A stretch of DNA of 46,945 bases from Gemmatimonadota bacterium (GTDB taxonomy: Bacteria > Gemmatimonadota > Gemmatimonadetes > Longimicrobiales > Gaopeijiaceae), in NCBI GenBank assembly GCA_028873825.1, contig JAPPNM010000118.1:1-46945 (forward strand), given 5' to 3'. Positions 1 to 46,945 of this stretch are shown here, in pieces (position 1 is the first letter of the stretch; each line of letters opens with the position of its first letter). The translations under genes and the position numbers were made by a program. The notes below the pieces were generated by a model. The model was not told the DNA's origin, did no database searches, and was given only the letters and a program-made list of their open reading frames with translations.

Positions 1-2
1 TG

Positions 3-368
3 GAGGAACGGGACCGCGGCTGTCGCTATCCCGGATGCGCGAGCCGCTTCACCGAGGCCCACCATGTGAAGCACTGGGCCGATGGCGGCGAGACCAGTCT
101 GGCCAACACGATCCTGCTCTGCCGCCGGCACCACCGACTGGTCCACGAGGGGGGGACGCGCATGGCGCTGGACCGTGACGGCAAGGCCGCGTTCTTCACG
201 CGGGCAGGCCAGGTGCTCGGGACTGCGCCGCCGTTGCCGGAGGTCGCCCGGCAGCTGCCGGAGCCCCCGCCCCCACCCCCCGACCGCCTCTCCAACGGCG
301 CCCCCCGCTTCGTCGACTCGGCGGTCCCGCTTTCGCTGGAGCTCGAGGCGCTGGAGGCGGTGGCGTGA
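3..368 (+). CDS. HNH endonuclease domain protein (DUF222/13E12-like), 5' truncated by window edge
   Basis: The reading frame is open from the left edge and ends with TGA at 366-368. It reads RDRGCRYPGC, then about 10 residues later EAHHVKHWADGG, then LLCRRHHRLVHEGG. This is the classic HNH layout, with one Cys pair, the AHH motif and the CRRHH-LVHE helix that bind metal and cut DNA. This form of HNH domain usually sits at the C-terminus of DUF222 (13E12 repeat) proteins, whose N-terminal part would lie outside the window. The last 50 residues are a proline-rich tail (a run of six Pro) with no recognisable fold. These proteins are often multi-copy and their cellular role is poorly defined. The HNH call is secure; DUF222 membership is inferred from the motif style. 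Confidence 0.85.
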   Translation, partial: EERDRGCRYPGCASRFTEAHHVKHWADGGETSLANTILLCRRHHRLVHEGGTRMALDRDGKAAFFTRAGQVLGTAPPLPEVARQLPEPPPPPPDRLSNGAPRFVDSAVPLSLELEALEAVA

Positions 369-501
369 TCGGGCGCCCACCCTTCGCCGCGGCAAAACCC
401 GGGACACAGGCATGTCGAAACGGGACAGGCCACCGGCAGGATTCGTGCCGCCCCCCCCGGTCAGGTGCAGCGTCTCGCGCGAGACGGTGCGAAGGTTGCC
501 G

Positions 502-1077
502 TCAAACCGTGGCGGCGCGTCGGCTGGGTCGGCTTCTGCCTTGCCGTTCAGGTTCGGGGCGGTGACCCGCGGCGAATTCCTGGATATCTCCCGGGGTTTC
601 GAGGGCATCTGCGAGAAGGAAGAGATCGCGAGGATGCATGCCCAGACTCCTGGCATGCCAGACCTCGCACTTCAGGCCATCGATGATGGATTCACCGTCC
701 CCGGGGTGGTCACTGCCGTCGCGGTAGAACAAGAGGACGTTTCCCCCGTACATCCACGACGTACTGTAGAGTGGCGGACGCGCCTGCTTGAACCGAAGGA
801 ACTCTTCGCTGAACTCTCCCTCCCTGTCCTGGGTGACGAATTGGCCAATACGGAGGACCACGAGTCCAAGGGAGGACGGAACCAGTCCCCAATCGCCGTG
901 TTGGTTCTTGCCTGTATCTCGCGACCCATGCCCCACTACCGCCCCAAGCCGTTTCAGACGCTCGGCACCTGAGAAGTGCTCGTACACGTCAATGATCTTC
1001 TGGACGCCGACGGGCAGGAAGATCGGATAGGTCGTGGACTTGACGAGGTTCCCCCCCTTCACGTCCTTGGACTTCAC
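502..1077 (-). CDS. Hypothetical protein, second gene of a two-gene operon
   Basis: I do not recognise this protein. The 191-residue frame starts with GTG at 1077, which overlaps the stop of the zinc-ribbon gene upstream (GTGA), so translation is probably coupled. The first 150 residues have ordinary globular composition (for example PIFLPVGVQKIIDVYEHF and SWMYGGNVLLFYRDG) with no signal peptide or membrane segment. The final 20 residues are Arg/Pro-rich and may be read-through of GC-rich sequence. DNA here is less GC-rich than in the neighbours, which suggests recent acquisition. It could still be a spurious frame, but the coupling and composition favour a real gene. Confidence 0.5.
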   Translation of the reverse strand: MKSKDVKGGNLVKSTTYPIFLPVGVQKIIDVYEHFSGAERLKRLGAVVGHGSRDTGKNQHGDWGLVPSSLGLVVLRIGQFVTQDREGEFSEEFLRFKQARPPLYSTSWMYGGNVLLFYRDGSDHPGDGESIIDGLKCEVWHARSLGMHPRDLFLLADALETPGDIQEFAAGHRPEPERQGRSRPSRRAATV

Positions 1078-1373
1078 AGCACGCCTTGCCCGGGGTCCAA
1101 GACACCTGGGTAAGTCAGGAAAGTCGTCCCGTGAATCGTGCCGTGTCGCTGCTCCGCAGGAGGTTGATCAGCCATCCTGGAGGGCCGGGTAACTCTTCTT
1201 TCCGTAGGCGTGATCTGAACGTTGGTGCTGACCACGCGGCCACATTTCGTACACCGGACGGGCACTCTGACTTCAAGAGGTGATCCCACCTGTGGCAACG
1301 CGTGAAGTACGCCGCGGGGCGGATCTTTCACGAGTTCCTGATCGTCACCGCACTTGGGACATCTGCCGTGCAT
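1074..1373 (-). CDS. Small zinc-ribbon protein
   Basis: A protein of about 99 residues with two Cys pairs, CPKCG near residue 5 and CTKCG near residue 41. This spacing is typical of a zinc ribbon that binds one Zn ion. I chose ATG at 1373, which has an AGGTG Shine-Dalgarno-like element six bases upstream; an in-frame GTG at 1382 is the alternative. Its stop overlaps the start of the next gene by four bases, so the two form an operon. No catalytic motif is seen. A role in nucleic-acid or protein binding would be a guess. Confidence 0.5.
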   Translation of the reverse strand: MHGRCPKCGDDQELVKDPPRGVLHALPQVGSPLEVRVPVRCTKCGRVVSTNVQITPTERRVTRPSRMADQPPAEQRHGTIHGTTFLTYPGVLDPGQGVL

Positions 1374-1518
1374 GGTGGTCACCTATCCGTGCCCGGCGGC
1401 GGTGTACGGTCCCGCCGCATGGGTTCTTTCTGAAGCCTCGGCTGGGTGCGGTCGAGTGTGGAGCCCTGGTTGAACTTACGTGATTTCCTGCCGTGATTCG
1501 TGCCACCTGCAACCCCTG

Positions 1519-1575
1519 CCAGCCCGGCGCCTCGCCGCTCTCGGTGCTCAAGCGGCGTTGTCCGCGGACTGCTAG
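1519..1575 (-). repeat. Dispersed repeat copy R1 (57 bp)
   Basis: This 57-bp block matches the block at 22441-22497 at 51 of 57 positions. It shares its core (CAGTCCG.GGA...GCACCGAGAGCGGCGAGGCG in the minus orientation) with copies near 13000, 18130 and 44114. It lies in the gap 1374-1600, between the zinc-ribbon gene and the end of arsM, where I see no gene. It sits just downstream of the arsM stop on the same strand, so it could act as a transcript-end hairpin, but no U-tract follows. Confidence 0.75.
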
Positions 1576-1600
1576 CCCGCGGGCCGCCAGGAGGCGTCTC

Positions 1601-2449
1601 TCACCCCCCCTCCTTAACGGCCTCGATCACCCCCCCGTGAATCGACTCCACGAAGTCCCGCACCTCCCCCTCCCGCCACGGCTCGCGCTGCACGACCTCC
1701 CGCACTCGCGGGTCGGCCAATATGTGCTCCGACGGGTACCGGCGCCCCGTTTCCACGCTCACCTCCACGAACCCCGCGGCCGCCAGATCCGCCTCGTACT
1801 CCGCCACCTGCACCGGCAGGCACCCCACCAGCGACTCCTTCGAGGCCGCGACGAAGTCCGGCACGGCACTCTCCGACACCAGGTCCGAGATCGTCACCCG
1901 CCCCCCCGGCCTCAGCACCCGCATCGCCTCGGCGAGCACGCGCGGGCGGTCGGCCGAGAGGTTCAGCACGCAGTTGGAGATCACGACGTCCGCGACGCCG
2001 TCGCCCACCGGCAGCGCCTCGATCTCGCCGAGCCGGAACTCGACGTTGCCGTAGCCGCCCTCCCTCGCGTTGGCGCGCGCCCTCTCCACCATCTCCGGCG
2101 TCATGTCCACCCCGATCACCCGTCCCTCCGGCCCCACCCGCTTCGCCGCAAGGAAGCAGTCGATGCCGGCCCCCGAGCCCAGGTCCAGCACGGTCTCGCC
2201 CGGTGCCAGCGAGGCGAGCGCCACGGGGTTCCCGCACCCGAGTCCCAGGTTCGCCCCCTCGGGAACGCGGCTCAGGTCGCTCTCGTCGTAGCCCACCGCG
2301 CAGCCGATCTCGTCGGCGGCCGTAGTGTAGCCGCGATCAGCAACCGGAGTCCCGCAGTCCGAAGGCCCGCAGCACCCCTCCTCCGACGCGGCGGCTCTAG
2401 CGTAGCGCTCGCGCACCGCGGCTCGCCTCTCGGCGGCATCGATCGTCAC
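1601..2449 (-). CDS. arsM: Arsenite S-adenosylmethyltransferase
   Basis: A 282-residue class I methyltransferase that would methylate As(III) using S-adenosylmethionine in the cytoplasm. The SAM-binding motif VLDLGSGAGID is at residues 87-97, followed by GVDMTPEM. The three cysteines that bind arsenite in the ArsM family are present: C72 in GLGCGNP, C160 in ISNCVLNLS and C210 in LVGCLPV. An N-terminal cluster (EGCCG at 25-28) adds further thiols, as in bacterial ArsM. The start is GTG at 2449, overlapping the stop of the transporter gene by four bases (GTGA), so the two are translationally coupled. No ArsR regulator gene is visible nearby. Confidence 0.93.
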   Translation of the reverse strand: MTIDAAERRAAVRERYARAAASEEGCCGPSDCGTPVADRGYTTAADEIGCAVGYDESDLSRVPEGANLGLGCGNPVALASLAPGETVLDLGSGAGIDCFLAAKRVGPEGRVIGVDMTPEMVERARANAREGGYGNVEFRLGEIEALPVGDGVADVVISNCVLNLSADRPRVLAEAMRVLRPGGRVTISDLVSESAVPDFVAASKESLVGCLPVQVAEYEADLAAAGFVEVSVETGRRYPSEHILADPRVREVVQREPWREGEVRDFVESIHGGVIEAVKEGG

Positions 2450-3690
2450 GCCGCACCCCCTTGCGCCACCGGCGCCTTCGGGTCCTCCACCCGCCGCAGC
2501 AGCAGAAGCCCGATCAGGAAGAGTCCGGTGAGCACCAGGAAGCCCGGTCTCTGGTTCCCCCCCGCCAGGTAGGTGACCCCTCCGAAGAGCACCGGCCCCA
2601 GCACCGACGAAGACCGCCCGCACAGCGCGTAGAACCCGAACAGCTCGGCCTCCCGCCCGTCCGGAATCAGCGACGCCATGAACGCCCGGCTCGCCGACTG
2701 AACCGACCCCAGTCCGAACCCGGCCGCGACCGCCAACCCGTAGAAGACGTTCGCGCTCTCCACGAAGTACGCGGCCACCCCTGCCGCCACCCACAGGCAG
2801 AGCACCCCGGTCAGCACCTTCTTGGGCCCCAGCGTGTCGGCCGGCTTCGCCAACGCATACGCTCCGGCGAGCGCCGAGAACTGCACGATGAGGAAGAGGA
2901 CGATCACCTGCTCCGGGTCGAAGCCGAAGGTGCCCTGCGCGATGACGGCCGCCATCACGATGATCGTCAGGACCCCGTCGATGTAGAAGAAGAAGGCGAA
3001 GAGGAAACGCCGCAGGTTGGTGTTGCCCCAGACCTCGGCCGCGATGCGCTTGAAGTCGGCGAAGCCCTTCGCGGCGGCCTGCCCGATGCCCATCCCGCCC
3101 TTCCGGTCCCGCGGCAGGAAGAGGAACGCCGGGATCGAGAAGATCGCGAAGTAGGCGATGACCGCGAGCCAGACCAGTTCGATGCGTCCCAACTGGTTCA
3201 GGATCAGCAGCGCGAGCACCAGGCCGAGCGCCGATCCCAGGTACCCCAGGCCGTAGCCGTAGCCCGAGGTGCGGCCCAGCCGCTCGGGCGGGACGATGTC
3301 GGGCAGATACGCGTTGTAGAAGACGTTCGCGCTCTCGAACCCCACGTTGGCGACGACGAAGAAGAGGAAGCCCGCGACGATCATCCCCGGCTGGAGCGTC
3401 GTCATGAGCGCCACGCCGACCAGGCAGGTGGCCACGTAGAAGCCCAGAAACCGCTTGCGGGCGCCGCTGCGATCCGCGATCGCGCCCAGCAGGGGGGACG
3501 TCACGGCGACGATGATCGCCGACGCGGTCACCGCCCAGCCCCACCAGAGGTCCCCCAGCCCCCCTTGCCCCCCGACGATATTGCCGCGGTAGAAGACGGG
3601 AAAGACCGCCGTCGTGACGACCGCCGGGTAGATGGAATTGGCGAAGTCGTACAGCACCCAAGCCCGTGCGGTGCGCTTGTCGTAGCTCAC
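2446..3690 (-). CDS. UMF1/Atg22-type MFS transporter
   Basis: A 414-residue inner-membrane protein of about 12 helices. The N-terminal AWVLYDFANSIY and the loop LGAIADRSGARKRFLGFY are hallmarks of the UMF1 (Atg22-like, 'vacuole effluxer') branch of the major facilitator superfamily. A second such loop, ADTLGPKKVLTG, marks the C-terminal half. It starts with GTG at 3690, with a GAGGAAA ribosome site about nine bases upstream. The stop overlaps the start of arsM, so transporter and methyltransferase form one operon. Export of methylated arsenicals is a reasonable inference from that linkage, but no family member known to me establishes the substrate. Confidence 0.85.
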   Translation of the reverse strand: MSYDKRTARAWVLYDFANSIYPAVVTTAVFPVFYRGNIVGGQGGLGDLWWGWAVTASAIIVAVTSPLLGAIADRSGARKRFLGFYVATCLVGVALMTTLQPGMIVAGFLFFVVANVGFESANVFYNAYLPDIVPPERLGRTSGYGYGLGYLGSALGLVLALLILNQLGRIELVWLAVIAYFAIFSIPAFLFLPRDRKGGMGIGQAAAKGFADFKRIAAEVWGNTNLRRFLFAFFFYIDGVLTIIVMAAVIAQGTFGFDPEQVIVLFLIVQFSALAGAYALAKPADTLGPKKVLTGVLCLWVAAGVAAYFVESANVFYGLAVAAGFGLGSVQSASRAFMASLIPDGREAELFGFYALCGRSSSVLGPVLFGGVTYLAGGNQRPGFLVLTGLFLIGLLLLRRVEDPKAPVAQGGAA

Positions 3691-3749
3691 CTGACCGTTT
3701 CCTCAGTCGATGCCCGAGGGCATGTGGATCGTGCGCGGGGCGGCTTGCG

Positions 3750-4025
3750 CTACTTGCCCCGCGCCTGCCTGATGCCGAAGCCCACCCCCGTCCCCACGCC
3801 GAGCCCGACCAGCAGCGCCGCGCCCGTCCCCACGAAGGGCAGTATCGCCACCACCGGAGCGGCGGCGATCGCCGTCGCCGCGCCCGCCGCCAGTCCCATT
3901 CCGCTTGCCGACTTTTCCGCCACCTTCGTGTAGCGCAGCTTGCGGCGGACGAACTCCTTGGTCTTGACATGCCCGAACAGGCCCGCAGCCCCCGCCGCTC
4001 CCAGTCCTATCGTCTCCAGTATCAT
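3750..4025 (-). CDS. Small glycine/alanine-rich membrane protein
   Basis: A 91-residue protein preceded by a good ribosome site (GGAAAGGA). After a basic segment (KTKEFVRRKLRY, near residue 22) comes a long hydrophobic Gly/Ala stretch, about residues 40-85, that could form two helices in a hairpin, ending in a basic tail. The Gly-spaced pattern (LLVGLGVGTGVGFG) resembles glycine-zipper segments. No family is recognised. It lies between the transporter and the DUF1232-like gene on the same strand, possibly in one transcript. Confidence 0.6.
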   Translation of the reverse strand: MILETIGLGAAGAAGLFGHVKTKEFVRRKLRYTKVAEKSASGMGLAAGAATAIAAAPVVAILPFVGTGAALLVGLGVGTGVGFGIRQARGK

Positions 4026-4040
4026 CTCGGTGTCCTTTCC

Positions 4041-4061
4041 CGGGGCGAACCCCGCTTTTTT
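4041..4061 (+). terminator. Terminator-like hairpin in the plus orientation
   Basis: The plus strand has a CGGGG stem, CGAA loop and CCCCG stem (4041-4054), then CTTTTTT. That is the form of a rho-independent terminator for plus-strand transcription, yet all genes around it are on the minus strand. Read on the minus strand the A-tract comes before the hairpin and cannot terminate. It may stop antisense transcription, or be a chance hairpin overlapping the ribosome-site region of the 91-residue protein gene. Confidence 0.35.
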
Positions 4062-4104
4062 CGGGACCTACGGCAAGCCGGCGCGCAACGTTTCCGGGCC
4101 GCCC

Positions 4105-4617
4105 TCACGAGTTGTGTCCCATCTCGGCCCACGCCTGGTTCACCTGGGTCGACACGTCCTGCAGCGCGAAGAGCGACGCCTCGTCCAGCTTGTCGCCGAT
4201 CTCCGGACCCACGAGCCGCCGCAGAAAGCGCAGGGGCTCGGTGAAGTCCACGTCCATGAGCGGCGGGGATCCGTAGTTGAAGTTCTCGAGGATCCGAAAC
4301 GCCAGGTAGGTGTCGTCGAGGAGTCCGGCCATCCCCTGGGTCATTTCGGGGATCAGGTCGACCGGATTGACGAAGTAGCGCGCAGCGTGATCCAGGACGG
4401 GCATGACCACCACGCGCAGCCCCCGCTGCTCGGCCGCCTGGGCCGCGCACGCCAGCACGACCGGCACCATCTCGACCACCTCGACGGCCACCGCCGCGGC
4501 CTCCGCGATCTCCGCCTCCTTCGACGACGGCGACATGCGCCGGATGAATTCCTCCAGCTTGCCGTTGTCGCGCACCTTGGCGCTGTCGATGACGGCCTGA
4601 ATGTCTTCGAGGTTCAT
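4105..4617 (-). CDS. DUF1232/YkvA-like protein
   Basis: A 170-residue protein. Near residues 80-110 it contains AARYFVNPVDLIPEMTQGM followed by GLLDDTYLAFRIL, which fits the YkvA/DUF1232 signature (NPxDLIPD...GxxDD). The mid-region (about 40-70) is Ala/Val-rich and includes one hydrophobic segment. The function of the family is not established; members are usually small membrane-associated proteins. Its ATG overlaps the stop of the upstream VCBS-repeat gene (ATGA), so it is the second gene of that operon. Confidence 0.65.
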   Translation of the reverse strand: MNLEDIQAVIDSAKVRDNGKLEEFIRRMSPSSKEAEIAEAAAVAVEVVEMVPVVLACAAQAAEQRGLRVVVMPVLDHAARYFVNPVDLIPEMTQGMAGLLDDTYLAFRILENFNYGSPPLMDVDFTEPLRFLRRLVGPEIGDKLDEASLFALQDVSTQVNQAWAEMGHNS

Positions 4618-6452
4618 GGTGCGGCGCCTGCCTTCCCGAGGTAGATGACGATTCCGCCTCCGTTCCCGCCCGCGATCAGGTCAAGGTGGCCGTCCGCGTC
4701 GATGTCCGCAAACGCCGGCGCGGTGAAGGCGGGCACCTCGTGCGCGAAGGGGCCGGTCTCGACGAAGACCGGCTCCTTCGGCGTTCCCTCGTTCGTGAAC
4801 AGCCGCAAACCCGAGATTTCCGAACCCACGGCGAGATCGAGGTCCCCGTCCCCGTCGAGATCCACAAGGGCGGGGACGCTGCGGCGCCCCACGTCGATGT
4901 CCTGGAACTCGTCCGAGACGAGCTGGAAGTCGGGACCGCGCGGACCGCCGTCGTTCCGGTAGTAGTTGAGCGCGCCGGACGACTCGCCGACGATCAGGTC
5001 GAGGTCGCCGTCCGCGTCCAGATCGCCCAGCGCGGGAGTCGTGTTGCGCCCCCGGGTCAGGGTGACGGCGGCGGAATCGGCCATCCTCCAGCGCGGCAGA
5101 AGCCGGTCGCGCGAGAACCAGCCCCGCCCGTCGTTGCGGTACCAGGCCACGCGGTCGCGCCACTCGCCGAGCAGCATGTCGTCGTCTCCGTCTCCGTCGA
5201 GGTCGCCAAAAGCGGGCGCGAAGTGGTAGGCGTCGGGGAGCCCCGGGAACCTGCCGCGCGCGCGGAAGGCGGGGGCGGCCGGGGACCCGGTGTTCTCGTA
5301 GACGTAGAGGGCCCCGGTCCGGTTGTCCCCGGGCTCGATCTTGTTGGAGACGAGGAGGTCGAGGTCGCCGTCGCCGTCCAGGTCGGTCAGGGCGGGGATC
5401 GATTCGCTGCCCGCGTCGACCGTGCGGATCAGGCGGGCGGTGACCTGGGCGAAGTCTCCGTCGCCGTCCTGCTCGAACAGGTGGAGGTTCTCGACCGCGG
5501 TGCGGGCCGGGAGGAACGCGCCGCCGAGCACGCCCATGACGAGGTCCAGGTCGCCGTCCAGGTCCGTGTCTCCGAGGGCGGGGGCGTTGTAGCCCGACGT
5601 GGCGACCGGGTCGCCCAGGGGGAAGGGCCGGGGGGTGCCGCGCAGGACCGGGCGGCGGCAGCTCCCCGTGTTCTCGATGAAGAGAAGGCCGGCTTCGAAG
5701 AAGTCGCCCCAGAAGAGGTCGCGGTCGCCGTCCCGGTCGACGTCTCCCAGCGCCATCGTGTTCGCCCCGTGGCGGATCCCCTGGAAGGCCGCGACGATCT
5801 CGATGTCCTCGAAGGAATCCGTGACGTGGCGGAAGACGGGCACTCCGTTGTCGTCGGTCTTCTCGGCCTCGTAACGGGTGATCGTCCCGGTGAGGCGGCC
5901 GATGAGCAGGTCCAGGTTGCCGTCGCAGTCGATGTCGGCCGCGTTGGGTATGTTCTGGCGGTCCGAGAAGATGGGTTCGCCGTCGGTGTCCCGGAGGGTG
6001 TCGGCGGCGAGGACGTAGGCCGCCGGACCCGGGCCGCCGTCGTTGCGGTAGTAGCGGATGTAGCTGTAGGGCTCCTCGGCCAGAAGGTCGAGGTCGCCGT
6101 CCAGGTCCACGTCGGCGAACCGGTACCACTCGCCGACCGGGAGGTCCTCGTAGGCGTCGGTGACCCAGCGGTACTCGCTCGCGCCTCCGGCGGCCTCGTT
6201 GCGGAAGAACATGATCCGGTCCGAATGCTCCTGGAGGAACAGGTCGAGGTCGCCGTCCCCGTCGGCGTCCGCGAGCTGGGGGCGGGGCAGGTTGAAGCCG
6301 CCCAGAAAGGGATGGTCGAGGGGATCGCCGGCTTCGTCGAGCACCTCGATGCCGTAGACGATGCGTTCCCATTGCTGGGCCGGGGGGGGGGACTGGGCGG
6401 CGCCGGGCGCCGGCAGCGCGAAGAGGGCGAAGGCCAGGAATGTAAACCACAC
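4614..6452 (-). CDS. Secreted FG-GAP/VCBS repeat protein
   Basis: About 612 residues. A hydrophobic leader (FTFLAFALFALPAPGAAQ) gives a signal peptide with cleavage after AQ. The rest holds about ten calcium-binding loops of the form D.D.DGDLDLL, spaced 45-65 residues apart; this is the VCBS/FG-GAP pattern that folds into a seven-bladed, integrin-like propeller. Such proteins are extracellular or periplasmic and often bind ligands or surfaces; no enzymatic motif is seen. I chose GTG at 6452 because an AT-rich palindrome lies just upstream. The frame also runs to a start at 6548, which would add a basic, cysteine-containing extension. The ribosome site is poor for either choice. Confidence 0.8.
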   Translation of the reverse strand: MWFTFLAFALFALPAPGAAQSPPPAQQWERIVYGIEVLDEAGDPLDHPFLGGFNLPRPQLADADGDGDLDLFLQEHSDRIMFFRNEAAGGASEYRWVTDAYEDLPVGEWYRFADVDLDGDLDLLAEEPYSYIRYYRNDGGPGPAAYVLAADTLRDTDGEPIFSDRQNIPNAADIDCDGNLDLLIGRLTGTITRYEAEKTDDNGVPVFRHVTDSFEDIEIVAAFQGIRHGANTMALGDVDRDGDRDLFWGDFFEAGLLFIENTGSCRRPVLRGTPRPFPLGDPVATSGYNAPALGDTDLDGDLDLVMGVLGGAFLPARTAVENLHLFEQDGDGDFAQVTARLIRTVDAGSESIPALTDLDGDGDLDLLVSNKIEPGDNRTGALYVYENTGSPAAPAFRARGRFPGLPDAYHFAPAFGDLDGDGDDDMLLGEWRDRVAWYRNDGRGWFSRDRLLPRWRMADSAAVTLTRGRNTTPALGDLDADGDLDLIVGESSGALNYYRNDGGPRGPDFQLVSDEFQDIDVGRRSVPALVDLDGDGDLDLAVGSEISGLRLFTNEGTPKEPVFVETGPFAHEVPAFTAPAFADIDADGHLDLIAGGNGGGIVIYLGKAGAAP

Positions 6453-6481
6453 ATGACATGATGTAATGTTGTCATTACATC
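6441..6481 (-). promoter_or_regulatory. AT-rich palindromic box at the start of the VCBS-repeat gene
   Basis: GATGTAATG and CATTACATC form a perfect 9-bp inverted repeat around TTGT (6460-6481), directly upstream of the chosen GTG. The adjacent 6441-6473 matches 21396-21428 at 28 of 33 positions. It shares ACATGACAT and GTTTACATTC with the direct repeats at the DegP start (36774-36862). The low local GC and the symmetry suggest a regulator-binding site or promoter; no regulator is identified. Confidence 0.5.
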
Positions 6482-6569
6482 GCGAGCAGGCGACCGAAGC
6501 GATCCGGCGCGAAACGGGGCCCGTGGCCCCGAATCTCCGCGCGTTCACGGAACCGCCCGCCTCACGGAG

Positions 6570-7664
6570 CTACCCCGCCGGGCCGATCGAGATGCCCGCC
6601 GGATAGGCGCCGACTTCGATCGTCTTCACGACCTCGTAGGTCTGCGTGTCGATCTTCACCACGGTGCCCACGTCGGCGTTGTTCTCCACCTCCCGGCTCG
6701 GCTCGTAGGCGCCCTTCAGATTGCGGTTCGACACGAACAGATAGCGCCCGTCGGCCGTAATCGCGCTGCCGTGCGGCTCGACGATTCCGGGGGCCGTGAT
6801 GCGCCGCGCGACCGTCCAGCCGGCCGTCTCCACCACCACCACCGCGTCGTCGTCCTTGGCGCCGAAGTACACCCGGCCGCCGTCCGGCGAGAAGACCGGA
6901 TGCCAGGGCTGGGCGCCCGCGTCCACCTCGGCCACGGGCCCGCCGTCCGTGTCGGCGGCGTCGAAGACGAGGAGCTTTCCGGTGAGCTGCGCGGTCGCGA
7001 CCAGGCGGCGGCGGTCGGGGGACAGCGCGAACTGCACGAAGGTGTGCGGCGGGCCCGCGACGTCGACGAGGTCGATTTCGCCCGAGCGCTGGCCGAGGAC
7101 GGCGAAGCGGTTTTCGACCAGCGAAGCCGTGAAGACGCGTTCCGTATCATGGTCGACGACGAGGGCGTGGGGGCGCGGGAAGAAGACGTCCAGCTCCTCG
7201 ACGCTCATGTCGCCGGGGTCGATCGCGCCGATGCGCTGCGGCGGGTTCACCGCCATCATCGAGCGTCCCACGTAGAGCGTCCCGGAGGCGGGGTCCACGG
7301 CCAGCAGGCCCGGAGTCTCGAAGGGCGCGCGTCCGACGAGCTCGTTGTCCGCGTTGAAGCGCAGGACGTGGCCGCCGCCGATCAGCGACACGTACCAGTG
7401 GGATCCGTCCGGGTCCACCGCCGTGTGGTGTGGGCGCGAGTTGACGTCGAACCCGAACCGGGTCATGTCGACGGTCGCCAACACCTCGCCGGACCCGGCG
7501 TCGATCACCGACACGCTCGCAGAAGCCTGGTTCGCCACGTAGACGCGCTCGTCCGCCCGGGGTTCCGGCGCCGGCGCGTCCGGCCTCTCGGTCCGGCACC
7601 CGGCCCAAGCGGCCGCTCCGCAGAGCAGGAGGAGCCCCCAGCAGTCAGTCCTTCTTCCGTTCAT
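6570..7664 (-). CDS. YVTN/YncE-like beta-propeller lipoprotein
   Basis: About 364 residues. A lipoprotein signal ends at the lipobox AWAGC near residue 23, so the protein is probably anchored to a membrane facing the periplasm or outside. Repeated strands such as RVYVANQASASVSVIDAGSG, GTLYVGRSMM and GRYLFVSNRN are the YVTN-type blades of a seven-bladed propeller. I chose ATG at 7664 because GGGAGA lies six bases upstream; the in-frame GTG at 7670 would bury that site. The role is unknown. It lies between two other secreted propeller genes on the same strand, 35 bp after the stop of the 7699-10056 gene. Confidence 0.8.
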   Translation of the reverse strand: MNGRRTDCWGLLLLCGAAAWAGCRTERPDAPAPEPRADERVYVANQASASVSVIDAGSGEVLATVDMTRFGFDVNSRPHHTAVDPDGSHWYVSLIGGGHVLRFNADNELVGRAPFETPGLLAVDPASGTLYVGRSMMAVNPPQRIGAIDPGDMSVEELDVFFPRPHALVVDHDTERVFTASLVENRFAVLGQRSGEIDLVDVAGPPHTFVQFALSPDRRRLVATAQLTGKLLVFDAADTDGGPVAEVDAGAQPWHPVFSPDGGRVYFGAKDDDAVVVVETAGWTVARRITAPGIVEPHGSAITADGRYLFVSNRNLKGAYEPSREVENNADVGTVVKIDTQTYEVVKTIEVGAYPAGISIGPAG

Positions 7665-7698
7665 CGCCACTCTCCCGCCGGATACCGGTTCCGCCGCG

Positions 7699-10056
7699 TC
7701 ACGAGACCGGCGGCCGCTCCCGTTTCTTCACCACGAACAGTCCCTCTCTCCCGGAGGTCACCACTACGATGCCCGATTCGAAGAACGGGTAGTTGCTCCA
7801 CGAGCCGTTCATCGAGGGAAAGTCCTCGCCCGGAACCGTGTCGAAGAAGCCGACCTGGCGAGGGTTCTCCGGGTCCGCAACGTCGAACACGCGCAGTCCG
7901 CTGTTGTAGTTGGACTGGTACATCAGGTCGCCCACTATGTAGAGGTTGTGGTCGCTCGCCGTGTTGTCGGAGAAGAACTCCCTCGCGATCTGCGGATCGT
8001 CCAGATCCTTGACGTCCCAGATCAGGGTCCGGGTGTTCGGCACCATGCCGCGCACTTCGTCCAGCTCGTCGTTCATGAAGAAGTACGCCTGGTCCTCGGT
8101 GAGCCACCCCTGGTGCGAGTACGCCTCGTTGGGGTAGTCGCCCACCGAGAGCGCGACGGGGTTCCCCCTGTCGGTCACGTCGGCGATGCTGAGGCGGTTC
8201 TCGTTGGCGCCGAAGCAGATCTCCTTGCCCCTGTGCTCCTCGTCGGGTCCCCTGTAGGTGACGCACTGGGCGTCGTGCGTGTACCCGGTGCCGCGCCTGC
8301 CCGTGCCCGGGTCGGCGAAACACCCGGCGAAAGCGGGGTTTCGGGGATCCGCGATGTCGATCATGTGGAGGCCTCCGCCGCAGGTGTCGCCCCCTCCGCT
8401 GCTGCCGACGGCGTAGGCGACTCCGGCCTCTTCGTTGATCACGATGTTGTGGACGCTGCTGACGCGGTCGTAGCGCGCGTCCTCGTCGAAGGTGAGCATG
8501 CTTCCCGCGAAGTCGCGCAGGCGAGTGAGATCGAACACCTGCATGCCGTGGCCCGGCGCGCCGTCCGAGACCACGAACATGTGGTTCTCGTAGACCTTCA
8601 TGTCGCGCCAGGTCGACCCCCGCACTCCCTCGGGCTTGGGGAGGTTGCCCACCACGACCGGGTTGGCCGGATCGGTGACGTCCACGAACGAAGCGCCGTC
8701 CATGCGCCCGACCAGCGCATAGTCGCGCCCGGTCTCCGGATCCGTCCATCCCCAGACGTCGTTGAGGCGGGCGCCGCGTTCGCCGCCCAGATCCGCGACC
8801 GGTACGAAGGAGACTAGGTCCATGCCCTCGCAGGCGAAGACCGAGGCCGCGCCCTCCGAGCAGTCGACCTTGCCCCCGACGACGGCGTCGTAGCCCGCGA
8901 TCTCGGAGAAGATCGAGGCGCCGTCGCCCCAGCCGTCGCCCTCCCGCTCGAAGATCAGCGCCGTCCCGGCTCCGTAGTCGTCCCCGGGCATCCCCGATAC
9001 GAGCACGCCGCCGCCCTGGGCCACGACGCTGCCCACGCCGTCGCCGGACGCCGGTTCGGGCGCGTCGATCCGGGTGACCGAGCTCCACGCTCCGTCGCCG
9101 CCCGGCGCGAATTCGTAGATCGCGCCGCGCCGGGAGTGCGCGCCGGGCGCTCCCACCCACAACGTCGCGCCGTCGGTCGCCATCGACGACCCGAACATGT
9201 CGCGAGCGCCCCCGTCGAAGGCGGCGAGGCGGCCGGTTTCGACCCACTCGCCCTCCTCGCGCGCGAAAGACACCACCGCGCCCGGCTCCGGCGCGCCGAA
9301 CGGACCGCCCGCAGCCACGAAAACACGCTCGCCCACGACCAGCGCGCCCGTGCCGAAAAAGGACCTCGGCCCGCCGTCGCCGCCCAGCTCACCCGTCATG
9401 GCCCACTCCTCGGGCCCGGCTTCAAATACGTACGCCGCCCCGGCCGCTGAGTCCGCCCCGGGCGCGCCGACGACCAGCATCTCACCCGAGAGGGCGAGCG
9501 AGCCGCCGAAGCCCGTGTTCTCCTCGCCGCTCGGAGACTCCAGCACGGCTTCCCGAGTCCACGCGCCGTTCGCGTGCCGGAAGAGGAACACGAGGCTCGC
9601 GCCTCCTCGCGGAAAACCCGCGCTCAGTGCGGCCAAGTCCCCGCCGAGGGCCGCGGCGCCGCCCACCGACATCCCTTCGGGCAGGCCCTCCGGAGCTATC
9701 GTCCCGTCGTGGCGCCACTCCGACCCCGCCCTCGCAAAGGAGTGGACCGCGCCGCTCGGCGGCCGGGACGCGCTCCTGGACGTTATCAGCAGACGGTCTC
9801 CCGAAACCGCCATGGCGCTCCCGAAGCCGTCGCCTTCGGAAGGCTCCGGAGCCGTGATCCTGCCGGTCTCCGTCCAGCCGTCTCCGCCTCGCGCGTACAC
9901 GTACACCGCGCCCCCGCCGGGGGAGCGGGCCTCGGCCACCAGAATCTGGTCGCCGACCACCGCGACGCTGCCTCCAAAGGACTGCGCCCGGAGCGACCCG
10001 GTGAGCAGACCCGTTGCCGCCAGCGCCAGGACAACGTTCGCCGATCTGTTTCTCAT
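7699..10056 (-). CDS. Secreted choice-of-anchor B/LVIVD propeller protein with FG-GAP blades
   Basis: About 785 residues. A signal peptide (ANVVLALAATGLLTGSLRAQ) is followed by an N-terminal half made of repeats like FGSAMAVSGDRLLI and FGGSLALSGEMLVVGAPG. These are FG-GAP_2-type blades. The C-terminal half has LVIVD-like repeats (SFVDVTDPANPVVVGNLP, IDIADPRNPAFAGCF, RVFDVADPENPRQVGFF) together with THDAQCV and SDHNLY. This pattern is that of 'choice-of-anchor B' family proteins of bacterial surfaces. The ATG at 10056 has GGAACGGGAAC upstream. The function of the family is not known to me; a surface structural or binding role is inferred. Confidence 0.8.
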   Translation of the reverse strand: MRNRSANVVLALAATGLLTGSLRAQSFGGSVAVVGDQILVAEARSPGGGAVYVYARGGDGWTETGRITAPEPSEGDGFGSAMAVSGDRLLITSRSASRPPSGAVHSFARAGSEWRHDGTIAPEGLPEGMSVGGAAALGGDLAALSAGFPRGGASLVFLFRHANGAWTREAVLESPSGEENTGFGGSLALSGEMLVVGAPGADSAAGAAYVFEAGPEEWAMTGELGGDGGPRSFFGTGALVVGERVFVAAGGPFGAPEPGAVVSFAREEGEWVETGRLAAFDGGARDMFGSSMATDGATLWVGAPGAHSRRGAIYEFAPGGDGAWSSVTRIDAPEPASGDGVGSVVAQGGGVLVSGMPGDDYGAGTALIFEREGDGWGDGASIFSEIAGYDAVVGGKVDCSEGAASVFACEGMDLVSFVPVADLGGERGARLNDVWGWTDPETGRDYALVGRMDGASFVDVTDPANPVVVGNLPKPEGVRGSTWRDMKVYENHMFVVSDGAPGHGMQVFDLTRLRDFAGSMLTFDEDARYDRVSSVHNIVINEEAGVAYAVGSSGGGDTCGGGLHMIDIADPRNPAFAGCFADPGTGRRGTGYTHDAQCVTYRGPDEEHRGKEICFGANENRLSIADVTDRGNPVALSVGDYPNEAYSHQGWLTEDQAYFFMNDELDEVRGMVPNTRTLIWDVKDLDDPQIAREFFSDNTASDHNLYIVGDLMYQSNYNSGLRVFDVADPENPRQVGFFDTVPGEDFPSMNGSWSNYPFFESGIVVVTSGREGLFVVKKRERPPVS

Positions 10057-10139
10057 GTTCCCGTTCCGTAGGAAGTTGCAGGGTTCGATGCAGCCATTAA
10101 GGCTGGAACGATTCCGGCCGCATGACAAGGTGCCGAAGG

Positions 10140-11909
10140 TCAATCCGGCCGTCGCGCTTCCAGAGCTCCTTGAACGATGCGGCACGCCTCCTCCAGCCCC
10201 TCGGTCACCTTGTTCATGCGGCGCCGGACATCGGTCACGACGAAGCGAAACCGGTCGGGATCCTCCTCCATCATCGCCTCAAGCTCCGGCACCCTCGCCA
10301 GCTTGGGAATCGGAGCGCGCGGCGTGGCCGGATCGTGCTCGAAGCGCGGTCCCTCGGCGTACCCGACATGCACCAGAATCCGGCCCAGCCGGAGCAGCGC
10401 CTCGTTGGCGGCTTCGGGGGCCAGGCTTCCGTCCTCGACGCTCTCGTAGAAGGGACCGAGCAGTCGCACAAGGGCGTCGAACGCGGCGCGAACCGGGCCC
10501 AGGTTGAACTTCTTGCCGAGGATCTTGCTGATGCACGCCTCGTATCCCGCCAGCGCTTCTTCGAGTTCGGCCGCCGTCTCGCGGAAATCCAGCGGAACGA
10601 TCTCGTCGTTCAGGAAGCGGGCGATCGCGGCCAGGTAGACGCGGAGGTCGCGCTCGAGATTCTCGCGGTCGGCGATTTCGAGCCTGTCCGCCTCGGTGTG
10701 CCACGCGATGTCGCCTCCGCACCCTCCGACCGGATAGAAGCCCAACCGCTCCCGCTCCTCCTTCGGAATGTTCGAGAGCTGCATGAAGAACGAGGTGATC
10801 CCCAGCTCGTTGAAGGAGTAGTCCCCCGCCCGGAGGGGCCTCTGGCGTCCGGGCTCCACCCCGGCCGCCGCCCGGATCGCACCGCGACAGACCTCTCCCG
10901 CCTCGGCCATCCAAGCCACCTCGTCGTAGGCGGTGGCGCCCCGGCACCCCGGCGAATCGACGTTGACCGTCGCCACGCAGTGCCGGGACATTTCGAGGCC
11001 GAATCTGTCGGCGTACCAGGCCGATCCCGCGTATCCGCCGGTCGAGTGGGCGGGCCACCAGGCGATCCTCAGCGAGCGCAGGAGCTCGTCGCGGCGCTCG
11101 TGGAAGATGCGGGCGAGCTCCAGAAGCGTAGCGTCGCCGACCGCGTTGTCCCCGATCCCGATATCCCACGAGTCGTAGTGCCCGTGGGCGAGCACGAAGT
11201 CCTTGTCCCGGCCGTCGATCCGCGCGACGGGCAGCGGGCAGTCGTACCACCCCTCGTCCAGCTCCGCGCGAATGGTCACGCGGTCCAACCCGTCCTCGAT
11301 GGCCGCGACCAGCCGGTCGCCGTCGCGCCGGTCGATGGCGGCCACCGGCGTCGAGGGCCGTCGGTCGAGCTGGGATTCGCCGGGCGTTCCCCAGATCGTG
11401 GTGCAGCTCCCCCAGTGGACGCGGCTGCCCGGGTTGACGTACACCTGTCCGACCGCGCCCGCGGCCTCGAACCGGGCGACCGAAGCCGGCATCGGATAGC
11501 CTTCGGTGACCACGATGTTCCCGGCGATCTCCGGCGGCCGGGTTTCTCGCTCCGAATCCGGCGGTTCGGGTGCTTCGGCCGGCGGAGTGGCGGGAAGGTG
11601 GATCGGCCGCGCCGCGACCCCCCTCTTCGAGGTCGAAGCGGAAAAGGACGGCGGCTTCGCGGCGAAATCCTCGCCGGCCGCCCTGACCGAGGCGCCGCGC
11701 GGGATAGAGAGATACAGCTCCGGCTCCTCGACGGTGTGGGGAATGTCCAGGGCCTCGAGCCGGGAGGCGATGAAGTGAGCGGCCGCCCGTTCGTCCATCG
11801 AACCGGATTCCCTCACGAGGATGGAGAACCGTTGGATGAGGCTCCAGCCCAGGTCGAACGAGACGTCGTCAAGCAGGGTCTCGACCAGGCTGCTGGTGTT
11901 CTGGGACAT
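10140..11909 (-). CDS. M28-like zinc peptidase with PA domain, lacking the usual Glu pair
   Basis: A 589-residue protein without an evident signal peptide. Residues about 130-230 look like a protease-associated domain. The M28 core follows: HGHYDSW gives the zinc His, DNAVGDATLLELARI the bridging Asp, VNVDSPG another Asp and IAWHTEADRLE the last His. Where active members have adjacent Glu residues (catalytic base and zinc ligand, usually ...EE.G..GS), this protein reads WWPAHSTGGYAGS. It is therefore either a divergent or an inactive member. It lies 83 bp upstream of the propeller gene on the same strand. A GTTATCATAG stretch near 11945 may be part of its promoter. Confidence 0.8.
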   Translation of the reverse strand: MSQNTSSLVETLLDDVSFDLGWSLIQRFSILVRESGSMDERAAAHFIASRLEALDIPHTVEEPELYLSIPRGASVRAAGEDFAAKPPSFSASTSKRGVAARPIHLPATPPAEAPEPPDSERETRPPEIAGNIVVTEGYPMPASVARFEAAGAVGQVYVNPGSRVHWGSCTTIWGTPGESQLDRRPSTPVAAIDRRDGDRLVAAIEDGLDRVTIRAELDEGWYDCPLPVARIDGRDKDFVLAHGHYDSWDIGIGDNAVGDATLLELARIFHERRDELLRSLRIAWWPAHSTGGYAGSAWYADRFGLEMSRHCVATVNVDSPGCRGATAYDEVAWMAEAGEVCRGAIRAAAGVEPGRQRPLRAGDYSFNELGITSFFMQLSNIPKEERERLGFYPVGGCGGDIAWHTEADRLEIADRENLERDLRVYLAAIARFLNDEIVPLDFRETAAELEEALAGYEACISKILGKKFNLGPVRAAFDALVRLLGPFYESVEDGSLAPEAANEALLRLGRILVHVGYAEGPRFEHDPATPRAPIPKLARVPELEAMMEEDPDRFRFVVTDVRRRMNKVTEGLEEACRIVQGALEARRPD

Positions 11910-12273
11910 GGCCGTTACGGTGAGGAGGATGCGAACGCTCCCCTATGATAACGGGGGGCGCAATGCCCGCTTCGCCTTGGCCCGGATCCCCCCGTTAGCC
12001 AGGGCGCGCCGGACCCTCCCACGCGACACGGCGGCGGAGGCGCCCCGTGTTTCGGAGCACCTCCGCTCCCCGCTTCCCTGCGGAACCGGGAGCCCTGACC
12101 CACCGTGAGCGAACTCGCAGTCCGCGTCCGCCGGCAGCCGTGCCGCGACCGCTTCCGGGCCTGCCGCCAACCCAGGGAATTGTCGTTGTCGTTGCGGTGG
12201 CCGCCAACTTGACGCGCCCCGGGTCGAGACGCGCCGGCGGCCCGAGCGCTACGTGCCCCTACCCACCGGCCGG
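11910..12273. other. Gene-free gap
   Basis: This 364-bp region between the peptidase start and the end of the six-cysteine protein gene has no frame with a convincing ribosome site or protein-like composition. The short frames here are Arg/Gly/Ala-rich products of high GC. It probably carries the promoter of the peptidase gene. Confidence 0.5.
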
Positions 12274-12654
12274 CTAGCGGGCGGAGACACCCGTGACGGC
12301 CTGGACAGCGCACGCCGCCGTGTCTATGGTAAACGTTACGTAGCACGTCCACTCCCCGTACCACGGCAGATTCTCACCGCACTGGGAGAACGCATCTCGG
12401 GCCGCATCCAGGCAACCAAAAAAATCTTCCGTCGCGGTGCACCGGCGGGCATTTCCGCTCCTGTCCACACAATTCTGCGCGGTTGCCGGTTCCCCGAAGA
12501 CCGCCTCCGCAATCGACCGGGCGACACCCTCGAGGCGAGAGTCGGCAAGCGACGCCAGAGCGGGTGACACCGCCAGGATCGCCAGCGCCGCGACCGACGT
12601 CGCGAGTCGACCGATTCCGAACCTGCCCAGTTTCCTTCTAGTTCTGCACTTCAT
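12274..12654 (-). CDS. Small secreted six-cysteine protein
   Basis: A 126-residue protein. A basic N-terminus (KCRTRRKLGR) and a hydrophobic stretch (LATSVAALAILAVSPALAS) form a signal peptide. The mature part has six cysteines (NC, RC, GC, QC, TC, AC), an even number suited to three disulfides, and aromatic segments such as LPWYGEWTCYVTF. I chose ATG at 12654, with GGGAGCAG just upstream; the frame continues upstream without a better start. No family is recognised. It lies downstream of, and on the same strand as, the propeller-ATPase-permease operon, so it could be a cargo or target of that transporter, but a 414-bp gap separates them. Confidence 0.6.
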   Translation of the reverse strand: MKCRTRRKLGRFGIGRLATSVAALAILAVSPALASLADSRLEGVARSIAEAVFGEPATAQNCVDRSGNARRCTATEDFFGCLDAARDAFSQCGENLPWYGEWTCYVTFTIDTAACAVQAVTGVSAR

Positions 12655-12999
12655 GGTTCTGCTCCCAAGAAAAGGGCGGATAGTGATTCCGGCGGACCGT
12701 TTCCGCCGGTCCGCGTGCTTCGCGCACGCGCCTCCTCGCCGACCGGGCGACATCGTCACGAACCCACGTTCGACGCACCGGTTTCGTGACCAGCCGGTTC
12801 GCTGTCGAGGGGCGGCATTCCTCGGGGCGGTCCGCGGTGCGGTGGGGTCGGGTCGCGGCATCGGAACCTCATGGGAGTGACGGGTCGCTTCGATCGGGCG
12901 AGACCATCATGGGCTCTTGGCGCGGGCGCATACATGGCGATTCGGGACTGATTTCCGGACGCGGCTTTGCGGGACGGAGTCCGTGCCGGACCGGTAGGC

Positions 13000-13030
13000 T
13001 AGCGGTCCGTGGATAAAGCCGCCCGGGCTG
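13000..13030 (+). repeat. Dispersed repeat copy R2 (partial)
   Basis: The stretch GGTCCGTGGATAAAGCCGCC matches the left half of the repeat found at 18129 and 44114, and is bounded on both sides by CTAG. The right half (GCACCGAGAGCGGCG) is missing. It lies in the 12655-13068 gap, which holds no convincing gene, between the permease stop and the six-cysteine gene. Confidence 0.6.
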
Positions 13031-13068
13031 CTAGGGGTCGCCCGTAGGGACGGGTTCGGACCCGGCTT

Positions 13069-13806
13069 TCAGACGGACCGGCTCCACGAACCGGCGGCGA
13101 CGGCTCGCCGGATTCCGAACGCGCCGATACCGATCCAGACTGTCGCGTAGCAAAGGACCCGGAAGAGCGGGAGAAGAAGGTCGCTGCCCGCTTCCATTCC
13201 GCCGGGACCGCGCAGTTCGACCAGGGCCCGCCAAGGGAGCAGGACCCCGCGGGCGAACGGAAACCAGGGTTCGTCAGGTAACGACGGGTCCAGCAACGAC
13301 ACTAGCTCGAGCGCCATCGTGAAACCCACCAAGGCGACGGTGGCCGACCGGCCGAAGCCGGGAAGCGTGACCGAGAGACCGAAGCCTACGGAGGCGACGA
13401 CGAGCGACAGGAAGGCGGCGGGAACCAACGTGAGCATGGGACGCGCAACGGGCTCCCAGCCCAGCCGCAAGGCCACTGCCGTGACGATGCACACGCAGAC
13501 CAGCGACAAGACCACGGAGGTCGCGGCTCCCTCGACGAACCTCGCCAGGTAGAAGCGCGCGGGATCCACGGGTTTCTGAACCCACAACGGCATCAAGCCG
13601 CTCCTCAGGTCGGTGCCGACGGTCGTCAGCGCCAAGGGGATGCCGATCACGACGACAAGACGGGCGAAGGGGCCGTCGAGATTGCCGGAGCTGCGATCGA
13701 GGGCGAACGCCGCCGCGGCGGCGAGAGCCAGAACGAAGAGCGGGCGCCGCCGGGACCGGAGCAGGATCGCGATTCGGCCATGGAGCGGCAGGAGTCGTTC
13801 AGTCAT
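13069..13806 (-). CDS. ABC-2 type transporter permease
   Basis: A 245-residue membrane protein with about six hydrophobic segments, including LFVLALAAAAAFAL, LVVVIGIPLAL, ATSVVLSLVCVCIVTAVAL, LVPAAFLSLVVASVGFGLSV and VALVGFTMALELVSLL. It also has the TDLRSGLMPLWVQKPVDPARFYLARF loop that is usual in ABC-2 permeases, where it contacts the ATPase. Its ATG overlaps the ATPase stop (ATGA), so the two are coupled. The substrate is unknown. Confidence 0.8.
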   Translation of the reverse strand: MTERLLPLHGRIAILLRSRRRPLFVLALAAAAAFALDRSSGNLDGPFARLVVVIGIPLALTTVGTDLRSGLMPLWVQKPVDPARFYLARFVEGAATSVVLSLVCVCIVTAVALRLGWEPVARPMLTLVPAAFLSLVVASVGFGLSVTLPGFGRSATVALVGFTMALELVSLLDPSLPDEPWFPFARGVLLPWRALVELRGPGGMEAGSDLLLPLFRVLCYATVWIGIGAFGIRRAVAAGSWSRSV

Positions 13807-14546
13807 CGGTCCGATGCGGTCACCTCGGTCTCCAGACCGAGCCCCGCGGGGCCGTCGGGGCTCCATGCGCGGGCGGCCCGAGCGACACCGTCGTTGAGAA
13901 CGAAGACGCGGTCCGCCAGCCGCTCGACCTCCGGAAGTTCGTGGCTGGCGAAGAGGACGGTGGCGCCCCGTTCTCGCGCGGCCAGCATCTCGCGCCGCAG
14001 AGCCGCCCGAGAACGCACATCCAGTCCGGAAAACGGCTCGTCGAGCACCACGAGCGCCGGGTCGCCCGTCAGCGCGTACGCAAGTCCCAGCATGCGCCGG
14101 GTTCCCTTGGAGCACCTGTCGATCGGTTTCGAGAGGGTCGCCGCGTCGAACCCCGTTCTGGCGATCGCCGCCGAGAAGATCTCGGTGCGATTCCCCGCGA
14201 CCGACAGATCCGCGCCCCGGGCCAGCAGACCTCGGGGGGTCCATCCGCCGGGGAACACGCTGAGCTCCGGCAGATAGCCTATCCCGTGCCGCCGCCGGTA
14301 GTCCGCCGGCCGCAGCCCCGCGACACGGCACCTTCCCCGTTGGGGGCGGAGCAGACCCAGAACAACGCAAAACAACGTGGTCTTCCCTGCCCCGTTGGGG
14401 CCGACGATCGCCGTGATCCCACCCGGTTCCGCCGACATCGTAACGCCCCTGAGCACCGCACGGCGGCGGAATCCGGTTCCGTAGGAAGCGACCAGCTCGT
14501 CGAGGCTCACTTCCGCCGCCGGCGCCGTCGCGGCCTTAACGCTCAA
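13803..14546 (-). CDS. ABC transporter ATP-binding protein
   Basis: A 247-residue ATPase. Walker A is VGPNGAGKTT (about residue 48), the signature is the degenerate CSKGTRRM instead of LSGGQ, Walker B is ALVVLDEPFSGLD, and the switch His is in FASHEL. Degenerate signatures of the SKG.R type are common among ABC-2 exporters. The most plausible start is TTG at 14546, which overlaps the stop of the propeller gene (TTGA); no ATG or GTG lies near the start of the domain. It is the middle gene of the propeller-ATPase-permease operon. Confidence 0.85.
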   Translation of the reverse strand: MSVKAATAPAAEVSLDELVASYGTGFRRRAVLRGVTMSAEPGGITAIVGPNGAGKTTLFCVVLGLLRPQRGRCRVAGLRPADYRRRHGIGYLPELSVFPGGWTPRGLLARGADLSVAGNRTEIFSAAIARTGFDAATLSKPIDRCSKGTRRMLGLAYALTGDPALVVLDEPFSGLDVRSRAALRREMLAARERGATVLFASHELPEVERLADRVFVLNDGVARAARAWSPDGPAGLGLETEVTASDR

Positions 14547-15631
14547 GGGGCGTCCAACGGCCGGACCGCAATACGCATCCCTCCCAGATCCTCCCACCAC
14601 AGGAGAGCCGAGCTGCCGGCGGCAAACAGTCCCTCGGCGGCAGGAAGCGGAAACGCGACCGCCTCTCCCGAGGCCCCGCGCGTCACAAGCCGGAAGACTT
14701 CGATGCGCTCGGGCAGCGGCACCTGGTATGCGAGGCGGTCGCCGGCAACCAGAAAGACCCGGTTGAACGGCGGCAGGCGATCGCTCTCGACCAAGCGAGC
14801 CCCGCTCCTTCCAACACGCTCCCGCAGGCTCGCCGCGGCCTCTTCGAAGCCTTCCGGAAACGGCAGGCGCTCGATCCACTCGTGACAGATCCGGCCCGAC
14901 GCGCCGCCCCGCGGGCCGAACAGGCCGAGGCAGTCGTGCTCCGGCAACCCGAAGACGAAACCGCGCGGATGCGCGCCGATCACGGCCCACGCCATGCCCA
15001 GATCCACGACTCCGGGATCGCGGGCCCGAACCGCCAGCGTTCGCGCGGGTCCGTTGCGCGGCTCCTCGACGACCATCCACCCCATCGAGTCGGGGGTCGC
15101 GCAGTTCACCAGGAGGAGCAGGCCGGCCGAGAGCGACAACGCGTCCTTTACGACGCCGTGACCGCAACCGCCCAGCCGAATCGTTCGGTCGGCGATGTGG
15201 CCGCCGTCCATGCGGAACTCGTGTAGGACGCGGCCATCCACGACGACCAGGGTGTCGCCGTGAGCGGCGATCGCCGCAGGACGCCGAAACTCGCCCGGTC
15301 CCTCGCCCCCTCGGCCGAAGCTTCCGAGCAGGGATCCGAATTCGTCGAAGCGATGGACCTTCGCGCCGCGGCGATCCAGTACGAACCACATGCCCCGGTG
15401 AGCCGCGGCGTCGGTCACCGAGGCCACCTCGTCGAACAGCGGCGTCCCAGGCGGAGCCGCACCCCGACCGCGCTCCGCCGCCCGGGGCTTGCCGCCCACC
15501 GGCTCGGTGCGAGGACGACGCTCGGCACTCTCGACCGCCATCCATACCGGAATCGCGGCGGCCAGGACCGCCGCCCCCGCGATCAGGAGCGCACGCGGCC
15601 CTCTTCCTCGTTCCTTCCAATGCGCGGTCAT
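14543..15631 (-). CDS. Membrane-anchored 6-bladed beta-propeller protein
   Basis: A 362-residue protein. A basic N-terminus and one hydrophobic helix (ALLIAGAAVLAAAIPVWMAV) anchor it or act as an uncleaved signal. The rest is a propeller with the typical turn GSFGRGGEGPGEFRRP near residue 105, a motif of the 6-bladed propeller (NHL-like/TolB-like) proteins common in Bacteroidota and Gemmatimonadota. Several cysteines (GCGHG, NCATP, DCLG, ICHEW) could form disulfides. It is the first gene of an operon with an ABC ATPase and permease, which suggests it works with the exporter as a sensor or periplasmic partner; that role is inference. Confidence 0.7.
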   Translation of the reverse strand: MTAHWKERGRGPRALLIAGAAVLAAAIPVWMAVESAERRPRTEPVGGKPRAAERGRGAAPPGTPLFDEVASVTDAAAHRGMWFVLDRRGAKVHRFDEFGSLLGSFGRGGEGPGEFRRPAAIAAHGDTLVVVDGRVLHEFRMDGGHIADRTIRLGGCGHGVVKDALSLSAGLLLLVNCATPDSMGWMVVEEPRNGPARTLAVRARDPGVVDLGMAWAVIGAHPRGFVFGLPEHDCLGLFGPRGGASGRICHEWIERLPFPEGFEEAAASLRERVGRSGARLVESDRLPPFNRVFLVAGDRLAYQVPLPERIEVFRLVTRGASGEAVAFPLPAAEGLFAAGSSALLWWEDLGGMRIAVRPLDAP

Positions 15632-15920
15632 CGATCCGACGGCCCGCGCCGGCGGGGTTCCCTACGGTCAGGCGGTTCAAGCCGGGGTGCGCTCATGGAG
15701 AAGTCCCGGGAGCTGAAGGGCGGTTTCGCGAGTCACGCGAGACGACGTTAACCGCACCCGGCGGGCGCATCCATGTCAATTCGGGACAGATCTCCCGAAT
15801 CCGGATCTCAAGCGTTGACGGCTCCACGGGCCAGGCCCGAAACCCCCGGTTCAACGCCTCCCCGCCACCCCCGTCCCGCCTTCCGGCGGTCCGTGGCCGC
15901 CACCCGAGCGCCGAGACCCG

Positions 15921-16547
15921 CTACAGCCCCTTCAGCACCTCCAGGATGTCCTCGTTGGTCGGCCGCACCTTGTAGTCCACCTCCACGAAGCGGTACCGCA
16001 CCACCCCCTCCATGTCGATCACGTAGGTGGCGGGGTGCGGGAACGGCCGCTTGCTCGACGAGTCCTCGTTGAAGAGTCCGTAGCGGTCGATCACGGCGTG
16101 GTCCGGATCCGAGAGCATCACGAAGTCCGGCGGAACCGTGTCCTTCTTGGAGACCTTCCCGATCATCTTCTCCATCCCCTCGCGCTCGTCCACCGAGACG
16201 GTGACGATCTCCGTCTTGTCCTCGATCTCGTCGGGAAGCAGGGCTCTCAGCTCGCCGAGCTGACGGGCGCAGTACGGTCACCAGTGGCCCCGGTAGAAGA
16301 CCAGTACGACATTCTTCCGGCCCCGGTAGCCCGCCAGCTCCACCGCCTCCCCCGCGAACGAGGCCAGGGTGAAGTTCGGGGCCTCGCCGCCCACGGCCAC
16401 TCGTTCCAGGTCGGCGCGGGGCAGGTCGCGGCCGTCGGCGGGGCCCAGGGTCTGCGCGTTCAGGGCGGAGCCGGGCGCCCGCGCTCCGGCGAGGACGAGA
16501 AGCGCGGGCAGGCAGGCTGCGGCGAGCGGTCCGATCAAGGGTCTCAT
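15921..16547 (-). CDS. Peroxiredoxin-like (AhpC/TSA) selenoprotein candidate; in-frame TGA as Sec90
   Basis: A 208-residue thioredoxin-fold protein with a signal peptide (PLIGPLAAACLPALLVLAGARA). Residues about 50-88 give GEAPNFTLASFAGEAVELAG, then NVVLVFYRGHW. The next codon is TGA (16278-16280), then PYC, and the same frame continues with ARQLGELRALLPDEI to a TAG at 15921. Cys-containing relatives read FYRGHWCPYC at this point, so the TGA replaces exactly the peroxidatic Cys and would make a UPYC (Sec90-Cys93) redox centre. The downstream half keeps the fold (FVMLSDPDHAVIDRYGL, HPATYVIDMEGVVRYRF). A stem-loop 16247-16263 suits a bacterial SECIS. The alternative, a nonsense-mutated pseudogene, is less likely because the rest of the frame is intact. 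Predicted role: periplasmic peroxide or thiol-disulfide chemistry. No sel genes are in the window. Confidence 0.82.
16247..16263 (-). promoter_or_regulatory. SECIS-like hairpin downstream of the in-frame TGA
   Basis: On the coding strand UCAGCUC and GAGCUGA form a perfect 7-bp stem around a GGC loop. The loop begins 21 bases after the UGA, and its first two bases are G. A loop 16-37 bases from the UGA with a G among its first two bases is the general rule for bacterial SECIS elements, which recruit SelB. The hairpin lies within the coding sequence, as it must in bacteria. The triloop is at the short end of the allowed range. Confidence 0.6.
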
Positions 16548-16617
16548 GGGTCGTAGGTCTTTCCGGGCGAGAAGCCGGTTCGAGGTTCATTGCGGTTCGG
16601 AACGGAGAGCAGAGCGA

Positions 16618-16640
16618 TAACGCTACGTGACACGTTAACG
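16618..16640 (-). promoter_or_regulatory. Nested inverted repeats upstream of the selenoprotein candidate
   Basis: TAACG and CGTTA form an inverted repeat with 10 bases between. Within it ACGTGACACGT (16625-16635) is symmetric except at its centre, and CGTTAACG (16633-16640) is a perfect palindrome. On the minus strand TTGCGT and TTATCG, 17 bases apart, could be a weak -35/-10 pair. It lies in the 333-bp divergent gap between the peroxiredoxin-like gene and the Cys-rich lipoprotein gene, and may be an operator for either one. Confidence 0.35.
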
Positions 16641-16880
16641 CAATGTGTTCCGTCCGCGCCATTGCCTGGTCGATTCGAACGGGCGTGGGAGGCCGGGGCG
16701 GGGAGACGCGGCGCCGCGGCGCCGCCGGCAGGCCGGCCGACGGGGACGGCCCCCGGCGAGACGCGCTCGCGGGCCGGAATCGCGACCCGTACTTTGGGGC
16801 ATCCTACAGAGAACGGCCGGGCTCCCGTGGAGGGGCCGGGGCGAACGGAAACACGGGACGGAAAGGAAGGAGCCCTCCCG

Positions 16881-17846
16881 ATGAGATGCTCAGCGATCCT
16901 GCTCACCCTGGCCGCGCTGGCCTGCGATCCGGAGGTCGCGTCGCCGCCGGAGGCTGGAAACCGCCCGGGAGCGGCGACGCTGACCGGACCGGAGACCGCC
17001 GACGCGCTCCCCCCCGCTCCCCCGGTCTGGCGGCCCGATCCGGCCATCGATACGAGGGCGGCGATGCTGGACGGCGTGCCCGACGATCCGGTGCGCGGCG
17101 TTCCGTCGCCGCTGCGGGGGCTGCGGGTCAGCGCTTGGGCCGGTTCGGCCACGAGGCATTTGGTGAAGAGTCTCGGGCATACCGGCGGCGCGTCCCCGGC
17201 GCTGTCGCGGGAGGACTTCCGGAGGGGGTCGCGCGAATGCCTGGAAGACCTCCTCGAATACCGGGGAGCGGACCTACTGCTGGAGCGCGGCACCTACCAG
17301 TCCGCCGAGGAGCAGACCCATTGGTACGCGGCGTTGCGGGCGAAGGAAGCGGTGTACGGCGCGGGCGCGGAGGAGGCGGCGTGCGAGCGGGTGTTGCTCG
17401 AACACGCGCTGCTCGTCGCGCGCGGCGAGTGGCGGAGGGTGTTCGACCGGAGCAAGGGCCGGGAGAAGATTCTGGAGGAATGGGCGGACTTTGCGAGGGC
17501 TGCAAAGGAATTGGGCTGGGAGTACGAGGAGCCGGCGGCGGACCCGGAGGCGGCGGCGCGGCTTGAGTTGTGGCTGAAGTGCGATGACGAGAAGTGCATG
17601 GGAAGGTATGTGTGGAAACCGTCCGGCGGCGGTGCGGGCGGCGGCGGCCCCGGCCTGTGCGGTGGCGAGCCGGATGGCGGCGGCGGTGCGAGCGGCGGCA
17701 ACGACCCGTCGGAGCAGTGGGAGTGCGACAAGTACATCAGGTGCCCCGGGCAGGGCGGTGAGGGCGACGGGGTGCCGTGCGATCCCGAGTGTCCCCCGAT
17801 AGGGGCCGACTGCTGGGCGGAGTGGAAGTGCGTCCGCATCATGTGA
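16881..17846 (+). CDS. Cysteine-rich secreted lipoprotein, unknown function
   Basis: A 321-residue protein. The signal ends at the lipobox LAALAC (Cys15), so it is lipidated. Residues about 110-225 are helical and charged (LLEHALLVARGEWRRVFDRSKGREKILEEWADFARAAKELG). After a Gly-rich linker, the last 60 residues contain eight cysteines (CGG, CDKYIRCPG, PCDPECPP, DCWAEWKC), suggesting a disulfide-bonded or metal-binding tail. The ATG at 16881 has GGAAGGAG ten bases upstream. It is divergent from the peroxiredoxin-like gene. No family is recognised. Confidence 0.7.
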   Translation: MRCSAILLTLAALACDPEVASPPEAGNRPGAATLTGPETADALPPAPPVWRPDPAIDTRAAMLDGVPDDPVRGVPSPLRGLRVSAWAGSATRHLVKSLGHTGGASPALSREDFRRGSRECLEDLLEYRGADLLLERGTYQSAEEQTHWYAALRAKEAVYGAGAEEAACERVLLEHALLVARGEWRRVFDRSKGREKILEEWADFARAAKELGWEYEEPAADPEAAARLELWLKCDDEKCMGRYVWKPSGGGAGGGGPGLCGGEPDGGGGASGGNDPSEQWECDKYIRCPGQGGEGDGVPCDPECPPIGADCWAEWKCVRIM

Positions 17847-17925
17847 TCGGGGGTATCGCGAAGGGCGGCAAGGCGAAGGCGAACCGGCGAACGTCAACGG
17901 CGTTTGCGCTGGGGGAGGTGAGACC

Positions 17926-18144
17926 ATGACCACCACTCCGAACGCGGACGGCGGAAGCGGACCCCGCGAGGACCGCCGGGCGGCAGGCCGACCCCCGCGC
18001 CAACTCGGACCGTCCCCCGGCAGTGACGGAGATCGTCCCCTTCGGGCGACTTTCCGAACGGCCACAAGGCGGCTCCACCGGTCCGCGGAAGAGCCCGCAC
18101 GAGCGCCGACAGAGGCGAGGGTTGGCCTGGCAGTCCGTGGATAA
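17926..18144 (+). CDS. Possible small protein ending in a repeat
   Basis: A 72-residue frame with a strong ribosome site (GGGGGAGGTGAGACC before ATG). The composition is Arg/Pro/Gly-rich with no known motif, so it may not be a gene. Its last codons, AVRG and the TAA, are supplied by the dispersed repeat at 18129. The 17847-18241 gap holds nothing else apart from this frame and the repeat. Confidence 0.25.
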   Translation: MTTTPNADGGSGPREDRRAAGRPPRQLGPSPGSDGDRPLRATFRTATRRLHRSAEEPARAPTEARVGLAVRG

Positions 18145-18172
18145 AGCCGCCCGAGCACCGAGAGCGGCGGGC
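18129..18172 (+). repeat. Dispersed repeat copy R3
   Basis: A 44-bp core (GCAGTCCGTGGATAAAGCCG then CCCGAGCACCGAGAGCGGCG) nearly identical to the copy at 44114 and, in inverted orientation, to those at 1519 and 22441. It lies about 70 bp upstream of the outer-membrane barrel gene. GCCGC and GCGGC within it can pair into a hairpin. Confidence 0.75.
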
Positions 18173-18241
18173 CGCCGGGGCATGGCACGGCTCTTGCTGA
18201 AGACGACCGCCGAACCCCAAAGCTTGCGAGGAGAGCTACAC

Positions 18242-19045
18242 ATGTTCCACCGGAAAACAGGAGTCGGCGCGATGCGAGCCCCGTGGGCGCTTGTCGGCCT
18301 GTCCTTGCTGGCGCCGCCCGGCGTCCCCGAGCTGCGCGCCCAGAATCGCGACTTCCTCTTCGGCACGCCCAGGGCGACGCTGTCGCTCAGGGCGGGTCTG
18401 GCCATGCCTCGGGCGGGCGGCGGCAACGGCGGCGTGAGTCTCTGGGACGACATCCGCGATCAGCTGACGGTGAAGACGGCCGATCTCTACGGACCCTACG
18501 TTGCGGCCGAGTTCGGCATCCGCGCCTCGGAGCACGTGGACTTCGTCTTCGGCGTCGGGCACACCTCCTCCGCGACCCGGTCCGAGTACCGGCACTGGGA
18601 GTTCGAGGACGACGCGCCCATCACTCAGACGACCGAGTTCACCACCACGCCGCTGACCGCCGGCGTCAAGGCCTACTTCCTGCCGCGGGGGCGGGCGATC
18701 GGAAGCTACGCGTGGATTCCCCGGACCCTGAATCCGTTCGCCGGGGCCGCCGCCGGGATCGTCCGGTATCGCTTCGAGCAGTACGGCCACTTCGTCGATT
18801 ACGAAACGAGGGAGGTCTTCAACGACCGGTTGCAGTCGGTGGAAACGGGGGCCGCGGCACACTTCTTCGCCGGCATCGACGTCGGCGTCGGCAACCGCAC
18901 GATGTTCACCGCCGAAGCCCGCTACGGCTTCGCCAGGGCGCCCCTCGCCAGAGACCGCCTCCCCGACAGAGACCGCTTCCTGGGATTCGCCGATCTGGAC
19001 CTTGCGGGACTGCAGATCAGCGGCGGAATCGGCTTCAGGCTTTGA
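18242..19045 (+). CDS. Outer-membrane beta-barrel-like protein
   Basis: A 267-residue protein with a signal peptide (MRAPWALVGLSLLAPPGVPELRAQ). The mature part alternates polar and hydrophobic residues in strands, for example ATLSLRAGLAMP, YVAAEFGIRASEHVDFVFGVGHT, LTAGVKAYFLPRG, MFTAEARYGFA and LDLAGLQISGGIGFRL, as in small outer-membrane barrels of the OmpW/OmpA type. The start at 18242 has GGAGAG eight bases upstream; a second ATG ten codons on begins the signal core. It precedes the next gene by 55 bp on the same strand. Its substrate or role is unknown. Confidence 0.7.
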   Translation: MFHRKTGVGAMRAPWALVGLSLLAPPGVPELRAQNRDFLFGTPRATLSLRAGLAMPRAGGGNGGVSLWDDIRDQLTVKTADLYGPYVAAEFGIRASEHVDFVFGVGHTSSATRSEYRHWEFEDDAPITQTTEFTTTPLTAGVKAYFLPRGRAIGSYAWIPRTLNPFAGAAAGIVRYRFEQYGHFVDYETREVFNDRLQSVETGAAAHFFAGIDVGVGNRTMFTAEARYGFARAPLARDRLPDRDRFLGFADLDLAGLQISGGIGFRL

Positions 19046-19100
19046 GTTAGGTTAGGACGACGAACACCGACACGACGAACCCGCTTCAAGGGAAACGACC

Positions 19101-20207
19101 ATGTTCGCTATCGCTGGAAAAACGACCGCCGGAGCGCTCGGCGGCATCGCCGCCCTGACGGCCCTGGCCGGGCTTCCGGTCGTTGCGGCCGCCCAGGAGA
19201 CGCGCCCCGGCTGGGCGCCGTTCCTGGGGTGCTGGCAAACCGAGTCCGGCGACGAAGCCGAGGGCGTTCTCTGCCTGGTCGCCAGCGGCGAAGACGTGGA
19301 GATGCTGACGATCGTCGACGGGTCGGTGGCGTTCCGAGAGCCCTTCGCGGCGGACGGACTCACTCGCGAGATCGAACGCGACGGCTGCGAGGGCACGGAG
19401 ACGGCCCGCTTCTCCGACGACCGGCTGCGTCTGTACACCGCTTCCCACGTCGCGTGCGACGGCGAAGCGCCCCGGCGGAGCACGGGGATCATCTTCATGA
19501 CCGGCCCAGCCCGGTGGCTCGACGTGCGGGCCATCGAAGTGAACGGCGCGGCGACGGCGTGGTCCCGGGGCTACCGGCGCACGGACAGCGGCGTGCTCGC
19601 GGAACTGGGGCTGGTCGAGCGGGCGGGCCCGGGCAACCCCTTCGCGCTGCGAGGCATGGCCTTCGCACAGCCGCGCGTCACCGTCGACCACGTGATCGAC
19701 GCCTCCCGGAACGTCGGCGGCGAGGCCGTAAAGGGATGGCTCGCAGAGGTGGGGCGGGAGCTGGACCGCCTGGACGCCGGGGATCTGATCCGGTTGGACG
19801 ACGCGGGCGTTCCGGGCGCCGTTATCGACGTGGCGGTGGCGGCTTCGTTCCCCGAGCACTTCGCCCTCGACTCCGAGGAGGACTCGTACCGCGGTCACCG
19901 CGGCTACGGATACCGCGGAATCCCCTACTACTACGGGTCCTACTACGGCGGATGGGGATACCGGGGCTACGGGTACTACGGACGGTACCGGGGCTACTAC
20001 GCCCCCGTCGTGGTCACCGTGGACCGGACCCGCGGCTCCGCCGGCGGGAGGATCGTCGCGGGCAAGGGCTACCGGGGTCCGCGTGACAAGGGCGGCTCCG
20101 GGCGCGGGGGCAGGCGCACGGTGCGCGACGACGGGTCGAAGAGCGGGAGCGCCGACTCCTCCCGAAGAAGCACAGGGCGCAAGGCCAAACCGCGCGGCGG
20201 CAAGTAG
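19101..20207 (+). CDS. Secreted protein with a Gly/Tyr-rich tail
   Basis: A 368-residue protein. The signal peptide ends in VVAAAQ (about residue 31). An N-terminal domain (PFLGCWQTESGDEAEGVLCLV, GIIFMTGPARWLDVRAIEV) looks like a small beta-barrel of the lipocalin/THAP4-like type, a guess from the GCWQ start. A segment around 220-250 (DLIRLDDAGVPGAVIDVAVA) resembles a pattern in secreted proteins that assess the position of terminal domains. Residues about 265-305 are a low-complexity run of Tyr, Gly and Arg (YRGHRGYGYRG, YYYGSYYGGWGYRGYGYYG), followed by a basic tail. No enzymatic motif is seen. It probably forms an operon with the barrel gene. Confidence 0.7.
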   Translation: MFAIAGKTTAGALGGIAALTALAGLPVVAAAQETRPGWAPFLGCWQTESGDEAEGVLCLVASGEDVEMLTIVDGSVAFREPFAADGLTREIERDGCEGTETARFSDDRLRLYTASHVACDGEAPRRSTGIIFMTGPARWLDVRAIEVNGAATAWSRGYRRTDSGVLAELGLVERAGPGNPFALRGMAFAQPRVTVDHVIDASRNVGGEAVKGWLAEVGRELDRLDAGDLIRLDDAGVPGAVIDVAVAASFPEHFALDSEEDSYRGHRGYGYRGIPYYYGSYYGGWGYRGYGYYGRYRGYYAPVVVTVDRTRGSAGGRIVAGKGYRGPRDKGGSGRGGRRTVRDDGSKSGSADSSRRSTGRKAKPRGGK

Positions 20208-21122
20208 CGGTCCGGCATCTTCGTACCGTCGTCGTGCCCCCGATACCGAGGCCTTCATTTCATCCGGATAGTAGCGGTTCATCAGCTCGGAAACGTAACT
20301 GCCCCTGCTAATCCGCATGGCCGGCACGAAGCGGTCGTAGCACGGCCTCGGGATTTCGGGCCGGGCCCAGCCCTCCAGGCGCGCGACTCTCAAGGCCTCC
20401 TCGCGCTCGCGCTCAACTTGCAGCCTCCCCAGCCACTCCTGCATCTGGTTCGCAAACTCGGTCAGCGGGGGGCCGGACGCCAGGTCGGCCAGCACCAACC
20501 GGACGGCATCCTGATAGCGTGTTTCGGTTACGAGGTCCTTACCTCCCAGATCCTCTCCGTACAGCTGAGTGACCATGGTTCTGGCAGCTTGGCTGCGCCA
20601 GGTGCCCGTAACCGCGGAGTCCATGGCGATGTCTCGAACGAGTGCGCGCGAGGCCGGATCCTCCGACAACGAGATATAGCTCATCAGGGCTAGCGGCCAG
20701 AAGTCGGCGTCGTTGGCTTCGTCGCCCAGTGCGCCGTCGTTCCACTGTCGGCGCAGCAGGCCCGCCAGCCAAGCCTCGAACCTGGGCACGTCGGAAGTAC
20801 ACATGTCCCCGGACAGAACCCTGGCCCCCACGCTCCCGGCCAGTTTCCACCGCACCATGCTGTCCGTCTCCGCCGCCTCTTCAAGCGCGGCGAACGCGGC
20901 GGCGGCCCATCCGCCGCCGGAAGGGCAACCGGCTTTGAAGACATGATAGACCGGAAGGTCCCGCGTCACGACGAAGCGGGGAACGTCCCCGGGGTCGCGA
21001 GGAAGGCCGTACCGGGCCAGCGAGTCGGGGATTTTGTACTCCTGGGCGCCCGCGTGCGGCGGAGCGCCGCCGAGAACGAAGCCGAGAAGGCATGCGGCGG
21101 CGGCGCGTCTCAGTTTGCTCAT
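20208..21122 (-). CDS. Secreted protein of unknown function with unresolved 3' end
   Basis: It starts at ATG 21122 with a signal peptide (LRRAAAACLLGFVLGGAPPHAGAQ). It then has about 280 residues of ordinary composition, with helical repeats (WAAAAFAALEEAAETDSM, EAWLAGLLRRQWNDG) and four or more cysteines. The supported coding stretch ends around YYPDEMKAS near 20250. The frame then stays open to a stop at 19086, fully antisense to the secreted protein gene 19101-20207, and its residues turn Arg/Ala/Pro-rich there. The natural stop has therefore probably been lost by truncation or frameshift, or lies a few codons away in another frame. I give the end at the neighbouring gene border. Confidence 0.55.
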
Positions 21123-21395
21123 CGGTCGTATTCCGTTTCCGGCTGAAAGGCCGGCAGCCCGCAGGCAACCCCTCGCGAGCGCGGAGACCGGCGAGGGGGC
21201 CGGGGCCGCCAAGGGCGATTCGAAGGGTGATCATGGCGGCATACGCCCCGGAGAGCAACGCAATCGCGCCGAGCGGCCGCCGCGCGAAGGAGCCCGACCC
21301 GCCGGGAACCGACCCTCGACCTCGCGAGCGCCACGCTGGCCGGCCCGACCCCCGCCGGGGAGACCGCACGCGAGCAAGGCCCAAGAGTGTTGCGC

Positions 21396-21428
21396 TGTAT
21401 ACCATACATGACATAAAGTAATGTTCTC
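21396..21428. promoter_or_regulatory. AT-rich box similar to the one at 6441-6473
   Basis: TGTATACCATACATGACATA and the 13 bases after it match the box at 6441-6473 at 28 of 33 positions in a region that is otherwise very GC-rich. On the plus strand TTGCGC (21391) and ATAAAG, 17 bases apart, could be a weak promoter for the cyclase gene at 21528. On the minus strand it faces the 21122 gene. Confidence 0.45.
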
Positions 21429-21527
21429 TTTCCATTCTGGACCGAGCCCGCGGGCCGACCGGTTCGCCGGTGGGACTCCGCCCGCCGGAAGAGGACCCCG
21501 GACAGCGGAAGGAAGGAGAAAAGGACG

Positions 21528-22364
21528 ATGACCCGAGCGACAACGACATTTGCGGCGATCGCCGGCCCCCTCCTGGCCGCGGGATGCCTGCGCGACGCCC
21601 AGCCCCCTGACCACGCGGCCGTCTTCGCCGGCGGCGCCGGCGAGTGGGTCGACCTTTCCCACGCCTTCGGTCCCTCCACCATCTACTGGCCCACCGACAC
21701 AGCCGGCTTCCGGCTCACCGAGCTGGCGTACGGCCACACGGAGGCCGGGTTCTTCTACGCCTCCTACTCTTTCGCCTCGGCCGAACACGGCGGCACCCAC
21801 CTCGACGCGCCCGTCCACTTCGCCGAGGGCCGCCACACCGCCGACCAGATTCCGCTCTCCAGCCTCATCGCCACGGCGTCCGTCGTCGACGTCTCGGCCC
21901 AGGCCGACGCCGACCCCGACTACCAGCTCGCGGTCGAGGACCTCGCCGTGTGGGAGGCCGAACACGGCCGGCTCGCCGACGGCACCGCCCTGCTCGTCCG
22001 CACCGGGTGGTCGTCGCGCTGGAACGACCGCGCGGCCTACCTGGGCACCGATCTCACCGGGCCCAAGGCGGTGCCCCACCTGCACTTTCCCGGGATCGGG
22101 CCCGAGGCCGCGCAGTGGCTGGTGGACAACAGGGCGGTCGCGGCGGTAGGGATCGACACGCCCAGCATCGACTACGGGCAGTCGAGCGACTTCCGGTCGC
22201 ACGTGATCCTGTACGAGCGGAACATCGTCGGGTTCGAGAACCTGGCGAACCTGGACCGGCTGCCGGCGGCGGGCGCCGGGATCGTGGCGTTGCCGATGAA
22301 GATCGAGGGGGGGAGCGGGGGACCGCTCAGGGCCGTGGCGTGGGTGCCCCCGGGGAGTCGGTGA
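21528..22364 (+). CDS. Cyclase-family (kynurenine formamidase-like) metal hydrolase, lipoprotein
   Basis: A 278-residue protein. The signal ends at a lipobox (LLAAGC, Cys about 24). The family's metal-binding motif is EHGGTHLDAPVHFAEG (residues about 85-100), followed by SSRWNDRAAYLG and VGIDTPSIDYGQS, which match conserved parts of the cyclase/kynurenine formamidase (PF04199) fold that uses Zn or Mn. AGGAGAAAAGG precedes the ATG. Because it is exported, cytoplasmic kynurenine breakdown is unlikely. Substrates of such exported members are unknown to me; amide or lactone hydrolysis is inferred. Confidence 0.85.
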   Translation: MTRATTTFAAIAGPLLAAGCLRDAQPPDHAAVFAGGAGEWVDLSHAFGPSTIYWPTDTAGFRLTELAYGHTEAGFFYASYSFASAEHGGTHLDAPVHFAEGRHTADQIPLSSLIATASVVDVSAQADADPDYQLAVEDLAVWEAEHGRLADGTALLVRTGWSSRWNDRAAYLGTDLTGPKAVPHLHFPGIGPEAAQWLVDNRAVAAVGIDTPSIDYGQSSDFRSHVILYERNIVGFENLANLDRLPAAGAGIVALPMKIEGGSGGPLRAVAWVPPGSR

Positions 22365-22440
22365 TTTTGCCGCTCCAAGGCTGCGCTCTGCGTTGCTCCT
22401 CGGGCGAATAGCGCTGCCATTCCCCCTTCGTCGCGCCTTG

Positions 22441-22497
22441 CCAGCCCGGCGCCTCGCCGCTCTCGGTGCTCGGGCGGCTCTATCCACGGACTGCTAG
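22441..22497 (-). repeat. Dispersed repeat copy R4 (57 bp)
   Basis: Matches the copy at 1519-1575 at 51 of 57 positions and ends in CTAG like it. It lies in the gap between the cyclase and ahcY genes, about 45 bp before the ahcY start codon. The preceding 22375-22440 is GC-rich with no gene. I looked for an S-adenosylhomocysteine riboswitch here and saw none. Confidence 0.75.
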
Positions 22498-22540
22498 ATT
22501 TCTTTCGAACCTCCAAAGAACGAAGCAGAGGGACACGCCC

Positions 22541-24022
<1,482 letters not shown>

Positions 24023-24035
24023 AGGGGAGGGGCTC

Positions 24036-24527
24036 GTGGCAGGCGACCCGGCGGGATCCGGCGTGCGCCCCGTCCGCCGGGGGAGCGCGGCACGGCGACA
24101 CGCGGGACGCCGGTGTCCGCGGCCGCCGGCCGTGGCTGCCGCAGCGCTCGCTTCCGCCGTTCTCTCCTGCGCCGACCCTCCCGAGCCGCTGCTCGGCGAG
24201 TGGGTTTCGGTCGGCTCGGGACCCCCTCTCACGACCTACGTCTTCGAGGAAGGGGGTCGCGGCCACTGCGTGCTGGAGACGGAGGAGAGTCCCGACACCT
24301 TCCCGGTGGACTACCGGGTCGACCACCGCCGGACGCCCGCACATCTGGATGTCGGCCCCTGGGCGTCCGGACCCCTCGCCGGGCGCACCCTCTTCGGCAT
24401 TGTCGAGATGCAGGGTCCGGACCGGTTTCGGGTCGATTTCGAGCCGGCCGATCCCGACGGCGACGGGACCGAGCGGCCCGGCAGTTTCTCGAACCGGGCG
24501 GTCACCTTCGTGCGGAAGCTGAACTGA
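24036..24527 (+). CDS. Small lipoprotein, unknown
   Basis: About 163 residues. I chose GTG at 24036, preceded by GGGGAGGGG. The long basic N-terminus leads to a hydrophobic stretch and a lipobox (ASAVLSC, about residue 48). The mature domain begins LLGEWVSVGSGPPLTTYVFEEGG and ends FSNRAVTFVRKLN, the form of a small beta-barrel lipocalin-like domain that starts with LxGxW. It lies 13 bp after ahcY and 6 bp before the sulfite oxidase-like gene. The function is unknown. Confidence 0.6.
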   Translation: MAGDPAGSGVRPVRRGSAARRHAGRRCPRPPAVAAAALASAVLSCADPPEPLLGEWVSVGSGPPLTTYVFEEGGRGHCVLETEESPDTFPVDYRVDHRRTPAHLDVGPWASGPLAGRTLFGIVEMQGPDRFRVDFEPADPDGDGTERPGSFSNRAVTFVRKLN

Positions 24528-24533
24528 AGCGTC

Positions 24534-25745
24534 ATGAGACGCGACTCGCTCGACAGGCGCGAGGCACTGGCCGTCATCGCGGCCGCCGCGGGCGCGGCCG
24601 CCTGCGGACCCGGAGAAGGGGACGCGCCCGGCTCGAGCGCGACAGCGGGTTCCGGTGCCGGGGGCGACGCCGGTGCCGGCGGCGCGCGCGGGGCGTCCGT
24701 CTGGTTCAAGGACCCGTCCCCCTTCATCCGCCACGGCACCAACCTGGAGACCCGCCTGGAGGACCTCCGCGGCCTCCTCACCCCCAACGAGCTCTTCTTC
24801 GTCCGCAATCACGCCCCGACGCCGATGATCGACGCCGGTTCCTACGCGTTGACGGTCGGCGGGCCCGGCGCCGGCGGCGAAGTCCGGCTGGGCCTGGACG
24901 ATTTGCGGGCGCTGCCCAGCCAGACGCTGGTCGCCTACATCGAGTGCGCCGGGAACTGGCGCGGGTTCTTCCGGCCGGTCACGGGCCGGACCGCTTCGGG
25001 GAGCCAGTGGGGCACCGGGGCGGTGGGGTGCGCCGAATGGAGCGGACCGAGGCTGGCCGACGTGCTGGCGCTGGCGGGCGTGCGCGCCGACGCGGTCGAC
25101 GTGAACGTCATCGGGCTCGACGAGGCGGAGTGGGCGCGGCCGATGCCGCTCGCGAAGGCGCTCGACCCGGACACGATCCTGGCTCTCACCATGAACGGGG
25201 CGCCGCTGCCGCCCGACCACGGCTTTCCGGTGCGGGCGGTCGTGCCGGGGTGGGTGGGGTCGTCCAGCGTGAAGTGGGTCGGAAGGATCGAGGTCGCGAC
25301 CGAGAAGGTGTGGGTGCGGGCCAACACGACCTCGTACGTGCTGGTGGGCGACGAATGGCCCGCCGCCCGCTACGCGCCGGCCGACGGGGCGCCGATCACC
25401 GCCGGGCGGGTCAAGAGCGCGCTGGCCCTGCCGCGTCCCGCGCGGCTGGCCGCCGGGCCGCAACGGCTCAGGGGGTTCGCGTGGTCGCCGAGAGGGCCGG
25501 TGGAGGGGGTGGAGTGGCGGGTGGACGGGGGGCCGTGGGCGCGGGCGAGGCTGATCGGCGCGTCGGCGGATCTGCCCCACGCGTGGAGCCGCTTCGAGTT
25601 CGAGTGGACGGCGGCGGCGGGCAACCATGTTCTTCGCACCCGGGCCACCGACGCCGCGCGGCGGACGCAGCCGCTCGAAGGGGTCTACAACGCGAAGGGG
25701 TATCTGCTGAACGTGGCGCTGCCGCACCGCGTGGAAGTGCTCTGA
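24534..25745 (+). CDS. Molybdopterin sulfite oxidase-like protein (SoxC/SorA type), exported
   Basis: A 403-residue protein. The N-terminus DRREALAVIAAAAGAAAC is a twin-arginine-like signal, possibly with lipidation. The molybdopterin domain shows FFVRNHAPTP, the Mo-coordinating Cys in YIECAGNWRG (about residue 143), GTGAVGCAEWSGPRLADVL, and GFPVRAVVPGWVGSSSVKW. The C-terminal dimerisation domain has VEWRVDGGPW and the strand pattern of Mo-co oxidoreductases. It would oxidise sulfite or a sulfur compound in the periplasm. A cytochrome c gene follows 17 bp downstream, a usual electron acceptor. The exact substrate cannot be read from sequence. Confidence 0.87.
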   Translation: MRRDSLDRREALAVIAAAAGAAACGPGEGDAPGSSATAGSGAGGDAGAGGARGASVWFKDPSPFIRHGTNLETRLEDLRGLLTPNELFFVRNHAPTPMIDAGSYALTVGGPGAGGEVRLGLDDLRALPSQTLVAYIECAGNWRGFFRPVTGRTASGSQWGTGAVGCAEWSGPRLADVLALAGVRADAVDVNVIGLDEAEWARPMPLAKALDPDTILALTMNGAPLPPDHGFPVRAVVPGWVGSSSVKWVGRIEVATEKVWVRANTTSYVLVGDEWPAARYAPADGAPITAGRVKSALALPRPARLAAGPQRLRGFAWSPRGPVEGVEWRVDGGPWARARLIGASADLPHAWSRFEFEWTAAAGNHVLRTRATDAARRTQPLEGVYNAKGYLLNVALPHRVEVL

Positions 25746-25762
25746 CGGGACGTTCACCCCGA

Positions 25763-26158
25763 ATGGCCGGCATTCCGGGGCGACTTCGCCGGTTCGGCGT
25801 CGTGCCGGCGGCCGTATGCGCCGCGGCCGGCTGCGGCGGAGGCGACGCTCCCCCCGAAGAGCGGATCGAAGGACAACGCGCCTACGCCGTCAGCTGCGGG
25901 TACTGCCACGATGTCCCCAACGGCATCGGCGCGGCCCTCACGCCCAAGGTCCTCGCCGGGTACGGGACCGTTGGCGCGCTCGACCGCTACCTGCGCGCGG
26001 CCATGCCCCACGAAGCCCCCGGCAGCCTCTCCGGCGCCGAGTACGACGCGATCCTGCAGCACCTGCTGGACAGCCGGAATCTGCTGCCGGCCGGCGCGGG
26101 CCATGACCCGCCGGACTCGACGCGCCTGCAGGAACCGGGGCGGACTCCCTCGGGGTGA
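25763..26158 (+). CDS. Monohaem cytochrome c, partner of the sulfite oxidase-like protein
   Basis: A 131-residue protein. A signal ends near VCAAAGCGGG, and the haem motif is SCGYCHDV (CxxCH) around residue 46. A later Met (RAAMPHEAPGSLS) can be the second axial ligand, and the helix YDAILQHLLDSRNLLP is typical of class I cytochromes c. The ATG follows the oxidase stop by 17 bp. It resembles SorB-type subunits that take electrons from the molybdenum subunit to the respiratory chain. The assignment rests on motif and context. Confidence 0.85.
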   Translation: MAGIPGRLRRFGVVPAAVCAAAGCGGGDAPPEERIEGQRAYAVSCGYCHDVPNGIGAALTPKVLAGYGTVGALDRYLRAAMPHEAPGSLSGAEYDAILQHLLDSRNLLPAGAGHDPPDSTRLQEPGRTPSG

Positions 26159-26254
26159 GCGAGCGGTCCGAATGCGGGCTTTTCCCACGGGCTGCCGCCC
26201 GCACTCCGGCACGGAGGCCCGGAACAGGCTTCCGCTGGCGCCGGGCCGGTTCGG

Positions 26255-26271
26255 TTAGCTAAATTAGCTAA
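26255..26271 (+). promoter_or_regulatory. Operator-like double palindrome upstream of the toxin-antitoxin pair
   Basis: TTAGCTAAATTAGCTAA consists of two copies of the palindrome TTAGCTAA around one A. It is AT-rich in a GC-rich region and lies 38 bp upstream of the antitoxin start. Type II antitoxins usually repress their own operon by binding such sites, so this is a likely operator overlapping the promoter. Confidence 0.6.
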
Positions 26272-26308
26272 TCCACCAACGAGACATCCCGGGCACGGAG
26301 GATTCCCC

Positions 26309-26563
26309 GTGGTCAAGGTCAACATGCACGAAGCGAAGTCCCAGCTGTCCCGGCTGGCCGGACTGGCCCGCGAGGGCGAGGAGGTCGTAATCTGCAGGGC
26401 GGGCCACCCCTGGGTGCGTCTGATCCCGCACGAGGGGTCCGCCGGGTGGCGCAAGCCCGGCGGTCTCGAGGGAAAGATACGGATGCCCCCGGACTTCGAC
26501 CGGGAGGACGAGCAGATCATCGCGGCCTTCGAGAATCCCGAAGTCCTCCCCGGTGGCGAGTGA
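26309..26563 (+). CDS. Phd/YefM-family antitoxin
   Basis: An 84-residue protein starting at GTG 26309 with GGAGG upstream. The N-terminus VNMHEAKSQLSRLAGLAREG, then VVICRAGHPWVRLIP, is the DNA-binding fold of the Phd/YefM family. The acidic C-terminal part (PPDFDREDEQIIAAFEN) would wrap the toxin. It is followed two bases later by a PIN toxin gene, the standard order for this module. Confidence 0.88.
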   Translation: MVKVNMHEAKSQLSRLAGLAREGEEVVICRAGHPWVRLIPHEGSAGWRKPGGLEGKIRMPPDFDREDEQIIAAFENPEVLPGGE

Positions 26564-26565
26564 CG

Positions 26566-26943
26566 ATGAGGCTGCTGCTCGACACCCATGCATTCCTCTG
26601 GTGGTTGTCCGACTGGGACCACCTTGCCGACGATGCCGTCGCCGCGATCGCCGACCCCGCGAACGAGGTGTTCGTCAGCGCCGTCTCGGGCTGGGAAATC
26701 GGGGTCAAGAGGGCGAAGGGCCGGCTCGCCGCTCCGGACAATCTGGCCGCCGTCGTGGAGGACAGTCGGTTCCGGCACCTTCACCTGACCTTTCGCCACG
26801 CCGACCGGGCAGCGAACCTGCCGATGCACCACCGCGACCCCTTCGACAGGATGCTGGTCGCGCAGGCGCAGACGGAGGGACTCGTGCTGCTCACGCGCGA
26901 CGCCCGCATTTCCCTGTACGACGTCCCCACGATGCGCGTCTGA
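26566..26943 (+). CDS. VapC-type PIN-domain toxin
   Basis: A 125-residue predicted ribonuclease. The PIN acidic residues are Asp in LLLDTHAFLWWL (residue 5), Glu in VSGWEIGVK, Asp in HRDPFDRMLVAQA and Asp in LLTRDARI, which bind Mg and cut RNA. WE.GVK and HRDPFDR are typical of the VapC branch that pairs with Phd-type antitoxins. It starts at ATG 26566, in the shadow of the antitoxin stop. Confidence 0.9.
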   Translation: MRLLLDTHAFLWWLSDWDHLADDAVAAIADPANEVFVSAVSGWEIGVKRAKGRLAAPDNLAAVVEDSRFRHLHLTFRHADRAANLPMHHRDPFDRMLVAQAQTEGLVLLTRDARISLYDVPTMRV

Positions 26944-26983
26944 ACTCGCCCCCCGCCCCGTCGCCCTCCGCGGCCCCGGGTCT

Positions 26984-28627
26984 TCACCGCGCAATCAGCA
27001 GCGTCACCCGGTGCGGCTCGGTCCCCGGCGGACGCATCCGCCCTCCGTGGCCGTCGCGCAGGGTGAACGGGTGGTGCATGACGATGTCTTGCTTGCCGTC
27101 CCGGTCGAGGTCTGCGAGCCAGACGTACTCCTCGTCGTTGGGCACCTCGACTCCGACCGTCTCCGGGTCCCGCGCGAAGAGCCCCGGGCCCGGCACTCCG
27201 GGGAACAGGTCGAGCGCCCAGGGAGTGGTTTCGATCAGCAGGTCCGAGCGGCCGTCGCCGGTCACGTCTCCCACGAGCAGAGTCCGGTTGAACGCGCGCC
27301 GATGCGCGTTCCTCGTCCCGCGAAGCTCGTGCAATCCCCCGCGGAGCACGATGTCCAGCGGCACCCACCCCGGCTCCCTGTGGCTGGGTGCGCCGTCCAG
27401 GTGGACCCGGCGAACCGCATCGGGAGCGTCGCCGAAGAGTCCGTCCCGCATGCGGCGGAATTCGAGATACAGCCACGTGTCGTCGCCCATGGCCCCCTTC
27501 AGTCTCTTGAAGATTCCGCCCTCGAGGGACTCGGCCTCTATGGTCGTGAACATCAGTTCCGCCAGGCCGTCGCGGTCGAGGTCGTGGCGGTCCATCCCGA
27601 GCAGGATGCGGCCGGGCGACTCGAAGACGATGTCGGCGTCCGGCGCGAACGCAGTGCGGCCGGCGGGTGTTCGCGCCCCGAGATGGACCTCGTACCTGGA
27701 CCGCTTGCCGGAGATCGTCGCGCCCTCCAGCGCCAGAACCGCCAGATCGCCTACACCGTCGCCGTTCACATCCGACAGCGAGTGCAGCACCCTTCCCGTC
27801 ATGTCGCCGGCGGCGAGCGTGGAGAGCTTGTCGGAGTCGAAAGCGACCTCGGTCGAGAAGGTGTCGGGCGAGGGGCGAAAAAGGCCCCGCGCGTCCTGGA
27901 GGTGCACCTTGAAGCGGTCGCCTTCCCAGAACACGAGGTCGTCTCGGCCGTCGCCGTCGTAGTCCACCTGGTGGACGCGGCTCTGGGACCAGGGGTCGTA
28001 GCGGTATCCGTCGGCTCCCAGGATCCGGCTCATGTCGGTGGGAGGGCCGATCCGCACGGGGTCGGCGAAGCCGCCGCCGCCGGTCTGGACGAACACCCAG
28101 AACCCTGCGGAGTCCGGAACGGCCAGGTCGTCGCGCCCGTCGCCGTTCAGGTCCCGCGTGACATCGACATGGGGGATTTCGCGCTCGCGCGGAGGGGTGA
28201 AGGCGGACGCGACCGACACCAGCGAGCGTTCGGTTCCCCGCTCGGGGTCGAACCAGCCCAGGCGGCCGGGCTCATACGTGACCAGCCGGTCGCGTCCGCC
28301 GATGTTCGCGATGTCGACGAACAGCACTCCGGTACGCAGCGTGACGTCGAGACCCGGCGTCCAGGTGCTGTCGGCGAACGCGTAGACGCGCAGCCGGCCC
28401 CGGTCGTCGCCGCCGACGTTCACCACCGCGAGCTCGGCGACCCGCCCACCGAGAAGGAACCCCGTGAGCACCGTCTGCCGCTCCGCGGAGCCGGTCGCGA
28501 CGTCGTACTGGCGGAAGGCGGCCGTCCGGCCGGCCGTCGCCTGCTGCCGGGATGCGACCGGCGCGCAGGAAGCGGCGACCGCGGCCACCGCGAGGGCGGC
28601 GGTGCGCCGGGACCGTCGACCCCTCAC
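26984..28627 (-). CDS. VCBS/FG-GAP repeat lipoprotein
   Basis: A 547-residue protein. A Tat-like or basic leader ([20 protein letters not shown]) ends in a lipobox at about residue 22. About six Ca-binding loops ([72 protein letters not shown]) make a propeller. It starts with GTG at 28627, overlapping the stop of the TM2 gene (GTGA). The role is unknown; a cell-surface binding protein is inferred. Confidence 0.8.
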
Positions 28628-29196
28628 CCGGACCGGGGCGGTCCCACCAGATCCGGAAACCGATAGACGATGACCCCGGTGCCGGGCGCGTTGTCCACAT
28701 CCACGTACCCCTTGTCGGCCATCTCGTTCAGGGTCTTCTCGACCTGTTCGAAGGTTCGGCCGGTCGCCAGCACTCCCTGGCTGATCGTGAGATCTCCGCC
28801 GTTGCCCACCGCGGCCTGCAGCAGCTGCTGGCGCATGTTGAGGTGCCGGGACCGCCCGGGTTCCGTTTCGCCCGCGCCGACATGGGCCCCGGAGCGCGCC
28901 AGCTGCCGCGGATGCGGGATGCGCCCCTCCCGGATGTTGGAGTCCCGAACCAGCGACTTCATCTGGAAGAGGTCGACGAGCTGACCGACGCCCAACAGCC
29001 CGAAGGTGAGCAGCCACAGCACGCCGGTGCCGACCTTGCCCAGGTAGAAGCGGTGGATGCCGCAGGCGCCCGCCAGGCAGGCGCACCAAAGGCCGTAACC
29101 GAGCGCGGACGAGTACGGCGCCTCGTCGCCCGACTCCCGAACCGCCGGCACGTTGACATTCACGTTGACCGACAGATCCCGGGTTTGCTCGCTCAT
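28624..29196 (-). CDS. TM2 domain membrane protein with C-terminal winged-helix-like region
   Basis: A 190-residue protein. The TM2 domain spans residues about 32-80: two hydrophobic helices joined by [14 protein letters not shown], with the second helix [19 protein letters not shown]. The C-terminal 65 residues ([35 protein letters not shown]) read like a small winged-helix domain of the kind fused to TM2 in bacteria. ATG at 29196 has GGGAGCC six bases upstream. Function unknown; it is coupled to the VCBS lipoprotein gene. Confidence 0.8.
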
Positions 29197-29371
29197 GATG
29201 GCTCCCTTGCCGCGTCGTGCTTCCGCGCTCCCAGGGCTGAATATGCCCCCGGGCCGCGGATTCCGACAAGTCCGGGGGCATCCCTTCCCGGGACTGCGAC
29301 CGGCTATGTTTCCGGGTGGCCGTTCGGGCGTTCGGCGCGCTGGCGCCTCCCGTCGCACGCCCCCGGCCCCG

Positions 29372-30166
29372 TCACCGCACCCTGTCCCCGATACGGCCCC
29401 CGCGAACCTCGGTGATCCACGGAAACGGCCGCGGCGATCCCCGGTCGTACGAGAAGTAGATGAAGGAAGCCCGGCCCAGGAAGCGCCACCGCTCCAGGAG
29501 CCCCCAGTAGCGCGAGTCCAGGCTGTCCGAGCGGTTGTCGCCCATCATGAAATAGCGGCCCGCGGGGATCACGAGGGGGCCCCAGTTGTCGCGGGTGGGC
29601 CGGTAGTCGTCGCGCGGACCGCCCAGGAGCACGTCCAGCTGCCAGAGCATTTCCGGCAGGAACACGTCCGGGAACGGAGCGTGCACCGCGTGGGGTTCGT
29701 CCTGCCGCTCGCCGTTCAGATACAGCACGCGGTCGCGCATCTCGAGCGTGTCTCCGGGCATGCCGACGAGTCGTTTGACGACGGTCAGCGTGTCGTCGTG
29801 GGGCGGATCGAAGACCAGGACGTCGCTCCGGCGGGGTTCCGAATAGCCCGGGATCCGCAGGCCGGTGAAGGGGACCGGCGATCCCAGGGCCAGACGGTTG
29901 ACGTATACGAAGTCGCCGATCAGGAGCGTGTTCCGCATCGAGCCCGAGTCGATGAAGAAGGTCTGGAACACGAAGAGACGCAGGACCGCCACGAACGCCA
30001 CGGCAGTGACCACCGACTTGGTCCATTCGGCCAAGGCGCCCTTGCGGGTTCGGCCTCCGCTCCCGGAACGCTCCCTTTCGTCCGCGCCCGCCACCTTCCC
30101 TTTCCGCCGGCCCCTCCCGCTCGCAGGCGCCTTGGGCCCGGCCCTGTTCCGCCTACCCACGGCCAT
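29372..30166 (-). CDS. lepB: Signal peptidase I
   Basis: A 264-residue inner-membrane serine protease that removes signal peptides. One membrane helix (about 52-70) precedes the catalytic Ser76 in [12 protein letters not shown]. The catalytic Lys131 is in [14 protein letters not shown], and box E is [17 protein letters not shown] basic cytoplasmic segment of 50 residues precedes the helix. The start at ATG 30166 is the first that gives a usual length; the frame is open upstream. It lies 117 bp after trpA. Confidence 0.95.
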
Positions 30167-30283
30167 TGTCCCGGCGAACCGCGGCGTCCCGCGGCAAGAC
30201 CCGCCACGCACCGGCAGCGCTTCGGCGGGCGGCAACCTCGGCGCGTGCCAACGCACGCGGGAGGCCGGGCGGGCCTTGGCTAC

Positions 30284-31081
30284 TCACCGCCCCGCACCGT
30301 CCAGCGCCCGGCGCAGCTCGAGGGCCAGCGCCAGCGCGCCCGGCACCCCCTCCGCGTCCAGCCTGTCGACCAGGGCGCTGCCGACCACCACCGCGTCCGC
30401 CTCCGACGCCGCGGCGCGCGCCTGCCCGGCCGTCGAAACGCCGAACCCGACCGCCACGGGCACGGGCGAAACCGCGCGCACCGCGGCCGTCTCCCGCGCC
30501 AGCTCGTCCCGCAGCCCGGCCCGGGCCCCCGTCACCCCCGTGCGCGAGACGTAGTAGACGAAGCCCTGGCTGGCGCCGGCGATATCGCGCACCCGGTCCG
30601 GGCGGGTCGTGGGCGCGACGAGCCGGACGAAGTCCAGCGCCGACTCCGACAGCTGCGCCTCGAGAGCCGGATCCTCGCCGAAGGGAAGGTCGGTGGTGAG
30701 AATCCCGTCCGCCCCAGCGTCGACCGCCTCGGTCACGAACGCCTCGACCCCTCGCGAATTCACCGGGTTCAGATAGGAGAAGATCACGACGGGCACCTCG
30801 CTGGCCCGGCGCAGCTCCGCCAGCGCGGCGAAGATGTCGTCCACCGTCGTGCCGTTGTCGAGCGCCCCCTGGCTGGACCGCTGGATCGTGGGACCGTCGG
30901 CCACCGGGTCGCTGAAGGGGATGCCGAGTTCGATCGCGTCGGCGCCCAGCTCGGCGAGCCCGGCCAGCAGGTCGCGAGTGTGGGCCAGGGTGGGGTATCC
31001 TGCGGTCACGTAGGGGATGAAGCCCGGCCGCCGCTCCGCCGCCAGCCCGGCGAAGCGCGCCCCGATGCGGCCCCGCGGCAT
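30284..31081 (-). CDS. trpA: Tryptophan synthase alpha chain
   Basis: A 265-residue TIM barrel that cleaves indole-3-glycerol phosphate to indole and glyceraldehyde phosphate. Catalytic Glu is in DAIELGIPFSDPVADGP and catalytic Asp in GILTTDLPFGED. GFVYYVSRTGVTG and VAVGFGVS form the phosphate site. ATG at 31081 directly abuts the trpB stop, so the subunits are made together. Confidence 0.97.
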   Translation of the reverse strand: MPRGRIGARFAGLAAERRPGFIPYVTAGYPTLAHTRDLLAGLAELGADAIELGIPFSDPVADGPTIQRSSQGALDNGTTVDDIFAALAELRRASEVPVVIFSYLNPVNSRGVEAFVTEAVDAGADGILTTDLPFGEDPALEAQLSESALDFVRLVAPTTRPDRVRDIAGASQGFVYYVSRTGVTGARAGLRDELARETAAVRAVSPVPVAVGFGVSTAGQARAAASEADAVVVGSALVDRLDAEGVPGALALALELRRALDGAGR

Positions 31082-32274
<1,193 letters not shown>

Positions 32275-32278
<4 letters not shown>

Positions 32279-32991
32279 TGTTGCCGGGCTCCCGCGCCCG
32301 CCGACCGAACCGCCCGCACGAAGGCCCGCGTGCGGTCCGGGTCCTTGGCGCCGGGCGCCGATTCCACCCCGGAGCTCACGTCCAGCACGTCGGGGCCGAG
32401 CGCCGCCACGGCGGCGGCGGCGTTCTCCGGGGTCATTCCGCCGGCGGCGACGAAGACGGCCGAGCCGATGGCCGCGCGCACCTCGCGTCCCACTCCCCGC
32501 CAGGGGAAGGGGCGTCCGGTGCCGCCGGGCCGCCGGGGGTCGAAGGAGTCGACGAGGACGCCGTCCGCGAACGCCGCGTACGTCGCGGCCGCTCCTGCCG
32601 GCGACACGCCCGCCGTCGCGTGAACCGTCTTCCACACCTCCCACCCCCCCGCGTCCCCCACCTCCCGCACGGTCTCCGCCGTCTCGCCGCCCCCGAGCTG
32701 GACCACGTCGAGCTCCAGCTCCCGCGCCGTCCCCGCGACCTCCTCGCCCCGAGCGTCCACGAACACGCCCACGCGGCGCACCCCCGCGGCCTCGTAGACG
32801 GCCAGCGCCCGCTCGGGGGCCACGCTGCGCGAGTAGCCGGGCGACAGAATCACCCCCATGTAGTCGGCTCCGGCGGCCGCCACCGCCGCCGCGTCCCGGG
32901 GCGTCATCACCCCGCAGATCTTTGCCAGAACCCACGCACCCCTCCCACCGCTCACCCGGGCCTCCCCGGCCAGCCTCGCGGGCGCGCTCAC
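32275..32991 (-). CDS. trpF: Phosphoribosylanthranilate isomerase
   Basis: A 238-residue TIM barrel with about 20 extra residues before the core. The catalytic Cys is in [12 protein letters not shown] and the general acid Asp in [23 protein letters not shown] and [13 protein letters not shown] are conserved. The final segment [16 protein letters not shown] matches the family C-terminal phosphate site. GTG at 32991 overlaps the trpC stop (GTGA). Confidence 0.95.
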
Positions 32992-33833
32992 GGCGACGCC
33001 CCCCTTCCCCGCGGCGGCCCGCCGCGCACCCCCGCACCGCCCCCCACCCGCTTCACGGCGGCCATCTCTCCCACAACGGGGCCCGGCGACCCGCTCCGCA
33101 CCAGCGTCTCGCCCACCAGCACGGCGTCGGCGCCGGCGGCCGCCACCCGCGCCACGTCCCGCGCGTCGCGAATCCCGCTCTCGGACACCAGCAGCGCGTC
33201 GCCCGGCACGTACGGGGCCAGCCGTTCGGTCACCTCCAGAGAGGTGCGGAAATCCGCCAGGTCGCGGTTGTTCGCCCCGACGAGCTTCGCCTCCGCCTCC
33301 AGCGCGGCCTCCACCTCCCATTCGTCGTGCGCCTCGACCAGCGCGGTCATCCCCATGTCGTGAGCCATCGCGCGCAGGTCGCCGAGGAGCGCCCGGTCGA
33401 GGATCCGCACGACGAGCAGCACGAGGTCGGCCCCCGCGGCCCGCGCCTCGGTGACCTGGACGGGGTCGATCACGAAGTCCTTGCGCAGCACCGGCACGCC
33501 GCTCCCCCTCCGCACGGCCGCCAGGTCCTCCAGCGATCCCCCGAACCACGCCCCGTCGGTGAGCACGCTGATCGCGAACGCGCCTCCGTCCTCGAATTCG
33601 GCCGAGAGCGCCTCCGGATGCAGTTCCGGAGCGATCGCCCCCGCCCCCGGGGAGCGGCGCTTGACCTCGGCGATCACGCCCACGCACGGGCTTCGCCGCA
33701 GCGGATCCAGAAACGGCCGCGGCGGCGGCGCGTCCTCCGCCGCCCGCTCGAGATCCCGGCGCACGGCCCTCAGCCGCTCCACCTCGGCGCGCTTCCTCTC
33801 CACGATCCGGTCCAGAATCCCCGGTGTTTGCAC
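32988..33833 (-). CDS. trpC: Indole-3-glycerol phosphate synthase
   Basis: A 281-residue TIM barrel that cyclises CdRP to indole-3-glycerol phosphate. [17 protein letters not shown] is the standard N-terminus, followed by [15 protein letters not shown] with the catalytic Lys and [11 protein letters not shown] with the second Lys. [11 protein letters not shown] and LVSESGI are also present. I chose GTG at 33833, which gives a normal N-terminus; a GTG at 33914 would add 27 residues and run through the lexA control region. Confidence 0.93.
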
Positions 33834-33856
33834 TTCGGTCGAGTTTCCGCTACCTT

Positions 33857-33871
33857 GTTCGGAGTCTGTTC
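33857..33871 (+). promoter_or_regulatory. Candidate LexA operator (GTTC-N7-GTTC)
   Basis: GTTCGGAGTCTGTTC is a direct repeat GTTC-N7-GTTC. This form is the known LexA box of Alphaproteobacteria. It lies 63 bp upstream of lexA and 24 bp upstream of trpC, where an autoregulatory site would be expected. Another GTTCG pair (33889-33908) has a different spacing. It is not known to me that this organism uses that motif. Confidence 0.45.
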
Positions 33872-33933
33872 GGTCGGCTGCGACGCTCCGTTCGTCCCAC
33901 GCCCGTTCGTCCACGCAAGATAAGGAAAGACGG

Positions 33934-34536
33934 ATGCCCCTGACAAAGCGCCAGAAGCAGATCCTCGACTACCTCAAGGCGTTCATCGGCGAACACGGGT
34001 ACGCCCCCAGCTTCGAAGAGATCTGCCGAGCCTTCAACTACACCTCGCTGGCGACCGTCCACGAGCACCTCAGCAACCTCCAACGGAAGGGGTACATCCG
34101 GCGGTCGTACCGCGAGAGCCGATCCGTCGAATTCCCGCCCAAGGCGGAGGCGCCCGTGAAGCTCCCGCTCCTGGGAACCGTCGCGGCCGGGTTGCCCATC
34201 GAGGCCGTCGAGGACAACGAGACGCTGTCCGTTCCCGGCGAGATGGTCGGAAAGGGCGGCGACCACTACGTCCTGCGCGTCTCCGGCGACTCCATGATCG
34301 AAGAACAGATTCGCGACGGGGACCACATCGTAGTCAAATCCCGCAAGACCGCCGACGACGGAGAGATGGTGATCGCGCTGATCCGCGAGCAGTGCGCCAC
34401 GGTCAAGAAGTTGTATCGCGAGCCCGGCAACCGCATCCGCCTGCAACCCGCCAACGAGAAGATGGTGCCGATCGTCGAGGACGCGGCCGACGTGCGGGTG
34501 CAGGGGGTGGTGGTGGGGCTGATCCGGCGGTACTGA
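33934..34536 (+). CDS. lexA: SOS repressor LexA
   Basis: A 200-residue repressor and self-cleaving protease. The N-terminal winged helix (LTKRQKQILDYLKAFIGEHG, SFEEICRAFNYTSLATVHEHL) binds operators. The cleavage site is Ala85-Gly86 in VAAGLP, and the dyad is Ser120 (SGDSM) and Lys158 (ATVKKL). RecA-stimulated self-cleavage would derepress SOS genes. ATG at 33934 has AAGGAAAG upstream. It is divergent from trpC and separates it from trpD. Confidence 0.97.
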   Translation: MPLTKRQKQILDYLKAFIGEHGYAPSFEEICRAFNYTSLATVHEHLSNLQRKGYIRRSYRESRSVEFPPKAEAPVKLPLLGTVAAGLPIEAVEDNETLSVPGEMVGKGGDHYVLRVSGDSMIEEQIRDGDHIVVKSRKTADDGEMVIALIREQCATVKKLYREPGNRIRLQPANEKMVPIVEDAADVRVQGVVVGLIRRY

Positions 34537-34621
34537 CGACCCCGGCGGCGCGGCTCGCCACGGGAATTCGGCGTGGCGGGGAGCGTCGCCGCCGACAATT
34601 GAAATCGAAGGAGGAATGGGA

Positions 34622-34861
34622 ATGAGGATGATGTTCGCTGTTGGAAGCCTGAACCGGGCGCGCTCGAAGATCGTCGTCGCGGGGCGCCTGCGGGAGATGG
34701 ACGGGCCCGCACCTCCGACGCCTCCGCGCCGCCCTCCGGCCGGTCCCGGCGAGGGCGTCCGGCGCGGCACCGGGCGTAGCCGTGTCGATCACGCTTGCGG
34801 CCGGGACGGCGGGGGAACCGGCGCGTCCCGCCACCCGGAAGGCGGCGGCCGCGTTCACTAG
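34622..34861 (+). CDS. Possible small protein after lexA
   Basis: A 79-residue frame with a strong AAGGAGGA six bases before ATG 34622. The first 30 residues (MFAVGSLNRARSKIVVAGRL) look protein-like; the remainder is Pro/Gly/Arg-rich. Its stop TAG lies inside CTAG, which also holds the trpD stop on the other strand. It may be real, and otherwise the lexA-trpD gap (34537-34857) is empty. Confidence 0.35.
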   Translation: MRMMFAVGSLNRARSKIVVAGRLREMDGPAPPTPPRRPPAGPGEGVRRGTGRSRVDHACGRDGGGTGASRHPEGGGRVH

Positions 34862-35907
34862 GCGTGTCCCGCCGCCCGCCGGCTCGCACTTACCAGTGCG
34901 TCAAGCATGGCGTCCGCCGCCCCCGAATCGATCGCCTCCGCGGCGGCGACCGCGCCGTCCGACGGGGACTCCGCCCGCCCGGCCGCCATGAAAACGGCCG
35001 CCGCGTTCACCAGCACCGCCGCCCGGGCCGGCCCGCGTTCGCGCCCCTCCAAGACCGCCCGCACCACTGCCGCGTTCCGTTCGGGATCGCCCCCGGCCAG
35101 CGACTCGGGGGGGACCGGCTCGACGCCGAAGTCCCCGGGCGTCACCTCGTACGCGGACACGCGGCCCCCGCGCAGCTCCGAGACCCGCGTGGGTCCGCAC
35201 GGGCTGATCTCGTCCATCCCCGGCTCCCCGTGCACGACCAGGGCGCGCTCGTGTCCCAGCGCGGCGAGGCCGCGCACGACCAAATCCAGGAAGGCGGGAT
35301 CGGCGACGCCGACCACCTGCCGCCGCGCTCCCGCCGGATTGGCCAGCGGACCCAGGAGGTTCATGACGGTCGTGATCCCGAGCGCCTTGCGCACGGGGGC
35401 GACGTGGCGCACCGCAGGGTGGTGGAGCGGCGCGAACATGAAGACGATCCCCGTCTCGGCGAGCACTCCCGCCGCGCTCTCCGGCGAGAGTTCGATCGCC
35501 ACGCCCAGCGCCTCCAGCACGTCGGCGCTGCCGGACCTCGAGGTGAAGGAGCGGTTGCCGTGCTTCGCGACGCGCACCCCGCCCGCCGCCGCGACGATGG
35601 CCGCCGCCGTGGAGATGTTGAAGGTGGAGACGCGGCCGCCGCCGGTGCCGCAGGCGTCGACCAGCGAGGACGGGTCCGGGGCGGGCACGGGGATCATGGC
35701 GCCCCTGAGCGCCGCGACCCCGCCCGCCACCTCGGAGGGCGCGACCCCCTTGGTCTGCAAGGCGGCCAGGAGGGCGCCGGTCCGAACGTCCGAGGCGCGG
35801 CCGGAGACGATGCGGGCGAGGGCCGCCTCGGCTTCGGCGGCGGTCAGGTCCCTCCCCGCGACGGCCTTGGCCAGGAGGGGGACGAGGGTGGAGGCGGAGT
35901 CGGTCAT
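34858..35907 (-). CDS. trpD: Anthranilate phosphoribosyltransferase
   Basis: A 349-residue enzyme that links anthranilate to PRPP. The glycine loop DACGTGGGRVSTFNIST (about 85-100), KHGNRSFTSRSGSADVLEALG for substrate and Mg binding, and the hinge NLLGPLANPA are all present. trpE and trpG are not in the window. It is on the same strand as trpCFBA but separated by about 1 kb holding lexA. Confidence 0.96.
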   Translation of the reverse strand: MTDSASTLVPLLAKAVAGRDLTAAEAEAALARIVSGRASDVRTGALLAALQTKGVAPSEVAGGVAALRGAMIPVPAPDPSSLVDACGTGGGRVSTFNISTAAAIVAAAGGVRVAKHGNRSFTSRSGSADVLEALGVAIELSPESAAGVLAETGIVFMFAPLHHPAVRHVAPVRKALGITTVMNLLGPLANPAGARRQVVGVADPAFLDLVVRGLAALGHERALVVHGEPGMDEISPCGPTRVSELRGGRVSAYEVTPGDFGVEPVPPESLAGGDPERNAAVVRAVLEGRERGPARAAVLVNAAAVFMAAGRAESPSDGAVAAAEAIDSGAADAMLDALVSASRRAAGHA

Positions 35908-36029
35908 CGGCTCGGTCGGGTCCGGGTGGTTCCGCCACGGCGCGGGGCGGGGCGGAAATGTAGCACGGGCGAACCGCGCCGGCCGTCCCGCCGCTGCGCC
36001 GTCCCCCGCCCCTCCGTAGCTTCCGGGGC

Positions 36030-36784
36030 ATGAGCGAGCCGCAAACCCGCTTCAAACTCGCCCTCCACTACGACGGGGCCGCCTTCCACGGCTGGCAGGT
36101 CCAGCCCGGACAGCCCACCGTCCAGGGTGCGATCGAGGAGGCCCTGTCGCGGCTGACCGGCGAACGCCGCACCGTCCTGGGCGCCGGCCGCACCGACGCC
36201 GGCGTGCATGCCACCGGCCAGGTTGCGGCGGTCACCGTCCCCGCCCGCTGGACGGCGCGGGAGCTGGCTCGTTCGCTGAACGCGCTGCTCCCCGGCACGG
36301 TCTGGGTGCGGCGCGCCGAGGCGGTCCCCGAGGGCTTCCACCCGCGCCTCCACGCGGTCGCGCGCAGCTACGAGTACCGGATCGGCGTGGCTCCGCTCTC
36401 CGCCTCCCCGTTTCACCGCCGCTGGTGCTGGCCCCTGTGCCGCCCCCTCGACCCGGAGGTCGCCGCCCGCGCCGCCGCGCTCCTCCCCGGCACGCACGAG
36501 TTTCGCGCCTTCGCCAAGTCCGGCCAGCCGAAAAGGGGGTACCGCTGCCGGGTCTCGCACGCCCGCTGGCGCCCCTGGAACGACCTGGGCGCCGCCTTCG
36601 AGATCACCGCCGACCGCTTCCTGCACCGGATGGTGCGATATTTGGTGGGAACCATGGTGGACATCGCGCTGAATCGCCGGGAAGAGGAGGACATGGCCCT
36701 GCTGCTGAAGGGAGACGCCGCGGCGACCACCTCTCCGCCCGCACCGGCGGCGGGGCTCTTCCTGACCCGCGTGGCGTATCGAAC

Positions 36785-36788
<4 letters not shown>
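36030..36788 (+). CDS. truA: tRNA pseudouridine synthase A
   Basis: A 252-residue enzyme forming pseudouridine at tRNA positions 38-40. The catalytic Asp lies in GAGRTDAGVHATGQV. FKLALHYDGAAFHGWQ at the start and RMVRYLVGTMVDIA near the end are family features. The stop TGA overlaps the ATG of the protease gene (36785-36788). The last codons (VAYRT) belong to the first copy of a 38-bp direct repeat. Confidence 0.96.
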
Positions 36789-38383
<1,595 letters not shown>

Positions 38384-38388
38384 ACGCC

Positions 38389-39825
38389 TTGGCCGCCTCC
38401 GCGCCCGACCGCTACGCGCACCCCCTGTCGGCGCGGTACGTCTCCCGCGAGATGGAGCGCGTCTTCGCCCCCGCCTTCCGCTTCGGGACCTGGCGGCGGC
38501 TCTGGCTCGCCCTGGCCGAGGCGCAGCGCGACTTGGGCCTCGACATCCCCGCCGAGGCGATCGCCCAGATGCGCGACCGCGTGGACGACATCGACCTCGA
38601 CGCCGCCGCCCGCTACGAGCGCCGCTTCCGCCACGACGTCATGGCGCACATCCACCTCTTCGGCGACGCGGCGCCGGCCGCGCGTCCCGTCCTGCACCTG
38701 GGGGCCACCAGCGCCTTCGTCGGCGACAACACCGACCTGGTCCAGCACCGCGAGGCCATGACGCTCGTGCGCGACCGGGTCGTCGCGACCGTCCGGGCCC
38801 TCGCGCGCTTCGCCGAAGAGCACCGCGGGCTCCCGACGCTGGCGTACACCCACTTCCAGCCCGCACAGCCCACGACCGTCGGGAAGCGGGCCACGCTCTG
38901 GATCCAGGACTTCCTCATCGACCTCGAGGAGATCGAGCACCGCCTGGCCACCCTGAAGCTGAGGGGCGTGCGCGGGACGACCGGCACGCAGGCGTCGTTC
39001 CTGCAGCTCTTCGACGGCGACCGCGCCAAGGTCGACGCGCTGGAGCAGGCGGTGTGCCGCCGTATGGGGTTCGAGGAGTGCTACCCGGTCACGGGCCAGA
39101 CATATCCGCGCAAGGTGGACCAGGCGCTGCTCGCCACCCTGGCCGGGGTCGCGGCATCGTCGTCGAAGATGGCGCACGACATCCGCCTGCTTTCGCATCT
39201 GCGCGAGCTCGAGGAGCCCTTCGAGAAGGACCAGGTGGGCTCATCGGCGATGCCCCACAAGCGCAACCCCATGCGCTCGGAGCGGATCTGCGCGCTGGCC
39301 CGCCACGTGATCGCGCTGGCCGCGGACCCCGCCCACACCGCGGCGACGCAGTGGCTGGAACGAACGCTCGACGACTCGGCCAACAAGCGGCTCGCGGTGC
39401 CGGACGCCTACATGGCCACGGACGCCGTCCTGGCGCTGGCGGCGAACGTGGCGGGGGGGCTCAGGGTGAACGAGGGGGTCGTGGCGGCCAACCTGGACGC
39501 GCACCTGCCGTTCATGGCGATGGAGGCGGTGATGATGGAGGCGGCGGGGGCGGGGGGGGACCGGCAGGAGGTGCACGAGAGGATCCGGGGGCATGCGCTG
39601 GAGGCCGCCCGGCGGATGGCCGAGGGGCGGGAGGGCGGGCTGTTCGAGTCGGTCGCGGGGGACGAGAAGTTGGCAGTGAGCGCCGAGGAGTTGGAGGCGA
39701 TGGCGAGGCCGGAGCGGCTGGTGGGACGGGCGGCCGAGCAGGTGGACCGGTTCGTGGCCGAGCAGGTGGCGCCGGTGCTGGGGCGGCACGGGGAGGGGGC
39801 GGGGGGCGGGGAGGTGCGGGTTTGA
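38389..39825 (+). CDS. purB: Adenylosuccinate lyase
   Basis: A 478-residue fumarase-superfamily enzyme acting at two steps of purine synthesis. The signature loop is GSSAMPHKRNPMRSE, with the catalytic Ser in GSS. LHLGATSAFVGDNTDL and THFQPAQPTTVGKRA are conserved. The length fits the longer ADSL type. The start is TTG at 38389, with GGAG nine bases upstream (inside the protease stop region); there is no ATG near. It lies five bases after the protease gene. Confidence 0.95.
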   Translation: MAASAPDRYAHPLSARYVSREMERVFAPAFRFGTWRRLWLALAEAQRDLGLDIPAEAIAQMRDRVDDIDLDAAARYERRFRHDVMAHIHLFGDAAPAARPVLHLGATSAFVGDNTDLVQHREAMTLVRDRVVATVRALARFAEEHRGLPTLAYTHFQPAQPTTVGKRATLWIQDFLIDLEEIEHRLATLKLRGVRGTTGTQASFLQLFDGDRAKVDALEQAVCRRMGFEECYPVTGQTYPRKVDQALLATLAGVAASSSKMAHDIRLLSHLRELEEPFEKDQVGSSAMPHKRNPMRSERICALARHVIALAADPAHTAATQWLERTLDDSANKRLAVPDAYMATDAVLALAANVAGGLRVNEGVVAANLDAHLPFMAMEAVMMEAAGAGGDRQEVHERIRGHALEAARRMAEGREGGLFESVAGDEKLAVSAEELEAMARPERLVGRAAEQVDRFVAEQVAPVLGRHGEGAGGGEVRV

Positions 39826-39904
39826 GGTCGGGTCGCTATTGTTGATGTGTCACTCCGACGATGCGGCAGCCACAACGGCCTTCGTCCTCGACTAGAAATC
39901 GAAC

Positions 39905-40960
39905 ATGAGGCATTTACCGACCATAGCCGCCGCTCTGAGTCTACTGGCTGTGGCGACCGGCGGCGGGGGCGCCGCAGCCCAGGCCACCGGCGAGTACCCG
40001 CTTGAGATCTCCGTGCGCGAGATCTGGACTACTTCCGGCGATCCGGGGTTCGGTGCGATCGGAGGAATGGCGCAGTGGCCGGACGGTACCGTATGGATCG
40101 GCGACCGGCGGCTCGCGGAGGTTTCCGAAGTGTCGTCCGACGGCGCGAATGTTCGTGTCGTTCTTCGGGAGGGAGAGGGTCCGGGGGAGGTGGGTCGCAT
40201 ACACAGGATCGACATGCTCCCCGGCGGGGGGGCGGTGGTGATGACCCTGGACAACTACGAGATCTTCCGAGCCGACAGAAGTTTCGACAGACGACAAAGA
40301 AGGCTCGAAAGTATTTGGGCTTGGGGGTTCGCGGCGACCCCGAAGGCCGGATTTCTTGTGAGCGGCGGCTACGGCTATGTGAAGGACGATGAACTGGCGA
40401 AGTACGCGGTCCATCGCTACGACCGGCGAGGACGCCACCTTGGAAGCTGGCACCCGGCCGTGGATCACGACGATTGGGAGGTCGTCCGCTCGACGTCGGG
40501 AGGCGCGGTCGCGCTGACCCGGGACGGAGGTCTGCTCGTCTCGGATGCGGCGCCGTTTCGAATAACAAGGTACTCGGATTTAGAAGGAAACGGCGCTCGC
40601 GTGATTGTTGAGGACGAGAGTGTGCTTTCCTCTGCGGAGCTGGATCGTGCGGTCAAACGAGCGCCGGGCAACACGATCAGCTACACCGACCGTTGGAGCA
40701 AGTCGTTCTTCGTTGGCGAGCTGCCGAGCGGCAACATCCTCAATGTGATCCTCGAGATGCCGGAAGATCCCGACGATTCGCAGACGAGTCTGTGGGTCGT
40801 TGTCACCCCTGACGGCGACATCGTGGCACGCACGCGGGTTCCGGAAGGCTATAGGGTCTGGAACGACACGCCCGACGGCCACTATCTCGCTTCGTACTGG
40901 GACAATGCCTCCCTCCAATTCCTGGCCGCCAAGCTGAACGTCGCGATCACGGCGCGGTGA
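39905..40960 (+). CDS. Secreted 6-bladed beta-propeller protein
   Basis: A 351-residue protein with a signal peptide (IAAALSLLAVATGGGGAAAQ). It has the propeller turn VLREGEGPGEVGRIHRIDML and repeated aromatic strand ends such as GGLLVSDAAPFRITRY. Members of this family are found in many copies in Bacteroidota and Gemmatimonadota and are of unknown function. The base composition here is visibly less GC-rich than purB, as in the ATPase gene next to it, consistent with insertion between purB and purC. Confidence 0.7.
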   Translation: MRHLPTIAAALSLLAVATGGGGAAAQATGEYPLEISVREIWTTSGDPGFGAIGGMAQWPDGTVWIGDRRLAEVSEVSSDGANVRVVLREGEGPGEVGRIHRIDMLPGGGAVVMTLDNYEIFRADRSFDRRQRRLESIWAWGFAATPKAGFLVSGGYGYVKDDELAKYAVHRYDRRGRHLGSWHPAVDHDDWEVVRSTSGGAVALTRDGGLLVSDAAPFRITRYSDLEGNGARVIVEDESVLSSAELDRAVKRAPGNTISYTDRWSKSFFVGELPSGNILNVILEMPEDPDDSQTSLWVVVTPDGDIVARTRVPEGYRVWNDTPDGHYLASYWDNASLQFLAAKLNVAITAR

Positions 40961-41004
40961 GGCGGCCCGCTGGCCCGCGCCGTCCACCGCGACCATGTCT
41001 ACGT

Positions 41005-42180
41005 CTATACTTCGGGCCGCCGCCGGGAGACGGCCCGCAACGTGCTCGCCAGTTCGGCCGCGGGCAGCGCCCGCACGCGCGAGGCCAGCCTGTAGCGCTC
41101 CGTTCCCGCATGGATCACGTCGAGGCGGTCGAGGTTGAGCGTCTCCAGCGCGGAACGCATGGAGCGGGTCAGACGCGGCGCCTCCGAACGCTTCGCCTCG
41201 AAACCGTAGCGCCGCGCCCCCGCGAGCACGAGAAGGTCGAGCTCGGCGCCCGTGTGCGTGGACCAGTGAAAACACTGCTCGGGGGACGCCCTCAGGAGTT
41301 GGACGACCTGCTGGATCGCGAAACCCTCCCAGGAAGCCCCGACCTTCGGGTGCGACAGCACGTCCGTGCGATCCGCGAGACCGAGCAGCGCGTGGAGGAT
41401 GCCGGAGTCCGCGATGTAGACCTTCGGGGACCGCACCTGGCGCTTCCCGATGTTCTCGAACCACGGCTGGAGCTGGCGAACGACGAGGACGGAGGTGAGC
41501 AGGTCCAGGTACCGCCGCACGGTGGTGTGGGCGACACCGAAGGCCCGTCCGAACTCGGCACCGTTCCAGACTTGCCCGTGCCAGTGCGCGAGCATCGTCC
41601 AGAATCTCCGAAGGGTCGTCGACGGAATGGTGCTGCCGAAGCCCGGGAGGTCCCTGGCGAGGAGCGTCCGGACGAATCCGTCCCGCCATCTGCGGCTCGC
41701 GGCACCCGACATTGCCAGGTACGATCGCGGAAAGCCGCCGCGCAGCCAGAGCCGCTGCAGGTCGTCCACTTCGGTCAAGTCGAAGCCGTCGAGTTCGTGG
41801 AACGCCACGCGCCCGGCAAGCGACTCGGAGGTCTGCCGCAGCAGGTCCGTCGAGGCGCTCCCCAACACCAGGAAGCGGGCCGGAGGACCGGGCCGGTCGG
41901 CGAGGACGCGAAGCAGCCGGAAGATGCCGGGCAGCCGGTGGATCTCGTCCAGAATCACGAGGCCGCGCAGGGGCCGGAGCTCGAGGCCCGGATCCTCGAG
42001 CCGGGCGAGATCGACCGGATCTTCCAGGTCGAACCAGGCGACGGGATGCCGGTACGCGTTGGCCAACCGGCGGGCCAGCGTGGTCTTGCCGACTTGGCGC
42101 GCACCTAGCAGCGCGACCACGGGAAACTCCTCCAATAGCAGGCGGATTCGGTCCAGGTGGTGTGCGCGGGGGATTTCCAT
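41005..42180 (-). CDS. AAA-family ATPase with DUF4143 domain
   Basis: A 391-residue protein. Walker A is LLGARQVGKTTLARRLA (about 25-40), Walker B LVILDEIHRLP, and sensor 1 FLVLGSAST. The C-terminal DUF4143 part has PKVYIADSGILHALLGL, WEGFAIQQV and a restriction-fold-like core, ELDLLVL...GFEAKRSEAP, with the E-D-EAK pattern of nuclease-like folds. These genes are mobile, patchily distributed and of unsettled role. Its start at 42180 abuts a perfect inverted repeat. It is opposite in direction to its neighbours. Confidence 0.9.
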   Translation of the reverse strand: MEIPRAHHLDRIRLLLEEFPVVALLGARQVGKTTLARRLANAYRHPVAWFDLEDPVDLARLEDPGLELRPLRGLVILDEIHRLPGIFRLLRVLADRPGPPARFLVLGSASTDLLRQTSESLAGRVAFHELDGFDLTEVDDLQRLWLRGGFPRSYLAMSGAASRRWRDGFVRTLLARDLPGFGSTIPSTTLRRFWTMLAHWHGQVWNGAEFGRAFGVAHTTVRRYLDLLTSVLVVRQLQPWFENIGKRQVRSPKVYIADSGILHALLGLADRTDVLSHPKVGASWEGFAIQQVVQLLRASPEQCFHWSTHTGAELDLLVLAGARRYGFEAKRSEAPRLTRSMRSALETLNLDRLDVIHAGTERYRLASRVRALPAAELASTLRAVSRRRPEV

Positions 42181-42182
42181 TA

Positions 42183-42215
42183 TTGAAATATGAGCGAAGG
42201 CTACTCATATTTCAA
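42183..42215 (-). promoter_or_regulatory. Perfect 12-bp inverted repeat upstream of the DUF4143 ATPase
   Basis: TTGAAATATGAG and CTCATATTTCAA flank a 9-base centre. The repeat ends three bases before the ATPase ATG on the minus strand, so it overlaps its leader or promoter. It is among the most AT-rich pieces of the window. It is probably an operator or an RNA hairpin controlling the ATPase. Confidence 0.7.
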
Positions 42216-42232
42216 GTTATGTCGATGGCGGA

Positions 42233-42291
42233 CACGGCCCGCGAGGCGGCCGAGGAACTCCGGCGCACGCAGCGCCGCGACCGAGACTTCG
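42233..42291 (+). repeat. Copied fragment of the protease 3' end
   Basis: This 59-bp stretch matches 38263-38321 with one mismatch. It encodes the same peptide (TAREAAEELRRTQRRDRDF) as the second PDZ domain of the protease. It has no function here that I can see; the frame is not preceded by a ribosome site. The copies are exactly 3970 bp apart, flanking purB, the propeller gene and the ATPase gene. Confidence 0.85.
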
Positions 42292-42453
42292 GATCCCGGC
42301 CCGAGGGCCCGCAGCCCACCTCCCCGGGCCGACAAACCGGCCCGCCGCCCGGTCGCTCCGCTATATTGTGGCCGTCACCGCCGACACGGGCTCCGCGCGG
42401 CCCGGAACCGCAGGCGGGCTCCGCCACCGACACGGAGAGCACGGGAGACCACC

Positions 42454-43476
42454 CTGACATCGCACCCCCCGCGAACCCGGCGAGGCGACGGCACGCTCCC
42501 CCTCCCCCTCCTCTTCCGCGGCAAGGTCCGCGACGTCTACGCGGTGCCCGGCGGCACGGACGGCGGCGGTGAGTCCGCCGCAGGCGAGAACGACGGCGCC
42601 CCCCGCCCCCCCTTCCCCCCTCCCGACCGCCTCCTCCTCCTCGCCACCGACCGGGTCAGCGCGTTCGACGTGGTCATGAACGAACCCGTTCCGGACAAGG
42701 GCCGGGTCCTCACCCAGATCACGGCCTGGTGGCTGAGCGCCCACCTGCCGGACGTCCCCCACCACCTCGTCTCCGTGCGCCCGGACGAGATTCGCCGCGC
42801 CGTTCCGGCGCTCGCCGCGTGCCCGCCGGACCTCTGGGAAGGCCGGGCGACGCTGGTGCGCCGGACGCGCCCTCTCCCGGTCGAATGCGTGGTGCGCGGG
42901 TACCTGTCCGGCTCCGCCTGGAAGGAGTATCGCGAGTCCGGGACGCTGGCGGGGGAACCGCTGCCGCCGGGGCTGGCCGAGAGCGACGTCCTCGCTCCCG
43001 CGGTCTTCTCGCCGGCCACGAAGGCCAGGGAGGGCCACGACGAGAACATCACCCTCGCGCGCGTGGCGGAACTCCTGGGCGCCGGGCTGGCCGGCCGGCT
43101 GCGCGACCGTTCGCTCGACATCTACGAGCGGGGGCGTGCGGCGGCGGCCGGCGCGGGCATCGTGCTCGCGGACACCAAGTTCGAGTTCGGGACCTCGCCG
43201 GACGGCGAGCTGCTCCTGATCGACGAGGTGCTCACGCCCGACTCGTCCCGGTTCTGGCCGCGGGAACACTACGCCCCGGGGCGGGGACAGCCGTCCCTTG
43301 ACAAACAGCCAGTACGAGATTATTTGGAACGCCTTTCCGGCTGGCGGAAGCGATATCCGCCCCCTCCCCTGCCCCCCGAAGTCGTCGCGACCACCTCCGA
43401 ACGCTACCGGGACGTGTTCCGAAGGCTCACGGGCACTGCGCTCGACGACTTCGAGCCGCCGCGGTTCGCCTCGTGA
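42454..43476 (+). CDS. purC: Phosphoribosylaminoimidazole-succinocarboxamide synthase, probable CTG start
   Basis: A 340-residue enzyme that joins CAIR with aspartate. LLFRGKVRDVYAV, LLLATDRVSAFDVVMNEPVP, VRGYLSGSAWKEY, DTKFEFGTSPDGELLLIDE and LTPDSSRFW are conserved. Between the first two strands there is an extra Gly/Pro-rich insert of about 25 residues. No ATG, GTG or TTG lies in frame between 42192 and the conserved core. CTG at 42454 has GGGAG six bases upstream and is the best start. The only in-frame ATG, at 42190, lies in the ATPase inverted repeat. Confidence 0.93.
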   Translation: MTSHPPRTRRGDGTLPLPLLFRGKVRDVYAVPGGTDGGGESAAGENDGAPRPPFPPPDRLLLLATDRVSAFDVVMNEPVPDKGRVLTQITAWWLSAHLPDVPHHLVSVRPDEIRRAVPALAACPPDLWEGRATLVRRTRPLPVECVVRGYLSGSAWKEYRESGTLAGEPLPPGLAESDVLAPAVFSPATKAREGHDENITLARVAELLGAGLAGRLRDRSLDIYERGRAAAAGAGIVLADTKFEFGTSPDGELLLIDEVLTPDSSRFWPREHYAPGRGQPSLDKQPVRDYLERLSGWRKRYPPPPLPPEVVATTSERYRDVFRRLTGTALDDFEPPRFAS

Positions 43477-44129
43477 CCATCCCCGTCGCCCGCGAGGGCC
43501 TTCCCTTCATCCTGTTCTGCCTCGCCGCGACCGGGCTGGCCGCCCTGTGGGCCCTGGGCGGAGGCTGGGGCATGCGCTCGGCCGCCCCCGCCCTTCTTCT
43601 GGCGCTCACCCTGCTCGTCGCGTACTTCTTCCGCGACCCCGAGCGCCGGAGCCCCCCGGACCCGCGCCTGGTCGTCGCTCCCGCCGACGGCAAGGTGATG
43701 AGCGTGGGTCCGGTCGAGGACGAGGACTTCATGGGCGAGACCGCCACGCGCGTGACCATCTTTCTGAACATCTTCGACGTGCACGTGCAGCGAGCGCCGC
43801 TGGGGGGCCGCGTGGACCGCTACGCGTACCGGCCGGGCACCTTCGCGGCCGCGTGGCGGGAGGAGGCCGGGCGCGAGAACGAACGCGCCTCGCTCGGCAT
43901 CGCTACCGGCGCCGGGCCGCTTCTGGTGCGCCAGATCGCCGGTCTGGCGGCCCGCCGCATCGCCACCTACCCGCGCGAGGGCGACACGGTGGCCAGGGGC
44001 GACCGCATCGGTCTCATCCGATTCGGCTCACGCGTGGAACTGCTTCTGCCCGCGCGGTGGCCGGTGTCCGTCGAGCGCGGAGACCGGGTGCGCGGCGGCG
44101 AGACCCCGGTGGCAGCAGTCCGTGGATAA
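43473..44129 (+). CDS. psd: Phosphatidylserine decarboxylase, short type
   Basis: A 218-residue membrane-bound precursor. Two N-terminal helices (about 8-50) are followed by VVAPADGKVMSVG, FLNIFDVHVQRAPLGG and the processing site RFGSRVELLLP, where cleavage between Gly and Ser makes the pyruvoyl group. It produces phosphatidylethanolamine. GTG at 43473 overlaps the purC stop (GTGA). Its last four codons and TAA (AVRG) come from a dispersed repeat. Confidence 0.93.
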   Translation: MTIPVAREGLPFILFCLAATGLAALWALGGGWGMRSAAPALLLALTLLVAYFFRDPERRSPPDPRLVVAPADGKVMSVGPVEDEDFMGETATRVTIFLNIFDVHVQRAPLGGRVDRYAYRPGTFAAAWREEAGRENERASLGIATGAGPLLVRQIAGLAARRIATYPREGDTVARGDRIGLIRFGSRVELLLPARWPVSVERGDRVRGGETPVAAVRG

Positions 44130-44159
44130 GGCCGCCCGAGCACCGAGAGCGGCGAGGCG
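44114..44159 (+). repeat. Dispersed repeat copy R5 at the psd-pssA junction
   Basis: AGCAGTCCGTGGATAAGGCC then GCCCGAGCACCGAGAGCGGC: the same core as the copies at 18129, 1519 and 22441. It supplies the psd stop and also an in-frame GTG (44122) upstream of pssA that would add the Arg-rich [15 protein letters not shown]. Confidence 0.8.
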
Positions 44160-44181
44160 TCGGCGCGCCTCCCGCGGACGC

Positions 44182-45018
44182 ATGCGCCGCGGCGTGATCA
44201 TCCTGCCGTCGGCCTTCACCATCGGGAACCTCTTCTTCGGACTCTACGCCGTCGTGGCGGCGCTGCGGGGAGACTTCGCCTGGGCCGGCTGGTTCATCGT
44301 CTTCTCCGCCACGCTGGACCTGCTCGACGGGAGGGTCGCGCGCTTCACCCGCACCGGGTCCGACTTCGGCGCCGAGCTGGATTCGCTGACCGACGCGATC
44401 TCGTTCGGGGTCGCGCCGGCCTTGATCATGATCCTGCTCCACTTCGCGGGCACGGACTGGAGCTGGGTGATCGGCTTCGTCTACGTGACCGCGGTGGTGG
44501 TCCGGCTGGCGCGCTTCAACGTCGAGCAGGGCGGCGAGGCGCGGCGGCACTTCCACGGCCTGCCGACCCCCACCGCCGGCATGATCCTGGCAACCCACCA
44601 CCCGTTCTCGCAGACGGCGTTCTTCCAGCAGCACCTGGGAGACCTGCCCTGGGCCCGCATCATGGTCATCACGATGGTGCTCGTTTCGATCCTGATGCTC
44701 AGCCACGTGCCGTACGCCAAGTTCCCGCGCATCGACCTGCGCGGCCGCAGGGGGGTCGCGCGGACGACTGCGGTCGCGGCGCTCATAGTCGTGCTGCTCC
44801 TCTTCCCCGCGCACGCGTTCTTCCCCGTCCTGATCGGCTACACCCTTTGGGGACTGCTCAGGTCGGTCTTCATGGGCCTGCTGGAACGCCTGCCCGAGCG
44901 AGACCCCCTGCTCGACGCGCCGGCGGCGCCGGACGCCGCCGTGGAGCCGCGCGATCTGGACTACCACGAACTCACCCGCGAACCCACCTTGAACGACTGG
45001 AAGGAGAACCGTTCTTGA
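44182..45018 (+). CDS. pssA: CDP-diacylglycerol-serine O-phosphatidyltransferase
   Basis: A 278-residue membrane enzyme making phosphatidylserine, the substrate of Psd. The CDP-alcohol phosphatidyltransferase motif is DLLDGRVARFTRTGSDFGAE, then LDSLTD. About seven hydrophobic segments follow. I chose ATG 44182 (MRRGVIILPSAFTIGNLFFG), matching usual N-termini; GTG 44122 would read through the dispersed repeat. Its stop overlaps the purS TTG. Confidence 0.92.
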   Translation: MRRGVIILPSAFTIGNLFFGLYAVVAALRGDFAWAGWFIVFSATLDLLDGRVARFTRTGSDFGAELDSLTDAISFGVAPALIMILLHFAGTDWSWVIGFVYVTAVVVRLARFNVEQGGEARRHFHGLPTPTAGMILATHHPFSQTAFFQQHLGDLPWARIMVITMVLVSILMLSHVPYAKFPRIDLRGRRGVARTTAVAALIVVLLLFPAHAFFPVLIGYTLWGLLRSVFMGLLERLPERDPLLDAPAAPDAAVEPRDLDYHELTREPTLNDWKENRS

Positions 45019-45272
45019 GCCGATTCACCGTCGAGGTCCTGGTCACCCCCCGGCCGGGCCTTCTGGACCCGCAGGGCAAGGCCGTTCACAGCGCGCTCGC
45101 GTCGCTGGGATACGAGGACGTGAAGGACGTCCGCGTAGGCAAGGCGATCTACCTGGAGGTCGCGGCCGCTTCGGCGGCGGAGGCGACCGAGCGGGTCGAG
45201 GAGGCGTGCCGCAAGCTGCTCGCCAACCCCGTGACCGAGGATTATCGCGTGACCGCGGAGGGCAGCCGATGA
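45015..45272 (+). CDS. purS: FGAM synthase subunit PurS
   Basis: An 85-residue protein that bridges PurQ and PurL in the three-part FGAM synthase. FTVEVLVTPRPGLLDPQGKAV, then LGYEDVKDVRVGKAIYLEV, is typical. The TTG start at 45015 overlaps the pssA stop (TTGA), and its own stop overlaps purQ (ATGA). Confidence 0.95.
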   Translation: MSRFTVEVLVTPRPGLLDPQGKAVHSALASLGYEDVKDVRVGKAIYLEVAAASAAEATERVEEACRKLLANPVTEDYRVTAEGSR

Positions 45273-46023
45273 ACGTCGCGGTCGTCACCTTTCCCGGGTC
45301 CAACTGCGACCAGGACTGCCACCGCTCGGTGGAGCTCGCCGGCGGGGAGCCGCGCTACGTCTGGCACCGGCAGCGCTCGCTCGGAGGGGCCGAGGCGGTC
45401 ATCGTGCCCGGAGGATTCGCGCACGGCGACTACCTGCGCCCCGGCGCCATCGCCCGCTTCAGCCCGATCATGGACGCGGTCGTCGCCTTCGCCCGCGAGG
45501 GGGGCCTCGTCGCGGGCATCTGCAACGGCTTCCAGGTGCTCTGCGAGGCGGGGCTCCTGCCGGGCGCCCTGCTGCGCAACCGCTCGCTCCGCTTCCAGTC
45601 CCACGACTGCCGGATGCGGGTGGAGCGGACCGGCACGGCGTTCACGCGCGAGTACCGCGAAGGCCAGGTCGTCCGCATGCCGCTCTCGCACGCCGACGGC
45701 AACTACTATGCCGGCTCCGGCACGCTGGCGGAATTGGAGGGCGAAGGCCGCGTCGTCTTCCGCTACTCCGACGCCCGGGGCGGCGTGACGCCGGAAGCCA
45801 ATCCCAACGGCTCGCTGAATCACATCGCGGGCATCGTCAACCGGCGCGGCAACGTGCTCGGCATGATGCCGCACCCCGATCGCGCCGTCGAGGAGGCGCT
45901 GGGCTCGGCGGACGGGCTGCCGCTCTTCGAGTCCCTGGTGCGAGCCGGAGCCGGCTCTCGAGAAGCGGCGTGCGCGGACGCCGGCGCGACGGCGGGCGCT
46001 AGCGCGGCCGCACAGGCGGCCCG

Positions 46024-46027
<4 letters not shown>
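45269..46027 (+). CDS. purQ: FGAM synthase glutaminase subunit PurQ
   Basis: A 252-residue class I glutamine amidotransferase. The nucleophile Cys is in [11 protein letters not shown], with the His of the triad in [24 protein letters not shown] is the standard N-terminus. The tail after residue 230 is Ala-rich. Ammonia goes to PurL. Four-base overlaps on both sides tie it to purS and purL. Confidence 0.96.

Positions 46028-46945
<918 letters not shown>

Follow-up and report, generated by a model that had tools for sequence, protein, structure and literature searches.

The locus at positions 15921-16547 (minus strand) raises the question of whether a TGA that interrupts a redoxin-type reading frame is translated and, if it is, as which residue and in what kind of enzyme. 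It lies in a stretch of 46,945 nucleotides, hereafter the window, which is contig 30 of a 3.3-Mb Gemmatimonadota draft genome (183 contigs, 93% complete). The read-through frame, whose strand the original prediction had left unstated, begins with an ATG at 16545-16547 and terminates with a TAG at 15921-15923, and with the TGA read as a residue it encodes 208 amino acids with one recoded codon only, U90 (16278-16280), in the sequence context VVLVFYRGHW-U-PYCARQLGELR. The Pfam family AhpC-TSA (PF00578) matched the read-through product over residues 52-185 (E 1e-28; 100.2 bits against a cut-off of 26), and the Redoxin family matched as well. Since this one match spans residues on both sides of the TGA, both halves belong to one domain, in agreement with the original prediction of a single AhpC/TSA frame broken only by the TGA. 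The expectation that ordinary annotation would split the gene was also borne out, an ORF listing under translation table 11 giving an 89-aa ORF (16278-16547) and a 90-aa ORF with a GTG start (15921-16193). Judged by eye, the N-terminus resembles a signal peptide, probably covering residues 1 to about 31 (16455-16547), with a hydrophobic run followed by ALNA-Q.

Other open frames cover the same DNA. The plus strand is stop-free over 15921-16547, and a 284-aa minus-strand ORF in another frame also covers the locus. Additional open frames are common in G+C-rich DNA, and one other minus-strand frame 3′ of the UGA, stop-free in the window, is interrupted in three relatives (by 1, 2 and 2 stops, respectively).

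Conservation of the TGA codon

Ninety-eight genomes were searched, the window's own included. All 44 matches above 170 bits (own locus included), which fell in 42 of the 98 genomes among the matches listed, contained exactly one TGA and zero other stops. A fragment in one genome (G005; residues 109-207) stopped short of codon 90, and the remaining listed matches scored below 60 bits. Among the matches listed, the gene was present in 23 of 23 genus genomes, 16 of 35 other family genomes, 0 of 33 other order genomes and 3 of 7 other class genomes; it is genus-wide, and patchy beyond the genus. The TGA occupied the identical codon in all 30 loci that were read codon by codon (30 of the 44, own included), and the U and C of UPYC were kept in every one of them. 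Purifying selection persists 3′ of the TGA: compared with four relatives (L019, L021, L023 and L020), dN/dS was 0.197, 0.292, 0.268 and 0.224 downstream of the TGA and 0.257, 0.387, 0.449 and 0.463 upstream of it. The single TGA per match, its constant codon and a dN/dS of 0.20-0.29 after it indicate that the AhpC/TSA frame is not a product of chance.

Of 243 homologues in named genomes the best 80 were kept, and codon 90 was TGA in 51 of these 80 and a Cys codon (TGC or TGT) in 29. One of the two search patterns demanded Cys at the site, so that a third residue such as Ser is under-sampled among these best 80, and a Cys form from Gemmatimonadota would be visible only if it kept one of the two patterns and ranked among the best 80. 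The original prediction had expected homologues to carry Cys or TGA alone at this codon; this was the case at all 80 loci kept, and scattered stops were absent from the relatives examined. That the gene is a pseudogene, a Cys-type redoxin struck by a nonsense mutation, is highly improbable: the apparent lack of selD in the draft would in principle allow for a loss of recoding in this one strain, but the reading was rejected on the lone TGA without further stops in 44/44 strong matches listed, on TGA or Cys being kept at 80/80 loci and on the dN/dS after the TGA, and the conserved hairpin and the selA, selB and tRNA-Sec of the draft, all described below, also speak against it.

By title, the 51 TGA loci comprised 44 from Gemmatimonadota or its orders, 4 from Gammaproteobacteria and one each from the BD2-11 clade, Bacterium HR33 and Bryobacteraceae. 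The four titled Gammaproteobacteria clustered tightly with Gemmatimonadetes rows on the tree, and these titles may therefore be wrong. The Bryobacteraceae copy (L102, 4001-4492) was the sole Acidobacteriota-titled TGA copy among the best 80 and sat on a long branch. Acidobacteriota contributed 6 of the 29 Cys forms among the same best 80 of 243, gammaproteobacterial groups 16 and others 7. Two changes between Sec and Cys were needed on the tree, one change sufficed in 56% of 200 bootstrap trees, and long branches meet; a single origin would be compatible with this tree.

A hairpin downstream of the UGA

The hairpin UCAGCUC-GGC-GAGCUGA is encoded at 16247-16263 (minus strand), with 7 bp, a 3-nt loop (GGC) and 21 nt from the UGA to the apical loop. 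The 17-nt hairpin alone had a minimum free energy of -8.6 kcal/mol (z -2.83 compared to shuffles). Stretches of 45-61 nt had no such advantage over shuffles (z 0.00 and 1.34), and the stability of a longer RNA stretch was dropped as support. In the available portion of PMC13188914, bSECIS elements are assigned limits that take in this hairpin on each count, with its 3-nt loop starting with GG, its 7 bp, its 21-nt spacing and its folding energy.

All seven pairs were kept in 49 of the 52 Sec loci and six pairs in the other three, with a loop starting with GG or GU in 52/52. None of the 29 Cys homologues had 7/7 pairs and one locus reached six; the QL-x-EL protein sequence itself favours partial pairing, some Cys homologues having up to 6/7 pairs. 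Across 47 distinct rows, standard pairs filled 99.1% of the cells. Covariation was thin: two pairs had both partners changed (three cells in total), and the other five of the seven never varied. Of 500 shuffles, none was as high in pairing, double changes or covariation score and 40 reached the number of pair types, and sliding the partners by 1-3 columns lowered pairing to 29-47%, the +3 slide equalling the true covariation score of 0.034. At the Bryobacteraceae locus, both sides of two pairs were changed and the same stem still folds.

The hairpin constrains codon choice. The stem codons CAG, CTC, GAG and CTG were each the single codon used in 30/30 loci. Counting by eye, invariant degenerate residues near the site (n = 14, 30 loci) used one codon in 4/4 cases within the stem compared to 0/10 outside it, and the Arg at the 3′ edge of the stem was encoded by AGA in 33/34 cases, whereas AGA occurred 5 times among 685 Arg codons sampled from other parts of these genes.

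Selenium machinery and the decoding of the UGA

The draft genome contains selB (310.6 bits, cut-off 242; a 652-aa frame), selA (482 bits, cut-off 268) and a tRNA-Sec (78.2 bits), which ARAGORN called as tRNA-SeC with the anticodon tca. A profile search of this 93% complete draft returned no selD over the cut-off. The original prediction had staked itself on selenocysteine genes being found in this genome, naming a genome without them as evidence to the contrary; selA, selB and tRNA-Sec were present, but selD was not found. Weaker selD matches were set aside. A 313-aa frame (L008; 46.5 bits against a cut-off of 125) looks like another protein of the superfamily, presumably ThiL-like, and L009 reached only 22.6 bits. 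A 28-bit match at 46312-46761 of the window lies in a frame that we take to be PurL-like, following one that is presumably PurQ-like.

Within the genus, 22 of 23 genomes had a selD that passed the cut-off, the sole exception being the window's own draft. A channel-like gene adjoins selD in one of these genomes (G003), and in the window's own draft it lies on contig 53 with no selD alongside (bases 1-7000 examined). The simplest reading of the missing selD is a gap in the draft, with loss as the alternative. In all 22 genus genomes with selD, the gene contained one in-frame TGA, and in the one that was read (G003:C89:20853-21779) the TGA lies at HGAGUACKL. From these sequences, selD itself seems to be a selenoprotein gene in the genus.

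The gene and tRNA-Sec tended to occur together. With the line for a true tRNA-Sec drawn at 55 bits, a value chosen after the scores were known, a match of at least 55 bits was found in 39 of the 42 genomes with the gene compared to 25 of the 56 without it (among the matches listed; Fisher p 4e-7). Outside the genus, the figures were 17/19 and 25/56, respectively (p 0.001); the genomes are related by descent, which makes these p values a guide only. Three gene-bearing genomes had no 55-bit match (G018, G032 and G057), and these misses may be explained by assembly breaks, because tRNA-Sec begins at base 1 of its contig in four genus drafts (G002:C79, G003:C47, G004:C84 and G007:C88). A strong tRNA-Sec was also present in four of four further Sec-form genomes (L075, L089, L101 and L102) and in five of ten further Cys-form genomes, including all five Acidobacteriota tested, and the Cys form therefore does not imply the absence of the Sec system.

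The UGA could also be decoded as another residue, either through Cys placed on tRNA-Sec or through a general reassignment of UGA. Cys may be placed on tRNA-Sec when selenophosphate is short, and both the selD not found in the draft and the Cys at this site in 29 homologues (of the best 80 of 243) would suit such decoding, but selD is present in 22/23 genus genomes, each time with an in-frame TGA of its own. A general reassignment would need no conserved hairpin after the UGA, and UGA terminates the homologous gene in four of the 30 loci read (L035, L043, L045 and L046); the window's own gene terminates with TAG. Decoding as a residue other than selenocysteine is barely credible. On these comparisons UGA 90 is almost certainly decoded as selenocysteine. 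The conserved parts suggest that SelB and Sec-tRNA(Sec) would bind the hairpin at 16247-16263 during translation and insert selenocysteine at UGA 90.

These results indicate that, in this Gemmatimonadota genus, the UGA in the gene for a presumably exported redox enzyme is translated as selenocysteine, and plain ORF calling splits that gene. A family model with a built-in Sec codon would correct the reading of the gene in the 42 gene-bearing genomes (among the matches listed) and in others. The rigid hairpin, kept over deep divergence, also provides a natural data set on what SelB reads in bSECIS elements.

Predicted function and known relatives

Residues 90 and 93 were the sole invariant Cys/Sec positions in both the 17-row and the 31-row alignment, and Cys93 (16269-16271, minus strand) is the predicted partner of Sec90. 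The best solved-structure match was to an Rv2238c-type peroxiredoxin (PDB 4xih, 1xvw; E 6e-20), which we take to be the protein called AhpE/PrxE. In profile alignments to two Rv2238c-type chains, the Thr of TxxC is matched by U90 and its Cys by Cys93. The classical peroxiredoxin signature is PxxxTxxC, and in the window's protein Sec90 occupies the Thr position and Arg86 the Pro position. Thiol:disulfide proteins of the ResA, DsbE and TlpA types matched as well. Sixteen NCBIfam families matched at E up to 0.001, with none over its cut-off (thiol peroxidase, PrxU, the SelL-related family and WAxxUGC included).

Because U90 aligns with the Thr and Cys93 with the Cys of TxxC, the protein is probably a UxxC thiol:disulfide oxidoreductase rather than a dedicated peroxidase. 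A true selenium-dependent peroxidase, that is a peroxiredoxin, is a less likely reading that deserves weight: the Pfam family is AhpC-TSA, the best PDB matches are peroxiredoxins and a thiol peroxidase heads the NCBIfam matches (51.4 bits, far below its cut-off of 140), but PxxxTxxC is not kept, the two PDB alignments leave Cys93 and not Sec90 at the Cys, and the ResA, DsbE and TlpA matches point away from a peroxidase. The original prediction had placed the TGA on the catalytic Cys; the codon opens a CxxC-type motif, and its residue aligns with the peroxiredoxin Thr and not with the peroxidatic Cys. Of the proposed exported peroxiredoxin-like selenoprotein, the selenoprotein is supported, but 'peroxiredoxin-like thiol oxidoreductase' describes it better than 'peroxidase'.

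The gene, 208 codons followed by TAG, very probably encodes a selenoprotein, an exported UxxC redox enzyme with selenocysteine inserted at UGA 90 by way of the hairpin. Its N-terminus suggests that the protein would be exported, and the profile matches suggest that it would fold as an AhpC/TSA, thioredoxin-like domain. In CxxC motifs the first residue is usually the attacker. Sec90 and Cys93 would be joined in a reversible selenenylsulfide, Sec90 making the attack, and the enzyme would most likely act in the cell envelope, reducing disulfides or peroxides with a thiol reductant.

When 30 loci were compared at the DNA level, the gene on the downstream side varied among relatives, and no operon partner was seen. 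Ten neighbouring ORFs were scanned, and two had Pfam matches, one to an ABC-type ATPase and the other to an M28 peptidase. A promoter and terminator scan returned nothing, and Rfam and ARAGORN gave no matches across the window. Among plasmid records, 115 had a match, all below 60% identity, and the 20 listed were at 27%-35%.

Several repeats were observed elsewhere in the window. A repeat of about 50 nt occurs in both orientations, at 1514-1575 (minus), 12999-13028 (a 30-nt part), 18127-18181, 22436-22497 (minus) and 44112-44166, and the translations of L001, L008 and L148 contain similar strings, so that the repeat seems to be spread through the genome. Two near-identical 49-nt copies, 51 nt apart, lie at 36766-36865, each with a palindrome-like GTAAACCGCAGTTTAC, and could be a candidate regulator binding site. 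The region 4671-6276, within a 644-aa minus-strand ORF (4614-6548), contains degenerate DNA repeats with a spacing of mostly 156-192 nt; by eye they are Asp/Gly-rich on the minus strand and presumably FG-GAP-like.

Four distant redoxin-like matches in the genus also had one in-frame TGA each (G015:C165:2467-2985, G022:C61:48774-49028, G008:C259:7295-7570 and G006:C51:9036-9344) and are possible further candidate selenoproteins.

The available text of PMC1794560 (2006), and again that of PMC5029168 (2016), mentions Prx-like (thiol:disulfide oxidoreductase) selenoproteins by name, and PF00578 with UxxC or UxxU appears in the corresponding portions of PMC9312934 (2022) and PMC13188914 (2026). The term 'Gemmatimonad' does not occur in the main texts of PMC13188914, PMC5029168 and PMC9312934, and listings and abstract openings in the open-licence literature on selenoproteins or selenocysteine in Gemmatimonadota included no paper on this gene. 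The gene is a member of a Prx-like selenoprotein kind that has been in print since 2006 and lies outside the curated NCBIfam models scanned. A more tentative proposal, which we hold to be somewhat doubtful, is that it may represent a distinct exported Prx-like subfamily of single origin, with Sec in every Gemmatimonadota copy seen and an unusually fixed bSECIS, CAGCUC-G(G/U)N-GAGCUG. If true, the fixed primary sequence of the bSECIS would suggest that SelB recognizes an element specific to this lineage.

The Rv2238c-type peroxiredoxin, the best structure match, differs from the window's protein in its TxxC, which has Thr at the Sec position. PrxU (NF040737) is likewise of PF00578 type and matched weakly, its 38.7 bits being far below the 270-bit cut-off. 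The available portion of PMC13188914 gives TxxU as the motif of the selenocysteine Prx in PF00578; TxxU proteins carry Sec at the last motif position, whereas the window's protein carries it at the first. Two families from the GOS marine metagenome sequences, 'Prx-like 1' (pfam00578, UxxC) and 'Prx-like 3' (pfam08534, UxxC), are given in the available text of PMC2398784 (2008) and, compared by description only, are of the same domain and motif class as the window's gene and differ in their marine metagenomic source. The published Prx-like UxxC selenoproteins as a whole, again compared by their partial descriptions only, share with the window's group the Pfam family, the UxxC motif type and the Sec/Cys pairing logic of the prediction, whereas the window's group is presumably exported, centred on Gemmatimonadota and marked by FYRGHWUPYC.
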